Source: Planctomycetia bacterium
GTDB lineage: Bacteria; Planctomycetota; Planctomycetia; Pirellulales; Thermoguttaceae
DNA: 64,000 nucleotides
NCBI GenBank assembly: GCA_030527015.1
Contig: JAUNBR010000001.1
Location: forward strand, 62,001 to 126,000
Direction of reading: 5' to 3'
The notes under the pieces were generated by a model. That model ran no database searches. It worked only from the letters and a program-made list of their open reading frames with translations, and was not told where the DNA came from. Numbering within the stretch: position 1 is the first letter of the stretch; each line of letters starts with the position of its first letter. Below are positions 1-64,000 of this stretch, piece by piece. Both the position numbers and the translations under genes were made by a program.

Positions 1-326
1 GAGTTATCATCCACTCCGACAAGAGATCCTAAAGTAACCTCCGCTCCAGTTTTATTGAACTGGAACGTGCCAGTCGTGGCGACACGAATCGGGGAATCGT
101 TTCCCGCAGGGCTTTCTTGCATCGCGATACCTAAGAAATTTGGCGTAAAAGTGGTTTGTGCTGCACTGAGTGAAGCGCCAAAACTTGACGTGCTGGCAGG
201 CTCTGCTTTTTTACTGGAAGTGTTAAACCATAACAGATCGCCACGATGAATCACAGTCGACGCGTCTACCGGCGTGATAATAGGATTCGTTTCTCCCCAG
301 CGCCAACGAAAATTGTAATTAGTCAT
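1..326 (-). CDS. Phage head decoration (capsid cement)-like protein, partial
   Basis: An open frame starts with ATG at 326 (minus) and runs without a stop to the window edge, giving about 108 residues; the 3' end lies outside. The product begins MTNYNFRWRWGETNPI and is rich in Thr, Ser, Gly and Val with no Cys, as expected of a small beta-rich virion protein. It follows the prohead protease in the same direction, which is where lambda-type phages place the head stabilisation gene (terminase, portal, protease, decoration, major capsid). A purine-rich AGGAGAA sits a few bases upstream of the ATG. The function is inferred from gene order and composition; a minor tail or other capsid protein is possible. 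Confidence 0.5.
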   Translation of the reverse strand, partial: MTNYNFRWRWGETNPIITPVDASTVIHRGDLLWFNTSSKKAEPASTSSFGASLSAAQTTFTPNFLGIAMQESPAGNDSPIRVATTGTFQFNKTGAEVTLGSLVGVDDN

Positions 327-368
327 AATTTTCTCCTGTTAAAATAAAATGTAAAATGGATCTGAAAT

Positions 369-475
369 TATACTGCTTTTCCTTTAAATTTTTGTTTAGT
401 GCAGCTGAGAAAGCAGGAATTTTTACCGAAGTAAAAATGACCGGGAATCGGAGATTTACCGTGTATCGTGTATTA
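369..475 (+). repeat. Interspersed palindromic element, copy 1
   Basis: This is a diverged copy (TATACTGC left end, inner stem disturbed) in the 357-base gap between the decoration and protease genes. It and copy 2 leave little other sequence in the gap. Confidence 0.75.
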
Positions 476-556
476 AAATTCTCAAAATTCCAGAACTACT
501 TTCGTTACAACAAAAAACGAAAATGAAAGGATCTTTCCAGTTTATGGTCTTTATGT

Positions 557-665
557 TTTTACTCGTTTTCACTTAAATTTCCGTTTTTTGCGGCTCTAAA
601 AAGGCATTTCATGTGAAGCAAAAATGCGGAAGAAGCGGAAATTTATAGTGTATCTGGTGTAAAAT
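557..665 (+). repeat. Interspersed palindromic element, copy 2
   Basis: A clear right arm (AGCGGAAATTTATAGTG) and inner hairpin are present, with a weakly conserved left terminus. The element ends about 20 bases from the stop codon of the prohead protease gene. Confidence 0.8.
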
Positions 666-683
666 ATTTTATAGGACAAAAAC

Positions 684-1382
684 TTAACGAAGGATGGAAC
701 GCACAAAATCTTTCGTCGTGAAGTTTTGCGTCATGTTAATATTTTGTTCGCGAGATGTCGGTGCCTGAAAGCTTTTCGTGTTATCCTCACGAAGGTGAAG
801 TTTATCGATAAGTTCTTTCATTTCTTCCAGCTGTGTTTTTATGGAATTTAGCTCTTCTTGAAGTGAATCCTGACGCAGGTGAGCATTCCATGATTCAAAA
901 AGTCCCGTGGTCGTGGCAGGGTCTGCGACCAGATCCACACTATTTACACATAAGATTTTTTTTACCTGAACTTTCCCGTCCACGCGTTCTGTAATGGCAC
1001 GAACATTATGAGAAAACCCAACATTTTTTGGGGAATGTTCCGCATCCCAAATTAATTGTTCTGCTAAAAAGTGGTGTGGATTAAAATACAGATCAGCAAA
1101 AAGTCCCGCATTTTGTTGAAAAATAACATTTCGAATATTCCCCAGCCGGTCCTGATAATCTCTTGGCGAAGTGGGATCACCTTTTGGATGATTAATATTT
1201 ACTTTCGCCCCCTCATAAAAAATAGTTGCTTCATCCAGGGCTTCCGGTGCGTAATTTCTTCCATTACGTGATTCCAGACCAAGAATTTTTACGCCGTGAA
1301 TGATTCCTTCTTCACGATTTACACGCATGGTTACACCATGTGAGTGTACATACTCATGGAGAACCTGTTCTGTTTCTTTCAT
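684..1382 (-). CDS. Phage prohead maturation protease with scaffold-like tail
   Basis: The 232-residue product resembles head maturation proteases that trim capsid precursors during procapsid maturation. The N-terminal 165 residues hold the candidate catalytic His65 (in VNINHP) and Ser124 (in VGFSHN), followed by VDLVADPATTTGLFES, a segment typical of the end of the protease domain. Residues about 170-200 are charged and predicted to form a coiled coil, as in protease-scaffold proteins whose tail is removed during assembly. An AAAGGAGA Shine-Dalgarno sequence lies directly upstream of the ATG. It sits between portal and decoration genes, the usual order. The exact peptidase family (U35 or S78 type) cannot be fixed by eye. 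Confidence 0.72.
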   Translation of the reverse strand: MKETEQVLHEYVHSHGVTMRVNREEGIIHGVKILGLESRNGRNYAPEALDEATIFYEGAKVNINHPKGDPTSPRDYQDRLGNIRNVIFQQNAGLFADLYFNPHHFLAEQLIWDAEHSPKNVGFSHNVRAITERVDGKVQVKKILCVNSVDLVADPATTTGLFESWNAHLRQDSLQEELNSIKTQLEEMKELIDKLHLREDNTKSFQAPTSREQNINMTQNFTTKDFVRSILR

Positions 1383-1528
1383 TTTTTATCTCCTTTTATA
1401 ATGCCATTAAAATAAGTGTGAAAGTAAAAATGCTGGTTTTGTGCGTATATATAATATGCCTGATGCAGAATAAATTTCCGCTTATTTTTGTTCGCCGGCA
1501 CGAAGGTCGGCATTTCTTTCGCTAAAAA

Positions 1529-1636
1529 TATACTCTGGTTCTCCTTTAAATTTCTGTTTTCTTCGCGTCTTTAAGCAGACATTTTACCGAAACAAAAAAT
1601 CCAGAGAGCGCGGAAATTTATAGTACATCGAGTATA
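1529..1636 (+). repeat. Interspersed palindromic element, copy 3
   Basis: A complete copy follows a degenerate opposite-orientation fragment (about 1458-1528) whose inner part carries a GCCGGCACGAAGGTCGGC hairpin. The gap 1383-2009 is almost entirely repeat-derived. Confidence 0.78.
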
Positions 1637-1731
1637 AAACATAAATTGGATGGAAGGTCAGAGTATTTTTGCCGGACCGGCACTTCATGTTTCGTAAAAT
1701 TCAAAAAGTGTAAATTTATGGTCTTTCGTGT

Positions 1732-1945
1732 ATATACTGATTTCCCATTAAATTTCCGTTTTCTGCGGATCTGTATGCAGAGATCTTTAGTGAAGAATAC
1801 ATTTTTTTCTTTTTCTCTTTAAATTTCTCTTTTACACATCCCTGAATACAGACATTTTAGTGAAGCGAAAATACCCGGGCAGCGGAATTTTATCATGCAT
1901 CGGGAAAATGCCGTGAAAGCGAAAATTTATAGTGTATCAGGTATA
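1732..1945 (+). repeat. Composite element, copy 4 (left arm, full copy, extra right arm)
   Basis: A left arm (1732-1790) runs into a second copy (1808-1906), which is followed by a third right arm (1905-1945). This is the pattern expected if copies grow by slippage or recombination between arms. Confidence 0.7.
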
Positions 1946-2009
1946 TAAAATATCAGGTATAAAATAACTGAAAATTTTGCTTTATCTTGTGCTGAGGGAT
2001 GATGACAAA

Positions 2010-3344
2010 TTATTTAAATGATGGTTCCATCCCGTGTCGCCGTGCCATGGTCTGTACGGACATGGCCCCCATTTCGACAAGAATTTTGTCGGCCTGAGTT
2101 TCTCGCAGACGGTCCCTTACACTGAGTGTCGGAGGAGTAACGCGGATATAAATCCGATCCATTTCATCTTGTGAAAATTTATTAGCATTTACCGCATTTT
2201 GCATTACCTGTTTCATTAGAAGGATGTCTTCACGTATTAATTCATGCTGCAGACGTTCAAACATTCTTACCGCCGGCCCCTCTGCGACCATCGTCGAAGA
2301 GTAATTGGCATTACTTGCGTCACTGGTGAGCATGAACTCAGGCATGACGATTCTGCTGGCGATCGCGCGTAATTCTGCCTGGAGAATGGTAACATAACGT
2401 GACGCATCCACGGCGGCGGCTGGAAATTCGTAATCCACACCAGAGGACGTATCAAGAATAGTGCCGGGTGAGTATTTTCGGAAATATTTTGCATTCTGGG
2501 AACCACCTGGGGTGAATTGTGTTTTATCCGCCGATGACGCGACGTAACTCTCGATTCCTGATCGGGTGGCGTTACTGTGCTTTCGGATAATGGCGATCGC
2601 CGACTGAATTTCTGCCACGATACTCATGTTTCGTAATAATTTTTCTGCGCGAAATAAATTTTTTCGCACGGGATAAAAAAGAGGAAGGCCACGACGGACA
2701 TTAAAATCCACATTCGCTTTCCTGTGCTGAATATATTCAGCGGGAATTAATTCGTCGTCCACCCAGTATCCCAGAACTTTTTCGACATCTTTAGTGTCTG
2801 TCTGAATGCCGAAACGGTTACAGAGGTGTTCATCACATTCCTGCTGATTTATCAGGAAGGATGGCGCATGAATCTGATCTGGCTCAATAAATCGTAAAAA
2901 GGTTTCTCCGTCCGCATTACTGAAAAATCGGATAAAGACCTCTCCGTCACGGTCTTTCCTTCGGACGATTTCCTGCTGACGTTCACACCACCGGCTTTCG
3001 GAGATAAAATCGTCGAGCCACCTCTGCATTTTAATTAAAGTGGATTTCTGAAGCTCTTCTCCTTCTCGAACTTCCACACGATACGTGTGACCAGATCCGA
3101 CGATAAAGCTGATCCGATTTTCATGCCCGTTTATGGCGAATTCGTTCGTCAGAGCCAGCTGCCGACATGAATTTCGTATCTCCTGTAAAGCCTCTTCTGA
3201 ATGAATTCCTTCATAAGTCCCACTGGAACCGCGGCTGAGAGAGACCCAGTGCTCGTCATCATCAAAAAGATATTCGCGTGGATTAATATCATACATGGAC
3301 TCATATGCTTCCTGTGCTTCTTTTATTAAATGATTAATATTCAT
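2010..3344 (-). CDS. Phage portal protein
   Basis: The 444-residue protein would form the dodecameric ring at the capsid vertex through which DNA is pumped and to which terminase docks. The middle of the protein has the portal pattern of charged residues followed by GEVFIRFF and FIEPDQIHAP, a wing and stem region around residues 215-260, and a C-terminal part with the polar stretch ASNANYSSTM followed by a long helix. A CAGGAAA sequence lies about 10 bases upstream of the ATG. It lies directly downstream of large terminase and upstream of the protease, matching tailed-phage head modules. The frame is intact. Assignment to a lambda-type or other portal family is uncertain. Confidence 0.8.
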   Translation of the reverse strand: MNINHLIKEAQEAYESMYDINPREYLFDDDEHWVSLSRGSSGTYEGIHSEEALQEIRNSCRQLALTNEFAINGHENRISFIVGSGHTYRVEVREGEELQKSTLIKMQRWLDDFISESRWCERQQEIVRRKDRDGEVFIRFFSNADGETFLRFIEPDQIHAPSFLINQQECDEHLCNRFGIQTDTKDVEKVLGYWVDDELIPAEYIQHRKANVDFNVRRGLPLFYPVRKNLFRAEKLLRNMSIVAEIQSAIAIIRKHSNATRSGIESYVASSADKTQFTPGGSQNAKYFRKYSPGTILDTSSGVDYEFPAAAVDASRYVTILQAELRAIASRIVMPEFMLTSDASNANYSSTMVAEGPAVRMFERLQHELIREDILLMKQVMQNAVNANKFSQDEMDRIYIRVTPPTLSVRDRLRETQADKILVEMGAMSVQTMARRHGMEPSFK

Positions 3345-3420
3345 GGTTTAAAATTTCCTGTAAAAATGAATGAAAAACGGCAGTTTTTGTTAAAATTTTA
3401 TTATTTCGCTGGTTATTATT

Positions 3421-3592
3421 TTGTTTCCATTTTAAATTTCTGTTCTGTGCAGTTCTTAAAGCAGGCATTTTTAGTGAAGTAAAAAATGCTGGTGAATCGG
3501 AAATTTATCTTGCATGGGGTAAAAAACAGGTATTTTTAGTGACAAAATGTCGTGGAAATGGAAATTTATACTGTCACCGATGTAAACTTCAT
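3421..3592 (+). repeat. Element copy 5 plus an extra hairpin and right arm
   Basis: A complete copy (3421-3518) is followed by a second inner hairpin and right arm (about 3523-3592) lacking a left arm. It fills most of the gap between portal and large terminase. Confidence 0.75.
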
Positions 3593-3646
3593 GGAGTAAA
3601 ATTTATAGGTACCAGTAAATATATAATTTTTAGTGATTTAATATTT

Positions 3647-5353
3647 TTATATGTGTAATCGATTTCCCAGTCCGTCATTAAAATGTTCCATTCCGAGTTT
3701 TTCATGAAGCAGACGAATCGCCATTTCCAGTGCATCTGCACCGTCATCATGATCTCCGATCGGAAATTGTCGGAGCTGTTCCACGACGAGTTTTGCTCCA
3801 GGTGAGCCAGCATGAAAATGAATTTTTTTAGAGGCCAGATACTGACCTAAACGACGTATGCGAACTTCTTTTGATACGTGATTATGGATTAACCACGGCT
3901 GTGGAAACAGCATTCCGCGCTGGCGAAATTCTCGCGAAAACATTTCGGCTAACAATTCTTGAAACTGGTTTCCCTCCACTCCGAAAGCGTCTGGGTGAAA
4001 ACTCTGGTATAATGTGACTCCTTCCGAGACGAGCTGTTCTGCCGAGCAGCGCATGAGTGCTGCGTCGACGTAAAAATCACCCTGACGACTTACGCTGAGC
4101 ATAACGTAAGCTGAATAATCTCCCCGATTTGCGTGCTTTCCTTTACTGGGATCCAGCGCCATAACTTTTGCGATAATTTCTTTTGGGGGAATACTGTCAT
4201 ACCAAAAATTTTCACCTTCAAAATATTCTTCTGTCCATTCACACTGTTCGGGATCTATCGGCGAATTCTGTTTTTCACGGTTAAAAGCGACATGTCCTCC
4301 CTCAGCGCGCAGACACATTAATGTATACAGATCCTCTTCCTCTGGCCAGAGAACACGAGCTCCGTGATCCATTTCTGATTTATGCTTTATGTAAAAATTT
4401 TTCGCGTGAAGTTTACTGTCGGTCAGTTCCGTGTCAGCGTAAATATTCTCCCACTGCTGCCAGAGCTCCATATTTTCTGGGTAATTGAGAATAGAGCGAA
4501 ATATTCGTGATTTCCATCCGGGAGTTTTACACAGCTCCATGGCCAGTGCATCACGGTGCAGCGCGGTGGCCAGATTAATGATGTTCGTCTGTTTCGTACC
4601 AGCTTTTATCAGAGAACCAAAAAACCATTCCCGAGTATTTTTTCGAAGTAACTTGGAACGCATGTGAAAATCATTTTGTAAATCATCACAGATGATAAGC
4701 GTGGGGCGATTCTCTCTGTGCCGCCTTCCCCGAATTTTTTGACCCATACTGAAGGCTTCCAGGCGTACTCCATTCCGAAGTTCGAGCACTCCAGTACGAT
4801 ATTTTATCGCACGGCGAATATCTTTTGACAGGAAAGAATATTTTGACATAAACATGGAATTATCTCTGATCGCGTGGTATATATTTTCAAGATGCGAACA
4901 TGCCTGAGGAATCGTGTCAGACACGATCCAAATATATTTTTCACGTCCTTCCAGTGCTTCACGTAAGGGAAATGCCAGCGTTCCGATGGTCGATTTCGCT
5001 CCGCCTCTGGGACCTATGATATTTAGTTTCGTGCCCCGTGCCGTGCGCATATGATCTAAAAAACGCATAAACCACTCATGCATCAGAGAGGGAGGGCGTG
5101 TGAAATATTCTGGAAGATGATAAAAGCACCATTCCTTAAATTTCCATTCACCGGTCGTCTGTAAGTCATTTTTTGAAATCATTCTTCGCGCGTTTCCATG
5201 ACATAATGCGAACTGTGAATGAAATTTTGTGATTAATCGTAAGAAGACACTTATCTGATGCGCTGAATTTTCAGTAAAATTTGTGGATACATGATCCATA
5301 AATTCATCGCTGAGATTTAAATGTTTCTTTTGATTTTTGCAGTGATCGCTCAT
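3647..5353 (-). CDS. terL: Phage terminase large subunit
   Basis: The 568-residue ATPase and nuclease packages phage DNA into the prohead. The ATPase half shows a Walker A variant, GPRGGAKST (114-122), and Walker B LIICDD (219-224). The C-terminal RNase H-like nuclease shows Asp401 (in MALDPSKG), Glu460 (in FGVEGNQ) and the acidic end HDDGADALEM (535-544), the usual three metal-binding positions. The start codon overlaps the stop of the small terminase gene by four bases (ATGA), so the two are translationally coupled. All key residues are present, so the motor appears intact. It cuts and packages together with the portal encoded next. Confidence 0.9.
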   Translation of the reverse strand: MSDHCKNQKKHLNLSDEFMDHVSTNFTENSAHQISVFLRLITKFHSQFALCHGNARRMISKNDLQTTGEWKFKEWCFYHLPEYFTRPPSLMHEWFMRFLDHMRTARGTKLNIIGPRGGAKSTIGTLAFPLREALEGREKYIWIVSDTIPQACSHLENIYHAIRDNSMFMSKYSFLSKDIRRAIKYRTGVLELRNGVRLEAFSMGQKIRGRRHRENRPTLIICDDLQNDFHMRSKLLRKNTREWFFGSLIKAGTKQTNIINLATALHRDALAMELCKTPGWKSRIFRSILNYPENMELWQQWENIYADTELTDSKLHAKNFYIKHKSEMDHGARVLWPEEEDLYTLMCLRAEGGHVAFNREKQNSPIDPEQCEWTEEYFEGENFWYDSIPPKEIIAKVMALDPSKGKHANRGDYSAYVMLSVSRQGDFYVDAALMRCSAEQLVSEGVTLYQSFHPDAFGVEGNQFQELLAEMFSREFRQRGMLFPQPWLIHNHVSKEVRIRRLGQYLASKKIHFHAGSPGAKLVVEQLRQFPIGDHDDGADALEMAIRLLHEKLGMEHFNDGLGNRLHI

Positions 5354-5802
5354 TCTTGGTCTCGTTTATCGGAGGAAGTATAATTTTTAATCAGAGTTTC
5401 GACTTTTTGGAGAATCTTTTTTCTGATGGATGGAATCTTTACTTCCTCCACAATAATTTCGGCCAGGCGAGTGATGATTTTTGCGATTTCTGCAGGAGGA
5501 AGTGAGTCGGGCATTTTTTTGCCAAAATCCTCAGGATTTAATCGTTCCAGCATCCATGTCGCAGCTTTCCAGTATCTTTCTTGCTGCGCCGCGTTATGTA
5601 TACAGCGCATGGATTCTATTTCTGCATTATTTTCTGCCTGTGCGAGAGCTTCCTTAAATTTCGGATCTTTGTTCGCCGTTACCTGAATACTTATGGGGGA
5701 ACATCCAACATACCGAGCGGCGGTTCGTCGTGAGCAGCCGATCGAGAGAATGGCCAGAATTACTTTCTGCTTTTTCCAGTCCAGGACAGTCGCTTTACTC
5801 AT
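5350..5802 (-). CDS. terS: Phage terminase small subunit
   Basis: The 150-residue product has an N-terminal helix-turn-helix (about residues 12-45, containing CSRRTAARYVGCSPISI) for recognising packaging-site DNA, a central helical oligomerisation region, and a C-terminal basic helical tail likely to contact the large subunit. Size and position directly before terL fit the family. An AAAGGATTT sequence lies upstream of the ATG. Small terminases diverge fast, so the call rests on domain layout and the ATGA overlap with terL more than on a signature. Confidence 0.75.
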   Translation of the reverse strand: MSKATVLDWKKQKVILAILSIGCSRRTAARYVGCSPISIQVTANKDPKFKEALAQAENNAEIESMRCIHNAAQQERYWKAATWMLERLNPEDFGKKMPDSLPPAEIAKIITRLAEIIVEEVKIPSIRKKILQKVETLIKNYTSSDKRDQE

Positions 5803-5866
5803 ATCTTATAAATCCTTTTTTCGTTTTTATTTCCTATAAATTATGAAATTTCACTTCTCGGCTTTT

Positions 5867-5972
5867 TATACTCGATACACTACGAATTTCTGCTTCCCCG
5901 GATTTTACTTCGCTGAAAATACCTGCTTTCAGAGCCGCACAAAACAAAATTTTAAAGTAGAACCAGAGTATA
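5867..5972 (-). repeat. Interspersed palindromic element, copy 6
   Basis: A full copy with TATACTCGATACACTA at one end and AGTAGAACCAGAGTATA at the other. A short fragment of another copy precedes it (5841-5862). Confidence 0.82.
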
Positions 5973-6063
5973 TACGGATCAGAAATCCAGGATTTTCAGT
6001 GAAAATAATCTCGGTCCGCCTGCCGGAAAACTGCGGAAGTGGAAATTTATGGTACATCGGGAA

Positions 6064-6169
6064 TATACACCGATTTTCCTTTATGTTTCCCGATTATGCG
6101 GTTCCGAAATCAGGATTTTAGTGAAACAAAAATGCCGAGGAAGTAAAAATTTATAGTGCATCGGGTATA
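6064..6169 (+). repeat. Interspersed palindromic element, copy 7
   Basis: A full copy in the opposite orientation to copy 6, preceded by an isolated right arm (about 6030-6063). The 389-base gap between terS and the ABC/GNAT gene holds nothing else recognisable. Confidence 0.8.
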
Positions 6170-6191
6170 AATATACGTGAAAATATTATTT

Positions 6192-7283
6192 TTATTTGGT
6201 AATCTTCCGGCCTGTATACTCGAATGATACGACGATTCGAGAATCTGCGCCCCGGTAACCAAAAACAGGTGAGTGAACAGGACGATTTTTCGCCTGGCTC
6301 ACATTTACGGTTTTCCATAAAGGAGATTTTTTACAGTGTGCGATTACGGCAGGGTGACTGCCCGTGATGTTAATTCGTTCGTGATTTTCTATATACATTT
6401 CAGCGATCGATTCTATAAAACGCATTCCGATTCCCATTCCCTGAAAATCGGGGAGTGTGACCACGCGGCTAAAACGCCAGTGACCTTTCTTGCAGACCAC
6501 AGGCAAAATGCCGCAAAATGAAACGGGCTTTCCCTCCCAGAGAGCCATATATGTCCGGCAGGCGGGCGCCAGGGAACCGCTCAGATAATGATGACGCGCA
6601 AAGAGTTTCCACGCTTCACGTCGGCAGCGAACGATTTCAAGTTGGATTCTGGGTCGCCGAAGACGCCTCCGTGAAAAGGTACCGGACGCCATATCAAGAA
6701 TCCACTGTGGCTGAAGCCATGAAATAATGTCATAATGACAGGTAATGGCTACAAAACGTTTCGGAATCAGGTGATTCTGAATTCCTTTTGAAATCGTGGC
6801 AGAAGTGACTCGGGCCACATCCCGATCCACGACACTCGTAAATTCATCGAAAGCGACGATTTCTCCATCTGAACCCTGTGAAAGCGCCAGCGCCAGATCA
6901 CAGCGAAAACGTTCTCCGTTACTTAATACATGGTACGGTTTTATCCAGCTCGGAGGAGAGCTGAAACCGACGGATGTGAACATGCCCGTAATTTCTTTAA
7001 TGGAAAAATTTTGGGGAAATGCGTCGATTACTGCTTTATCATGTGGCCATGATCCTCCCAGATAAAAGGAACCTTTAAAAATTTGTCGTGCGACAGTGGT
7101 TTTTCCGCTCCCGGATGGGCCGACAATTAATCCGATGTTCCAGTCATCATTTAAGTCAGGCACTTCCACGGAGAACGATTCACGAATCTTTTCTTCCAGA
7201 GGGACGTTAAAAAGTCCACCGATCTGTTTTACGCGAAAAGAGTGATGCACCGGACATGAAACTGTCATTTTAAGTTGAGGCAT
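6192..7283 (-). CDS. ABC-type ATPase fused to a GNAT-like acetyltransferase domain
   Basis: In the 363-residue product the N-terminal part is a soluble ABC ATPase: Walker [10 protein letters not shown] (55-63), signature LSNGE (120-124), Walker B EIVAFDE (141-147) and a switch His183. There is no membrane segment, so it is not a transporter. Residues about 215-355 form a GNAT fold with the acetyl-CoA loop pattern LPDFQGMGIG (277-286). The combination matches the family known as ABC-type ATPase fused to a predicted acetyltransferase (COG2401), recurrent in phages but of unknown role. It starts 17 bases after the ParB-like gene and precedes terS, so a role in DNA handling before packaging is plausible. 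The substrate is unknown. Confidence 0.75.
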   Translation of the reverse strand: MPQLKMTVSCPVHHSFRVKQIGGLFNVPLEEKIRESFSVEVPDLNDDWNIGLIVGPSGSGKTTVARQIFKGSFYLGGSWPHDKAVIDAFPQNFSIKEITGMFTSVGFSSPPSWIKPYHVLSNGERFRCDLALALSQGSDGEIVAFDEFTSVVDRDVARVTSATISKGIQNHLIPKRFVAITCHYDIISWLQPQWILDMASGTFSRRRLRRPRIQLEIVRCRREAWKLFARHHYLSGSLAPACRTYMALWEGKPVSFCGILPVVCKKGHWRFSRVVTLPDFQGMGIGMRFIESIAEMYIENHERINITGSHPAVIAHCKKSPLWKTVNVSQAKNRPVHSPVFGYRGADSRIVVSFEYTGRKITK

Positions 7284-7300
7284 AAATAGGTTTCCTTTTA

Positions 7301-7954
7301 TTATAAATTCAGGAGTCGGCAGGGCAGACCTTCCTGAGAGAGTTTTTCATATATTTCACGCTGGTGATTCTCGTCTTTACATTCCACGACGACCTGAAAT
7401 ATTTCTGGAATGACGATTTCTCGAGGATGATTATTTTCTGAAGGGCATATTTTTTCGGAATTTTCGTCGTCTGACCATTCAGCATCCGTGGAGTTTTTGT
7501 CAGAAGAATAAGTGTCATGAAGGGAGGAGTCACGAATCACTTCCCAGTCTATTTTTGATGCGAGCGTCGTATCCAGCAGGTCTTTTACAGCCTGATTTGA
7601 GGTTTCCAAGTTTTGAATAAGTTCAGACAGAATGTCAGAATTTTTACCGGCCATGGAGGCCAGTGGATCTAAAAGTGCCAGCAGTTTATCGGCTTCTTCC
7701 TCTGTAACGTCCAGTACCAGTACGGGTAAAATCTGATCCGGAGTGGTTTCTGCGCGCAGGTGTCCGTCAATTAAAACCAGCTCGCCGTTAGGTAATTCCC
7801 GGGCGATAAGTGCGTCGGCAAAACCTATTTCTGCCAGAATACCTTTTAATGCGTTTTTTTGTGAATCAGGGTGTGTGCGCCAATTTTTTGGATTCGGCAT
7901 TAAGGACCGGGCCTCCACCCGGCGGAATTCTTTAATTCGGTCACGAATAAGCAT
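7301..7954 (-). CDS. ParB-like nuclease-domain protein
   Basis: In the 217-residue product the N-terminal ParB/sulfiredoxin-fold domain has NPKNWRTHP (21-29) and the signature LIDGHLRAE (61-69). This fold binds CTP in chromosome ParB and acts as a nuclease or DNA-modification accessory in phage relatives. The middle is acidic and Ser/Asn-rich (about 150-185). The last 35 residues (FQVVVECKDENHQREIYEKL and onward) form a compact conserved-looking C-terminal module. An AAAAGGAT sequence precedes the ATG. It is followed closely by the ABC/GNAT gene and probably acts with it. True plasmid partition is unlikely because no ParA is present. Confidence 0.75.
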   Translation of the reverse strand: MLIRDRIKEFRRVEARSLMPNPKNWRTHPDSQKNALKGILAEIGFADALIARELPNGELVLIDGHLRAETTPDQILPVLVLDVTEEEADKLLALLDPLASMAGKNSDILSELIQNLETSNQAVKDLLDTTLASKIDWEVIRDSSLHDTYSSDKNSTDAEWSDDENSEKICPSENNHPREIVIPEIFQVVVECKDENHQREIYEKLSQEGLPCRLLNL

Positions 7955-8029
7955 AAGTAAAATCCTTTTTTTAATATTTTGTGATGAAGGTATATCTTTT
8001 TTTCAGTTTTTGTTTTATATGGTTTTATC

Positions 8030-8130
8030 CCTGAGGTACTATAAAATTCTGTTTCGCCGGCATTTTGTTTTGCGGAAGAAACCTGCTTTCTGAGCCGCAC
8101 TAAACGGAAGTTTAAAGTGGAATCATTACA
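8030..8130 (-). repeat. Interspersed palindromic element, copy 8
   Basis: A moderately diverged copy between the protease-like gene and the ParB-like gene. Its terminal TATA sequences are eroded but the hairpin core remains. Confidence 0.72.
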
Positions 8131-8189
8131 TTTCTATAAAATATAAAAAAATTAGTGAAATGAAAATTTATTGTGTATGGAGAATAAGA

Positions 8190-8930
8190 TTAAAAAGTAG
8201 TTTCATTTAGTGCTGAATAAATAAATTGTTGAATTCGTCCAATATATGTTCCACAGACCGTGTTCATGTCAGTTCCCCAAAGAACGCCGATAAGTTCTCC
8301 GCGTGCGTTCATGATCGGGCCCCCGGAGTCTCCCATTTTTGCATTTCCCGTAACCACTAAAGTTTCGGCAGGTGAGTGAGCTTCGGTCGTGCAAAAACCT
8401 AAAAGATGTCCTGATTTTAGCTGATACTTTCCTGTTTCCCCGTAACATGCGTAAAATAATTTTTCTCCGACATATGGCGTGGTAATTCCCAGAGGAATGC
8501 AGGAGGGGAATCTTTTTATTTTTTTTGTGAATAAAAAAATGTCATGAAATTTTTTTTGTGAAAAATTTTGATAAGCAGAAAATGGAAAAATTTTTTGTGA
8601 ATATGTCTGTTTTTGGTTTTCAAAAATAACTTGTTTTGATTCTGGAAAATGCGATCTGAAATGAAATTCATGAAATGATAAAATGGCCAGGTCTGATTTT
8701 CTGTCCAGGGCATATACTTTTGCATTAAAAATCCCGTGTCCTGGAAAAATAATTTGTAGGCTTTCTGGTGAATGGTTATGGAAAATGTGTGCGCAGGTGA
8801 TCACAAAAAAGTGGGAATGAATGTGGATATATGTGCCTGTTCCATAATAGCGTAATCTTTTGTTGGTGATAATAATTCTTGTTACTGCAGAAAGCAGAGC
8901 GTTCTGTTTATTTCTTGTAATGTGTGTCAT
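8190..8930 (-). CDS. Trypsin-like serine protease
   Basis: The 246-residue product shows a full chymotrypsin-fold catalytic triad: His48 in VITCAHIF, Asp80 in DRKSDLAIL, and Ser202 in MGDSGGPI. There is no clear signal peptide, PDZ domain or membrane anchor, so this is a minimal and possibly cytoplasmic protease, unlike DegP/HtrA. Residues 90-145 are unusually rich in Phe, His, Lys and Gln. It lies on the same strand inside the phage module, between the zinc-ribbon and ParB-like genes. It could act on phage or host proteins, or be a bacterial gene carried within the module. Substrate unknown. Confidence 0.75.
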   Translation of the reverse strand: MTHITRNKQNALLSAVTRIIITNKRLRYYGTGTYIHIHSHFFVITCAHIFHNHSPESLQIIFPGHGIFNAKVYALDRKSDLAILSFHEFHFRSHFPESKQVIFENQKQTYSQKIFPFSAYQNFSQKKFHDIFLFTKKIKRFPSCIPLGITTPYVGEKLFYACYGETGKYQLKSGHLLGFCTTEAHSPAETLVVTGNAKMGDSGGPIMNARGELIGVLWGTDMNTVCGTYIGRIQQFIYSALNETTF

Positions 8931-9000
8931 TTTATAGGTTTATGACGGTTCCGCATTTCTAAAAGTTTTGCATGCATGGCAGGATATGCTGATTTCAATT

Positions 9001-9229
9001 TATACTGATTTTCCTTTAAATTTCCGTTTTACGTGGTTCTGTACTGTTTCCATTTTAAATTTCCGTTTTATGTGGTTCATAAAGCAGGCATTTTCAGCGA
9101 AGCAAAAATGCCGGGGAAGCGGAAATTTATAGTGTATCGGGTATATCATGCATCGGGTCAGAAAACTGGTATTTTTAGCGAAACATAAATGTCGTGGAAA
9201 CGGAAAGTTATAGTGTATCGGAAATATAC
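9001..9229 (+). repeat. Composite element, copy 9
   Basis: A left arm (9001-9042), a near-consensus full copy (about 9043-9145) and a third hairpin and right arm (about 9165-9229) are joined end to end, filling most of the 337-base gap. Confidence 0.8.
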
Positions 9230-9267
9230 AGGTTTATTTACGATAAGCTGAAATTCATGCTCTGGTT

Positions 9268-9789
9268 TTAGAAATCGCAGAATGCCGATGAAAGTGTAAA
9301 ATCGGAATTTATAGGAGTTCTTTCACTGTTTAACATCAGGAGGTCTAATTCTCGTTCTCGACGCATGATTTTTTCTTGATGTATTTTTTCATAACGTTTT
9401 TTCCATTCAGGTTTTAGGTTTAGTGCCAGATCCGTATTTCTTTTTTTTTCTGAAATAATGCTTGGCTGTAAAAGGCGCATTCTTTCCAGTTTACACGCCA
9501 GACACGGCATGATGACTAAATGCCCGCACTGTGGACAGCGCCTGGGTGGAGTGTCGGAGTTTTGCTCATACTCTTTTCCTTTTCTGTACTGCAGGTGAAA
9601 AGCTGGAGTTTCAGATGGTGCAGTTAAATTTTTTTTAGGGCGTCCCGGTTTCGGAAATTTAGGGATCCATCCGTCTGAAATGGCACTTATAATTTCCAGA
9701 GGTGTTCCTGTTTCGGATGCGATTTTCAGAACATTCTTTTTTTTAGCCAGTTTTTTTTGAATGCGTAAAAAGGTGCGTCGTGTAACCAT
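9268..9789 (-). CDS. Zinc-ribbon, AT-hook-like phage-module protein
   Basis: The 173-residue product is basic at the N-terminus, with a possible helix-turn-helix (about 18-42), then an AT-hook-like PKPGRPKK (47-54), then a four-Cys zinc ribbon CPQCGHLVIMPCLAC (Cys85, 88, 96, 99), and a charged helical C-terminus. The arrangement suggests a DNA-binding regulator or packaging accessory, but I do not recognise a named family. It is the first gene of the minus-strand phage block, so an early or regulatory role is plausible. Confidence 0.6.
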   Translation of the reverse strand: MVTRRTFLRIQKKLAKKKNVLKIASETGTPLEIISAISDGWIPKFPKPGRPKKNLTAPSETPAFHLQYRKGKEYEQNSDTPPRRCPQCGHLVIMPCLACKLERMRLLQPSIISEKKRNTDLALNLKPEWKKRYEKIHQEKIMRRERELDLLMLNSERTPINSDFTLSSAFCDF

Positions 9790-9909
9790 AATTTCTCTTA
9801 TAAAAAAATTTATTATATGCCTGAAAAACGTATGTGCTGTTTTCTGATTTTAAGGCCACAAAAACTTAAATTTTAGGTGGAATCCATATAAATATGGCTG
9901 AAAAGAAAA

Positions 9910-10085
9910 TAAAAAAAGCCTGTAACAAAAAGAGTTTATATGGGAACATATGTCCGTATAAAATCTTTTCATTACAGGCTCTGAATACTTACTTTTCCAA
10001 AGATTATAAAATATACTTTCAGAAAGCAGTTCATGATACCTGAGAAAATGACGCGTTCATGTGCTTCATCATTTTCTCGAATGAT
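9910..10085 (-). ncRNA. Candidate structured small RNA, about 175 nt
   Basis: A strong sigma-70-like promoter reads into this stretch on the minus strand, and a long hairpin followed by seven T ends it. Between them is a second hairpin with a perfect 10-base stem, GAGAAAATGA with TCATTTTCTC (10042-10078). No convincing open frame lies inside. The layout is that of a free-standing small RNA gene; it could also be a leader terminated before the phage genes. I see no signature of 6S, SRP, tmRNA or RNase P RNA. The sequence is unique in the window and not repeat-derived. Confidence 0.55.
9917..9980 (-). terminator. Long terminator hairpin of the candidate small RNA
   Basis: AGCCTGTAA (9917-9925) pairs with TTACAGGCT (9972-9980), extended inward by an AAAAAGAG / ATCTTTT segment and a TATA-containing top. 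On the minus strand the stem is followed at once by seven T residues, so it terminates minus-strand transcription. Confidence 0.75.
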
Positions 10086-10091
10086 GGTGTT

Positions 10092-10120
10092 ATTATAACT
10101 GACGAATTTTGAAAATGCAA
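10092..10120 (-). promoter_or_regulatory. Sigma-70-like promoter for the candidate small RNA
   Basis: On the minus strand TTGCAT (10120-10115) and a perfect TATAAT (10097-10092) are spaced by 17 bases. Transcription would begin near 10085. Confidence 0.65.
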
Positions 10121-10167
10121 GTATTTTTTTCTCTTTTTTTGTAATTTTTTTAAAAAAATAAGAATTT

Positions 10168-10272
10168 TATACCCGATACACTATAAAATTCCGCTTCTCC
10201 GGCATTTAGTTTCGCTGAAAATGCCTGCATTCAGAGCCGCGCAAAATGGAAATTTAAAGGAAAACCAGTATA
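10168..10272 (-). repeat. Interspersed palindromic element, copy 10
   Basis: A near-consensus copy: TATACCCGATACACTA at one end, AACCAGTATA at the other. With copies 11 and 12 it forms a same-direction series of three in the gap before the M16 peptidase gene. Confidence 0.88.
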
Positions 10273-10347
10273 TCATACTTTTCTGAGACTATTATAATAT
10301 TCATTCACGATATATTTTTTCTGTTATTTTGTGTGCATGAATGGTTT

Positions 10348-10452
10348 TATACCCGATGTACTATAAAATTCTGCTTCCTCGGCATTTTCAGCGATAAAAA
10401 TGTCTGCATTCAGAGCTGCACAAAACGAAAATTTAAAGGAGAACCAGTATAT
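10348..10452 (-). repeat. Interspersed palindromic element, copy 11
   Basis: Its right end reads AAAGGAGAACCAGTAT and is followed by ATG, so the element end itself forms a Shine-Dalgarno and start codon pair with 9-base spacing. The open frame it would start is very short. Confidence 0.87.
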
Positions 10453-10511
10453 GTATCGGGTATAAGATTAACGGATTTACAGAATGATAAAAATATGGTA
10501 ATATATATGTT

Positions 10512-10617
10512 TTATAGCTGATGCACAATAAAATTCTGCTTCTCCGGCATTTTTGCGTTAAGGAAAATTCCTGCATTCAGAGCTGCAGAAAACATATTTT
10601 TTAAATGGATTTTAGCA
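10512..10617 (-). repeat. Interspersed palindromic element, copy 12, abutting the M16 start codon
   Basis: A diverged copy whose right arm (ending TTTTAGCATA) stops five bases before the ATG of the M16 peptidase gene, so that gene's translation initiation region is repeat-derived. Confidence 0.78.
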
Positions 10618-10621
10618 TAAA

Positions 10622-11845
10622 ATGAATTTTCATCATCATCAATTAAAAAATGGGCTGGAGATAATTACTGAAAGGATGCCGTATGCCCAGTCGGTTTCTT
10701 TCGCTTTTTTTATTCGCTGTGGTTCATGTAACGAGTCTCCAGAAATAGCCGGGGTGAGTCATTTTCTGGAACATATGGTATTTAAAGGGAACCAGAAATG
10801 GTCAGCGGAAAAGGTAAATCGTACACTGGATGCGATCGGCGCAAATTTTAATGCCTGCACTACAGAAGAGTATACAGTTTATTATGCCTCTGTGTTACCG
10901 GAATATTTAGAGGCGGCCGTGGAAGTTTTTGCTGATATATTAAATCCTGTATGTCGAGAAGAGGATTTTGAATCAGAAAAACGTGTTATTTTGGAGGAGA
11001 TTCAGATGTATGAAGAGTCACCTCCTTTTGGGGCGGATGAACGGTTACGTGAAGAATTTTTTGGAGAACATCCTTTAGGGCACAGCATTCTTGGAACGGT
11101 AGCATCTGTTTCGGCATTAACTCCTCAGCAGATGAGAAATTATCTGATGGAAAGATATTTACCTGGAAATATCACTTTTGTTGCCTGTGGGAAAGTGTGT
11201 GATGAAGAAGTGATTCAGATGATAAATAAATACTGTGGAGCATGGGAAAATCATGGTTTTTTTGTGCCTGGATTTCAGCCGTTTACGAAACCGAATTTAG
11301 GAGAGAGAAAGATAAATCGTCCTTTGGCGACTCAGCATTATATATTAAGTAATGCTTTGGCGCCGCCGCGAGTTTCCGAACTGCGTTATGCTGCCAGGGT
11401 CTTTCATTCTGTCGTGGGAGATGACTCGGGAAGTCGGCTTTACTGGGAACTGGTGGATAATGGCTGGGCAGAACATGCGGTTTTATCGTATACTGAATAT
11501 GCGCAGGCGGGGGTTTTTACCACCAGTATGTGCTGTGAACCGGAAGATGGAGACCGAAATATGGAGGTTATACATCAGCTTTATCAAAAACTTCAGAAAA
11601 AAGTGATAACGGAAGATGAATTACAGTTAGCGAAAAACCGAATCGCCACAGCTCTGGTGCTCAGCAGCGAAAAATCATGGGGACGTCTTTTCATGGTGGG
11701 CAGTGAATGGGTAAATACACATCAGTATTATACTGTCAGTGAAGAAATGCAGCTGTTAAAAACTGTTTCTTTAGCTGATATTCATGCGGTAATAGAGCAG
11801 TATCCTCTGACGAAATCACTGACGTACCGAATCGGTGCAGATTAA
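10622..11845 (+). CDS. M16-family zinc metallopeptidase
   Basis: The 407-residue product is a pitrilysin/processing-peptidase type enzyme. The inverted zinc motif HFLEH is at residues 47-51 (H47, E50 and H51 as catalytic and zinc residues), with the downstream glutamates of the EKRVILEEIQMYEE segment supplying the third ligand. The length fits the two-domain half-size bacterial members that work as homodimers or with an inactive partner. There is no signal peptide, so a cytoplasmic peptidase is likely. The start codon has no Shine-Dalgarno; the preceding sequence is element copy 12. No partner gene is adjacent. Confidence 0.88.
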   Translation: MNFHHHQLKNGLEIITERMPYAQSVSFAFFIRCGSCNESPEIAGVSHFLEHMVFKGNQKWSAEKVNRTLDAIGANFNACTTEEYTVYYASVLPEYLEAAVEVFADILNPVCREEDFESEKRVILEEIQMYEESPPFGADERLREEFFGEHPLGHSILGTVASVSALTPQQMRNYLMERYLPGNITFVACGKVCDEEVIQMINKYCGAWENHGFFVPGFQPFTKPNLGERKINRPLATQHYILSNALAPPRVSELRYAARVFHSVVGDDSGSRLYWELVDNGWAEHAVLSYTEYAQAGVFTTSMCCEPEDGDRNMEVIHQLYQKLQKKVITEDELQLAKNRIATALVLSSEKSWGRLFMVGSEWVNTHQYYTVSEEMQLLKTVSLADIHAVIEQYPLTKSLTYRIGAD

Positions 11846-11911
11846 GCTGTTTCTGAATTTCCGATTTTTTGTATGGAGGAGAAAAAGGTGCGTGTTTTGG
11901 AAAGAATATCT

Positions 11912-12076
11912 TCCCTTTAATTTAAATTTCTGTTTACCGGGACTCTGTATGCCAGGTATTTTCAGTGAAAGATACTGGTTCCACTTTAAAATTTCGTTTT
12001 TTGCGGCGCTAAAAGCCAGGCATTTTCATCGAAACAAAATGCCGGAGAATCGGAGATTTATAGTGTATCGGGGATA
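11912..12076 (+). repeat. Element copy 13 with an extra left arm
   Basis: A left arm and inner part (11912-11968) precede a full copy (11971-12076). It separates the M16 gene from yggS. Confidence 0.82.
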
Positions 12077-12143
12077 AAAGAGTGAAGATATTTTGTGATG
12101 TGAGGATATATGATCTGGGCTCATAAAAGGAGGATATTCACAG

Positions 12144-12878
12144 ATGATATTAAAATCGGTGATCGAAAAGAATCTGGCTGAAATTTCACGTCAAATAACG
12201 TCTGCGGCAGAAAAAGTCGGACGTAATGCAGAGGAAATTTCTCTTATCGCGGTTACAAAATATGCACCGGATGAGGCGGTGGCTGCCTTACTGGAACTGG
12301 GAGTCCGAGATTTCGGTGAAAGTCGTCAGCAGATGCTTTCACGGCGTGCTCAAAAGTGGCCGCGAGAGATTTTTCCTGATCTCCGCTGGCATTTTATAGG
12401 GCCGTTACAAAAAAATAAGATGCGTCGTGTCCTTCAGGTGGCGCATCTTATTCACTCTGGAGAAAGTCTGGAAATGCTTACCGCCTTAAATCATGTGGCG
12501 CAAGAAGAAGGCTTACGAGCAAAAGTTCTTTTAGAAGTAAATCTTTCTGGAGAAAAAAATAAACATGGTTTTTCTCCGGAAACTCTTACCAGAGAGCTGG
12601 AACAGATTTTTACCCTCAAAAATCTGGAAATCCATGGTTTAATGGGAATGACTTCCCTGGATGCCACAGAGACGGATGCTCACTTTCAGTTCGCGCTTTT
12701 ACGCCGATTACGAGACTCTCTCCGTGAACAGATTCATGTTTTTTCGCCAGATTTGGCTGCTATTTTTAGACTTCTCAGTATGGGAATGAGTGATGATTAC
12801 CCGGTGGCGATTATGGAAGGTGCGTCGGTGATTCGTGTGGGTTCTGCGATTTTTGAAGGTATAAGTCCTGATATATGA
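12144..12878 (+). CDS. yggS: YggS/PROSC-family PLP-binding protein
   Basis: The 244-residue product is a single-domain fold III PLP protein. Lys39 in LIAVTKY is the Schiff-base lysine; HFIGPLQKNK (about 94-103), the MGMTS segment and the C-terminal SMGMSDDYPVAI and VIRVGSAIFE are the family's phosphate-binding motifs. The family buffers PLP supply and affects amino-acid homeostasis rather than catalysing a known turnover reaction. A strong AAAGGAGG lies upstream of the ATG. Length and motifs are complete. Confidence 0.92.
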   Translation: MILKSVIEKNLAEISRQITSAAEKVGRNAEEISLIAVTKYAPDEAVAALLELGVRDFGESRQQMLSRRAQKWPREIFPDLRWHFIGPLQKNKMRRVLQVAHLIHSGESLEMLTALNHVAQEEGLRAKVLLEVNLSGEKNKHGFSPETLTRELEQIFTLKNLEIHGLMGMTSLDATETDAHFQFALLRRLRDSLREQIHVFSPDLAAIFRLLSMGMSDDYPVAIMEGASVIRVGSAIFEGISPDI

Positions 12879-12912
12879 ATGATATTTCAGAAGGAAAGTA
12901 TACGCTGATTTT

Positions 12913-13021
12913 ATATTAAACTGGTTCCATTTTAAATTTCAGTTTTTTGCGGCTCTGAAAGCAGGCATTTTTAGCGAAGCAAAATGCCGGGGAAGCGAAA
13001 TTTTATAGTGTATCGGGTATA
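12913..13021 (+). repeat. Interspersed palindromic element, copy 14
   Basis: A well-conserved core and right terminus (GTGTATCGGGTATA) with a slightly altered left end, 35 bases after the yggS stop codon. Confidence 0.87.
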
Positions 13022-13083
13022 AACTTAAGATTTTTGTGGCCGCGAAGCAGGTGTTCGGGCATATTTTGAAATGCCGAGAAAAT

Positions 13084-13152
13084 GAGACGTATGTCTCTCT
13101 GAGTTCAAAAGTGCTTTCATGGTGCAGAGAAGAAAAAGACGTCTCTTTTTTT
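13084..13152 (+). terminator. Extended hairpin with U-tract downstream of yggS
   Basis: GAGACGT (13084-13090) pairs with ACGTCTC (13139-13145), and inside it TCTCTG (13096-13101) pairs with CAGAGA (13125-13130); seven T follow. It could end yggS transcription after copy 14. The large interior makes it longer than a normal terminator. Confidence 0.5.
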
Positions 13153-13292
13153 ATGTCGGAGATGTTTTATGCCCCGAAACACTTCTTTCTCCTTTCCCTG
13201 TCGGCAGATATTTTATTTTTTGCTCTGCCCGAATGAATGGGAAATGCCTGTTTTTTATGTCTGCGTGAACGGGTATTTAAAGTAGTGTCTGT

Positions 13293-13400
13293 TATACTGG
13301 TTTCATTTTAAATTTCCGTTTTGTGCGCCTCTGAAAGCCGGTATTTTCAGCGAAGCAAAATGCCGAGGAAGCGGAAATTCATAATGCATCGGGTTTATAC
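13293..13400 (+). repeat. Interspersed palindromic element, copy 15
   Basis: A complete copy in the 1,026-base gap between yggS and mraZ. Besides copies 14-16 and three hairpins, I see no gene in that gap. Confidence 0.85.
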
Positions 13401-13557
13401 ATGCCAATTTCTTTTTTATTTAAATAGGATGCTCTGACCAGTATGCTTTATGCATTACGGAATGTCAGAAATTTGGCCGCGGTACTACCGAAATGGAAAT
13501 GAAATGGCGGAACCGATGTATATTTAAAAAAAGAAAAATATAGTTTTGCTGCAGAAA

Positions 13558-13780
13558 TAAAAAAAGGCACGTTTTAGAGAACGTGCCTCAATTTTTTACG
13601 CCGAAGACAGATGAAAAGCAGGGTTAACGAAACCCAGAGGGGGAAAGTAATGATAAGTTATATCATTACAGGCGATTTATACTTCCGGCATGGAAACTGA
13701 TCCAAAAACCAGAAAGGGAATGAAACTTTTAATCTGTCCCCGACGAATGTGCGGTTTATGATAATATATCTATCTAGTTT
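13558..13780 (-). ncRNA. Possible structured RNA between yggS and mraZ
   Basis: This non-repeat stretch holds a perfect 9-base stem GTAATGATA / TATCATTAC, a GGGTT / AACCC hairpin and a terminator, with no coding frame. The better T-tract is on the minus strand, so a minus-strand RNA or the 3' end of the mraZ transcript is most likely. I could not find a convincing promoter. It matches no RNA family that I can recognise. Confidence 0.3.
13565..13588 (-). terminator. Bidirectional-looking terminator hairpin
   Basis: AGGCACGTT (13565-13573) and AACGTGCCT (13580-13588) form a perfect 9-base stem with a 6-base loop. On the minus strand seven T follow directly; on the plus strand six T follow after CAA. 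Confidence 0.75.
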
Positions 13781-13850
13781 TACCTTAAATTTCTGTTTTC
13801 TGCTTCCAGAACCACTCAAAACGAAAATTTAAAGTGAAACCTGTGTAAAC
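13768..13850. repeat. Chimeric element: left arm joined to an inverted arm
   Basis: A left arm with TTAAATTTCTGTTTTCTG is joined directly to CAAAACGAAAATTTAAAGTG, the arm seen at the end of opposite-orientation copies. The inner hairpin is lost, leaving an inverted pair of the same arm. Confidence 0.6.
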
Positions 13851-13904
13851 AAAAATATGTGGGAATTAAAGGTATTACAAAAAAATTCTCTGAAATAATT
13901 ATTT

Positions 13905-14390
13905 TTACTGTGATAATTGGTCGAATATTTGTCGAAATTCGGGCATTCGGCCTTCCAGGTAATTTAACCAGTGTGTGGGATGCCATAATTCGACACATAC
14001 GGCGGCACCAACGATCGTTACTTCTTCTCCTGGTTCCACTCCTAAAAAAGACCGAAATCCTTCTGGAATGACTAAACGTCCACGGCCGGCCAGGGAAATG
14101 GATTTATGCCGAGTGGATAAAAGCCGACCGAGCATCTGAACTTCGTCGATTCGGCCTTCCAGTCGTCCCGCATGCATCTTTTTTTCAATTAATTCGATTC
14201 CCTCTTTCATCTTTTCGTCCCACTGGGACGCATCCCAGAGGCTGAGGCACCCTGGCCGTTCCTTGGCGAGTATGCACACATTACTTTCGCTGGTTAAAAC
14301 GTCACTCATTTCCGTGGGAATGGAAAGACGAAAACGTTCATCCAGTGTGCGCTGATATTCTCCAAGGATAAATTTAGCGTTACCGGTCAT
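13905..14390 (-). CDS. mraZ: MraZ-like transcriptional regulator
   Basis: The 161-residue product has two SpoVT/AbrB-like halves: ERFRLSIP near residue 18 and GRGRLVIPEGFR near residue 102 are the paired DxxGR-type motifs of MraZ, though the first half is less canonical. MraZ forms DNA-binding rings that regulate the division and cell-wall cluster. Here it is alone: neither rsmH, ftsL nor any mur gene is adjacent. No Shine-Dalgarno is visible before the ATG. Confidence 0.85.
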   Translation of the reverse strand: MTGNAKFILGEYQRTLDERFRLSIPTEMSDVLTSESNVCILAKERPGCLSLWDASQWDEKMKEGIELIEKKMHAGRLEGRIDEVQMLGRLLSTRHKSISLAGRGRLVIPEGFRSFLGVEPGEEVTIVGAAVCVELWHPTHWLNYLEGRMPEFRQIFDQLSQ

Positions 14391-14518
14391 GGGAATGAGT
14401 TTTTTCTGTATGTACCAGGGAATTCGCTGAGCGAAAGGACGAAATAATGGAATTTTATGTTAGGTTTATATGAAATTTTAGTTTTTTTACAGTTTTACCA
14501 TAATATTTTTAGTGAATT

Positions 14519-14640
14519 CCATCCGATTTCACTTTTAATTTTTGTTTCACTCCGATACAAAAACCAGTATTTTTGCTCTCTGAAATGCCTGTCTGTCACA
14601 GACAGGAAAATGAAAAATTGCCGTTCATCGGATTAAAATG
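14519..14640 (+). repeat. Degenerate element, copy 17, with a GACAG mini-hairpin
   Basis: A strongly diverged copy carrying the palindrome CCTGTCTGTCACAGACAGG (14588-14606) near its middle. The 663-base gap 14391-15053 otherwise holds only a promoter and AT-rich sequence. Confidence 0.5.
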
Positions 14641-14959
14641 CCGCCTTATCTGTCATCTGGCAGGGACAGACAAAATGTGTGTGCCCAGGTGTAAAAAGGA
14701 TAAAAGTGGCAAAAACTGTCCAGAGAGAGGGAATTTTGGGTAAGGATAATTTGGCAGGAAATCAAATTGGGATGAAAACCCACAAAAATAAAAAAATTAA
14801 AATTTATTTTGGGTCTTTTCCCCACATTTTTTTATTTTATAATCTTTCTTATAAAATGCTAGTTTTTTTCTTAATTTTTCTTAAATTTTCTTAAAAAATT
14901 AAAAAAAATCTTTTTTAGAATCAGTTTCGTAAAAAAATTACTCTTTTCAAAAAAAACAT

Positions 14960-14988
14960 TTGCATGTAAAATAAAAAGCTGATATAAT
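14960..14988 (+). promoter_or_regulatory. Sigma-70-like promoter for the exported Gln/Pro-rich protein
   Basis: TTGCAT (14960-14965) and TATAAT (14983-14988) are separated by 17 bases, the same hexamers as the candidate small RNA promoter. Start of transcription would be near 14995, about 60 bases before the ATG. Confidence 0.65.
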
Positions 14989-15053
14989 ATATTAATGGTG
15001 AGTTGAGTATAAATATTTTTTTGATGAAATTTTTGCCAGAAGGAGTCATACAT

Positions 15054-16028
15054 ATGAACAGAAAACATGAAATTTTATTAATCGCGTTTCTCATGACGGT
15101 GGTATGGGGACTCGGGCATTCTGCCAGCGCGCAGTATCAGAGGCAGAATTATCGTCGGTCCTATAATAATTCCAGAGTCGGGATGTCTGGTGTTCAGGCG
15201 GAAAAGGTACCTGCGGCCACTCCTGCTCCGGCGGGATATGGTGCGAATGGAACGGTTCCTTCTGCCTCCGGACCTGCGGCAGTTCCTGAGCGGACAGTGC
15301 AAAACGTGATGGGAAATCTTCCTGGAACATCTGCTGTTCCGAGTAATTTAAATCCTGCGGTGCCCGCGGCTCCGATTTCTGGCGTGCCAGCCTCAGGGAC
15401 AGGCGGCACGGTGCCGGGAAATTTAAATCCTTACATGCCTGTTCCGAACCGTGCTGGAAGTGGAAATACGAGAGGGAGTATGCCGATAAATCCGTATCAG
15501 CCGACTTCTTCTAAAATTAATTCTGTGAATGTGCAGTATGGGGCACGGACACCTTCTGGAAATGTACAAAAACCGTTTTCGGAGTATCGTCAGCCTGATA
15601 GTATTAGTCCGTGGATGAAACTTTATCAGCGTGGGAATAATTCGGGAATCGACAATTATCATTTTTATGTAAAGCCAGCTTTAGAAGCCCAGCAGAAGCA
15701 GCAGCAGATGCAGCAGCAGATTCGTGAATTGCAGGTACAAAAAAATGCGACTGAAATTCAGCAGCAGCAAAAATCTGCATATGGAACAGCATTCGGTGTT
15801 TTAAATTCTGGTCAGGGTGCTTCATATGGATTTAGTGGTGTTTCCGGTGCGGGAACTTCTGGTAAGAAGGTGACTGTCACAGAAGCGAAAGAAACGCAGA
15901 ATGCAGAAAATGATACAAAGAATGAATCTCTTTATTTACCTGGAAATTTTGGGACGATGAATCCATATGTTCCTTCATGGGATACATACCATTCCGGTGG
16001 CGGTGTAAATTCGTCGGAGTTACCCTGA
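15054..16028 (+). CDS. Exported low-complexity Pro/Ala/Gln-rich protein
   Basis: I chose the ATG at 15054 because AAGGAG precedes it by 8 bases and it opens a typical signal peptide (MNRKHEILLIAFLM followed by cleavage after SASA, residue 26); an in-frame ATG at 15003 lacks these. The product is 324 residues. Residues 27-170 are rich in Pro, Ala, Gly, Ser and Asn (repeated NLNPxxP units). Residues about 188-212 hold a more ordered motif with SPWMKLYQ and NYHFYVKPAL, followed by a Gln-rich helix (QQKQQQMQQQ). It is likely a periplasmic or surface protein of unknown function, similar in style to secreted planctomycete proteins. Confidence 0.7.
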   Translation: MNRKHEILLIAFLMTVVWGLGHSASAQYQRQNYRRSYNNSRVGMSGVQAEKVPAATPAPAGYGANGTVPSASGPAAVPERTVQNVMGNLPGTSAVPSNLNPAVPAAPISGVPASGTGGTVPGNLNPYMPVPNRAGSGNTRGSMPINPYQPTSSKINSVNVQYGARTPSGNVQKPFSEYRQPDSISPWMKLYQRGNNSGIDNYHFYVKPALEAQQKQQQMQQQIRELQVQKNATEIQQQQKSAYGTAFGVLNSGQGASYGFSGVSGAGTSGKKVTVTEAKETQNAENDTKNESLYLPGNFGTMNPYVPSWDTYHSGGGVNSSELP

Positions 16029-16048
16029 AAAACTGAATTTTACCTAAT

Positions 16049-16155
16049 TATACCCGATGCACTATAAAATTCCGTTTTTCCGGCATTTTACTTCGCTAAA
16101 AATACCTTCGTTTTTAGTGCCGCACAAAACGGAAATTTAAAGGAGAATCCATATA
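16049..16155 (-). repeat. Interspersed palindromic element, copy 18
   Basis: A near-consensus copy beginning 21 bases after the stop codon of the exported protein; its far end carries AAAGGAGAATCCATATA. Confidence 0.86.
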
Positions 16156-16263
16156 TTTTTTGTCTCTGATGGACGGATCATTTTTGTTTCCCATAAGGAT
16201 GCGGGACTCTGTGGCTGCAGAAAGTGGGAATATGTAAGGTAAAAAATTGGAGAAAATGGTGTG

Positions 16264-16289
16264 GCGGCTTTTAATGAAGCCGCTTTTTT
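16264..16289 (+). terminator. Rho-independent terminator
   Basis: GCGGCTT (16264-16270) and AAGCCGC (16277-16283) form a perfect stem with loop TTAATG, then six T. It would end transcription from the exported-protein gene, after element copy 18 has been transcribed. Confidence 0.85.
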
Positions 16290-16424
16290 AAATGGGATTT
16301 TATGCAGAAGGTATATAAGTTTCCTTTTTCTGTCTGCTGACATTCGGTCAGAATTTCGCTTTTCGTAAAATATGTTTTGATTTTCGTGACCTTACAGAAC
16401 GGAAAGATAAAAGAAAAAGTGATA

Positions 16425-16530
16425 TAATATCCGATGCACGATAAATTTCCGTTTCCTCGGCATTTTTGTTTCGCTGGAAATACTGATTTCAGAGCTGCGC
16501 AAAACGGAAATTTAAAGGAGAATCTGTATA
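16425..16530 (-). repeat. Interspersed palindromic element, copy 19, upstream of the radical SAM gene
   Basis: A full copy ending with AAAGGAGAATCTGTATA, 21 bases before the radical SAM start codon. A TGTCTGCTGACA mini-hairpin lies shortly upstream (16331-16342). Confidence 0.85.
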
Positions 16531-16551
16531 ACTAAAAAATAGGAACTTTTT

Positions 16552-17454
16552 ATGGCTGAACTTATTCCTGGAACTTCACATTTTGAACTTTATAAACATC
16601 ATGACCGTTTTTGGAAGGATTACGAGTATGTGTATCCGGTACTTAGTCGCCGTTCTCAGGGAATTTCTGTCGGTATAAATATTAATCCAGACGGTAATTG
16701 TAATTTTCATTGTGTTTACTGTCAGGTGGATCCGGAAAAAACGCGAAAGGGGAGCGTGATTTGTTTAGAAAAGCTGCGAGAAGAGCTGGAAACTTGTGTA
16801 ACATGGGCAGTTCGCGGCGATATTTTTTCTCATGAAATTTTTCGGAACGTACCCCCAGAGTTACGCCGTGTGAATGATGTGGCGTTTAGTGGAGATGGTG
16901 AGCCGACGATATGTCCTCTTTTTGAGGAAGCGGTTCATGTCGTGACGCAGGTGCGACGAAAGTTAGTAGAACATGGAGAAAATGAGGTAATTCGACGCGC
17001 GGCAGAAGAGATGAAGCTGGTTTTAATCACGAATTCCACACAGTTTCGAAAACCTAAAATTAGGGAAATTTTGTCGGATTTCAGAAAAAATCACGGTGAA
17101 ATATGGGCGAAACTGGATGCGGGAACGGAAGCGTATTATAAAAAAATAAACCGTTCTGGTGTGCCATTTCATGAAATTTTAGCGGGAATAACGGAAGTGG
17201 CACGGCAGCAGCCGGTGGTAATCCAGACGCTTTTCTGTTTATATGAAGGTGCTCCTTCTGAGGAAGAGTTACGGGCATATATAGAACGTATTCGTGAAAT
17301 TACGGCCGCAGGAGGAATGATCGATTATATTCAGCTGCATTCTGTGTGTCGTCGTACGGCGGAGGCATCTTGTCAGCAGATTCCGCCAGAAGAGTTAAAG
17401 TGTATCGGGCAGGAAATTTTTAATCGGACGGACGTGAAAGTGGAAGTGTTTTAG
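16552..17454 (+). CDS. Radical SAM protein
   Basis: The 300-residue product has the CxxxCxxC cluster motif at Cys50, Cys54 and Cys57 (CNFHCVYC), preceded by GININPDGN and followed by QVD. This pattern occurs in a bacterial group related to the wyosine-synthase-like COG0731. The AdoMet-binding stretch VAFSGDGEPT (about 107-116) and VLITNSTQ follow. The reaction is unknown. An AGGAA sequence lies about 8 bases upstream of the ATG. It stands alone between two intergenic elements with no obvious pathway partner. Confidence 0.85.
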   Translation: MAELIPGTSHFELYKHHDRFWKDYEYVYPVLSRRSQGISVGININPDGNCNFHCVYCQVDPEKTRKGSVICLEKLREELETCVTWAVRGDIFSHEIFRNVPPELRRVNDVAFSGDGEPTICPLFEEAVHVVTQVRRKLVEHGENEVIRRAAEEMKLVLITNSTQFRKPKIREILSDFRKNHGEIWAKLDAGTEAYYKKINRSGVPFHEILAGITEVARQQPVVIQTLFCLYEGAPSEEELRAYIERIREITAAGGMIDYIQLHSVCRRTAEASCQQIPPEELKCIGQEIFNRTDVKVEVF

Positions 17455-17513
17455 TTTTTAAGGAGTGGGGAATGGCCTGATTATTTTTGATGTATGGTGA
17501 TTTCTTCACTTTA

Positions 17514-17680
17514 TATACCCGATACACTATAAAATTCCGCTTCCCCAGCATTTTTGCTTCGCTGAAAATGCTGGCTTCAGAAACGAGTAACATGAAGATT
17601 TAAGGAGAAGCAGTATATCTTTGAGAATGCCGGGCTTTTGTGGCCTCAAGAAAAACAAAATTTAAAGGAATTCAGATTTT
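17514..17680 (-). repeat. Element copy 20 with a trailing extra arm
   Basis: The full copy (17514-17617) has its inner stem changed on both sides to CCAGCATTTT / AAAATGCTGG, a compensated pair. A second, arm-only fragment follows (about 17618-17680). Confidence 0.82.
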
Positions 17681-17706
17681 AGGAAAAAGTAAAAGAGGAG
17701 AAAAAA

Positions 17707-19242
17707 ATGCGTTTCTTAACACAAAATAAAATCAGATTTTGGAGTATCATTCTTTTTTTAGGAATAATCATGCTGGGGTGGAGTTCCGCTCATGCGGAAG
17801 ATGCTTTATCGTCAGATCTTCAGGAGAATAAAAAAATGCCGAATGTGATTATCATTTTGGCGGATGACCTGGGAATCGGCGACTTATCCTGTTATGGTGC
17901 GAAGGTTCTCCAGACGCCGAATCTAGATAAATTGGCAGCAGAAGGACTGAAATTTAATCGCGGTTACGCGACCAGCGCGACATGTACACCCAGTCGGTAT
18001 GCGCTGATTTCAGGATTATATCCGATACGAAATCCGAATGCCAGTATTTTGCCGGGGAATTCACCGTTAATTATAGATGTTCAGAAGATTAATTTACCGC
18101 GGTTATTTAAAAAGGCGGGTTATCAGACGGCGGCGGTGGGAAAGTGGCATTTAGGACTGGCGGACGGGCATCAGGACTGGAATAAGGAAATAAAACCTGG
18201 ATTAAATAATATCGGTTTCGATTATTCCTTTATTATGGCGGCGACGAATGACCGGACTCCGACGGTATATATCGAGAATCAGCATGTCGTGGGTCTGGAA
18301 TCAGAGGACCCTCTGCAGGTTTCGTATAAGCAAAATTTTCCTGGAGAGCCGACAGGAAGAGAGAATCCAGAGTTACTGACAAAAATGAAGTCTTCACATG
18401 GACATGCGGACAGTGTGGTAAATGGAGTGGGGCGAATCGGATTTCAGAAAGGCGGCGTTAAAGCACGGTGGAGAGATGAGGATATGGCGGATATTTTCAG
18501 CGAAAAAGCGAAACAATTTGTGACGGAATCCACAAAAAATGGGAAGCCGTTTTTCCTGTATTTCGCTCTGCATCAGCCGCATGTTCCTCGGATCCCACAT
18601 GAACGTTTTGTAGGAAAGACTCCGCTGGGGCCGCGCGGGGACGTGATCGTGGAGCTGGATGATCAGGTGGGCAGGATGGTCGCGACACTCGAAGAGCTGG
18701 GGCAGCTGGAGAATACTTTAATCGTTTTTTCCAGTGATAATGGAATGGTTCTGAATGATGGTTATATAGATATGTCGGTGGTAAAAAATAATGAGACGGG
18801 GCATGCGCCCAGTGGAATTTTACGGGGCGGGAAATATAGTCGGCATGATGGCGGGATGCATGTTCCGTTTATCGTTTATTGGAAGGGAAAAATAGAGCCG
18901 GGAGTGACGGATGCGATTTTCTGTCAGGTGGATTTTCTGTCGACTTTCGCGGCCTTAACGGGACAGGATATTCCCATGAATGTGGACAGTGAAAATCATC
19001 TGGATGCTCTCCTGGGGGAAAAACCGGTCGGTCGTACTGAGTTACTGCTGGAGTCTTCGCGCAGGCTCTCTTACCGTACGGATCAGTGGTTTTTTGTAAA
19101 TGATAATCAGAAGCCAGAACTTTTTGATCTTTCAAAAGATCCTTCTCAGAAGAAAAATGTCGCTGAGGAGTATCCAGAAGTGGTACAGCAGTTTCAGGAA
19201 CGGGTAAAAAATATCCTAGATAAAAATTTAGAAAAAAAATAA
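17707..19242 (+). CDS. Secreted sulfatase (formylglycine-dependent)
   Basis: The 511-residue product has a signal peptide ending near AHA-ED (residue 30). NVIIILADDLGIGDLSCYG (46-64) supplies the metal-binding Asp53 and Asp54. CTPSR (93-97) is the sulfatase signature whose Cys93 is converted to formylglycine. GKWHLG, FFLYFALHQPHVPR and FSSDNG are further family motifs. It would remove sulfate esters from carbohydrates in the periplasm or outside the cell, possibly supplying the sulfate importer encoded 10 kb away. GAGGAG precedes the ATG. Substrate cannot be read from sequence; no glycoside hydrolase is adjacent. Confidence 0.93.
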   Translation: MRFLTQNKIRFWSIILFLGIIMLGWSSAHAEDALSSDLQENKKMPNVIIILADDLGIGDLSCYGAKVLQTPNLDKLAAEGLKFNRGYATSATCTPSRYALISGLYPIRNPNASILPGNSPLIIDVQKINLPRLFKKAGYQTAAVGKWHLGLADGHQDWNKEIKPGLNNIGFDYSFIMAATNDRTPTVYIENQHVVGLESEDPLQVSYKQNFPGEPTGRENPELLTKMKSSHGHADSVVNGVGRIGFQKGGVKARWRDEDMADIFSEKAKQFVTESTKNGKPFFLYFALHQPHVPRIPHERFVGKTPLGPRGDVIVELDDQVGRMVATLEELGQLENTLIVFSSDNGMVLNDGYIDMSVVKNNETGHAPSGILRGGKYSRHDGGMHVPFIVYWKGKIEPGVTDAIFCQVDFLSTFAALTGQDIPMNVDSENHLDALLGEKPVGRTELLLESSRRLSYRTDQWFFVNDNQKPELFDLSKDPSQKKNVAEEYPEVVQQFQERVKNILDKNLEKK

Positions 19243-19256
19243 TTTTGGGATACGGA

Positions 19257-19765
19257 TTTATACTGATGTATTATAAAATTCTGCTTTCCCGGTATTTTTG
19301 CTTTCTGAAAACGCCGGGCTTTTAGAGCCGCACGGAACGGAAAAATAAACGAGAACCAGTAAATACCGGATACACGATAAATTTTTGCGTCCCCGGTTTT
19401 TTTTCTTTCTGAAAACGCCGGGTTTTTAGAGCTGCACGGAGAGGAAAAATAAACGAGAACCAGTAAATCCCGGATACACGGTAAATTTTTGTGTTTCCGG
19501 TTTTTTGCTTTCTGAAAACGCCGGGCTTTTAGAGCCGCACGGAACAGAAAAATAAACGAGAACCAGTAAATCCCGGATACACAGTAAATTTTTGTGTTCC
19601 CGTTTTTTTCTTTCTGAAAATGCCGGGCTTTTAGTGCCGCACGGAACGGAAAAAAAAACGAGAACCAGTAAATACCGGATACACGATAAATTTTTGCGTC
19701 CCCGTTTTTTTTCTTTCTGAAAACGCCGGGCTTTTAGAGCCACACAGAGCGGAATATTAAAATGC
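19257..19765 (-). repeat. Tandem array of five element copies, period about 103 bases
   Basis: One standard copy is followed head-to-tail by four more, with unit starts near 19361, 19465, 19568 and 19670 (periods 104, 103, 102). These units share features not seen elsewhere (AATAAACGAGAACCAGTAAAT, CCGGATACACGATAAA), so the array grew locally. The gap 19243-19903 has no gene; a 113-codon frame through it is repeat translation. Confidence 0.9.
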
Positions 19766-19903
19766 ATCCGTTAAAATGTGTTAAGACATAACATATGCGG
19801 ACGATTTATTAAATGGAAGTTCTGAGGGTACCCATGAAAACAGGCATTTTCGATAAAGGAAAATGCCTGAAAATGGAAATGGTGGTGCGGTCTGAGTTTC
19901 ATT

Positions 19904-21556
19904 TTACTGAATCGTCTGCATGGAAGGCTTTTCGATTCTCATCTGACGCAGAATCGCGTCGTCCGTTTTCCGGGTTTTCTGGATAACTTCCTTTAACGGG
20001 AAATTTTCTGGAAGTGTTTCGTTTCGCTGGTTCAGAATGATTTCATATTTATCGATAATTTCTCGTAATTCGGTACCAAAAAGATCTTCGTCCGTGATTT
20101 CCTTAAATTCAGGTTTCGCGACGACAGACGCCCAGTTTTGGATGGCACGTTCATAATTATTTTTGGCCACAACTAAATCACCGCTGGCATAAGCCTGGTT
20201 TCCCTCATATATCAGTTTTCGAGCTTCCATGATTTCTGGAGTCTGTTCCAGAATTCCTGTAAGCTGCCAAAAACGATAATTGACGATCATTCGGGAACGC
20301 TGGATCAGGCGTGCCTGCATGGTAGACGTGTCGATACGTTTTGCCAGCAGCAGGCCTTCATTTCGCAGGTCAGAAGGGAGTTCGGTGGCCCACTCTGTAT
20401 TCGAAACACGGATTTTTTCTTTCGCTTCGCTGGAGAGATTTACTTCATCGGCAGTCATTTCCTCCATTTTCTTATCCACCACGGCCAGTTCCTGTGGCGT
20501 GAGTTTCGCGCGTTTCGCCGCGACTAGTCGGTCATAAAGCCCAGGCTGTAATGCCTCTAGCTGCTGGCGCGCGTCTTCAGCCTGCTGCTGAAGTTCCTCC
20601 TGATCATAAAGCCGGACAGTCTGACTGTCGGCGGTGGGAATCTCACGCTGTCCATATTCCTTCCACTCCTGAGCAAAATCTTGCCAGGCCATGAGTGTTT
20701 TCATGTCAAAATGCCCCTCTGTCTGGAGATTTTCAGCGTAATATGCCTGTGCATTCGGAGCGTGTGAGAAAAAGAGTGTCGGACTGATGGTCTGTAAATC
20801 CACGCCCTGTTTCGTATGGAGATCCACCGCTTTAAGATACCATTCTTTTCCCACCAGCCAGCTGTCACGCTCTTCCAGGGGACGATCTTTGTTAAAATCA
20901 TCATCCTGCCGGAATAACTGGCGAAACTGAACGCGTTCATCCGACTTACTGATTTTTTGAGCAGTCGTCCAGCCGACATCCCATGTGATACGAATGGATT
21001 TTTGATTATAGCGTGTGCCGCGTTCCAGATAACGGATCCCTTCAATTACCCAGTCATACCGATCTTTATAATTATCACATTCCACGGAAACATTATAAGC
21101 GAGATTCCATCCCTGAAAGCGCCAGACCGTTTCAAAATGCGGTACGAGTAAAATGAGCTGTTTAAGAGTGGCAGAAAGGTTCGTCCAGTCCTTCTTTTTC
21201 TTGAAATCTTCTGCTTTTTGCCACAAAACCAGCGTGGCGACACCATCCAGGCCAAAAGTCCCCAGACGAATCGCCTCACCCGCCATGTTTACTTCTCCGA
21301 TTTCCAGTTCACTAATTTTTGATTCTTGGCGTAACTGTTCCAGTTTCCCGCCTTTTGTACTGCTTTCGCCGTCCACGCCGATCGTGGCTGGCTGCCCAAG
21401 CCAAAACATGGGCAGAATCAGTATGACGATACATCCTGAATAAATTAATTTATTACGGAAAGACCGTGTACGGAGAGAAATTGTTTTCGTGTTCATATTT
21501 ATAATCGTGTCAGGTTTATAAGGATCTGTTTTATGGAAAGTGGAAAAGGAAACCAA
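19904..21556 (-). CDS. Large membrane-anchored TPR-like protein of the ABC export operon
   Basis: The 550-residue frame has one transmembrane segment near residues 37-55 (LIYSGCIVILILPMFWLG), then a long soluble part with helical repeats of TPR style, e.g. around 125-165 and 450-490 (YEGNQAYASGDLVVAKNNYERA), and a Gln/Glu-rich coiled coil (320-350). The true start may be the Met at residue 21 (21496), because the first 20 codons look non-coding. It follows an ABC-2 permease and ATPase on the same strand. From memory, planctomycete genomes carry a similar protein beside such transporters, sometimes labelled IRE, a name without functional meaning. Probably an envelope partner of the exporter. 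Confidence 0.65.
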   Translation of the reverse strand: MVSFSTFHKTDPYKPDTIINMNTKTISLRTRSFRNKLIYSGCIVILILPMFWLGQPATIGVDGESSTKGGKLEQLRQESKISELEIGEVNMAGEAIRLGTFGLDGVATLVLWQKAEDFKKKKDWTNLSATLKQLILLVPHFETVWRFQGWNLAYNVSVECDNYKDRYDWVIEGIRYLERGTRYNQKSIRITWDVGWTTAQKISKSDERVQFRQLFRQDDDFNKDRPLEERDSWLVGKEWYLKAVDLHTKQGVDLQTISPTLFFSHAPNAQAYYAENLQTEGHFDMKTLMAWQDFAQEWKEYGQREIPTADSQTVRLYDQEELQQQAEDARQQLEALQPGLYDRLVAAKRAKLTPQELAVVDKKMEEMTADEVNLSSEAKEKIRVSNTEWATELPSDLRNEGLLLAKRIDTSTMQARLIQRSRMIVNYRFWQLTGILEQTPEIMEARKLIYEGNQAYASGDLVVAKNNYERAIQNWASVVAKPEFKEITDEDLFGTELREIIDKYEIILNQRNETLPENFPLKEVIQKTRKTDDAILRQMRIEKPSMQTIQ

Positions 21557-21600
21557 AAATGGAATAAGTTTAAATGAGGCACAGGATCTCTCCGGCCTAC

Positions 21601-21765
21601 GATACTGGTTCCACTTTAAATTCCGTCTTGTGTGGTTCTGAAAACCGGTGTTTTCAGCGAAGCAAAATGCCGGAAAAACGGAATTTTATAGTGTGTCGGT
21701 TATGAAAATACTTCCTAATTTTGTGACCGTATAAAACGGAAATTTAAAGTAAAGTCAGTTTAAAA
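21601..21765 (+). repeat. Element copy 22 plus an inverted lone arm
   Basis: The full copy (21601-21706) is followed by an opposite-orientation arm (ACCGTATAAAACGGAAATTT at about 21727-21746). It separates the permease gene from the TPR-like gene. Confidence 0.8.
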
Positions 21766-21817
21766 TGAAATCAGTTAAAATTAGGTTCTTTCTGTGGAAA
21801 CAGAAATACGAAAAGGA

Positions 21818-23761
21818 TTATTTTTCGATTTCCCGAGTTTTCAGGAATAAGTATCCTGTAACATAAAGAGGAAAAACGAAAGATAAAACATAAATGAAAT
21901 GAATGGCCAATAAATGTAAAGGAATATTAAAACCTTTTGAGACAAAAACGGAAGCGTCAAAACGTGTCAGAGAGGGAAGCAGGTGAGAGAAAAACCACAT
22001 AAATCCCTGAAAAATGGAGTCAAAAATATTTGCCATAATCATTTCCGGAGTGGTTAAATCCAGCTCGATCGTAATATTTTCCTGATTAATCATGCGAATA
22101 AACGCCTCCCACGGCCCACCACCGAGAACAGAACCTGTTCCCAGATCGGCCAAAAAGGAGTGGAAAAATCCTCCCAGAACGACAAAAAAAGTCGCGAAAA
22201 GAGCCACGGGCGTACTTAAAAATGTACTAAAGAGAACGCCATACGCGATAACCAGCACCATCTGAAACCATATTCCGAGGTAACCTTTACAGAAATTCCA
22301 GGTAAAGGAGGAGTCGCCCGCGCGCAGATACATATCATGCTGCGCTGCGCCAAAATACTGCCCCGGCTCCAGACAGCGTACCCAAATTTCCACAGCATTT
22401 TTCACCACACGTTCTGTTTTCCCGTCAAAATATGTGAATTCTTTTGCCACTAAATCATTAAATAAATCGAATTCCGATTTATCTGCACCACCATAATCTC
22501 GCTCACCTTCTGGCGGAAACTGTAAAAGCTGCCCATTTTGAGAGGCGACAATTGACGTGATCACTTCCGCGCGGCGAATCGGTTTTATCGTCGTGGGAAT
22601 AATAAATGAATCGGTTCCGTGTTCCACGGATTCAAAAATCCGCATTTCCACAGCCAGGCCTGTCGCGGGGTTCCGTACCATGATCGTTCCTAAAATCCGT
22701 CTGTCGATCAGACCCTTATAAGTACGGAACACTTCCAGAGTAAGTTCCACGGGAAGTCCTTTCGAAAATCGCTGTGGAGTTATATTATCAAAAAGCCAGA
22801 TCGCGCGTGTTTTACTCTGTCCGGAAATAAAACTGCGGTATTCCCATTCATCTCCCACGTTTACGCCTTCATTTTTATCCAGTCCCATTTCATCACGAAA
22901 TTTCAGTAAGCCATACTGTGGAATTCGTGCATGATACATTTCTGTCGGCCCACTTAAAATATAACGCGTGGAACCGTCTGGTAAGGTGGTATGCGAAACC
23001 TGATGAGAGTGATCGTTCCGCATTTCGATTTCTACATTTTCTCCGCCGGGAGCGATATAAACATCATGCCGGTGTTCGCGCGCAAGAGATGTTTTTCCAC
23101 TTCGCGCTGGAGAGACACCGTCCGGTGTGCGTTCAGCCAGCGTGGTCATGTCCTGAATATCCAGTGTATGTGTATGAGACTGACTGCGTACGACGAAACC
23201 ATAACTGAGGATACCCATTCCGGCCATCAGTACTGTTCCCATGACGACAAAACCTAAAATACGCCCCAGTACAATTTCTGAAATTTTAACAGGTTTCGTG
23301 ACGATCGTATGAATGGTTTTTTTCTGAATATCACTGGGAAGACTGAATGCCGTTAAAAGAAGCATCAGCAGCAGGACAAGATAACCTGTCGTGGTAAAAA
23401 TAAACTCGACATAAAGCTGGAGAGGATGACGACTGGAGGGGTCTAAAAACATTCCGGCAAAAAGGACGATAAAAATAAAAAGAATAAAACCGACGACAAT
23501 TTTTCGGCGTACTGCTTCCTTAAAAGTTAAAAGTGCCAGCGCGCGAATTCTCTGGAATGAAACCCAGAAAATATCGGAAATCGCCTGCCGAATGACGTGC
23601 AGGACCATTTTTCCCGCCATTTTTGGCCCCATACGCAGACCTGCCAGTAAAAATGAAATGAGCGCAGTCAGTAAAATTAATGCCAGAGTGACCGCCGCCC
23701 AGATCAGGCCGGCACGAATAACCCAGGTAAAAAAATCAGGAATGCTCTGTTCAAGAACCAT
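21818..23761 (-). CDS. ABC-2 type permease
   Basis: I placed the start at the ATG at 23761 because AAGGAGG lies seven bases upstream, and this ATG overlaps the end of the ATPase gene by 11 bases; an upstream in-frame Met at 23833 would lie deep within the ATPase gene. The product is 647 residues. N-terminal membrane segments (about 14-45 and 90-115) and a further group at 120-195 are followed by a large soluble loop (about 215-450), then a C-terminal cluster of four to five segments. [15 protein letters not shown] is the ABC-2 signature near the cytosolic gate. It would export an unknown substrate with the adjacent ATPase. Confidence 0.83.
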
Positions 23762-24662
23762 TTTCGCCTCCTTCTTTAACCACCGCGGTGTCATGAGCAC
23801 GGCGGCCAGGATGCAATTTACTTTCCTCGACAATTTTTAAGAATAAATCCTCCAGAGAAGTCGTGGGATTTCCAGAAAACTTAATTTCTCCGCCATGTTT
23901 TTCCACCACGGCGCGAATTTCATCGATTACATCCTGTGAAAGCAGCGAAGTTTGGATGTCCGTTAAGTCACATACTTTCAGAAGAGAGTCCACGCGGCCA
24001 ATTTCCTTTAATTCCCCCTGATAAAGAATCCCGATTCGGTCACAGACATCCTGAACATCTGCCAGTAAATGACTGCACATCAGAACGGTTTTCCCCTGTT
24101 TTTTCAGTGAAATGATGAGATCCTTCATTTCTTTCGTGCCGATGGGATCCAGACCAGAAGTCGGTTCATCCAAAATTACTAATTCCGGATCATTAATAAG
24201 AGCCTGCGCCAGCCCGATTCGCCGCGTCATGCCTTTAGAGTATTCTTTCAGCTGACGTTTTCTTGCCCAGGTTAATCCCACCATATGAATCAGATCATTC
24301 ACGCGCTGCCGACGTACCACGGCAGGCATACGGAAAAGGCGGCCATAAAAATCCAGAATTTCTTCCGCATTTAAAAATTTATAGAGATATGATTCCTCGG
24401 GTAAATATCCGATTTTTTCATTTCGGCGCACGTCGGATGCATCACGGCCGAAAACCAGGGCTTCTCCATCACTGGGAAATAACAGACCCAGAAGAAGTTT
24501 AATCGTGGTGGTTTTTCCCGAACCATTCGGCCCAAGAAGACCAAAAACTTCCCCGCGCTGTATCTGAAGATCTAATGATTTTAAGGCATGAACTTTTCGT
24601 CTGCCCCAAAAGTCTCTATATATTTTTGTAAGGTTTCTTGTTTCGACTACCATTTCCGCCAT
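23751..24662 (-). CDS. ABC transporter ATP-binding protein
   Basis: The 303-residue product has Walker A GPNGSGKT (44-51), a Q-loop region GYLPEE, signature YSKGM (usual for ABC-2 exporters in place of LSGGQ), Walker [13 protein letters not shown] and switch His in MCSHLL. The C-terminal extension (about 225-303) is regulatory. It is the first gene of the three-gene minus-strand operon; a GAGG motif precedes its ATG. It drives the ABC-2 permease translated by overlap from the same mRNA. Confidence 0.93.
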
Positions 24663-24800
24663 AAAATTTTTCCTCGTGATAATGCTTAACCCAAAACATG
24701 TAATTTTATGTCTCGGGCACGATGAGATCTTTTTGTCTTATTTTTGATACATGATAATATGATTAATTTTATCTTTATATATTTTCATTTCTATTTTTCT

Positions 24801-24914
24801 TATACTGGTTCCACATTAAATTTCCGTTTTGTGCGGCTCTGAAAGCAGGCATTTTCAGTGAAACAAAAATACCAGAGAAGCGGAATTTTGGAATTTTATT
24901 GTGAATCAGGTATA
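24801..24914 (+). repeat. Interspersed palindromic element, copy 23
   Basis: A strong copy with an 8-base internal duplication (GGAATTTT twice) in its right arm. Located upstream of the ABC ATPase gene. Confidence 0.86.
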
Positions 24915-25366
24915 AAATAAAATTTTAATGTAAAATCCGTTTTTTAAATGACGTCAGACAAGAAATCTGACAGGCCATGTGAACACGAAAATATGTGTGA
25001 AGGAAGGAAAATACAGTAAAAGTGAAATATAATGTACGTGAACATAAAAATAGATCAAGATAAATAAGGATACGTTTTAAACCATATATAGTTCAAAATA
25101 ATTTATTCTTGAAATACCATAAAATATTATAAATAAATAACGCACATAATAATATCTGATATACGAGATATTCTGGGTTTTCTAAATTTTTACATATGTG
25201 AATGAACTGTAATTTTACCCAAAGAAACAAAATTCTAAAGAATGCCAGTATATCTGAGTAGATTATACACTGAAAGTATGGAAAAAGCGAGATACTCACC
25301 TAAAATTTTTAGAAGAAAATGGGAATTTTAAAATTTTTTATGAATTATTCAAAATTTATTCAGAAT

Positions 25367-25471
25367 TACACTGGTTCCACTTTAAATTTCTGTTTTGTGC
25401 GGTTCTGAAAGCAGGCATTCTCAGAGAAGTAAAAATGCCAGGGAAGCGAAAATTTATAGTGTATCAGAGAT
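25367..25471 (+). repeat. Interspersed palindromic element, copy 24
   Basis: A near-consensus left half with ACTGGTTCCACTTTAAATTT and a conserved hairpin; the right terminus is eroded (GAGATATG). Confidence 0.86.
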
Positions 25472-25767
25472 ATGTTCGTCTGAAGTGAAAAAAATTCTTT
25501 AAAAGAAATTTATTGAGGAAATTCGTATATTCAAATAAAAATTTGTGCGATTAAATAAAAGTCTGTGCACCGAATGTCCGAATAAAATGATAAATTTCGA
25601 AATTTTCAGAATAACGTTATTTTGTAAGATTTACAGTTATATATTTATAATGTACAAGATTTTATGTGATATATGATGTTCGGAAAACAGATGTTTATCA
25701 TATGGAGAATATATAATATTATGGAGAAAAATGACGTAAGCCATCTGTATATAATAGATCGGATGGT

Positions 25768-25875
25768 ATATGCTGTTTCCACTTTAAATTTCCGTTTTGC
25801 TCGGCTCTGAAAGCAGGGTATTTTCAGAGAAGCAAAAATGCTGGAGAAGCAGAAATTTATAGTGCATCGGATATA
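25768..25875 (+). repeat. Interspersed palindromic element, copy 25
   Basis: A full copy 10 bases from the stop codon of the small GTG-started gene. Confidence 0.86.
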
Positions 25876-25885
25876 AAATAAACAA

Positions 25886-26101
25886 TTAAAAAAATTGTTC
25901 AGCAGAAGAACTGGGAGAAATGGATTCCTGACGGATTTTTTGACTTAAAACGGCGGCATCATACCAGGTAAAACTTAAATCAGGATTCGAGGCATATCGC
26001 GCAAGTGTACGAAAAGTTTCTGCGCGTGTCGCCTCAGTATATAAAAAAACATATCGTTCTGCGCCTTTAACCAGTGCTAAAACATTTACATCCTGACTCA
26101 C
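25886..26101 (-). CDS. Conserved-looking 71-residue protein
   Basis: It begins with GTG, preceded by TCAGGAGAATAGACC (AGGAG at good spacing). The product has an ordered, non-repetitive sequence: LALVKGAERYVFLYTEATRA, then a helix with TFRTLARYASNP, then SFTWYDAAVLSQKIRQE, and a Ser-rich tail. From memory, Pirellulales genomes encode very similar short proteins, so I believe it is a real gene. There is no signal peptide or metal motif. Function unknown; it stands alone between intergenic elements. Confidence 0.75.
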   Translation of the reverse strand: MSQDVNVLALVKGAERYVFLYTEATRAETFRTLARYASNPDLSFTWYDAAVLSQKIRQESISPSSSAEQFF

Positions 26102-26202
26102 GGTCTATTCTCCTGATTCGAAACCCGCCGTTATTATAAATGGAACTTATCAGACCGTTTATTCCGATGTTTTATCATTCGTGTGGTTCCTGATCATTTT
26201 AA

Positions 26203-26310
26203 GTATGATATATTTTGTTTTATATTTCCGTTTTGTGTGGGTTCTGGATCAGGCATTTCAGTAACGTAAAATGCCTGGAAATCGGAAATTTATAATATAT
26301 CGGATATATA
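26203..26310 (+). repeat. Interspersed palindromic element, copy 26
   Basis: A diverged copy whose inner stem is CAGGCATTT / AAATGCCTG, still fully paired. The gap 26102-26980 holds copies 26-28 and no gene. Confidence 0.75.
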
Positions 26311-26506
26311 AAATCCGTTAGTACGGAAATTTACAAAATGAGGAAAAACGAAATCGGATAAAATATAACCTGATAAAGAGGCCATATCTTTTTTTTCGGT
26401 CTTTTTGATCGCTTTCAGCATCTGAAAGCAGATATTTTGGAAACATTCGAAAAGGCCGGATGGTCTCTTGCGGGTTTCCGAATTTAAATTAAAATAAAAT
26501 TTTACT

Positions 26507-26611
26507 TAAAACCGGTACACTGTAAATTTTCGTTTTGCAGGCATTTCGAGACTCAAAAACTGGATTTCGGGCTGTGGAAAACGTAAATTTTAAAAGTGAT
26601 ATCCGTATAAT
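26507..26611 (-). repeat. Interspersed palindromic element, copy 27 (diverged)
   Basis: Both arms are recognisable (CCGGTACACTGTAAATTTTCG and AAAAGTGATATCCGTATA); the inner loop has drifted. Confidence 0.65.
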
Positions 26612-26747
26612 AAAGAAAATTGGGCAGATTTTTTATTTTAGCTGCGCTGATCTTCTTTATTTATTATTATCGGCAAAATTTGCGTAATTATTAAATTTTT
26701 ACAGTTTAGCTTTTGTTTTTTTGAAAATTTTATAAATGAAACACTGT

Positions 26748-26945
26748 TATACCCGATATACTATCAAATTTCGCTTCTGCGGCATTTTGCTTCGCTGAAA
26801 ATACCTGCTTTCAGAGAACCAAAAAACGGAAATTTAAAGTGGAACCAGTGTATTTTGGGGGTATTCGGATTTTTGTTTCAGTAAAAATACTTGTTTTTTG
26901 AGGTTCCTCTAAACAAAATTTAAGTAAAACCATGATATATTTAAG
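26748..26945 (-). repeat. Element copy 28 plus a trailing lone arm, upstream of ispG
   Basis: The full copy (26748-26853) is near consensus. A second inner hairpin and right arm (about 26876-26945) follow, ending 36 bases before the ispG start. Confidence 0.82.
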
Positions 26946-26980
26946 AGGCCAGAATCTAAAAAAAGGAATTTTGAGCTAAA

Positions 26981-28156
26981 ATGAAACAAAAACATACACG
27001 GGAAATTCGTATAGGCTCAGTTTTTATTGGAGCTTCCCATCCGGTGGCGGTTCAGAGCATGTGTGCCACTAAAACGCAGGATGTTTCGGCCACTCTAAAA
27101 CAGGTGATCCATCTGACGGAAGCGGGAGCGAAGATAGTGCGAATCGCGGTGGATTCTCCTCGGGACGCTGTGGCTCTGGAAGAATTAGCGCGTCAAATTT
27201 CTTTGTTACCATCAGAAATCCGAACGAAAGTGAATCTTTCTGTGGATTTACAGGAAAATTTTCGTCTTGCGGAGCAAATTGCGCCTTTTGTGGCGAAAAT
27301 AAGATATAATCCTGGCCATTTAAATCATTTACAGAAAGATATTCCCTGGCGTGAAAAAGTACGCTGGCTGGCGGAAATCGCTAAAAAACATGAAATCGCG
27401 TTACGGATCGGAGTGAACTGTGGTTCAATTGACGCGGAAAAAGAAAAGGAATTTTCTGCACAGGAACGAAAAACAGAAAGGTTACATCCCATGCTCGCCA
27501 GTGCTCTGGAACATGCGGACTGGCTGGAGGAAATCGGCTTTACCAGATTCTGTGTTTCACTAAAAGATTCTGATCCGCGGCAGGTAATTTCGGTAAATAC
27601 AATTTTTGCAGAAAAACGCCCTGATATTCCTCTTCATTTAGGCGTTACGGAAGCGGGCGTTCCTCCCCTGGGAATTCAGAAAAGCCGAGCTGCGCTGGAA
27701 CCTCTGCTTTTTTCTGGAATCGGTGATACATTACGTATTTCATTAACGGTGCCTAATGAACGTAAGCATGAAGAAATTTTAGCGGGAATGTCACTTCTGG
27801 CGGACGTGGAGGCAGGACGGCGCACGGTGACTGGTGAATGGAAAATGGAAGGGTTAAATATTATTAGCTGTCCGAGCTGTTCTCGAGTACAGAATTCTCG
27901 TTTTGTGGAACTGGCGGAAAGAGTTCATCAAGAAACGCAGTATGCGAAAGATTTTCCGATTATTATCGCGGTAATGGGATGCCGAGTGAATGGTCCTGGG
28001 GAAACAGATCATGCGGATCTTGGACTGTGGTGCGGTTCAGATACGGTGAATTTAAAAAGTGGCGGTAAACTTTTAGGGACTTTTGCTTATGAGGAAATCC
28101 TTCAGGTGTTAAAACATGAGCTAAATAAAATTTTATCGGAGCGTGGATTTTTATAA
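26981..28156 (+). CDS. ispG: 4-hydroxy-3-methylbut-2-enyl diphosphate synthase (flavodoxin)
   Basis: The 391-residue enzyme makes HMBPP from methylerythritol cyclodiphosphate in the MEP isoprenoid pathway. It is a TIM barrel followed by a [4Fe-4S] domain. Cluster ligands are Cys297 and Cys300 (ISCPSC), Cys334 (MGCRVNGPGE) and probably Glu341. SHPVAVQSM near the N-terminus and RIGVNCGS (142-149) are family signatures. The length matches the short bacterial form without the extra plant-type domain. AAGGA lies upstream of the ATG. ispE, acting earlier in the same pathway, is at the far right of this window. Confidence 0.95.
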   Translation: MKQKHTREIRIGSVFIGASHPVAVQSMCATKTQDVSATLKQVIHLTEAGAKIVRIAVDSPRDAVALEELARQISLLPSEIRTKVNLSVDLQENFRLAEQIAPFVAKIRYNPGHLNHLQKDIPWREKVRWLAEIAKKHEIALRIGVNCGSIDAEKEKEFSAQERKTERLHPMLASALEHADWLEEIGFTRFCVSLKDSDPRQVISVNTIFAEKRPDIPLHLGVTEAGVPPLGIQKSRAALEPLLFSGIGDTLRISLTVPNERKHEEILAGMSLLADVEAGRRTVTGEWKMEGLNIISCPSCSRVQNSRFVELAERVHQETQYAKDFPIIIAVMGCRVNGPGETDHADLGLWCGSDTVNLKSGGKLLGTFAYEEILQVLKHELNKILSERGFL

Positions 28157-28207
28157 AAGTCGATTTTTTGTCGGAAGTATTATTCTCTGATTTTACTTTA
28201 AATTTTT

Positions 28208-28437
28208 ACTGATTCTGCGTTAAATTTTCGTTTTATATGGTTCTGAAGCAAGAATTTTCAGTGAAGTAAAATACGGCCAGGATGTCGGGGGCCGGGAAAT
28301 CGGAAATTTATAGTAAATCGGATATATACCGGGTTCCACTATAAATTTCCATTTTATGCGGTTCTGAAAGCAGGTTCTTTTCGCGAAGCAAGAATGCCGT
28401 GGAAGCGGAAATTTATAGTGTATCGGGTATAAAATAT
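28208..28437 (+). repeat. Element doublet A
   Basis: Two adjacent copies (28208-28328 and 28329-28437). The first carries a GC-rich insertion (GCCAGGATGTCGGGGGCCGG) in its hairpin. The pair is nearly identical to doublet B. Confidence 0.88.
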
Positions 28438-28540
28438 CATAAAAGTCTGTCGGCAGAATCACACAAAATAAATATTCAGAGAGAGGATTCAGAACCTGTG
28501 TGGAAAATCTTTTTTTAACCCGCTTAAAATTAAAATACCT

Positions 28541-28765
28541 GATTCTGCGTTAAATTTTCGTTTTATACGGTTCTGAAACCAGCATTTTCAGTGAAGTAAA
28601 ATACAGCCAGGATGTCGGGGGCCGGGAAATCGGAAATTTATAGTAAATCGGATATATACGGGTTCCACTTTAAATTTCCATTTTATGCGGTTCTGAAAGC
28701 AGGCTCTTTTCGCGAAGCAAAAATGCCGTGGAAGCGGAAATTTATAGTGTATCGGGTATAAAATA
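28541..28765 (+). repeat. Element doublet B
   Basis: A second version of doublet A, including the same GC-rich insertion, differing at roughly ten positions. It lies at the 3' end of cysA, 100 bases from doublet A; the spacer between them is unrelated to either. Confidence 0.88.
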
Positions 28766-28789
28766 GCATGGACGGTCCATTTATTTATA

Positions 28790-29866
28790 TCATAATTTTG
28801 GCGTATCCTCATGAGTGAAAATTCTCATATTACATAATCTGACGTAAACCTGCTGATTCGGTTCCAGCGCGAGATCTACTAAATCTCCATGCGTCATTTC
28901 GGCCATTAATTCTTCATCTGAGTCGGTTAAGAGTTCCACGCGGACACGTGCACCGGCAGAGTTAATCTTTTTGACTTTCGCCTGTAAATTTAGATGTCCC
29001 GGTTCATAAGTATGGGAAATCGTTAAATCATGAGGGCGCACAAATATTTTTGCGTCTTCTGCGCTGGCTTCAGGTGCGTCGATCACACACTGACCACAGA
29101 AACGGACTTTCCCATCAAAAATACGTCCGTGAAACTGATTCACAGAGCCTAAAAAGTTCATGACGAATTCTGTGGAAGGCTGGTGGAATACTCGATCGGG
29201 CGTGGCGAACTGCTCTACTTTTCCTGCATTCATGACGGCGACACGGTCTGCCAGTTCGAGAGCTTCATCCTGATCATGCGTTACAAAAACACTCGTCAGG
29301 TGGATTTCATCATGTAAGCGGCGTAACCACTGGCGCAGTTCCACACGAACTTTTGCGTCCAGTGCGCCGAAAGGTTCATCCAGTAATAATATTTGGGGTT
29401 CCACCGCCAAGGCACGCGCCAGTGCCACACGCTGACGCTGGCCGCCAGAAAGCTGATGTGGATAACGATATGCCATGGTATCCAGCTGTACCAGCTGTAA
29501 TAATTCCAGTACGCGCCGACGTATTTCTGTTTTGCTCGGACGTGCTTTACGTGGACGCACATTAAGACCGAAAGCGACATTTTCAAAAACCGTCATGTGG
29601 CGGAAGAGTGCGTAATGCTGAAAGACGAAACCCACTCCCCTGTCTCCGACTTTAGCATGCGCCATGTCTTCTCCATTAAACAGAATCTGGCCACTTCCTG
29701 CATCTGCCTCTTCCAGACCAGCGATAATGCGTAAAAGTGTAGTTTTTCCGGAACCTGAGGGCCCCAGCAGAGCCACCAATTCTCCGCTATTAATGGTTAA
29801 CGTGATGTTATTTAAAGCCAGGAAATTTCCAAAAGATTTTGTAATGTTACGTACTTCGATACTCAT
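28790..29866 (-). CDS. cysA: Sulfate/thiosulfate ABC transporter ATP-binding protein
   Basis: The 358-residue product has Walker A GPSGSGKT (35-42), Q-loop in [10 protein letters not shown], signature LSGGQ (139-143), Walker B LLLDEP (160-165) and switch His in VFVTHDQ. A C-terminal TOBE-type regulatory domain follows from about residue 240. GGAGA precedes the ATG. It energises the CysT/CysW permease encoded just upstream; together with the binding protein this is a complete importer. An intergenic element separates it from cysW by 380 bases. Confidence 0.94.
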
Positions 29867-30084
29867 ATCCGTCTCCAGTTTCAGGATTTCAGATGTTTCA
29901 TGTGTTTACTGACCTCCACATAAAAATCTCGTTTTCGTATATTCTGAAACTGTGTTTCAGATTAAAAAAAGTGAAAATAAAATTTTATATGGGATCTGAG
30001 AAGTATTTTAAGGTTTTAAGGCCGAGGCGTTCTCATTTTTGTGAGCCCGTTCTGATTCATTATGCCTGATAATTCTGAAACTGT

Positions 30085-30192
30085 GTTTCAGATTCCACTT
30101 TAAATTTCCGTTTTGTGCGGTTTTGAAAGCAGGCATTTTCAGCGACAAAAAAGCCGGGGAAGTGGAAATTTATAGTGTGTATCGGGTATAAA
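30085..30192 (+). repeat. Interspersed palindromic element, copy 31, in the cysW-cysA gap
   Basis: A good copy with a four-base insertion near the right end (GTGTGTATCGGGTATA). Its left end overlaps a repeated GAAACTGTGTTTCAGATT phrase also found at 29945-29962. Confidence 0.86.
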
Positions 30193-30246
30193 ATGCCTGT
30201 TTTATGGTCTGCGTAAAACAAAAATAAAAGGAAAATTAGTAAAAGT

Positions 30247-31104
30247 TTAAGTTTTGGAGTCTGCTTCTGCCTGTTCTCGTTTTCTGGCGGTTTTTGCTTC
30301 GATAAATGCTTTGGCAATTAATGTCAGTAAGGCCACCAGTGCAAGAAGAGTCGAAACAGCGAAAGGCGCCACGGGGTTCGAGCCGTGATATAATTCCTCT
30401 ATTAAAAGGGGCATGGTATTCATTTTACCTCCGCTGCAGACGACTTTCACGGCACCATATTCTCCCATGGCTCGCGCATTACATAAAATGATACCATAAA
30501 GTAACGCCCATTTTATGTTAGGCAGCGTGACACGGAAAAAAATCTGAAGGCCGTTCGCGCCAAGAACTCGAGCTGCATATTCTTCTTCTGTTCCCTGTGA
30601 CTGCATAATGGGAATTAATTCTCTGGCCACAAAAGGGAATGTAACAAACATCGTCGCCAGTACGGCGCCCGCGGTGGAGTACACGATTCGGATTCCCTGC
30701 TCATCCAGCCATCCTCCCAGAGGACTGCGCAGACCAAAAAGAATAACGAAAAGAAGCCCTGCGATAACCGGAGAGACAGCAAAAGGTAAGTCGATCAGTG
30801 AAATCAGACAGCTTTTCCCCCAAAAGTTAAATTTTCCGATGCACCACGCGGCGACGACTCCGAAAATAATATTCGCAGGAACCGCGATACAGACCGTGGT
30901 AAGTGTCATAAAAATGGAATTTATGGTGTCTGACCGACATAAAACGGCCCAGTATTCCCCGAATCCCCTCTCAAAAGCAGAGTAAAAAACAAGAATTAAC
31001 GGTAATAAAAGGAATAAAAGCACATATGTCATGGCGGCGACGATCAGTATCCACCTGACAGGGGGTGATTCTGTGGTATTTCCTGAAGTTATGGATTTAG
31101 CCAT
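30247..31104 (-). CDS. cysW: Sulfate ABC transporter permease CysW
   Basis: The 285-residue product has six predicted membrane segments. The EAA loop that contacts CysA is AARVLGANGLQIFFRVTLPN (about 180-199), and NARAMGEYGAVKVV is typical of molybdate/sulfate permeases. It pairs with CysT encoded upstream. The charged C-terminal tail (residues 268-285) is Lys/Glu/Ala-rich. No strong Shine-Dalgarno precedes the ATG. Confidence 0.92.
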   Translation of the reverse strand: MAKSITSGNTTESPPVRWILIVAAMTYVLLFLLLPLILVFYSAFERGFGEYWAVLCRSDTINSIFMTLTTVCIAVPANIIFGVVAAWCIGKFNFWGKSCLISLIDLPFAVSPVIAGLLFVILFGLRSPLGGWLDEQGIRIVYSTAGAVLATMFVTFPFVARELIPIMQSQGTEEEYAARVLGANGLQIFFRVTLPNIKWALLYGIILCNARAMGEYGAVKVVCSGGKMNTMPLLIEELYHGSNPVAPFAVSTLLALVALLTLIAKAFIEAKTARKREQAEADSKT

Positions 31105-31139
31105 ATGTTTTTATAATGAATAATGATTTCTGTTAATTT

Positions 31140-31245
31140 TATACTCGAGGCACTATGAATTTCCCTTCTCCGGCATTTTTGCTTCGCTGAAAATGCCTGC
31201 GTTCAGAGCCGTATAAAATGGAAATTTAAAGTGGAACCAGTATAA
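31140..31245 (-). repeat. Interspersed palindromic element, copy 32, in the cysT-cysW gap
   Basis: A near-consensus copy parallel to the flanking genes, 35 bases upstream of the cysW start codon. Confidence 0.87.
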
Positions 31246-31366
31246 ATTTTTACGACTTAAATTTTCACGTCTTCGTCCGCCGACAGGCCGGCCAGCATTC
31301 TTTTTTCCTAAAAAATACAGGTTTTTGTGACGCGCAAAAACAGGGATTTATAGTGCATCGGCTAAA
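31246..31366 (+). repeat. Degenerate element with a GTCCGCCGAC mini-hairpin
   Basis: It adjoins copy 32 in the opposite orientation. The arms are recognisable (ACTTAAATTTTC and GGGATTTATAGTGCATCG), with GTCCGCCGACAGGCC at 31275-31289 inserted before the inner stem. Confidence 0.6.
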
Positions 31367-31404
31367 ATTACATTTATGTGGTATGATAAAAAAGTTTCAG
31401 CTTT

Positions 31405-32229
31405 TTACTGTGAGACAAGATAACGCCGATTCATCCATGTCTGGAACAAATTAATAATAAATAATAAAATGAATGAAGCGATAAGCATGGTAACGGCCAC
31501 CGCCACGGCACTTAAGTCGCCAGATGTGGAGTTTTCGTTTAAGCGTTCTACGATTTCCAGTGAGACGATTCTTCGCCCAGGCATACTGCCGGCAATAAAA
31601 ATAACAGAGCCATATTCACCCAGTGCGCGGGCAAAAGCCATGGCGAAACCAGTAATTAAAGCAGGACGCACGGCTGGAAAAATAACTCGCCAAAAAGTCT
31701 GCCAGCGAGAGGCTCCCAGGCTGGCGGAAACTTCCTCCAGTTCGCGCTCCACATCTTCGATCGCTGGCTGCAGTGTGCGTACGACAAAAGGAAGTCCAAT
31801 AAATGTCAGGGCGACTAAAACTCCCAGTGGAGTAAAAATAATTTTATAACCCAGCATATCCCCAATTCTTTGATAAAGCGCGGTCAGCGCGATTCCTGAA
31901 ACCGCCGTGGGCATGGCGAAAGGCAGATCGACCATCGCGTCAATTACCCGCCGAAAGGGAAATCGGTAACGTACCAGCACCCAAGCGACAATAAATCCAA
32001 AAAATGCATTAATGCACGCCGCCAGAAATGAAGCACCAAAAGTCAGTTTAAAGGACGCCACGACAGAATTAGAGGTCATCGTGGCCCAGTACTTTTCCCA
32101 GGTAATACCTCCCACTTTCAGTAAAAGTCCGGAAAAGGGAATCAGAACCATAAAGCTCAGGTAAACCAGCGTAAGCCCCATGGTCAGCCCAAAACCCGGA
32201 AGTACACTTTTTTCTTTTATCTGAAACAC
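31405..32229 (-). CDS. cysT: Sulfate ABC transporter permease CysT
   Basis: The 274-residue product starts at a GTG (32229) after a G-rich stretch. Six membrane segments are predicted, with the EAA loop VSASLGASRWQTFWRVIFPA (about 183-202) and ARALGEYGSVIFIAG, diagnostic of the CysT/ModB group. It forms the heterodimeric sulfate channel with CysW. Confidence 0.92.
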   Translation of the reverse strand: MFQIKEKSVLPGFGLTMGLTLVYLSFMVLIPFSGLLLKVGGITWEKYWATMTSNSVVASFKLTFGASFLAACINAFFGFIVAWVLVRYRFPFRRVIDAMVDLPFAMPTAVSGIALTALYQRIGDMLGYKIIFTPLGVLVALTFIGLPFVVRTLQPAIEDVERELEEVSASLGASRWQTFWRVIFPAVRPALITGFAMAFARALGEYGSVIFIAGSMPGRRIVSLEIVERLNENSTSGDLSAVAVAVTMLIASFILLFIINLFQTWMNRRYLVSQ

Positions 32230-32456
32230 ACAGACCCCCGTTTATTAAAACGAAAATTAAAATTACGGGAATTTTTTTGTAATCGACTCATTTTGAACTG
32301 ATTTTTCTTAAAATTCTTAAATTTTTATTTTATTTTACCATTCACAAATTATAGTTCTGAATATTTTAGTGAAATTCAGTTGTCTATAAAAACTTTTATT
32401 CTCAGTACGAGAAATGTCATAATTTTCAGTTAAAATTTTAGTAAAATAAAATTTAT

Positions 32457-32562
32457 TATACGCGATACACTATAAATTTTTGCTTCCTCGGCATTTTACT
32501 TCGCTGAAAATGCCTGCGTTAAGAGCCGCACAAAACGAAAATTTAAAGTGAAACCAGTATGA
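32457..32562 (-). repeat. Interspersed palindromic element, copy 34, in the sbp-cysT gap
   Basis: A full copy with both termini intact (TATACGCGATACACTATAAA, AAACCAGTATGA). The rest of the 493-base gap is AT-rich and empty. Confidence 0.87.
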
Positions 32563-32722
32563 ATAACGAAAATTTGTGGAATGGAAAATTAGGAAAAAAG
32601 TTAAAAATAAATATAAAGTCAGATAATAAATTTCTGATTCGAAAATAATTTTCTTTCCGAATGTCATTATTATCGGCATTTTTAAGATTCTCCATGCCTG
32701 ATTCATTCAAAAAGAAAAAAAT

Positions 32723-33817
32723 TTATTTATCCATCATTTTATCAAAAATTCCACCTTCCGCGAAATGTTTCTTTTGTGCTTCTTTCCATCCGCCAAAAAT
32801 GTCATCCACGGTAACCAGTTCTAAATCCTTAAATAAATGCTTATTTTTTGCCAAAATATCCGGGTTACTGGGGCGATAAAAATGTTTTGCCGCAATTTCT
32901 TGTCCCACATTATCATAAAGATACTGTAAATAAGCGGTGGCCAGTTCCCGTGTGTTATTTTTGTCGACATTTTTGTCCACCATTCCTACTGGAGGTTCTG
33001 CCACGATGGAAATGGAAGGAATAATAATCTCATAATCAGAATTATTTAATCCGACGGTCGTCAGAAGCGCCTCATTTTCCCAGGCCAAAAGAACATCACC
33101 CTGGCCGTACCGGACAAACATATTTGTGGCGCCGCGAGCACCGGTGGGCATGTCCACCGCCTTTTTGTGGAGTTTTTTTACGAATTCCTCTGCGGCCTTA
33201 TCTGCTGCTGCGATTTCAGCTTTTTTGGCAGGATCTTTTAGCGCGTCAAAATTTCCTCCCAGCTGGCGTTTCATTTCAAAAGCCCAGGCCGCAAGATAAT
33301 TCCACCGTGCCCCGCCAGAGGTTTTGGGATTCGGGGTAATAAGCCCCACATCTTCCCGAAGTAAATCATCCCAGTCTTTAATATTTTTAGGATTTCCTTT
33401 CCGTACCAGAAGCACGATCGTCGAAGTATAAGGGCAGCTGTTATTCGGAAATTCTTGCTGCCAGTCCGGCTGAATCAGATCCGACTGTTCCGAAATGGCA
33501 TTAATATCATATGCCAGGGCAAGAGTTACGACATCTGCATTCTGACCCTCTATCACTTTTTTGGCCTGATCGCCGGAACCACCGTGTGACTGGATGACGG
33601 TTATTTTTTCACCATGAGTTTTCATCCAGTGTTCTTCAAATTTTTGATTAAAATCTTCGTATAATTCCCGTGTCGGATCATATGAAACGTTATAAAGTTC
33701 CCGTTTTGGCGTACCGTCTCCACAGCCCAGAATCATGGGAAGACCAAGAAAAATTATAGATAAAGAAAAAATGAAAATATAAGATTTTACATCAAAAATA
33801 ATATGATGGTTTTTCAT
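32723..33817 (-). CDS. sbp: Sulfate-binding lipoprotein
   Basis: I place the start at the ATG at 33817, which opens a lipoprotein signal peptide with lipobox MILGC (Cys32); the frame stays open for 41 more codons, but those are translated element sequence. The 364-residue product has VSYDPTRELYEDFN at the start of the mature protein and GGSGDQAKKVIEGQNADVV, both classic of sulfate-binding proteins, and the KTSGGARWNYLAAW segment of the ligand-binding cleft. It delivers sulfate to CysT/CysW/CysA encoded downstream. It is tethered to a membrane rather than freely periplasmic. Confidence 0.92.
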   Translation of the reverse strand: MKNHHIIFDVKSYIFIFSLSIIFLGLPMILGCGDGTPKRELYNVSYDPTRELYEDFNQKFEEHWMKTHGEKITVIQSHGGSGDQAKKVIEGQNADVVTLALAYDINAISEQSDLIQPDWQQEFPNNSCPYTSTIVLLVRKGNPKNIKDWDDLLREDVGLITPNPKTSGGARWNYLAAWAFEMKRQLGGNFDALKDPAKKAEIAAADKAAEEFVKKLHKKAVDMPTGARGATNMFVRYGQGDVLLAWENEALLTTVGLNNSDYEIIIPSISIVAEPPVGMVDKNVDKNNTRELATAYLQYLYDNVGQEIAAKHFYRPSNPDILAKNKHLFKDLELVTVDDIFGGWKEAQKKHFAEGGIFDKMMDK

Positions 33818-33841
33818 GACGAATTTTCCATTTAGGTTTAA

Positions 33842-33948
33842 GTTTACTGGTTCTCGTTTAAATTTCCGTTTTGTGCGGTTCTGAAAGCAGGCATTTTCAG
33901 CGAAGCAAAAATGCTGGAAAAACGGAATTTTATAATGCATCGGGTATA
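33842..33948 (+). repeat. Interspersed palindromic element, copy 35, upstream of sbp
   Basis: A near-consensus copy 25 bases upstream of the sbp start codon. Read on the sbp strand it is open for translation in frame with sbp. Confidence 0.88.
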
Positions 33949-34581
33949 TAAGAATGTTTCTTTATTTTGGTTCCAGGCGCACTATAATAAATTACATGAA
34001 TTTTGTGTGGTCAAAAAGTCTTGCCTGGTACAAAAAATTTTAGGCTGGTTCAGGTCTCCCTCTCCTCCAAAACATGTTTTCTGTACGTGATAATATTCCA
34101 GAAGACATAATCTCATTTTATATGAAAAAAAAAAAGTTGCAACTATATATAATAAGAATAGTTCATTTTGTTTCTAAAAAACAGAGACATTTCTTATTTT
34201 TTTATTAGTGCGATAATCTCTGGTTTATTTCTTTAAAATTTTTTCTAAAAATAGAGTAAAATTTCAGTGTATATTTTTGTGCCGAAATTATAGTGTACTG
34301 TTCTGTTTTAAATTTTCGTGTTATATGATTTTAAAAACAGTATTTTAAGTTTCATAAAATACTGTGAATGTGAAAATGGAGATGCTGTCATGGTATAAAA
34401 TGAGGCGTTTAGGGGAAAAATATGCACATACTGTTAAAAAAAACCGTGTTTTTTGAGATTTTTATCTTTATATTTTGATAAAATAAAAGGAATATTCCGA
34501 TTTTATTAGTAAAAAGTTTTATACTGATTTTGTGGACAGTGATTTTTGTTATTTTAGGTATTTTGGAAAAGGAGTTTTAGG
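33949..34581. other. Divergent promoter region between sbp and the porin gene
   Basis: A 633-base AT-rich gap with one degenerate element. On the minus strand TTGACC (34014-34009) and TATTAT (33989-33984), 19 bases apart, are a weak candidate sbp promoter. No gene is seen. Confidence 0.4.
34293..34397 (+). repeat. Degenerate element, copy 36, with a compensated stem
   Basis: Outer arms are poorly conserved, but the inner stem is ACAGTATTTTA / TAAAATACTGT, fully paired despite differing from consensus on both sides. Confidence 0.6.
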
Positions 34582-36039
34582 ATGAAAGGAATCCGATCTC
34601 TGAGAGTCTGCCTATTTTTAATGGCGTGGACACTCATTTTCTGTCCCTTCAGTGAAGGAAACACATGTGCACAGGAATCTGTTATAGAAAATCAGTCAGA
34701 GGAAACACTTACGGTTTCGGTTCAGGAATGGCGGCAGATGCAGGATGATCTGAAAAGCATTCAGCAGCAGTTAGCGAAAGATAAAGAAAAAGCAGAAAAG
34801 GATGCACAGGAAAAAGAGGAGAAGAAATTTTCTTCGGCGAATACACGTCTAAGCATCCGGTTTATGCTGGATGGTTCCACTGCGACAGGAAATGATACTT
34901 ATAAAGATATTATAGGTGACCCAGTCAGCGGTTCCCAGTTTCGTCAGGTAAGATTAACCTGGAAGGGAAATATGTATGATATGATCGAGTATTCTCTCGG
35001 TGTGGATTTTGGAGGTTCCGATTATGCGTTAAAAGATGTTTACGGTGGATTTTATAATCTTCCGTGTGGCGTGGGGTTCCGTTTCGGTCATTTTAAGGAA
35101 CCGTGGAGTATGGAGCAGTTAATGAGTAGCAGTACGACTCCGCTTATGGAAAGATCTGCGCTGGATGGACTGAAAAGTATCGTCGGCGGAAGAAATAACG
35201 GTGTGATGCTTCATAACTGGCATAATGCAGATCGTTTTTCGTGGGCGGTCGGAGTTTTTACTTCCAGTATGGGCGAAAAGAGTCTTCGGTGTACCACAGA
35301 TTCTGCGCATCTTGCGCTGACAGCACGGCTGACGTTTCTTCCTTTTTATGAAAAATGGTGTGATGGCCGCGAAAGTTACTGGCATATCGGAGGAGGTTAT
35401 ACTTACCGGAGATATGATGACAGTATGGCGTCCAGTACGGCCATTTCACTAAAACCAGACTGTTCCATGCAAAATTCCATGATTTCCACGGGGGCTCTTA
35501 CGGGTTTAGAAGCCTTAAGCGCGTTTCAGATCGAGACGATTTTTGCGCGAGGTTCTTTTGCGGTGGAATTCGAACAGGCATTCTATTATCTGGATGATAT
35601 AAACTGTAAAGATGAAGAAGCATTTATTCAGGCGGGTTATGTGCAGGTTTCTTATATTCTGACAGGAGAAGGGCGAAAATATCATCACGGTGGGGGGTAC
35701 CGGGGAAGTGTGACGCCGAACTGCCCTTTCGTGAATATTTGTCGTGATGGAATGTATCTTGGTTCTGGCCCCGGAGCCTGGGAAATCGCTTATCGCTGTG
35801 GCTGGTCAGATACTGGGGAACTGGCCTCTCCTGCGGGAAATAGTGCGGAATTCACGGGTTATGGAAGTAAAACCGGTTTTATGCTGGCGAATACTTTTGG
35901 CGTGAACTGGTATTTAAATAAGAATACTCGGATGATGTTTAATTATTCTTTGGCGAAAACGGAGTATGAGGGTGGTGAGTATGAGGGAAAAACTGCATGG
36001 ACGAATGTTTTTATGACACGTTTTCAGGTGTCTTTCTAA
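34582..36039 (+). CDS. OprO/OprP-type outer membrane porin
   Basis: The 485-residue product has a signal peptide ending near TCAQ (residue 31), a periplasmic coiled coil (about 45-80, Lys/Glu/Gln-rich) that may bind peptidoglycan or trimerise, then a beta-barrel from residue 87 on with short amphipathic strands and ending in Phe (MTRFQVSF), as barrel proteins require. SGSQFRQVRLTWKG and FRFGHFKEPWSMEQL match the phosphate-selective porin family. It carries small anions across the outer membrane; beside a sulfate importer, sulfate or phosphate are candidates. AAAAGGAG precedes the ATG. Confidence 0.87.
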   Translation: MKGIRSLRVCLFLMAWTLIFCPFSEGNTCAQESVIENQSEETLTVSVQEWRQMQDDLKSIQQQLAKDKEKAEKDAQEKEEKKFSSANTRLSIRFMLDGSTATGNDTYKDIIGDPVSGSQFRQVRLTWKGNMYDMIEYSLGVDFGGSDYALKDVYGGFYNLPCGVGFRFGHFKEPWSMEQLMSSSTTPLMERSALDGLKSIVGGRNNGVMLHNWHNADRFSWAVGVFTSSMGEKSLRCTTDSAHLALTARLTFLPFYEKWCDGRESYWHIGGGYTYRRYDDSMASSTAISLKPDCSMQNSMISTGALTGLEALSAFQIETIFARGSFAVEFEQAFYYLDDINCKDEEAFIQAGYVQVSYILTGEGRKYHHGGGYRGSVTPNCPFVNICRDGMYLGSGPGAWEIAYRCGWSDTGELASPAGNSAEFTGYGSKTGFMLANTFGVNWYLNKNTRMMFNYSLAKTEYEGGEYEGKTAWTNVFMTRFQVSF

Positions 36040-36125
36040 AAGAGCATTTCAGCAGCAGGTGAGAAGAAGGGAACTTTTTATGGTCTTTTTTTTGTAAGTT
36101 CACCGAGATTTTTTGCATGACTTAA

Positions 36126-36154
36126 GGACGGAGCGGATAAAATCTGTTTCGTCC
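36126..36154 (+). terminator. Terminator downstream of the porin gene
   Basis: A 13-pair hairpin (GGACGGAGCGGAT with ATCTGTTTCGTCC, three G-U pairs, loop AAA) followed by TGTTTTAATT, 87 bases after the stop codon. Confidence 0.6.
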
Positions 36155-36232
36155 TGTTTTAATTCCAGATACACAAAAAAGAGTTTTTTCTGGTATTTCT
36201 TGTTTTGCTGACCAGGTCTGTTTCTGCAGTTA

Positions 36233-36337
36233 TATACCCGATACACTATAAATTTCCGATTCTTCGGCATTTTGCTTCGCTGAAAATGTCTGCTTTCAGA
36301 TCCGCAAAAAATGGAAATTTAATGTGAAACCAGTATA
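36233..36337 (-). repeat. Interspersed palindromic element, copy 37
   Basis: A near-consensus copy between the convergent porin and hisN-like genes; the rest of the 456-base gap is terminator and AT-rich sequence. Confidence 0.88.
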
Positions 36338-36495
36338 TGAAACCAGCTGGCCGAGAAATAAGAATGCACCAGGAGTAAAAAGGAGTACATCTGAAGTAAA
36401 AATAGTTTTAGAAGAGTGTATAAACTAAAAGAAGTTAAAAACGAAAATGGTGTTTAAATTTTTAGGGAGAAGAAAGGAGGGAGAGACAACAAAAT

Positions 36496-37305
36496 TTATT
36501 CTGTGATGCCGGTTTCATTATGGAGAATGGTAAGTATATGGTCGTGAAATTTTCCATTACTGGCGACGCATTCTGTCGCGGTGTATGTTTTATTTCCTCG
36601 CCAGTCGGTAAAAGTGCCGCCAGCTTCCGTAATGATGGGATAAAGGGCGGCGATATCCCAGAGACTCATGACGGGATCTAGCATGACTTCTGCACGGCCG
36701 GTGGCCACGAGCATGTAACCGTAACAGTCCCCCCAGTTTCGTGCCAGCCGGGTTTTTTCTGTTAAAGCGTGCCATCCGGCATAACGTCCTGTTTTATGGA
36801 GTGTTTTTTCGGAGGTGGTAAGAATGAGGGCATCCTTCAGTTCTTGGCATTCAGAGACCTGTGCAGGAAGAGGTGCGCTGTTTCCTCGTGTATAAAACGC
36901 GCCGGAATTTTTCATGGCGTAAACACATTCTTGCGTGGCAGGAATGTGAATTACACCGATAACACTCTCATTTTCATACTCCACAGCGATAAGCGTTCCA
37001 TAAAGTGGTACGCCGTGAACAAAAGATTTTGTTCCGTCGATCGGATCCAGAATCCAGCGGAATCCGGAAGTTCCTTCTCGTGAGGGAAATTCTTCTCCCA
37101 AAATGGCGTCTTGGGGAAAATGTTCGCAGATCATCTGACGCATGAAGGTTTCCGTTTCCTGATCTGCTTCGGTGACGGGAGAGGCATCAGATTTCCACTG
37201 TACGTGAAAATTATTTTGTAAAAAATATTTAAGGGTGATCTTTCCTGCGCTGTGAGCCATTTTAACTGCCAGCGAAAGTCGTTCTTTCATGGTGTTTTGC
37301 ATCAT
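36496..37305 (-). CDS. hisN: Inositol-phosphatase family enzyme, HisN-type histidinol phosphatase
   Basis: The 269-residue product has metal sites Glu71/Glu72 (LGEEFPS), WILDPIDGTKSF (84-95) and LWDIAALYPIITEAGG near the C-terminus. SFVHGVPLYGTLIA is characteristic of the HisN branch rather than of SuhB or CysQ, so histidinol-phosphate dephosphorylation is the likely reaction; inositol monophosphatase or PAP phosphatase activity is the alternative. No his genes are adjacent. The start codon lacks a clear Shine-Dalgarno. It lies 158 bases downstream of hemL on the same strand. Confidence 0.82.
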   Translation of the reverse strand: MMQNTMKERLSLAVKMAHSAGKITLKYFLQNNFHVQWKSDASPVTEADQETETFMRQMICEHFPQDAILGEEFPSREGTSGFRWILDPIDGTKSFVHGVPLYGTLIAVEYENESVIGVIHIPATQECVYAMKNSGAFYTRGNSAPLPAQVSECQELKDALILTTSEKTLHKTGRYAGWHALTEKTRLARNWGDCYGYMLVATGRAEVMLDPVMSLWDIAALYPIITEAGGTFTDWRGNKTYTATECVASNGKFHDHILTILHNETGITE

Positions 37306-37463
37306 TTTCGAAATTCTTGATTATCAGATATAACAGTTAAAGTTTAAATTCCAGTTTTTTTATTGAGTGGCCAGTCATACGTGGTGTTAAAAACGGATGT
37401 TTCAGAAAGTGGGAAATGTCATAAATCGGAAATTTTTTGTATGCCTGGCAAAAAACAAAAATT

Positions 37464-38750
37464 TTATGAAAATTCTGAAAAAACTTTTTTGGCAGCGAGA
37501 ATTGTGTTTTGAATGTCTGTTTCTGTATGGGCGGCAGAAAGGAACATGGCCTCATACTGACTGCAGGGAAAATACACGCCCTGATGGAGCATCCCGTGGA
37601 AAAACCGAGAAAATGTGGCGGTATCAGAGCGTGAAGCGGAAGTCCAGTCGGTGACCGGTCCATTCTGAAAGAAGAAAGTAAGCATGGACCCGACACGATT
37701 TACGCACAGAGGAATATGATTTTTTTGTGCTTCGGCTAAAATACCGTCTGCCAATTTTTGGGAGATTTTCTCAAGATAATCGTATGGCGGATTTTCCTGT
37801 AAAATGCGGAGTGTGGCGATTCCTGCCATCATGGCTAAAGGATTTCCGCTGAGTGTTCCTGCCTGATAAATTTTCCCCGCGGGCATGACATGTGACATGA
37901 TTTCTTTTCGTCCTCCATATGCACCCACGGGAAGGCCGCCTCCGATAATTTTTCCGAAAGTCGTAAGATCTGGCGAAATATTTAGAAGTGTCTGTGCACC
38001 ACGATAACTGAGACGAAATCCAGTCATGACTTCATCACAAATTAACAGAATGCCATATTTTTGACGTACTTCGCCCAGCGCGGCACGAAATTCAGCGGAA
38101 GTGGGTACGCAGCCCATGTTTCCACAGACGGGTTCAAAAATGATTCCCGCGATTTCATTTCCGTATTCGGCACACGTATCCATTAAGGCCTGTGGATTAT
38201 TATATGGAAGAACCAGCGTATCTTTTGCAGTTCCTGAGGTAACTCCAGGAGAATCGGGTACGCTGAGAGTCGCGGCGGCGGAACCTGCCGCGATAAGAAG
38301 AGAATCGGCATGTCCGTGATAATTTCCGGAAAATTTTATTATTTTTTCCCTGCCAGTAAATCCGCGTGCCACACGAAGAGCACTCATGGTGGCTTCTGTT
38401 CCAGAGTTTACAAAACGTACCATTTCCACGGAGGGAACCGCGGCGATAATTTCTTCCGCCATGCGGGTTTCTTCCAGAGTCGGTGCTCCAAAACTCATTC
38501 CACGTAAAAGCATTTTTTGGACTTCAGAAACCACCTCTGGATGCAGATGCCCAAGAATCATGGGTCCCCATGAGCCGACATAATCAATAAATTTATTATC
38601 ATTTATGTCATAAAGATACGCTCCTTCTGCATGATGAATAAATACGGGAGAACCTCCGACTGCCTTAAATGCGCGTGCTGGACTATTCACACCACCAGGA
38701 ATGACTTTCTGTGCTTCAGAAAATGCAGATTCACTTTTTGAAAAATTCAT
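37464..38750 (-). CDS. hemL: Glutamate-1-semialdehyde 2,1-aminomutase
   Basis: The start is set at the ATG at 38750 (MNFSKSESAF), because the family begins there; an upstream in-frame Met at 38810 lies within a terminator hairpin. The product is 428 residues, the standard length. PLP Lys267 sits in TTFGKIIGGGLPVGAYGG; RFVNSGTEATMSALR (112-126), KFSGNYHGHAD and LICDEVMTGFR are class III aminotransferase motifs. It makes 5-aminolevulinate for tetrapyrroles by the C5 pathway. Confidence 0.95.
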   Translation of the reverse strand: MNFSKSESAFSEAQKVIPGGVNSPARAFKAVGGSPVFIHHAEGAYLYDINDNKFIDYVGSWGPMILGHLHPEVVSEVQKMLLRGMSFGAPTLEETRMAEEIIAAVPSVEMVRFVNSGTEATMSALRVARGFTGREKIIKFSGNYHGHADSLLIAAGSAAATLSVPDSPGVTSGTAKDTLVLPYNNPQALMDTCAEYGNEIAGIIFEPVCGNMGCVPTSAEFRAALGEVRQKYGILLICDEVMTGFRLSYRGAQTLLNISPDLTTFGKIIGGGLPVGAYGGRKEIMSHVMPAGKIYQAGTLSGNPLAMMAGIATLRILQENPPYDYLEKISQKLADGILAEAQKNHIPLCVNRVGSMLTFFFQNGPVTDWTSASRSDTATFSRFFHGMLHQGVYFPCSQYEAMFLSAAHTETDIQNTILAAKKVFSEFS

Positions 38751-38795
38751 ATGATTTATAGAATAAAAAAATTTGTAAGCTGAGTTCAAAATAAA

Positions 38796-38828
38796 AAAAG
38801 TGCTCTGCATCTTTACCGAGACACTTTT
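38796..38828 (-). terminator. Terminator hairpin just upstream of hemL
   Basis: On the minus strand AAAAGTGTCTC pairs (one bulge) with GAGCACTTTT and runs into seven T, 46 bases before the hemL start codon. It either ends transcripts from the DUF1573 gene or attenuates hemL. Confidence 0.65.
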
Positions 38829-38841
38829 ATAAACGATATAT

Positions 38842-38948
38842 TATGTACCCGATACACTATAAAATTCCGCTTCCTCGGCATTTTGCTTCGCTAAAAATAC
38901 CCACTTAAAGGGCCGCACGAAACAGAAATTTAAGGTGGAACCAGTATA
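38842..38948 (-). repeat. Interspersed palindromic element, copy 38
   Basis: A full copy (CCCGATACACTATAAAATTC and GTGGAACCAGTATA) immediately before the hemL-side terminator in the 409-base gap. Confidence 0.86.
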
Positions 38949-38970
38949 TAAATTTTAACTTTCCAGTATT

Positions 38971-39088
38971 TATACCCGATGCATCATAAATTTCCTTGTT
39001 CGCCGACAGACATGCCGGTATTTTGCTGCGCGGAAAAAACCTGCTTCAGATCCGCACAAAAAGGAAATTTAAAGGAGAATCAGTATAC
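38971..39088 (-). repeat. Interspersed palindromic element, copy 39, with GACAG insertion
   Basis: Same direction as copy 38. The insertion GTTCGCCGACAGACATGCC (38998-39016) lies before the inner stem, making this copy longer; its end carries AAAGGAGAATCAGTATA. Confidence 0.82.
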
Positions 39089-39159
39089 TTTACTAAAAAA
39101 TTCTTTTTTAAACTGTGATTTTAAGGAAAAAATAGTGAAATCTGTGTGTTATAAAATTT

Positions 39160-41073
39160 TCATGGCTTTAAAAGTACACGTCCTTTTATAGAAGAGGACT
39201 CTTTTTTGACGGTGGAACTTTTAGGTAAAGCCGATTTTGTTTCAGGAGAAAGTAAGCGCTGGGAAGACGTGGAGGGTAAAGCACTCTGCGTGTTTTGTCG
39301 TCCAGGAGACGCTTTTAAAACTGGCGGTATGGCATTCGGAGCTTTAGAAGTTTTTTCCGTGGAAGGGAAATCCTTTAGCGGGGATAATTTTGTGTTATCC
39401 AGCAGCTTCTCTGCAGTTATTTCTGGCTCTTCTAAATCTGTTTCAGGAAATGTGGCAGAAGAATTATCTTGAGGGTTTACTGGAAGTGAAAGTGGTAATT
39501 CCGGTATATTATCTTCGCTGAAAACTGAAGTGGGAACGTCTGAATTATCTTGAAATTCATTTTTTGCCGTCTCTTCCGCGGTATCTAAATTCTGAAGCGG
39601 CAGAGAAGGTGCATTCCCATTTCCCTGTGAAGATTCTGCGTCCGGAGAAAATTCCAAAGAAAGTAAATCTAAATCGCTGTCTAAAGCGTCAGATTCTGTT
39701 TCTGGAATATTCTCACCTAAAGGATTCTGCTGCGGAGTTTCTATTTCCGGAAGCTCTGAAAGAGATTTATTTTTAATAGAATCTGGCGTATTTTCCTGCT
39801 GGTCAGACAAAATATTCTCTGTTTTAACAGGAAACTCTTCTTCCGACAGAGTATTTAAAATAGCCTCTTTCTCTTTCTGCTCCGGGGAAACATCCTCCAG
39901 CACGGGAATCGCTATTTCTTCAGGTATATCTTCCTCCCGCAAGTCTTTTTCTCCTGGTGCATCTTCCGTAAGAGTCTGTAATATTTCATCTGTAGCAGGC
40001 AGGGATAAATTTTCTTCTATTATTTTTTCTGATTCTTCAGGTAACGCTCCTGCCGTTTCTGTTTTTTGCAGGGCAGGAAGCGCTTCGTGTGTTTCCGGCT
40101 CCGTAATTTTTCCCATAAAGTCCAGAGGCATAAGGGTTTCTCCGTCCACATCTGTAATAATGATGACTTTCCCCTGAACGGTTCCGGGGGTTTTCCCCGT
40201 GTACTGCATTCCTACAGTATATCGGGAATCTGTAATTTTACGAATGTTGGCGGAAATATATGGATCCTGTGAGCGAATATCCAAAATTCGAAATGGTTCT
40301 TGTCCCTCCACGACTACAACTTTCGTGGCAGTCTGACCGATTTCCACCAGTCCGAAAGAAAGAGGAGAGGGGTTTACCGATAAAGGCTGGCGTACACGCC
40401 CTTCCACCTGAATGGGGAAACGCTGATTCCGAGGATCCGGGTCATTCGTAACCAGTTCTAGAAATTCACTGAAACGCCCTGCCGGTGCCTGCTGTTTCAG
40501 AAAAACTGTCATCTGATATGAGACCTGGCTGTAATTTCGACTCGTTTCACGTAATTTAACAGATAAAAATGGACAGGTGCTCTGAACATCCTGTATTCGC
40601 CAGTTAGGGCGGCCCACACAGTTTATATTAACATTTAGCGCGGGTTCTTTCCCCTGTGAAACCGTTCCAAAATATACGATTCCAGGATTTACTGCCACGT
40701 CCGCACGAATGTGAACATAAGAATGGAGCTGAACTTCCATGGGATATGGTTTAGAAAATCTTACAGTAATTGTCGCATTTTTATTACCGACAAAATTTTT
40801 GGTATTTACCGTAATTTTCACTTTCCCTTTTTCCCATGTTTTAATGGGTGTTCGAGTAAATTCAGGAAAAGTGCACTGGCATGAAGACGTAACAGAAGAA
40901 ATAACGACATCTTCATTATATTTGTTGGTAAAAGTGAATTCATAATCTGTTTTAGATCCTTTTACCACGGTGCCAAAATTATGTGAGGTGGTTTCAAACA
41001 TATCTGCTGCCCAGTTACCACTTCCTGTGGTCGCGCTGAGAGCAATCATCCATGACAGTAAAACAGCATGCAT
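39160..41073 (-). CDS. Exported DUF1573 protein with long acidic tail
   Basis: The 637-residue product has a short signal peptide (MHAVLLSWMIALSA, cleavage near residue 23). Residues about 27-125 are a DUF1573/ASH-like immunoglobulin-type domain (HNFGTVVKGSKTDYEFTFTN, SSCQCTFPEF), and a second such unit starts near 243 (LSFGLVEIGQ). From about 330 the chain is disordered: Glu/Pro/Ser/Leu-rich and very acidic to about 580, then Lys/Ser/Pro-rich at the end. It is probably a periplasmic or surface protein; the tail may act as a flexible or electrostatic spacer. Partner unknown. It is transcribed divergently from the giant-protein cluster. Confidence 0.75.
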   Translation of the reverse strand: MHAVLLSWMIALSATTGSGNWAADMFETTSHNFGTVVKGSKTDYEFTFTNKYNEDVVISSVTSSCQCTFPEFTRTPIKTWEKGKVKITVNTKNFVGNKNATITVRFSKPYPMEVQLHSYVHIRADVAVNPGIVYFGTVSQGKEPALNVNINCVGRPNWRIQDVQSTCPFLSVKLRETSRNYSQVSYQMTVFLKQQAPAGRFSEFLELVTNDPDPRNQRFPIQVEGRVRQPLSVNPSPLSFGLVEIGQTATKVVVVEGQEPFRILDIRSQDPYISANIRKITDSRYTVGMQYTGKTPGTVQGKVIIITDVDGETLMPLDFMGKITEPETHEALPALQKTETAGALPEESEKIIEENLSLPATDEILQTLTEDAPGEKDLREEDIPEEIAIPVLEDVSPEQKEKEAILNTLSEEEFPVKTENILSDQQENTPDSIKNKSLSELPEIETPQQNPLGENIPETESDALDSDLDLLSLEFSPDAESSQGNGNAPSLPLQNLDTAEETAKNEFQDNSDVPTSVFSEDNIPELPLSLPVNPQDNSSATFPETDLEEPEITAEKLLDNTKLSPLKDFPSTEKTSKAPNAIPPVLKASPGRQNTQSALPSTSSQRLLSPETKSALPKSSTVKKESSSIKGRVLLKP

Positions 41074-41932
41074 TATATTTATCCAATTTCTGTTAATAAA
41101 GTTTAAATAATCATTAAAATTTCACTAAATTATTTTAACATAAATATATTATATATGCAATTATAGATTTTAGTCAAGTGTTATATTTTTCACTGTGAAT
41201 GATAAAATAAATATTTATTGAAACATCATTTTAGGAAATTCTCAGATGATAAGTTTTGTGCAAAATTCAGATATATGGTAAATTAAAAGGGGAAATTTTC
41301 AAAAAATATCTAAAATCTGGCCAAAAAACTAAAAAATACTGAAATACTTAATGTTCGGTGAATGAAAACACATAAAACTAAAATAGATTTTTAATTGATT
41401 TTAGGAGTGAAAATATTTTTAAAAGAAAAATATTTTGATTTTTAACATTTATCGGCTAATTTTAAGCGGAATAATCATTATAAATATAATGAAAAGGCTT
41501 TTTTTGTCAAAAAAGATATAAACTTTCTATTTTCTCCATCTCCCGAAACTGATAAAATTTAGTATAATATAAGTCAGGCAGAAAAATGGATGGAATCAGT
41601 TTATGTTTTGTATTTAAGTGCATAAATTATTTCTGTTTTCCTGATATTTTGGTTTACCTATTTCCTGACAGCACGATTAGTCAGCAGACGAGAGCTGGAA
41701 TTTATTCTGATTTTATTTCCGATGCACTATAAATTTCTGCTTCCCCGGCATTTTGCTTTGCTGAAAATGCCTGCATTCAGAGCCGCAAAGAACTGAAATT
41801 TAAAGTGGATCCAGAATAGTGAAGTAAAATACTCTGAAAGCAAAATTTACTGTATTTTCAGATATAAAGTGGACCAAAATTTATATATAAATAATGAAAT
41901 AATCAATTTAAATTTTTTAGTACTTTCAGAAA
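41074..41932. other. 859-base AT-rich divergent regulatory gap
   Basis: This gap separates the DUF1573 gene from the giant-protein cluster and must hold promoters for both. TATAAT in a TTTAGTATAATATAAG context near 41565 is a weak candidate for the plus strand, without a good -35. It also holds element copy 40. I see no gene. Confidence 0.45.
41713..41817 (-). repeat. Interspersed palindromic element, copy 40
   Basis: A clear copy with slightly altered ends, about 115 bases upstream of the first giant gene. Confidence 0.86.
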
Positions 41933-44900
41933 ATGTTTTCAAAAGATAAAAATTTTCGCCAATTATTATGGTGCGCTCAAGAAATATCTGTGGAAAAAAC
42001 ATGGCTTTTCTCGAGAAAATGGCCCTGGATAAATCTATTATTGGGACGAAAAATAAATATTTTGCGGCGACGAATACCGATATTTATTTATTTTCTTTTT
42101 TTCTGCGTGGAAATGATTTTCAGTACACACTCTGTTTTTGTGCCATTTTCTTTTCTGGAAAGTGATTTATTTTTTAATGTGACTGCATCTGCTCAAGATA
42201 TTTCGTTTCCGAGAAATAATCTGGAAGAAAATGAAAGAAAGGAGAGTAAGGAACCGGGAATTTTTTCTCCATATGTCCAAAATGGGAATGATGCTAAAAA
42301 TAAAGGTGCTGGAGTTTCTCGTGCGGTATTTCCACCTGTGCCATTAACGCCCTCATCTCAAGAGGGAATTCCACTTTATTTAATGAATAAGGACGGACGC
42401 TTGGTGGTGGTACCGGGGATACGTTTAGAACAGTTGGAGCAGATGATCCATGTAAATGGCGGAGAACGGCCTGAAAAATCCTTAAAACCATCAGCTTTTC
42501 CGGAATATATTATTCATTCCATACAGGGAACCGGACAGATCGAAAAAAATTTTGTGAAACTGAAAGTTTTTTTCCGCGTGGAAACCTTTATGGACACCCC
42601 GATAAAAGTGCCCTTACGTTTTAATGAAAGTATTTTATGTTCCATGAAACAGGAGCCGGAGTCTGCCCAAAATCTGGAGGAGCAGAATGTTTTTCGGATG
42701 GTGCAGACGCCAAAAATGGAAAAGGATTCCGAGATTACACAAAATGAGCAGGAAAAGAAAAGTGTTTCGTTTCTGCAGCGAGATTTACGTCTGGTACATT
42801 CTTATCAGGGAGAAGGAAGAATGTGGCTGGAGTTTCAGCAGGAGAACGGCGGTTTTATCGCCTGGATTATGGGAAAAGGAATTCATGAAATGGAGCTTCA
42901 TTTTCTTCTTCCTGTTCAGCGATCTGGGGAGGAAAATTTTCTGTCTCTGGAATGTCCTGCTGCGACCATGTCTGAGTTAAAATTTGAGTTACCACAGACA
43001 CGGGGTGAGTCCGAAATGATGAATGTATCTGTTTCTGAGGGTGCCACTTTATTATCACCACTTTTTGTCGTTCTGGATTCACAGGAAAATCCAAATATCG
43101 CGCGAAATGACGAAAGAGGGATAACTCAATTAAATGTTATGCAGGTAAAAGATACATTACGTTTAGCCTGGAGTATACCTGAGAAAAAAAGGGAGCTTCC
43201 ACGAACTGTGCGTGAAGTGGATGGTCTGATTCTGACGACAATTGAAAAATCAGAGATAAAGTTTACCGCTCAATTAAAGGTGAATATTCATGGACTGCCT
43301 ACGAATCAGATTTTTGTGAGACTCCCATCTGAAGCAGAATGGATACCGACTTTTTCACCGAATTATATAATGCGCGTGCATCAGGAGGTGCAGCCTGAGA
43401 ATATTTCATCCACGAAAGAAAACCCAGAGTCCACGACTTATGTTTCTTCTTCAGTGAAAAAAAACCATTTAAATCAGGAGGAAGTGACGTCTCCTCTGGA
43501 AAAGGAGATGCATATTCCTGGCATCCAGACGGATTCCATGGAGAATAAAAAAGACAGAGTGCTGGTGGAAGTTCTGTTAAAAGAAAAGATCACGGGAACT
43601 GTGAATGTGACGATTCAGGCCAGAATTTCCAAAGAAATGATGTCTTGTGATGACTGGTTCGATTTAGGAGGTTTCGAAGTTTTGGATGCTTCTCGACAGA
43701 CGGGGCATTATGCGATTAAATCTGAACTGAATCGGCATAATCTCTGGGCTCCTGGTGACGGCGTGCGCCGAGTGGAATCTTTACCTGAGGGTACGGTTAC
43801 AGAAAATTTTGAGCCCAGTTCTTCTGATGTTTTGCATGACGAGGAAACATCAGAATCCGGAGAATCTTCAGGACGGATGCTGAAGCCGAGCTCCTCCACA
43901 GAGACATTACCAGAAAATGGTTTTCGGGAAGAGAGTTTATCTCCATTTTCTCCTTCTGAGCAAATGGAGTCGGGTACTGGAGGTGAATCTGATATTTCGT
44001 TTTTTCCCCCTTTAAGGTCAGCGGATGATTCTTCGTTTATATGGAAAACCCATGGTTATTTAACGGCACTACACATGCCGGCAGAAAATGGTGAAGAAGA
44101 AATAAAAAATGAGTTACCCCCACGTGAAAGAAAGGGGGGAACTGAGGGAGCGGATATTATATTCATGGAAGGAAGTTCTGATTCGGTTATGCCGAAGTCT
44201 GTTACGGATTCATCAGGACATCCTGTACCTGAAAATTTATCGGTAACGTCTGATGGTATTTCAGGAGAGATTTCACCAAGAGTTTTGCAGGAAAAAAAGG
44301 AATGGGTGGCTGTTTTTGAATATACGTCACAGCCCATGAGGTTATTAACTCGCCTAATTACGCGCAGTGTTCGGTTAAACGTGGAGCCAGAATATCACGT
44401 AACCGTTACGGATAAGGAAATACAGTTAAAGGGAACCTGGAAGTGTTTTATACGTGGAGGACGCATTTCATGGATAGACGTGGATTTTGGTGACTGGAAT
44501 TTTGATTTTGTTGGTCCGGAGAATCTGATTTTTCTAGAATCTCTGGAAGTGGATGCGAAAGGAAGGATTTCCGTACCTCTGATTCAGCCCACCAGCGGGC
44601 ATTTTGTGCTGACGTTCCAGGCGCACCGGAAGTTATCTGAAAATGAGTCGGAAGTGGAGTTTACATTTCCGCAGGTGGTACAGAATCAGGCGGTTTCGGT
44701 GATTCAGACGGCCACTCCCGCAGAAGTATGTGTGCAGCCGGCGGTAAATATCGAGCTGGTACCGAATATGGAAAAGATAAGCTCCATGACACGCCTTCCC
44801 AAGATAAGCGGCAGTCAGAAAAAAACGTCGCCGGTAAACGCTTTTTATTATCGCTGCGAAAATGCACGTGCGGTATTCGCGGCCACGAGAAAGATTCATA

Positions 44901-46945
44901 CTCAGGCGATTTCTGTGCGCCAGCTTTCACGTCTGGAGGTTTATCCAGAAAGATACCATGTGTATCAGACATATGAATATAAGGTTTCATATGTGCCGAT
45001 TCAGCAACTAAAATTTATTTTACCGGAAATAAATACGGAAATGATGGATGTGTATATTTCACATCAGGAGTTTCCGAATGGTGATGTTCCATCTGGGGCA
45101 GGGGAAAGAGAGTTTTATATTTCTGGCGAGCATGGGATTTTAGAATATGATGTGTCGCATCAGAATGGAGGGACGGGAAGCAGTTTTTTGACGGATAATT
45201 TTTATCGGAGTCCATATGTGCCTGTGTTTACGACACGGCGTCCTGTGGTAAGAATTGCTCCGTTATCTGGCGGAGATTTACAGAAACGTCAGATGGATGT
45301 TACGGTGCAGCTGCCGGAGGAGAAAATCGGTATTTTTTATGTGACATTTAGTTATACTGTTTCTTCAGAGAAATTATCGGCGGCGGTCAGTCATCTTCGT
45401 GATTATTTTCTGGGCGTATCCCAGGACGGTACTCTGCAGGAAAACCGTCTTCGTGTTTATGCACATCCGTCCATTCAGGTGATGCCTTTACCGGTGACGA
45501 GTGAAAGTACGCAGTGGAAGGAATATCAGCTTATGTCGGAGGCGAATCGTTTCAGTGAAGTGGTAATTCGGGCGGTACAGGATGGTCTGGATTATGTGCA
45601 GCTGGGGATTTTGTCACCACGGACGGGGTCTGTGGGATCAGAGAAAACGGTGTCTGAGTCTGGGATTCCAGGGGAATTTAATATTCGGCCAAAAGAATCG
45701 CTGTCTGTTCAGGGTGAAGTTTCCGGTGGAGAAGTTTCATCCGAGGATAAAGCACGTTCAGCACAAGACATTTCTCTTTCTTCAGTTAAGAGAGTGTCCA
45801 GAATTCCATTTTTGTTGGAGTGCCGTTCTTCTTCTGCACAGGAACGGATTATTTTGGCTGTGGAATTACGAGAAAAAGATCCTCAGTCGTTAACGATAAT
45901 AGATCGTTACTGGCTTCAGAGCTGGATAGCGGGGAATATTCGGCAGGATCGTGCCGCTTTTCTTTTCCAGCCGGTGGTAACAGAAAATACTTTTTCGGGG
46001 GGAGGGGAAGAATATAATGATGGAACGGAAAATAATTACATTCCTTCACGAAGATTTACGGTTCAGCTTCCGACAGGTGCTTCGGTGGATGAGGCGGAAG
46101 TATGGATTAATCATCGTCCCGGGAGGATGGGAACGGATGTAAAACGTCTGTCGGCCAATTCATTACAGATTACACTTCAGAGTGTTCCGGATAATCTTCC
46201 ATGTACGGTGGAAGTGCGCTATCAATTTCCCTGTAATCTTCAGACGGAAGAAAAAATTCGGATGGAAGTGCCGTATGTGGAGGATGCGGCGTGGATCCGT
46301 GGAATGTACTGGCAGGTGGTGGTTCCAGGGAATGTTCATATTATATCACCACCGGAAGGTTTTTCCATGGAATATCGGTGGGCGTGGAACCGATTTTTTT
46401 GGGGACGTGTTCCTTTATGGGAGCAGGCATCTCTGGAACGCTGGAGTGGCGCTTTTCAGGGAACTCCCGCGCCTGGGACGATGAATCGGTATGTGTTCGC
46501 GGGAATGGGAGCCAGAGATACTCTGAAAAATGGAGTGTCCGTTTTTGTGGTGAATCGGACGACGCTTGTGTCTTTATTAGCGGTGGTGGTTTTTTTGTGT
46601 GGGTTTATTTTTATTCATTTTAGCTGTGTTAGACATCCGCTATTTTTGTTGGCATTACTGATTATTTTGGGAGGTTTTGGTCTGAGGTATCCCGATTTAA
46701 CGTTACTTGCTCTGCAGGCGGCGTCTCTGGGTGCAGTTCTGGTGGTGATTTCCGTGCTGTGTAATTTTTATAACCGTGGGCCGTTCCGTTCTGGTGGAGA
46801 AATTGTAGTGGAGGCAGAGACGACGATTTCTCCATCTCAGAAAACTATTATTACGCCGATTACGGAGGATGTGTCACCATCCGCTGCGGGAATGCAGTCA
46901 CAGAGACTTTCGCCGTCAGATAAAGAAGTGGAGCGGCCGGGATGA
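41933..46945 (+). CDS. Giant exported membrane-anchored protein 1 (1,670 residues)
   Basis: An unusually long N-terminal leader holds a hydrophobic segment at 49-68 and a likely cleavage site after TASA (residue 87). Motif PLYLMNKDGRLVVVPG then LEQLEQMI (about 148-172) precedes a long beta-rich exoplasmic region. Residues about 600-790 are a Ser/Glu/Pro-rich linker. A later segment has IDRYWLQSWIAGNIRQDRAA (about 1323-1342). The C-terminus has three hydrophobic segments (about 1543-1612) and a short Ser/Pro tail. No enzyme motif is visible. Genes 2 and 3 follow on the same strand with similar architecture. A surface or envelope scaffold is my inference. No Shine-Dalgarno is seen at the start. 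Confidence 0.72.
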   Translation: MFSKDKNFRQLLWCAQEISVEKTWLFSRKWPWINLLLGRKINILRRRIPIFIYFLFFCVEMIFSTHSVFVPFSFLESDLFFNVTASAQDISFPRNNLEENERKESKEPGIFSPYVQNGNDAKNKGAGVSRAVFPPVPLTPSSQEGIPLYLMNKDGRLVVVPGIRLEQLEQMIHVNGGERPEKSLKPSAFPEYIIHSIQGTGQIEKNFVKLKVFFRVETFMDTPIKVPLRFNESILCSMKQEPESAQNLEEQNVFRMVQTPKMEKDSEITQNEQEKKSVSFLQRDLRLVHSYQGEGRMWLEFQQENGGFIAWIMGKGIHEMELHFLLPVQRSGEENFLSLECPAATMSELKFELPQTRGESEMMNVSVSEGATLLSPLFVVLDSQENPNIARNDERGITQLNVMQVKDTLRLAWSIPEKKRELPRTVREVDGLILTTIEKSEIKFTAQLKVNIHGLPTNQIFVRLPSEAEWIPTFSPNYIMRVHQEVQPENISSTKENPESTTYVSSSVKKNHLNQEEVTSPLEKEMHIPGIQTDSMENKKDRVLVEVLLKEKITGTVNVTIQARISKEMMSCDDWFDLGGFEVLDASRQTGHYAIKSELNRHNLWAPGDGVRRVESLPEGTVTENFEPSSSDVLHDEETSESGESSGRMLKPSSSTETLPENGFREESLSPFSPSEQMESGTGGESDISFFPPLRSADDSSFIWKTHGYLTALHMPAENGEEEIKNELPPRERKGGTEGADIIFMEGSSDSVMPKSVTDSSGHPVPENLSVTSDGISGEISPRVLQEKKEWVAVFEYTSQPMRLLTRLITRSVRLNVEPEYHVTVTDKEIQLKGTWKCFIRGGRISWIDVDFGDWNFDFVGPENLIFLESLEVDAKGRISVPLIQPTSGHFVLTFQAHRKLSENESEVEFTFPQVVQNQAVSVIQTATPAEVCVQPAVNIELVPNMEKISSMTRLPKISGSQKKTSPVNAFYYRCENARAVFAATRKIHTQAISVRQLSRLEVYPERYHVYQTYEYKVSYVPIQQLKFILPEINTEMMDVYISHQEFPNGDVPSGAGEREFYISGEHGILEYDVSHQNGGTGSSFLTDNFYRSPYVPVFTTRRPVVRIAPLSGGDLQKRQMDVTVQLPEEKIGIFYVTFSYTVSSEKLSAAVSHLRDYFLGVSQDGTLQENRLRVYAHPSIQVMPLPVTSESTQWKEYQLMSEANRFSEVVIRAVQDGLDYVQLGILSPRTGSVGSEKTVSESGIPGEFNIRPKESLSVQGEVSGGEVSSEDKARSAQDISLSSVKRVSRIPFLLECRSSSAQERIILAVELREKDPQSLTIIDRYWLQSWIAGNIRQDRAAFLFQPVVTENTFSGGGEEYNDGTENNYIPSRRFTVQLPTGASVDEAEVWINHRPGRMGTDVKRLSANSLQITLQSVPDNLPCTVEVRYQFPCNLQTEEKIRMEVPYVEDAAWIRGMYWQVVVPGNVHIISPPEGFSMEYRWAWNRFFWGRVPLWEQASLERWSGAFQGTPAPGTMNRYVFAGMGARDTLKNGVSVFVVNRTTLVSLLAVVVFLCGFIFIHFSCVRHPLFLLALLIILGGFGLRYPDLTLLALQAASLGAVLVVISVLCNFYNRGPFRSGGEIVVEAETTISPSQKTIITPITEDVSPSAAGMQSQRLSPSDKEVERPG

Positions 46946-47013
46946 TTTTTTCGTATATTTCTGGAGGCAGATTTTTACAGAGGCAGAAATGTCGTGAAGA
47001 TTTAATATTATCT

Positions 47014-47161
47014 TTTTATATTCGGTGCACTGTAAATTTTAGTTCATATCACATTTTTTCCCCCGATGTACGATAAAATTTTGCTTTTTCAGTATTTTGC
47101 TTCATTAAAAGTGCCTGATTTCGAGCCACACAAAACGGGAATTTAATGGAGAATCAGTATA
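47014..47161 (-). repeat. Element copy 41 preceded by a partial copy
   Basis: The partial unit (47014-47055) has only an arm; the full unit (47056-47161) ends with TTTAATGGAGAATCAGTATA. Confidence 0.75.
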
Positions 47162-47184
47162 AAATGTATAAAATACGGTTTTTG

Positions 47185-47270
47185 CATGGTCATGAAAACT
47201 GGATTTTTAGAGAATTAAAAATATCGTGGATGTGAAAATTTAGAATGCATCGGATATAAAATACTCTGAG
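47185..47270 (+). repeat. Degenerate element fragment
   Basis: Inner hairpin and right arm (GTGAAAATTTAGAATGCATCG) without a left arm. Confidence 0.5.
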
Positions 47271-47350
47271 GAAATATAATTTTATAGATTCAGGTATATG
47301 AGTTTCTGATATGAATAGGCGGAGAATGAACTTTCTTTTGTGTAAAAATT

Positions 47351-47456
47351 AATACAGGTTCCGGTTTATTTTTGTTTTATTATAAACAGTTTCGGCCTGT
47401 CTTTTCGGCAGCACGAAATGCTGTGGTTTTGGAAATTATGGTGCGTCAGGTATGAA
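47351..47456 (+). repeat. Element copy 43 overlapping the start codon of giant gene 2
   Basis: The right terminus (GGTGCGTCAGGTATGAAAA) corresponds to the consensus GTGTATCGGGTATAAA, and its TATG supplies the start codon at 47452. The inner part contains a CTGTCTTTTCGGCAG mini-hairpin. Confidence 0.7.
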
Positions 47457-50400
47457 AATGCTGAAAAATGGTGTGGTATTAAAATGTTTTTTACATACTC
47501 TGCTTTTTTGTGGAGTGGTGTCTGGAATGTTATGGATATTTTCAGATTTTTGTATGGCGCAGCGAGAGATTCGTTCGGATCTGCCGGTAAATATTTCAGA
47601 GGAAAAATCAGAAAATGAAGCGATTAAATCAGAGAAAAAATCAGAAACGGAAATAGAAGGAAGTTTAAAAACGGAAACGAAAGAAGGTTTACGAAAAGAA
47701 GCAGAAGCAGAAGGAGAAATAAAAGAGAGAACAGAATTTTCAGGGAGGAATTCGGAAATAGAAAAGGCAGAGGATAATGATTTAAACACGGTTCCATATG
47801 CATTTCGGCGTGTATATGTGCCGACAGAATTAGTGGAGTCTTTACCGAATAGTGGAGTCGCGTACTGGCCGATAGAAGCGGAAAAATTTGAACGGTGGGT
47901 CAGAGCCGTGGAATCTGAAAAGTCTCGCCCGAAACAGGAGGAAGGTGAGCTGATACCTCGATCTGCGTATTATTGCGCGACTTTTGATAATAATATGCTG
48001 ATAAATGGGATGTCCCTGATTAACTTATGTAGTGCTGAAGAATGTATTTTGTCTGATACCATACCGAAAAATTATGTTTGGCATTTTCGTTCGGGAAATT
48101 TTGCTTTGGATCGTGTGGTGTGTATGACAGAGGCTCCTTTCCAAAATCTGGAAGAGGTATCCGTTTTTGCTGCGAAAGAGTATAAACCGAATATGGAAAC
48201 TCCAGAGATGGAAAATGTATCATTTTTACCTGATGGAACAGGTGAAATGAAATTTCCTCATACGGTGATTAACCAGCAGAAAGAAAGTACTGTTTTTATG
48301 CAGTGGACGCAAAAGAATAGTCTGCTGGAAAAGGATCGTGCTATTTTTGATCTTCATTTTTTTTCTGCGCTGGATACGACTTTTGATATTTTCTTGCCAA
48401 AGAATCAGGTTCCGGTAATATCTCATGGATTACGAGAATGTCTTGGTGAATTTTCACATGAGGAAAGAAAAATGGAGTCTTTCGTTTTATGGCGCTTTCA
48501 CCTGGGAGGTAATCACAGGGTAAAGCTGGTCGTTATGTCGCGGGATTCTTATGATAATATTTATCCAGTAAAATTTTCTCAAAAGAACTGGTATAAGTTT
48601 CAGAAAACAGGTTTAGATGTTTTAGTTCGTATGAGTATGGACGCATTTTTAGATAAACTGGAGAATGAACGAGAAAATAATTCTCCACAGTTTTATAAGG
48701 TTCGTGTGGATTCCAGGCTAATACTGACGGAAGTGACGTATAATCGTGAGCCGGTGAAATGGCGGTATCTTGAGAATGACGGTAAAAATACGAGGAATGG
48801 ATTAAATTTAGATGATGGTTCTGAAAGTGAAAAGGAAGTAGATATTTTGCTGGAATTTCCTCAAGAGGTGCGTGGAGAAGGAAATATTTTGGAGTTTCGG
48901 GCGATCGAAAATCCCCTGGGGGGAGGGGCGGTAACGGCAGAACATTCGGATGTTTCGTATATTACAGAGAATCAGAGAGAGGAACAGTTTATAGTACCGG
49001 GAACTGTTCAGGCGGTGGGTGTGGGGGCATCCAGAGATGGGAAACAAGAAAAGCGCCCTATTTTGAATTGTGCTGCAGGGAACCGTATATCCGCTGAGAG
49101 GGAGATGTCTTTACCGAAAATTCGTATGCTGAATGCTTTTTGGTCTGAGGGAAAAACTGTAGTTTTGACGGAGGAGCCGATTCAGGTAACGGATATTTAT
49201 CTGGAAAAAGGACAGATTCTTTTTTCTGATCAGGAGAAAACTTTAGCGAAAAAGGAAAAGAAAGGGGATGTTTCTGAAGAAGTACCTCTGATGGTGTCAT
49301 TACTGGAAGTGGAAGAATTTTCACAGGATGCTTCACTAAAACTCCACCTTACCGTTTTACAGGAAAAGATTTTTGTAAAAGCTGTAACATTACTGAATTT
49401 TCAGCAGACGGATATTTCTGCCACGGCTGAGTTTCATTTTTCATCAAAAATCGGTGAGAAATTTCTTGTCGGAGTGCCGGTGGATTCTCGGTGGATTATT
49501 GATTCAGTAGAGTCCGTTACACCTGGGATGATTCAGGACTGGCGTCTGGATGAAATGTGGGAAAAAGATATATTACAGAGTCGGAATCCAGAGAGTCAGC
49601 AGAAGAGTATTATTTTTGAAGAGAAAACACGAGGAATGAATACCCGGCTTTTAAGGGTAAATCTCGTGCATGCGGTCAGACCGGGGCATGATTTAAAGCT
49701 GCGTGTCCGCGCCCGAAGATTAGGTGTGTTACCTCGCGAAGAATTTACATCAGGTGAACTTATTCCTTTTCCTTTTCATGAAAATCAGGAACAGGAACAA
49801 GAAATGTGGATGATAGTCGGAACCTCTTTTTCATGGGAATTATGTCTTTCGGATGAATATCAAAAATGGCAAAAAGAGATTTATGAATTAAATTTTAGTC
49901 AGAATAAATCTGTCCATGGAATATCCGGAGAACCTGTGGACGCAGAGAAGTCTGAAAATATGTCATCTGTAGTTTCCTCAGAGATAAATACATTTCCTGA
50001 TTATGTTCAGGAGTTTCTTGCCCGCCAGAAGACTGCTGATGCATCCGATGATTTTCTTATCATGAAACGAATTCCGGAGCAGGATGATATGGTGATGCTT
50101 CAGGTGGCGCACCGACCTTCTGTATATACAGCGGAAATAAAGGGGTTTTATGATTTAACGTGGCCCCCGCAGTCAAAAGCAGTTTTTACAGTCATGTGTA
50201 CACCAAAAAATTCTTCGGTGGAAAGAGTTTTGGTGTATATAAATCCTGCGACATATTTTGATCTTACCTGGAAATTTCCCGAATATTTAGAGGGAAGTGT
50301 CGTAAGATGTATAGAAAAAGTAACGAAAGATGAGAATATCTTTGAGGAAAATTCTTTTGAGATATGGGAAATCGTTTTTGCTTCTCCACGGACCCGACCA

Positions 50401-51972
50401 TTCCAGTTCGATTTATTTTTGTTTCCACCAGATTTTTCGACTCTAGAAACCGCGGCGCATGAAAGTGAGTATGATGATAAGGTTACACAAGAAATTGGAA
50501 ATTCAGAGAAAAGGAACATTTCAGCTGTCGGAAATCAAAAAACTGAATTACTGAAAAGAGCGGAAAAGTTTTTAGACGTCCTTCGTGTATCGAAAGAAGG
50601 AATTCCATTAAATCTTATTTCATTACCAGAAGCGGAAGAAAGTACCGCAGAGGTTACCCTCAGGCGTAACATGTCTGGATATATTTTTCCGCGCTGTCAG
50701 CGAATGACGCCATTATTTTTTCATGTGCCCTCAGGAGATATTCCGCCAGGTATTTTATGGAGCTTTCGGTATGTTCCACAGATGCTGGAATCTCGGCTTT
50801 ATTCCCCACAGCTTCATTTAATGTGGAAGCAGGAAGAGACAGAAAAGGCACAGACCTGGATATGGAATGAGGAACATCAGTCACAATTTTTCCCGGGAGG
50901 AGTCGTGCTACATATAATTACCTGGGATATAGAAAATCCGGGCGCGACGGATTTTAAAATTGACATGACGGATATTTGTGGAAAAGACTTTCATTTACTT
51001 GGCGTGTTCATGGATGGCCGCAGAATTTCTGGAATTAAGTGGGGAGAGAATGTGGATAATATACTTAAAATACAGCTCCCGGAATGGAAAAGTAATACGA
51101 AAGTAATATTACAGTGGATACAGAAAGATGATCCTTTACAGATTTTGGATACCTTAAAATCACGGCGTCCGAAAACGAATCTTCTGACGCTAAATTCCAC
51201 ATGGAAACTCTGGGTTCCGGATAATTATGCACCGATTCATTTACCCTGGAGTTCTGATGCACTCATTCAGGAACTGTCGGAAAGAAAAAATAAAAAAGAG
51301 AAGGAATATACGGAACCGTATGAAAAATTTTTGCATTCTGAAAATAGTGTAATATATCGTTTTCTTGGGAATATGATTTTCAGAGGGAGTTTTTTACAGG
51401 ATACCCCGTCTTCTCTTGCTGCACCGGAAAACCATACTGCGGATATTTATGAAAAATCTTTTTTGATGGATAAACAGGACTGGCTTTCTCTGGTGGCCAT
51501 TTCGCAGCAGTGGAATTCGGCGAATCTGGAATTTCATGTGGGATGGACCCCTTTTCTGGCGTCCGATATTTCCTCATTCCGCGTGGTTCATCGCAGTGCA
51601 CTGGAGGCTTCTCGCTGGTTTCTTCTCTTGGTGTTTTTTTTGATTTTTTCCCGTTATTTTAAGAAATATCGAGCATTCAGGATTTTTCTTTGCGGTGCTT
51701 CAGCGGCTGCCTGTCTGACAGTTTCCCCTGTATTTTCTCCGATATTTTCAGGGATATTTCTTGGAATGCTTCTTTCTTTTGCGCTTCATTCTGCACAAAG
51801 ACACAGAATTAGAATTCGTGAAAAATATCCAAAAGTTATTCGCGTATTTACGCCTGAAAGAGTCGAGAATTTTTCCACAAAAACTGGGCAGCATCTCTCT
51901 TCCACCTCCCATAAAACGGTGGATTTCCCTGTACCGATCATTCAGTCGAATAACAGGAGTCCTGACAAATGA
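47452..51972 (+). CDS. Giant exported membrane-anchored protein 2 (1,506 residues)
   Basis: A normal signal peptide (hydrophobic 9-31, cleavage near CMAQ) is followed by a highly charged Glu/Lys linker (45-105). Then comes VYVPTELVESLPN (about 121-133), analogous to the short motif near the start of the other two giants, and a long beta-rich region. YDLTWPPQSKAVFTV and a domain around 1060-1110 (RRNMSGYIFPRCQR) stand out but match no family I know. The C-terminus has a hydrophobic cluster (about 1387-1450) and a basic cytosolic tail of about 55 residues. The stop overlaps the start of gene 3 (ATGA). The start codon lies within an intergenic element and has no Shine-Dalgarno. Confidence 0.72.
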   Translation: MKMLKNGVVLKCFLHTLLFCGVVSGMLWIFSDFCMAQREIRSDLPVNISEEKSENEAIKSEKKSETEIEGSLKTETKEGLRKEAEAEGEIKERTEFSGRNSEIEKAEDNDLNTVPYAFRRVYVPTELVESLPNSGVAYWPIEAEKFERWVRAVESEKSRPKQEEGELIPRSAYYCATFDNNMLINGMSLINLCSAEECILSDTIPKNYVWHFRSGNFALDRVVCMTEAPFQNLEEVSVFAAKEYKPNMETPEMENVSFLPDGTGEMKFPHTVINQQKESTVFMQWTQKNSLLEKDRAIFDLHFFSALDTTFDIFLPKNQVPVISHGLRECLGEFSHEERKMESFVLWRFHLGGNHRVKLVVMSRDSYDNIYPVKFSQKNWYKFQKTGLDVLVRMSMDAFLDKLENERENNSPQFYKVRVDSRLILTEVTYNREPVKWRYLENDGKNTRNGLNLDDGSESEKEVDILLEFPQEVRGEGNILEFRAIENPLGGGAVTAEHSDVSYITENQREEQFIVPGTVQAVGVGASRDGKQEKRPILNCAAGNRISAEREMSLPKIRMLNAFWSEGKTVVLTEEPIQVTDIYLEKGQILFSDQEKTLAKKEKKGDVSEEVPLMVSLLEVEEFSQDASLKLHLTVLQEKIFVKAVTLLNFQQTDISATAEFHFSSKIGEKFLVGVPVDSRWIIDSVESVTPGMIQDWRLDEMWEKDILQSRNPESQQKSIIFEEKTRGMNTRLLRVNLVHAVRPGHDLKLRVRARRLGVLPREEFTSGELIPFPFHENQEQEQEMWMIVGTSFSWELCLSDEYQKWQKEIYELNFSQNKSVHGISGEPVDAEKSENMSSVVSSEINTFPDYVQEFLARQKTADASDDFLIMKRIPEQDDMVMLQVAHRPSVYTAEIKGFYDLTWPPQSKAVFTVMCTPKNSSVERVLVYINPATYFDLTWKFPEYLEGSVVRCIEKVTKDENIFEENSFEIWEIVFASPRTRPFQFDLFLFPPDFSTLETAAHESEYDDKVTQEIGNSEKRNISAVGNQKTELLKRAEKFLDVLRVSKEGIPLNLISLPEAEESTAEVTLRRNMSGYIFPRCQRMTPLFFHVPSGDIPPGILWSFRYVPQMLESRLYSPQLHLMWKQEETEKAQTWIWNEEHQSQFFPGGVVLHIITWDIENPGATDFKIDMTDICGKDFHLLGVFMDGRRISGIKWGENVDNILKIQLPEWKSNTKVILQWIQKDDPLQILDTLKSRRPKTNLLTLNSTWKLWVPDNYAPIHLPWSSDALIQELSERKNKKEKEYTEPYEKFLHSENSVIYRFLGNMIFRGSFLQDTPSSLAAPENHTADIYEKSFLMDKQDWLSLVAISQQWNSANLEFHVGWTPFLASDISSFRVVHRSALEASRWFLLLVFFLIFSRYFKKYRAFRIFLCGASAAACLTVSPVFSPIFSGIFLGMLLSFALHSAQRHRIRIREKYPKVIRVFTPERVENFSTKTGQHLSSTSHKTVDFPVPIIQSNNRSPDK

Positions 51973-54900
51973 AAATATATCTAAATAAAAACGGAGTTAT
52001 GAAAATAAAAGTTATGCATGGCGTCAGTTCTGAAAAAATATACTTACGGAAATACGACGAATATGTTTTGCGAAACACACACAGAAATTTTTATAGATTT
52101 CTGATGCTTCTGTTTATCTGGAATGTAATGTTTTGGCCAGAAAAAAATCATACTCTTCAGGCACAGTATTTTATTCCGGAGAGAACGGAAGTTTCTGATC
52201 CCATGCGGGAACGTTCTGTGCCTCTAATTTCTTCGCAAGAACATTCTCCCGGGATTTCGTATACGCCGGGGATGGATACAGAATCTGGTAATGACAGAGA
52301 GAGTTTAGATTCTGAAACTGGGAATGCGCATGTTCGGAGAGAATCAGTGTACGGTGAAGTGTCTGGACCGAAAATAGGGCTTCAGGAAATTTTGGGGCGC
52401 GATAAAAAAACAGAGATTATAAACGGAAAAAATACGGGTGATGTTTCGAGTATCTCTGCGAAAGATTACCCATGGATATTTATTCCAGTGGACAAAAATA
52501 ATGTTCCCACAGGAGAGGACTATTATATTCCGCTGGACATGTTCCGACATTTACATAATGGTTTGTCGGAAGGAAATATAAAAAAATCTGAAGACTATAA
52601 ATTTCGAAAGGCGTCTTATCATGGTCAGTTACGTTTTTCCTCTTCTTCGGCGGAGACGCTTACACTGGATACAGTTACTGCATCATATGAGCTGGAAACT
52701 TTTTCGGAGAATACTCGGATTTATCTTCCGATGCTCGCTTCTGAGATATATTTGTCCGCGGGCGGTGCCTCACTTAATGGGTATCCCTTACAGGCGATTT
52801 GGGAGAATGGAAAATTGGCTTTTGACATTCCGCGTGCAGGAATTTATGTTTTGGAAATACGTTTTTTTTCTGTGTTAAATAATGAATCCTCCCTGACGGC
52901 AAGAACCCCGGCTTCTTCGAGTAAAAAAACGGTTTCAGAAAGTATTTCAGAATACCAGGGAGAAATACAGTTTTCCATTCCTCCTGTGGCCAATTCACGA
53001 CTGATTCTGGAAGTGCCGCCGAATTCAGGGGAAATTGATTTTCCGTCTGCTAAAGGAAAAATATCATATCAGGCGTCTTCTCAGAGATGGCAGGTTCAGC
53101 TGGGTGATGCGAATAAAGTGAAGGTGCGCTGGAAGAAGCCGATTCCTCCTGAAACGTTTTCTTCGTCCATGAATGTGGAAGAATTTTATCACTGGATAAT
53201 TACGCCAAAAGGAATGACACTTCAGTGCAGGTACCGTTACCGGATACAAAAAAAGAATCAGACGTATCTAGAGTGGATTACGGAACCACACGCTCTTATT
53301 CAGAAGTTACCTGTGCAAAATAATGAATCGGTGAATGTTTTTTCTTTACCTTATGAATCGGGACGAGAAATGGGTAAAAATGAAAGAACGGTAATGGGAA
53401 ATTCTGCACAGGGAGGAATTTTTTTGACAGACGAAAGAGTCGTGGTGCGCTCTTCAGTCGGGGAAAGAAATTTATCGGATGAAATTTCCCGAACGGAGGA
53501 AATGGTATCTCAAAATATGTTGTTTCCTGTATTAAAAACGTATGCGGAAGATGCACGTCAGAAAATTCGTATGGACTTTTCTTCCCCTCTGGAAGGGCAA
53601 GTTGTCTTGGGTTTTGATGTTCAGTTTCCTCATGTTTCGGTAATAGGTAAGCATTTATTTCCCTGGATATATCCCAGTGATGTGAAGTCGATTCGTCGGT
53701 GGATCGCAGTGAGCGTCATGGATTTAGAGGGAGAACTGAAATATCTTTCGGCGCCATCTGTTACGGAGCTTACCATTCCAGAATTTATGTCTGTCTGGAC
53801 GGATATAAACAGTATTTTGAAACTGGGACAGCCGAAGGAGCGTGCGATTAATCCGAAATTTGTAAGAGATGATACTTCTTTAAAGAACATAATTTCTCGC
53901 ACGTGGTATATGGAAACCATTCCTGGAAAGCCGGTTTATCCGGTGACAGAAACACAGTCACTTCTCTGTCTTCTTGATCGGATACATGTGCAGTACGTGG
54001 CGGCATTTTCTTCTGTGGATGCCATGCCATTTTTTTGTCATCTGAATGTACCTGAAAATTTTCAGCCTAAAAGGATGGTTTTAAGGGAAAAGAATCGTGA
54101 ATTACCAGTACGTTATCGGTGGATTTCTCCGACAGAACTGGGTGTTTATTTAGATAATTCGGTTACGGAACGAGTTTTGGGCGAAAACCGGTTTTTGCAG
54201 AGTAATTCTCAGACGACGATATTACCTTCACTGAAGGTGCCACCTGCGCCGCAACTGATTCTTGAAGGAGAGATCGCGCTTCCGGTAATGGGAGAAACAG
54301 AAAATCTTTCTGAAGGGAATGAGGAAAAGGATTTTGGCGAGAAAAATAAGAAGAGAGACTGTGAAATTCCATTATTTAGAATAACGCTGAAGGATGATTT
54401 TTTTACGTTTTCATCTAGAAGAGTAAAGATATATCGTGGCTCAGAAACTTTATTGGATTTTAAGGATCTTCCGGATGAAGTTCTGTCCCGGTCAAGTTTT
54501 GCATCTTTTGGAATTTTGGAAAAAGAAGATTCGGCGGTAAAACCCCCGGTGTCTTCGGAAAGAGAAGCGTCTGATTTTTCGAATGGTGGAGGAACGGTTT
54601 ATTTAACAGAAAATACGGGTGAAGGTTTTCGTAATGCACAGCTTTCCGCCAGTCTTTCGTATCTGGAGAATGAGGATATAAAAGGAAAAATTATCATAAA
54701 AGCGAATTCTCCTCGTGTGGAAATACGTCAAAGAACGTCATTAATTATGGATGAGAAAGAGGATGTCTCTCCCACGGAGGGGACTTCACGTGTGGTGGGA
54801 AATGGAAATCATGGAAATAAAGAGTCCTGGTCCTTTCGGATGGAAATTTTATTGGATGTTAAAGATGGTTTATTGGATGAGTTTACTCTGGATCTTCCGT

Positions 54901-57017
54901 ATAACTGGAAAGGCCCATTTTCTTTGGAGCCGGCCATTCCGTTTTCCATAAGTGAATATGAAAAAAGAAAATCATCGGTGTATAATCCTGTAACTTTTTC
55001 GTTACATTCTGGTATTAAAAAAGAGAAAGTGACGTTTTCCACAGAAGAAAATTCAGAGGAAAATGTTTTAGGGCAGGAAACGCGAAAACGAATGATTATT
55101 CGCCCATTTCATCCATTTCGTGGAAAGCAAAAAATAATTATTACTGGCTCTGCGCGAGAAATTCAAAATGCATTAATAAAGGAAGAAGTGTCTTATGTAT
55201 TTCCTCGTGTTTATTTTCCAGAGGGGGTGGTGATTCAAGAAGATTTTGTCATGCCGGAATTTTCTGAAAATATGAAAATGGAAGGAAAAGTGCTGGAATG
55301 GAATGTAGAGGGAATGGATCTGGTGCAGGTATCTAGTCTTGAGGGAGAGACTGTAGATGTGAAGAAAACGGATATACCAGAGACTGGGAAAACAGAGGAA
55401 AAGAGAGGAATCGCCGAAACGGAAGAAGCGGAGCCGAGGATGGTGAAATTAGCCGAGGAGAGCTCATTATATGAGGAAGAGAAGCACCAGAAAAGGGAGG
55501 AACTTTCAAAAAGAGAGGGTACCGTCGGATCTGGGCGGAAAGGTTCCGCGCAGACGGTAATAGAGGCAGATTCCAGTCGGATTTATACGCAGCCTGGTGT
55601 GAGGAAAATTTATCGTGCCAGAGAGAAAAATTATATGGCACGGCTTTTGATCACATCAGTTGCGCCACCTAAAGTGCAGCAGCTGTGGGTGTCACATCAT
55701 CTTTCTTGGAATTCATTTCAGAAAAAAAGTGGAGACATAAATTTTCTTCTGTTATCTGTTTTTGATATTCTTCCGCATCAGGCGAGTCACTGTGTGGTGG
55801 TGTTACCGGAAATGGTGTCACCTCTGGAATTTCGGATGGACGGATTTCCCACCCAAGTAAAGCGGTTATCTTCATCAGAAATTTCAGGTGAAAATATTTT
55901 GCCCGGTTATAATTATTATCAGGTTTCTTTTTATTCAGGGTTTTTGCCAAAACGTCTGGAAGTTCTTTCACGTGGTCATGTCAAAAGGCGATCGGTGCCG
56001 GTAAATGCCGATTCTTCGGTTCCGTCAGGAATTACGTCTCGAGAGGCAAGTTTTGTATCTTTACTGCAGTTTCCCTTTTTGTATAATGCTGTTTTCCCCG
56101 AAGATAAAGAGGATAATAATGTTCATGGAAGCTGTTATGTGTATTTACCAGAAGCATGTGATGTCCGTATGTGGAAATGGAAAGATGCGCGAGCGGTAAC
56201 ACGGATTTCTGCTCGATCTTTGTTAAGAATAGAGCTGGACTGTATGAATTATTTATTTCGTATGATGCAGCGTGCTTCTGAGAGTGATAAGATAAAAGAT
56301 ACGGAAGTATTCTCACCAGAAATGGCTGAAAATTTGCCAGAGGAATTTATTATCTGGAGGCGATTTTGGGAGATGATCTGGCAGCGGAAAGTTTCATATG
56401 TCTCACAGTTATTACAGCATCAGAGGCGTAATGATTTAAGAGAGTATATGCAGGATTTTGAAGGATTACGTGAAAAAGGTGAGAAACTGTTTTCCGGAGT
56501 GAATTCAGTTTTTGCAGGAAAATTTTTAGAGAATCGGCCATCTGTGACGCAGTGGAAACCGCTGGAGGAAACTTTCAGGGAAAGTTTATTTCCTGCATCT
56601 TCTTCAGATGTTCAGAGGATGGTACCAGGTGCGGAGTTACTCGTTTTTGATTTTGAAAATCCGGAAGAAACAGCGAGAAATTTACGAAATTCTTCTGCGG
56701 TACATGAACTTTTTTTGACGGAACTGATTTCTTCCAGTGGAATTCATGATACGCTGAATTTTATAAATCCGGCGTGGCGCTCTGAACATTTTTATGCCGC
56801 AATTTTTGTTTTTGCTCTGACTATTTTATTTGCGCTGGGAATTCATTTTTTTCCTGCCGTTTTAGATATTACGTACACGACACCTTACTGGCTGCTGGTG
56901 TGTGGCTTTTTGTGGTTACTGTGTGATTTCCCTGTATGGTGGGTGGCGATATTTTTATTTTTGATGGCGGTATTTATTGTCGTCTGGCGCGCCAGAAATG
57001 TAGTGAGAAAAAATTGA
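51969..57017 (+). CDS. Giant exported membrane-anchored protein 3 (1,682 residues)
   Basis: The start overlaps the stop of gene 2 by four bases, so the two are translationally coupled. The N-terminal leader is long (hydrophobic 43-57, likely cleavage near LQAQ). FIPVDKNNVPTGEDYYIPLD (about 168-187) opens the ordered part, followed by a beta-rich domain (YHGQLRFSSSSAETLTL and onward). A charged Glu/Lys/Arg linker occurs around 1120-1190. The C-terminus has about four hydrophobic segments (1608-1673) and a short basic end. There is no catalytic motif. Shared layout, length and order with genes 1 and 2 suggest three subunits of one envelope assembly, an inference only. Confidence 0.72.
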   Translation: MKIYLNKNGVMKIKVMHGVSSEKIYLRKYDEYVLRNTHRNFYRFLMLLFIWNVMFWPEKNHTLQAQYFIPERTEVSDPMRERSVPLISSQEHSPGISYTPGMDTESGNDRESLDSETGNAHVRRESVYGEVSGPKIGLQEILGRDKKTEIINGKNTGDVSSISAKDYPWIFIPVDKNNVPTGEDYYIPLDMFRHLHNGLSEGNIKKSEDYKFRKASYHGQLRFSSSSAETLTLDTVTASYELETFSENTRIYLPMLASEIYLSAGGASLNGYPLQAIWENGKLAFDIPRAGIYVLEIRFFSVLNNESSLTARTPASSSKKTVSESISEYQGEIQFSIPPVANSRLILEVPPNSGEIDFPSAKGKISYQASSQRWQVQLGDANKVKVRWKKPIPPETFSSSMNVEEFYHWIITPKGMTLQCRYRYRIQKKNQTYLEWITEPHALIQKLPVQNNESVNVFSLPYESGREMGKNERTVMGNSAQGGIFLTDERVVVRSSVGERNLSDEISRTEEMVSQNMLFPVLKTYAEDARQKIRMDFSSPLEGQVVLGFDVQFPHVSVIGKHLFPWIYPSDVKSIRRWIAVSVMDLEGELKYLSAPSVTELTIPEFMSVWTDINSILKLGQPKERAINPKFVRDDTSLKNIISRTWYMETIPGKPVYPVTETQSLLCLLDRIHVQYVAAFSSVDAMPFFCHLNVPENFQPKRMVLREKNRELPVRYRWISPTELGVYLDNSVTERVLGENRFLQSNSQTTILPSLKVPPAPQLILEGEIALPVMGETENLSEGNEEKDFGEKNKKRDCEIPLFRITLKDDFFTFSSRRVKIYRGSETLLDFKDLPDEVLSRSSFASFGILEKEDSAVKPPVSSEREASDFSNGGGTVYLTENTGEGFRNAQLSASLSYLENEDIKGKIIIKANSPRVEIRQRTSLIMDEKEDVSPTEGTSRVVGNGNHGNKESWSFRMEILLDVKDGLLDEFTLDLPYNWKGPFSLEPAIPFSISEYEKRKSSVYNPVTFSLHSGIKKEKVTFSTEENSEENVLGQETRKRMIIRPFHPFRGKQKIIITGSAREIQNALIKEEVSYVFPRVYFPEGVVIQEDFVMPEFSENMKMEGKVLEWNVEGMDLVQVSSLEGETVDVKKTDIPETGKTEEKRGIAETEEAEPRMVKLAEESSLYEEEKHQKREELSKREGTVGSGRKGSAQTVIEADSSRIYTQPGVRKIYRAREKNYMARLLITSVAPPKVQQLWVSHHLSWNSFQKKSGDINFLLLSVFDILPHQASHCVVVLPEMVSPLEFRMDGFPTQVKRLSSSEISGENILPGYNYYQVSFYSGFLPKRLEVLSRGHVKRRSVPVNADSSVPSGITSREASFVSLLQFPFLYNAVFPEDKEDNNVHGSCYVYLPEACDVRMWKWKDARAVTRISARSLLRIELDCMNYLFRMMQRASESDKIKDTEVFSPEMAENLPEEFIIWRRFWEMIWQRKVSYVSQLLQHQRRNDLREYMQDFEGLREKGEKLFSGVNSVFAGKFLENRPSVTQWKPLEETFRESLFPASSSDVQRMVPGAELLVFDFENPEETARNLRNSSAVHELFLTELISSSGIHDTLNFINPAWRSEHFYAAIFVFALTILFALGIHFFPAVLDITYTTPYWLLVCGFLWLLCDFPVWWVAIFLFLMAVFIVVWRARNVVRKN

Positions 57018-57061
57018 GCACGAAATATATTCTGGATGAAGTATTCTGATTTCATCTCAGT

Positions 57062-57240
57062 TTATACTCTGCTTCTCCTCTAAAATTCCGTTTTTATGCG
57101 GTTCTGAAAGCAGACATTTTCCGCGAAATCTGCTGCTGACAGGGAAGTAAAAATGCTGGAGAAATGGAAATTTATAGTGCATCGAGTATAAGTTTTTTAT
57201 AGTCACGAAAATGGGTATTTTATAGTGCATCGAGAGTAAA
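57062..57240 (+). repeat. Element copy 44 with GACAG insertion and an extra arm
   Basis: The full copy (57062-57190) carries TCTGCTGCTGACAGGG inside; a lone right arm (TTTTATAGTGCATCGAGAG) follows and ends just before the esterase gene. Confidence 0.78.
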
Positions 57241-57252
57241 GGGAACTGAAGG

Positions 57253-58125
57253 ATGCGAAAATTATTTTTGTATGTGGTGATATTTTTAATCGTGGGAATA
57301 TTTTCTTATGATAAATTATATGCTCATGGTGCGGAATATCAGGAGTTTAAAATCTGGACTGATGTGGCACCGGGAGAAGCAGAAAATTCGTCATACCCGA
57401 CGCTTTTACTGCGTAAGCCTAAAGAGAAAAAGTCAGACGTCTGTATGGTGATATTTCCTGGCGGGGCATATATGAATTTAGCAAAAGAACACGAAGGGTA
57501 TAAAATTTCAGATTTTTTTGCCAGTAAAGGAATTACATCTGTCGTGGTTTTTTATCGGGTCCCGCGCCGAGAAGGAGTGGAGAAGCACCGAGCTGCCTGG
57601 CAAGATGCGCAGCGTGCGATAAAATTTGTGCGTTTTCATGCGAAAGAATGGGGAATTCATGAAGAAAAAATTGGGTGTATGGGATTTTCTGCTGGTGGAC
57701 ATCTGGCTCTGATGATGGCCACCACTTCTGAGACATCAGCGTATGAAGGAGAAGAAGAAGTGGATAAAATGCCGTGTCATGTGAATTTCGCGGTGCCAGT
57801 TTATCCGGCGTATGTTTTGGAGGATGGAAAGAATGGTCCGAATTCTAAAAAAGGGAATGATGCTGATCTGGTGAAGGATTTTTCTTTTGATACGAAAACT
57901 CCGCCCATGTGTCTGATTCATGGAGATGAAGATAAATATTCCGCCATGGGAAGTGTGGCGGTATATCATAAATTACGAACGATGAATATTCCTGCGGAAC
58001 TACATATTTATGCAAAAATAATGCATGGTTTTGGCAGTAAGCCGGTGGGTGAAAATGAACATGTGGGTGACTGGCTGAATCGTGTATATGCATGGATGCA
58101 GATAATTCTCCCGGATGCACGGTAA
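57253..58125 (+). CDS. Secreted alpha/beta-hydrolase (esterase/lipase-like)
   Basis: The 290-residue product has a signal peptide (cleavage near YAHG, residues 23-26). The oxyanion loop is FPGGAYMNLA (68-77), the nucleophile Ser147 in GFSAGG, the acid in HGDEDKYS (Asp225 or Asp227), and the base His258 in MHGFG. The pattern fits the BD-FAE/acetyl-xylan-esterase-like group, which removes acyl groups from plant or algal polysaccharides. It could serve the same carbohydrate use as the sulfatase. GAAGG lies directly before the ATG. Confidence 0.87.
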   Translation: MRKLFLYVVIFLIVGIFSYDKLYAHGAEYQEFKIWTDVAPGEAENSSYPTLLLRKPKEKKSDVCMVIFPGGAYMNLAKEHEGYKISDFFASKGITSVVVFYRVPRREGVEKHRAAWQDAQRAIKFVRFHAKEWGIHEEKIGCMGFSAGGHLALMMATTSETSAYEGEEEVDKMPCHVNFAVPVYPAYVLEDGKNGPNSKKGNDADLVKDFSFDTKTPPMCLIHGDEDKYSAMGSVAVYHKLRTMNIPAELHIYAKIMHGFGSKPVGENEHVGDWLNRVYAWMQIILPDAR

Positions 58126-58141
58126 AGATCCTATTTTTATA

Positions 58142-58283
58142 GCCGGTATACTATAAATTTCCGCTTTTCTGGTATTTTAGTTTCGCTGAAAATACCTGCT
58201 TTCAGAGCTGCACAAAACGGAAATTTAAAGTGGAGGCAGTATAAAAGCTGTACAAAACGGAAATTTAAAGGAAAACCTGTGTA
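58142..58283 (-). repeat. Element copy 45 plus an isolated repeated arm, upstream of xerC
   Basis: The full copy has a compensated inner stem GGTATTTT / AAAATACC. After it the last about 40 bases (ACAAAACGGAAATTTAAAG) are repeated once more. Confidence 0.86.
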
Positions 58284-58327
58284 TATAAAAAAGAATGTGA
58301 TAAAAAGGAAAGAGGGAATTTTGTTTT

Positions 58328-59230
58328 ATGGATAAAAGTATCGCTCGGTTCTTACAGTATCTTGTGGCGGAACAGAATGCGTCCGAGTTTACCATTAAAA
58401 GTTATCGGGAAGATATGACGGCACTAAAAGAATATCTTTTAGTGTCTCATCATGGAATTCTTCCTAAACCTGCGAAAATTACGCTGAATGAGTTACGTGC
58501 ATACGTATCTGCCATGAATGAGGCGGAGTATTCGTCGGCGACGATTTCTCGTCGGCTGGCTTCATTACGGAGTTTTTTTAAATTTTGTCAGCGTGAGGGA
58601 GAGGTGGAGATAAACCAGGCAAAATTTTTACGTAATCCGCACCGTTCGCGGCATTTACCTCACTTTTTAACCACAGATGATATGAAACGTCTTTTAGGTG
58701 CTCCTTCTGCAGATACCCAGTCTGGCTTACGTGACCGTGCCATTCTGGAAGTGTTATATTCGGCCGGTTTACGAGTAAGTGAACTGGTGGGTCTGAATGA
58801 TGGAGATGTGGATTATGATGAAGGTGTGCTGACGATTCGTGGAAAAGGGAAAAAAGAGCGTCTGGCACTTTTAGGTTCTTATGCGGCGGAGGCGTTAATG
58901 GACTGGGAGAAGGTGCGGAATGTCCTTCCTCAGCTAAAAAAAGGAGTGGATACACCTGTTTTCACGAATCGTTTTGGAAGCCGACTGACCACGCGCAGTG
59001 TGGGACGTATGCTGGATAAATATCTGAAAATAACGGGTCTGGATCTTCGTACGTCACCTCATACATTACGTCACAGTTTCGCGACTCATCTGCTGGACCG
59101 CGGGGCGGATATTCGCAGCGTTCAGGAATTATTGGGGCATAAAAGTCTTGAGGCCACTCAGATTTACACTCATCTTAGTACCGCTAATTTACTGACGGTT
59201 TATACAAAAGCTCATCCCCGCGCGAAATGA
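58328..59230 (+). CDS. xerC: Tyrosine recombinase XerC
   Basis: The 300-residue product is the usual Xer size. The N-terminal SAM-like DNA-binding domain covers residues 5-90. Catalytic residues are Arg149, Lys173, His245, Arg248 (HTLRHSFATHLLD), His271 and Tyr280 (IYTHLS). It most likely acts with XerD at dif to resolve chromosome dimers, rather than being a phage integrase: it is housekeeping length and far from the phage module. GAGGG lies upstream of the ATG. Confidence 0.92.
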   Translation: MDKSIARFLQYLVAEQNASEFTIKSYREDMTALKEYLLVSHHGILPKPAKITLNELRAYVSAMNEAEYSSATISRRLASLRSFFKFCQREGEVEINQAKFLRNPHRSRHLPHFLTTDDMKRLLGAPSADTQSGLRDRAILEVLYSAGLRVSELVGLNDGDVDYDEGVLTIRGKGKKERLALLGSYAAEALMDWEKVRNVLPQLKKGVDTPVFTNRFGSRLTTRSVGRMLDKYLKITGLDLRTSPHTLRHSFATHLLDRGADIRSVQELLGHKSLEATQIYTHLSTANLLTVYTKAHPRAK

Positions 59231-59315
59231 ATTTTCCAGACAGAAGAGATTTTTCTTGCTGTGCGTTTTGGAGAAATTCATGGGATTTTTGATTTCATTT
59301 TACACTGCGCCATTT

Positions 59316-59422
59316 TATACTCGGTACACTATAAATTTTCGATTCTTCGACATTTTACTTCGCTGATAATACCAGGCTTTCAGAGCCGTAAAAAACGGAA
59401 ATTTAAAGTGGAACCAGAGTGT
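59316..59422 (-). repeat. Element copy 46 between convergent xerC and rdgB
   Basis: A full copy ending two bases from the rdgB stop codon. Confidence 0.87.
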
Positions 59423-59424
59423 AA

Positions 59425-60036
59425 TTACTCAGAAAAAATGGTAACCAGATCCGGGATCAGTGCGCGTAAGGCGCGTGCACGGTGACTGATAAGGGATTTT
59501 AATTCTGGAGATAAAATCCCGAAAGGACGGTGGTATTCAATAATTTCAAAAAGCGGGTCATATCCGAAACCGTTATTTCCTTCAGGAGAAAGCAGGATTC
59601 TCCCATAACAATAAGCTTCTGATTCAGCACGAATATTTCCAGAAGGATCACTTAACGAAAAATGACAGACATATTTTGCCGTCCGTTTTTCGGGCGGTAC
59701 GTTTTTGAGATTTTCCAGCAATTTACTATTATTTTTTATATCGTTCGCACCTTCTCCGGAATATCTTGCAGAAAACACGCCGGGCTGACCGCCGAGCGCA
59801 TCCACTGCCAGTCCGCTGTCTTCCGCCAGAACCCATGTGCTCAGATGTTTTGCCTGGACACTCGCTTTTTGTCGCGCATTTTCAGAGAAAGTGCTTCCCG
59901 TTTCTGGCACTTCCAGAGCGGATGGATAATCGGCTAAATTTTGAAGCGTGATTCTCCATGGAGCGAGAATTTTTGCCACTTCCTTTTTTTTATGCTGGTT
60001 ATGTGTTCCCAGAACGAGAGTTGTGTGAATGTTCAT
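59425..60036 (-). CDS. rdgB: XTP/dITP pyrophosphatase (HAM1 family)
   Basis: The 203-residue enzyme removes non-canonical purine nucleotides from the pool. LGTHNQHKKKEV (9-20) binds the triphosphate, LAEDSGLAVDALGGQPGVFS (70-89) holds the catalytic acids, and GFGYDPLFEI with SHRARALRAL completes the site. AAGGAA precedes the ATG. Length is standard. Confidence 0.93.
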   Translation of the reverse strand: MNIHTTLVLGTHNQHKKKEVAKILAPWRITLQNLADYPSALEVPETGSTFSENARQKASVQAKHLSTWVLAEDSGLAVDALGGQPGVFSARYSGEGANDIKNNSKLLENLKNVPPEKRTAKYVCHFSLSDPSGNIRAESEAYCYGRILLSPEGNNGFGYDPLFEIIEYHRPFGILSPELKSLISHRARALRALIPDLVTIFSE

Positions 60037-60171
60037 GTGTTTCCTTTTTTACGTGTGTGAAAGGGGGCTCTGATGCGTATTAACTTTTTCTGTTTTTCGG
60101 ATTTTCATAATAAAAGTCTGTTTTTGCGGCCACATAAAATGGAATTTTAGAGTGGAACCGTTATTCTATTT

Positions 60172-60341
60172 AGATCCTGACTCTCCTTAAATTTCCCATT
60201 TTATGTGGTTCTGGATGAGGCATTTTCAGTGAAATATACTGGTTCCACTTTAAATTTCCGTTTTTTGCGGTTCTGAAAGCAGGCATTTTTAGCGAAGCAA
60301 AATGCCGGGGAAGCGGAATTTTATAGTGTATCGGGTGCATG
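60172..60341 (+). repeat. Element copy 47 with a leading extra left arm
   Basis: A left arm and hairpin half (60172-60234) run into an almost consensus full copy (60235-60341) with TACTGGTTCCACTTTAAATT. It separates pgi and rdgB; the rest of the 370-base gap is empty. Confidence 0.88.
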
Positions 60342-60406
60342 GACTATAAAATATCTCGTGTATTTTGCGGATGTTTTTTATGAAAAATAGTGTTTCTGGT
60401 AAAAAA

Positions 60407-62155
60407 CTAACAGTGTTTCCGGAACCAGGTAATTAAGGCATTCGTGGATGCATCATGTTTTAATTCTTCTGTATTTTCTCCGGTAAGCTCCGGCAGAATG
60501 CGATTCGCGAGCACTTTTCCCAGTTCCACCCCCCACTGGTCAAAACTATTAATATTCCAGATGATCCCCTGCACAAAAATTTTGTGTTCATACAGAGCGA
60601 TTAAGGAACCGAGAATTTCTGGCGTCAGTTCTTCTGCCATAATGGTATTTGTCGGATGATTTCCCTGAAACACTTTATGTGGAATCAGTTTTTCCGGCAC
60701 ACCTTCCGCGATAACTTCTGCGGCCGTTTTTCCGAAAGCCAGAGCTTCTGTCTGTGCAAAAACGTTCGCGATTAATTTAAAGTGGTGCTCTTTCAGAGGA
60801 TTCCCGATCGGGTTATGAGACCGCGCGAAAGCGATAAAATCCGCGGGAATTAACTGTGTTCCCTGATGTAAAAGCTGATAAAATGCATGCTGACCGTTCG
60901 TTCCCGGCTCTCCCCAGATGACGGGGCCTGTCTGCCAGGTGACCTGTTCTCCGCCAAGCGTTACAGATTTTCCGTTCGACTCCATATCCCCCTGCTGAAA
61001 ATAGGCCGCGAATCGATTTAGGTACTGATCATAAGGTAAAATCGCGTGACTGGAAGCACCCATGAAATTTCGGTACCAGATGCCGAGTAACGCAAGAATA
61101 ACGGGCAGATTCTTCTCTAAAGGTGCCGTGCGAAAATGTTTATCCATTTCGTGATAACCGTCGAGGAGTTTTTCAAAATTTTCTGGGCCGATGGAAATCA
61201 TCAGAGGCAGGCCGATCGCCGAGGGTAAGCTGTAACGTCCGCCGACCCAGTCCCAAAAAATAAACATATTTTCTGGATATATGCCAAATTCTGTAACTTT
61301 TTCCTGGTTCGTCGATAAGGCCACGAAATGCCGTCCGACGATTTCACGGGCAGAAATTTTCTGTGTAACATCATCTGGAGTTTCACGTGCAGTATTTTTC
61401 GTGGTGCAGGAATTTTTATCGGAAAAGTGGGTGCTGGAAATCTCATCCGCCGCATAATGCCCAAGCACCCAGCGTCTGGCGGAATGAGCGTTCGTCATGG
61501 TTTCCTGCGTGGTGAAAGTTTTACTGGCGACAATAAAAAGCGTTTCTTCCGGATTTAAATCCCGAACTGCTTCCGCAAGATGTGTTCCGTCAATATTCGA
61601 AACAAAACGTATGGTTAAATTACGGTCGGAATACGTTTTAAGGGCTTCATATGCCATGACTGGCCCCAGATCTGATCCGCCGATTCCGATATTTATAATA
61701 TTTTTAATCGGTTTTCCACTAAACCCCAGCCATTTTTGTTCGCGAATTTTTCGAGAAAAGTCATTCATTTTTGCCAGTGTGGCGTTCACCTCCGGCATGA
61801 CATCCTCTCCGTCCACGTAAATCGGTGTGTTACTTCGGTTCCGCAGCGCGACATGAAGTACCGCACGATTTTCCGTAATATTAATTTTTTCACCAGAAAA
61901 CATCTGCTCCATGATTTCAGGCACCTGTGCTTCACGTGCCAAAGCAAAAAGCTCTTTCATGACCGTTTCGTCGACTCGGTTTTTAGAGTAATCCACATGC
62001 AGACCGCATGCGTCCAGTGTCATTTTTTCTGCGCGTGTGGAATCTGTCCGGAAAAGTTCTCTGAGATGTTTTTCATTTTCCTGAAAAGTTTTTGCCAGTG
62101 CTTTTAGCGTATTCCACTGGGGTAATAAAGTCGGATTTTTAGTAATTTTTCTCAT
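60407..62155 (-). CDS. pgi: Glucose-6-phosphate isomerase
   Basis: The 582-residue enzyme interconverts glucose-6-phosphate and fructose-6-phosphate. [12 protein letters not shown] (155-166), [12 protein letters not shown] (305-316), MESNGK (catalytic Glu392), [11 protein letters not shown] (His423) and GVELGK (Lys547) are all present. It is about 30 residues longer than the common form because of a hydrophilic Ser/Thr/Asp/Lys-rich insertion at about 237-272. AAAGGA precedes the ATG. Confidence 0.95.
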
Positions 62156-62180
62156 TTTTTATCCTTTCTTCACATGATTT

Positions 62181-62286
62181 TATATCCGATGCACTATAAA
62201 TTCTGCTTCTCCGGCATTTTTGCTTCGCTGAAAATCCCTGCTTTCAGAACCGCATAAAACGGAAATTTAAACGAGATCCCGTATAT
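62181..62286 (-). repeat. Interspersed palindromic element, copy 48
   Basis: A near-consensus copy just upstream of pgi. It begins the 937-base divergent pgi-ispE gap, which holds four element loci, a promoter and no other gene. Confidence 0.87.
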
Positions 62287-62377
62287 ATCCGAATTCACAT
62301 ATATTTTTAGTGTCTGCGATATAAATTTTAGCGTTTTCGATATTTCATGGTGCATAAAATGCCTGGCTTCCACGGTA

Positions 62378-62592
62378 TTACCCGATACACGATAATTTTC
62401 TGCTTTTCTCTGTCCGCTGACAGGCAGGTGGATATTTTTGCTTCGCTGAAAAAACCTGCCTTTATGCCCGATGCACTATAAAATTTCGTTTCCAGGGCAT
62501 TTTTTTTGCTGAAAATCCCTGCTTTAAGAGCTATAAAAAAATCCCTGCTTTCAGAGCAGCACAAAATGAAAATTTAAAGTAAAGCCAGTATG
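62378..62592 (-). repeat. Composite element, copy 49, with CTGTCCGCTGACAG insertion
   Basis: The first unit (62378-62465) carries the perfect mini-hairpin CTGTC-CGCT-GACAG (62410-62423) before its inner stem and lacks a second arm. The second unit (62463-62592) has an internal duplication of AAATCCCTGCTT. Confidence 0.78.
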
Positions 62593-62743
62593 TCAAAAAC
62601 TAAAATTTAAAAAAGTGAAACCCGCATACACAAAAAAATGCATGGTATTTTAACTATTTTATCTAAATTTTATATAATGTTTTCTTTAGTATCTATTATT
62701 TTGGAAAAAATACAATTCCCGGTATAAAAAAATTTAAAAACGC

Positions 62744-62771
62744 TTGACTTTCGGGCATCTTCGGTTAAAAT
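62744..62771 (+). promoter_or_regulatory. Sigma-70-like promoter for ispE
   Basis: TTGACT (62744-62749) and TAAAAT (62766-62771) are spaced by 16 bases. It lies 320 bases upstream of the ispE start, so both downstream elements would be in the mRNA leader. Confidence 0.5.
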
Positions 62772-62802
62772 CACAGTATGAGAGATATATTTTATCTTAA
62801 TA

Positions 62803-62909
62803 TATACTGGTTCCAATTTAAAATTTCGTTTTGTGCGGTTCTAAAAGCAGGCTTTTTCAGCGAAGCAAAAAAGCCGGTGAAGCTAAATTTTATAATGTAT
62901 CGGGTATAT
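62803..62909 (+). repeat. Interspersed palindromic element, copy 50, in the ispE leader
   Basis: Inner stem GGCTTTTT / AAAAAAGCC, compensated relative to consensus GGCATTTT / AAAATGCC. Both termini intact. Confidence 0.88.
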
Positions 62910-62910
62910 T

Positions 62911-63008
62911 ATACTGATTCTCGTTAAATTTCCGTTTTATGCGGTTCTGAAAGCGGATTTTCAGCAAAAAATGCCGTGGAAGCGAAAATTTATAGTGCAT
63001 CGGGTATA
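62911..63008 (+). repeat. Interspersed palindromic element, copy 51, in the ispE leader
   Basis: It abuts copy 50 in the same direction, sharing a TATA-containing junction. Its inner hairpin is shortened. Confidence 0.85.
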
Positions 63009-63092
63009 AAATTTTGCTTCCTAAATTATTTTTGCTTTTCGATATACTTTTTGAGTAAACACCATGAGATTTTCACCTGGAGGATCATTCAC

Positions 63093-64000
63093 GTGAATCC
63101 GAATGACCTTACGGCCTGTGCGCCGGCAAAATTAAATCTATTTTTTGAGGTTCTGCGTCGGCAAGAGTCGGGGTATCATGAAATCGAAAGTCTGGTGACA
63201 GGAATTACATTATATGATACTTTACATGTTCGTCTGCCGATAAAAAATGCGGTCTCTTCTGGAGAATATGAACAGGGAATTCATTTTGAAGTGCAGTTTC
63301 CAGAGGATTCACGATTTCAGACGTTATTTAAAGGGCATTCGATTCCCGCCGACGAGAAAAATTTAGTCGTGAAAGCGGCATATGCTTTACGAAAAATTGC
63401 TTTGAAAAAATGGTGTAAATCAGAGTCTCTTCCCTGTGCAGATATAATTTTAATGAAACGAATTCCTTCCGAGGCAGGTTTAGGTGGCGGTTCCAGTGAT
63501 GCCGCGACGACTTTAATGCTGTTAAATCGGTTATGGAACTTAAATCTTTCCCGTGAAGAGTTAATCTCCCTGGGAGCGGATTTAGGATGTGATGTACCTT
63601 TATTTTTAGGGAAACTGCCCGTAATTTGCCGTGGAAGAGGTGAGATTCTGGAAGAAGTCCCTCAGGCAGAGATGCTTCCGAAACTGAATTTCATACTATT
63701 AAAACCGCCGGTGGGGCTTTCCACCGCTCAGGTATATCAGAAATGTGTGCCAAAGGAAAAATGTCAGCAGTTAGGGCAAGAACCTCTTCCTGGTCTGGAA
63801 GAAAACCACATTTCAGCGATTATAAATGCTTGGCGGGAAAATAATTTGTTGGGAATCGCACCGCATTTTTTTAATCGGCTGCTGGTTTCCGCCAGATCCG
63901 TCAGTCCGTGGATTTCCTTAGTGGAAACTCGATTTATGGAACTTCCGGATCCCTGCCTGGCTTTTTCCATGACAGGAAGCGGCAGTGCATTTTTCGGTTT
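63093..64000 (+). CDS. ispE: 4-diphosphocytidyl-2-C-methyl-D-erythritol kinase, 3' end outside window
   Basis: It starts at GTG 63093, preceded by CTGGAGGA; the nearby ATG at 63064 is out of frame and closes. The 302 visible residues contain APAKLNLFFEV (N-terminal GHMP motif with the catalytic Lys), the ATP-binding loop IPSEAGLGGGSSDAATT, the catalytic Asp in LGCDVPLFL, and MTGSGSAFFG near the end. This ATP-dependent kinase acts mid-way in the MEP pathway; ispG, present earlier in the window, acts later. Only the last residues are missing. Confidence 0.95.
   Translation, partial: MNPNDLTACAPAKLNLFFEVLRRQESGYHEIESLVTGITLYDTLHVRLPIKNAVSSGEYEQGIHFEVQFPEDSRFQTLFKGHSIPADEKNLVVKAAYALRKIALKKWCKSESLPCADIILMKRIPSEAGLGGGSSDAATTLMLLNRLWNLNLSREELISLGADLGCDVPLFLGKLPVICRGRGEILEEVPQAEMLPKLNFILLKPPVGLSTAQVYQKCVPKEKCQQLGQEPLPGLEENHISAIINAWRENNLLGIAPHFFNRLLVSARSVSPWISLVETRFMELPDPCLAFSMTGSGSAFFG

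Follow-up and report, generated by a model that had tools for sequence, protein, structure and literature searches.

The window, a stretch of 64,000 nucleotides (G000:C42:62001–126000) within a 3.84-Mb planctomycete assembly of 132 contigs, carries several tens of copies of a MITE, on both strands. The copy from which this study started lies on the plus strand at 62803–62908 (nhmmer model 2–107, E = 9e-30), belongs to the A51T/T70A subfamily and is followed head to tail by a second plus-strand copy at 62910–63009 (nhmmer E = 2e-24). Its inner hairpin, read directly from the sequence, has a left arm GGCTTTTT at 62850–62857 and a right arm AAAAAGCC at 62868–62875. A preliminary description of this DNA listed five such stems, and all of them are in the sequence: in addition to the stem at 62803, CCAGCATTTT/AAAATGCTGG in a copy at 17514–17617 and GGTATTTT/AAAATACC in a copy at 58137–58243 (both on the minus strand, from reading and the nhmmer profile), CAGGCATTT/AAATGCCTG in a copy at 26219–26308 (plus strand, model 16–107, E = 3e-13) and ACAGTATTTTA/TAAAATACTGT in a very degenerate possible copy at 34299–34375 (plus strand). 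Their grouping as one family stands for the copies described at 62803, 17514, 58142 and 26203, and is marginal for the one at 34293, with a profile E of only 0.33. The top profile score among the window copies belongs to 60235–60338 (plus strand, nhmmer E = 4.5e-34). At 19263–19769 on the minus strand, the nhmmer profile finds a tandem array of five head-to-tail copies, repeating about every 103 bp, which suggests that copies inserted one after another into the TATA end of a neighbour. Elsewhere in the window are a gene for a Lambda-family phage portal protein (2010–3344), possibly part of a prophage remnant, and three consecutive very large open reading frames of 1670, 1506 and 1682 aa (41933–57017).

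The family consensus, TATACTGGTTCCACTTTAAATTTCCGTTTTGTGCGGCTCTGAAAGCAGGCATTTTCAGCGAAGCAAAAATGCCGGGGAAGCGGAAATTTATAGTGTATCGGGTATAA, is about 107 bp long and ends in imperfect inverted repeats, like those of a resident insertion sequence of IS630 type (DDE_3). The element is short, multi-copy and non-coding, with 32 of 724 copies inside open reading frames of at least 120 aa. TA is present at both ends in 194 of 280 young copies, as expected of a duplicated TA target, and when the flanks of young copies are joined the target reads TA followed by A in 74%, 83% and 74% of cases at the next three positions. The MITE also inserts into itself. Joining flanks recovered the restored empty targets of such nested insertions, with 67 junction-spanning matches, a few of them counted once for each strand, in which the insertion lies in an older copy or in a fragment. 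The commonest of these targets, TA(AAAA), lies on the edges of the inner-hairpin loop, and the nested insertions fall mostly at model positions 64–67 (for example, L022:15311, L033:12237, L042:3882 and L043:19266), as well as at 55–57 on the other strand. The loop edges are used because TA with A-rich sequence arises there, matching the general TA-AAA preference; the idea that insertions recognize the structure of the hairpin loop was dropped, since the preference of ordinary insertions accounts for these sites. Many low-scoring copies have an extra short palindrome (like CCTGTCTGTCGGCGGACAGG) directly to the right of the inner stem, among them L031:18001–18126, L045:6750–6882 and window 14523–14633. 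These copies may form a subfamily, or the palindrome may be a second repeat that has inserted; a search with a narrow pattern returned five occurrences, all five in MITE copies. An early impression of a distinct strong-hairpin class among low-scoring copies was abandoned, many of these copies holding inserted extra palindromes.

A profile search at E < 1e-3 over the window and 40 further stretches of the genome (L021–L060), 788 kb in all, gives 903 non-overlapping copies, which together occupy 89 kb (11.3%) of the sampled DNA; the same search of the reversed 788-kb sequence gives none. We estimate about 4,400 copies genome-wide, a figure extrapolated from a sample drawn mostly from contigs with known matches. 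Across the whole genome, the left-end pattern alone (with up to three mismatches) occurs 2,076 times, compared with 3 for a control pattern. One MITE family at about 11% of the sampled DNA is, to our knowledge, unusually heavy for a bacterium and among the densest known. Among the higher figures given in a recent review are 711 copies of ERIC in Photorhabdus (PMC10969869).

IS630-type DDE_3 transposase genes are present in the genome, some of them interrupted by MITE insertions. The right terminal repeat (TIR) of the resident DDE_3 element, TATACTCATGCCATTTTAAAATT, agrees with the left end of the MITE at 18 of 23 positions and with the right end at 15 of 23; outside TATAC, the left-end match is 13 of 18 (shuffle p = 0.0003). 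As a probe, TATACTCATGCCATTTTAAAATT finds forty matching places, many at contig ends, as expected for a collapsed repeat. Within the genus, the left-end TIR pattern is abundant in the window species (G000) and in G004, G005 and G007; four other species have almost none of it. DDE_3 was found in three of the four TIR-rich species (G000, G004 and G005) and in none of the four TIR-poor ones. The search for DDE_3 in G007, which carries a related family, gave no match, and this counts against assigning the enzyme as helper. With ends of IS and MITE that are similar and not identical, the DDE_3 enzyme is a candidate helper transposase.

These features bear on the proposal, made in the preliminary description, that the hairpin could be a single-stranded DNA transposition substrate. 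An element of the REP/RAYT or IS200-like kind, its hairpin recognized by a Y1 HUH transposase, would be palindromic, intergenic and high in copy number, as this one is. However, a search of G000 for Y1_Tnp (PF01797), in an assembly about 93% complete, gave no match where control genomes were positive, and what is found instead is TA target duplication, IS630-like terminal repeats and DDE_3 copies. We consider such a mechanism very unlikely here.

The preliminary description had also taken paired changes in the inner stem as compensatory, and hence as selection for structure rather than passive decay. We used the sequence profile alone to align 582 near-full copies, a near-full requirement that favours conserved ends, and scored all column pairs with an APC-corrected G-test against 100 alignments simulated on a FastTree tree with site-specific frequencies and rates. 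This null is our own approximation of R-scape, and the tree is weakly resolved, the copies being short and star-like. No inner-stem pair is significant against it, the best being 51–70 (E = 5.8); on this large sample, the outcome for this genome is the one that the preliminary description had itself named as refuting its claim. The top-scoring columns are largely the signature of one subfamily. The double change at 51–70 (A-T to T-A), the type of the 62803 copy, belongs to a single subfamily of 21 copies, most of which have also changed at columns 14, 21, 24, 41, 76, 82 and 93; outside this subfamily, compensated doubles at 51–70 number 1 copy against 2.4 expected. Pair 50–71 (C-G to T-A, the 58142 type) has 26 compensated copies against 25.5 expected, and pairs 49–72 and 48–73 have 10 doubles each, against 8.5 and 6.7. 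Three of these four variable pairs show doubles at the rate of independence, the fourth being the single subfamily at 51–70. Pair 55–66 has a small excess (5 compensated doubles against 0.6 expected) and lies in an A-run where the alignment is ambiguous.

Further tests point the same way. The pooled Mantel–Haenszel odds ratio for paired transitions in the 582 copies is 1.17 (CI 0.82–1.68), and splitting these transitions by old, middle and young copies gives nothing significant. Arms fold no better with their own partners than with arms from other copies (−7.41 versus −7.36 kcal/mol, p = 0.45); swapping arms between nearest neighbours is uninformative, since such close copies generally carry fewer mutations. 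In an independent count on 36 window copies, 91.1% of stem cells are paired, compared with 90.7% after random exchange of arms between copies (the observed value is reached in 136 of 500 shuffles), and two cells are altered on both sides where 1.1 are expected. In neither set are paired changes shown to exceed chance. After insertion, resident copies decay mainly by C-to-T and G-to-A changes, uncompensated, and the paired stem changes listed in the preliminary description are one subfamily signature together with coincidences of decay.

A different picture emerges between species and families. The G000 consensus inner stem, GGCATTTT...AAAATGCC, is paired at 8 of 8 positions. The related family of the sister species G007 is similar to the G000 family at its ends, and its inner stem reads GTC(A/G)TTTC...GAAA(T/C)GAC, also 8 of 8 paired, in which pairs 2 and 8 are switched on both arms relative to G000, and pair 4 likewise in about half of the copies. 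At this pair 4 (model columns 51 and 68), 122 G007 copies (loci L087–L106 and L199–L238) comprise 55 A-T, 48 G-C and 14 mixed combinations of A/G with T/C. No pair anywhere in the element scores higher, and it lies above every one of the 300 null alignments simulated (E about 0.003); covariation was not seen at the other seven stem pairs in the same copies. There are slight differences between the A-T and G-C classes elsewhere in the element, so the pattern is explained equally well by two source lineages that split long ago and by repeated switching; a count of AT/GC switches on the G007 tree gives one supported independent pair and favours neither reading. In G000, the A51T/T70A subfamily has likewise turned stem pair 4 from A-T to T-A. 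The G004-B and G005 families have similar ends and inner hairpins that are quite different in sequence, the G004-B stem pairs being almost invariant. At G005 loci L146, L151 and L154, a MITE-like family with similar ends has GC-rich central hairpins, AAGCCCCTCCC...GGGAGGGGCTT, with a centre unrelated to the window family.

The claim of structural selection is thus divided: it fails for resident copies, which decay passively, and in a weaker form keeps some ground between species and subfamilies, where the hairpin is probably retained. Selection on the hairpin as an RNA element in every resident copy would fit a consensus that folds better than shuffles (z = −4.6), the stems kept by related families and the one covarying G007 pair. 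Against it stand the missing covariation among the 582 copies and the equal pairing of own and swapped arms, together with an orientation relative to tandem genes of 182 against 178, which shows no bias, and no Rfam family matched at gathering score. Such per-copy selection is refuted for the G000 genome at the sensitivity used, and we regard the RNA option of the preliminary description as very improbable.

Selection could instead act on the hairpin only in active source elements, for example in synapsis, in excision or by lessening harm to the host, and the switches between families would then be true compensation. The changes between G000 and G007 speak for this, always affecting both arms of a fully paired stem, as do the pair 4 change in the G000 subfamily and the unrelated inner hairpins of the G004 and G005 families. 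However, there are only about four independent switches, and one of eight G007 pairs covaries. We also know of no requirement for an inner hairpin in IS630-type cut-and-paste transposition. We hold this explanation to be a serious one, at somewhat less than even odds. Paired changes could also arise without selection, if palindrome-templated repair or template switching copied one arm onto the other. Symmetric changes, such as those at pair 4 in G007 and in the G000 subfamily, would then need a single step; yet, if frequent, the process should leave an excess of doubles in resident copies, and the pooled odds ratio reveals none. This origin appears unlikely.

We read the 62803 feature, with a probability of roughly 80%, as one copy of a non-autonomous, RUP-like MITE of IS630/Tc1-mariner type that decays passively once inserted. 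The element inserts where TA precedes an A-rich stretch (TA AAA), including inside older copies, and duplicates the TA; an IS630-type transposase would move it in trans by cut-and-paste, in line with the co-occurrence within the genus. The MITE has spread to an estimated 4,400 copies, each then left to decay without compensation. With less confidence, we propose that the inner hairpin is kept in a few active source lineages and not policed copy by copy, with perhaps four independent switches, because related families in sister species have consensus stems that pair completely although their base pairs are not the same. A further step, that selection acts on the central hairpin as part of the active element and that IS630-type MITEs use or need it for mobility or host tolerance, is rather doubtful; it is raised because in two species or more the source lineages changed stem pairs on both arms while keeping all eight pairs, and because other families of the genus bear unrelated central hairpins.

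The hosts of RUP and of the window MITE belong to different phyla, and we know of no relation between the two sequences. RUP, the repeat unit of pneumococcus, is about 107 bp long, intergenic and targeted to TA (PMC2229807, PMC3049150). In these respects the window MITE is alike, and both have ends resembling a resident IS630 element (IS630-Spn1 for RUP), are found inserted into IS copies and form a tight hairpin that includes the TIRs (PMC2229807, PMC3049150). RUP occurs in about 108–110 copies per genome (PMC2229807, PMC3049150), whereas the window MITE has an estimated 4,400. The Correia/NEMIS elements of Neisseria, with over 120 copies in N. gonorrhoeae according to a review, resemble the MITE in their length of 100–150 bp, TA termini, long terminal inverted repeats, hairpin transcripts and high copy number (PMC10969869, PMC2229807); RNase III processing and promoters are known for the Neisseria elements. 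REP/BIME elements with RAYT transposases share the extragenic palindromes and high copy number (PMC2817692). RAYT is a Y1/HUH enzyme (PMC2817692), of which none was found in G000, and in contrast to REP/BIME, the window MITE is longer, has TIRs and duplicates TA.

Choosing copies from a decaying, AT-biased repeat family easily yields apparent compensatory changes, and a subfamily signature mimics covariation. Making up about a tenth of the sampled DNA, the family is a good natural data set on MITE decay and target choice. If selection truly lies behind the stem switches at the level of source elements, they would suggest a role, so far unknown, for the centre of IS630-type MITEs.
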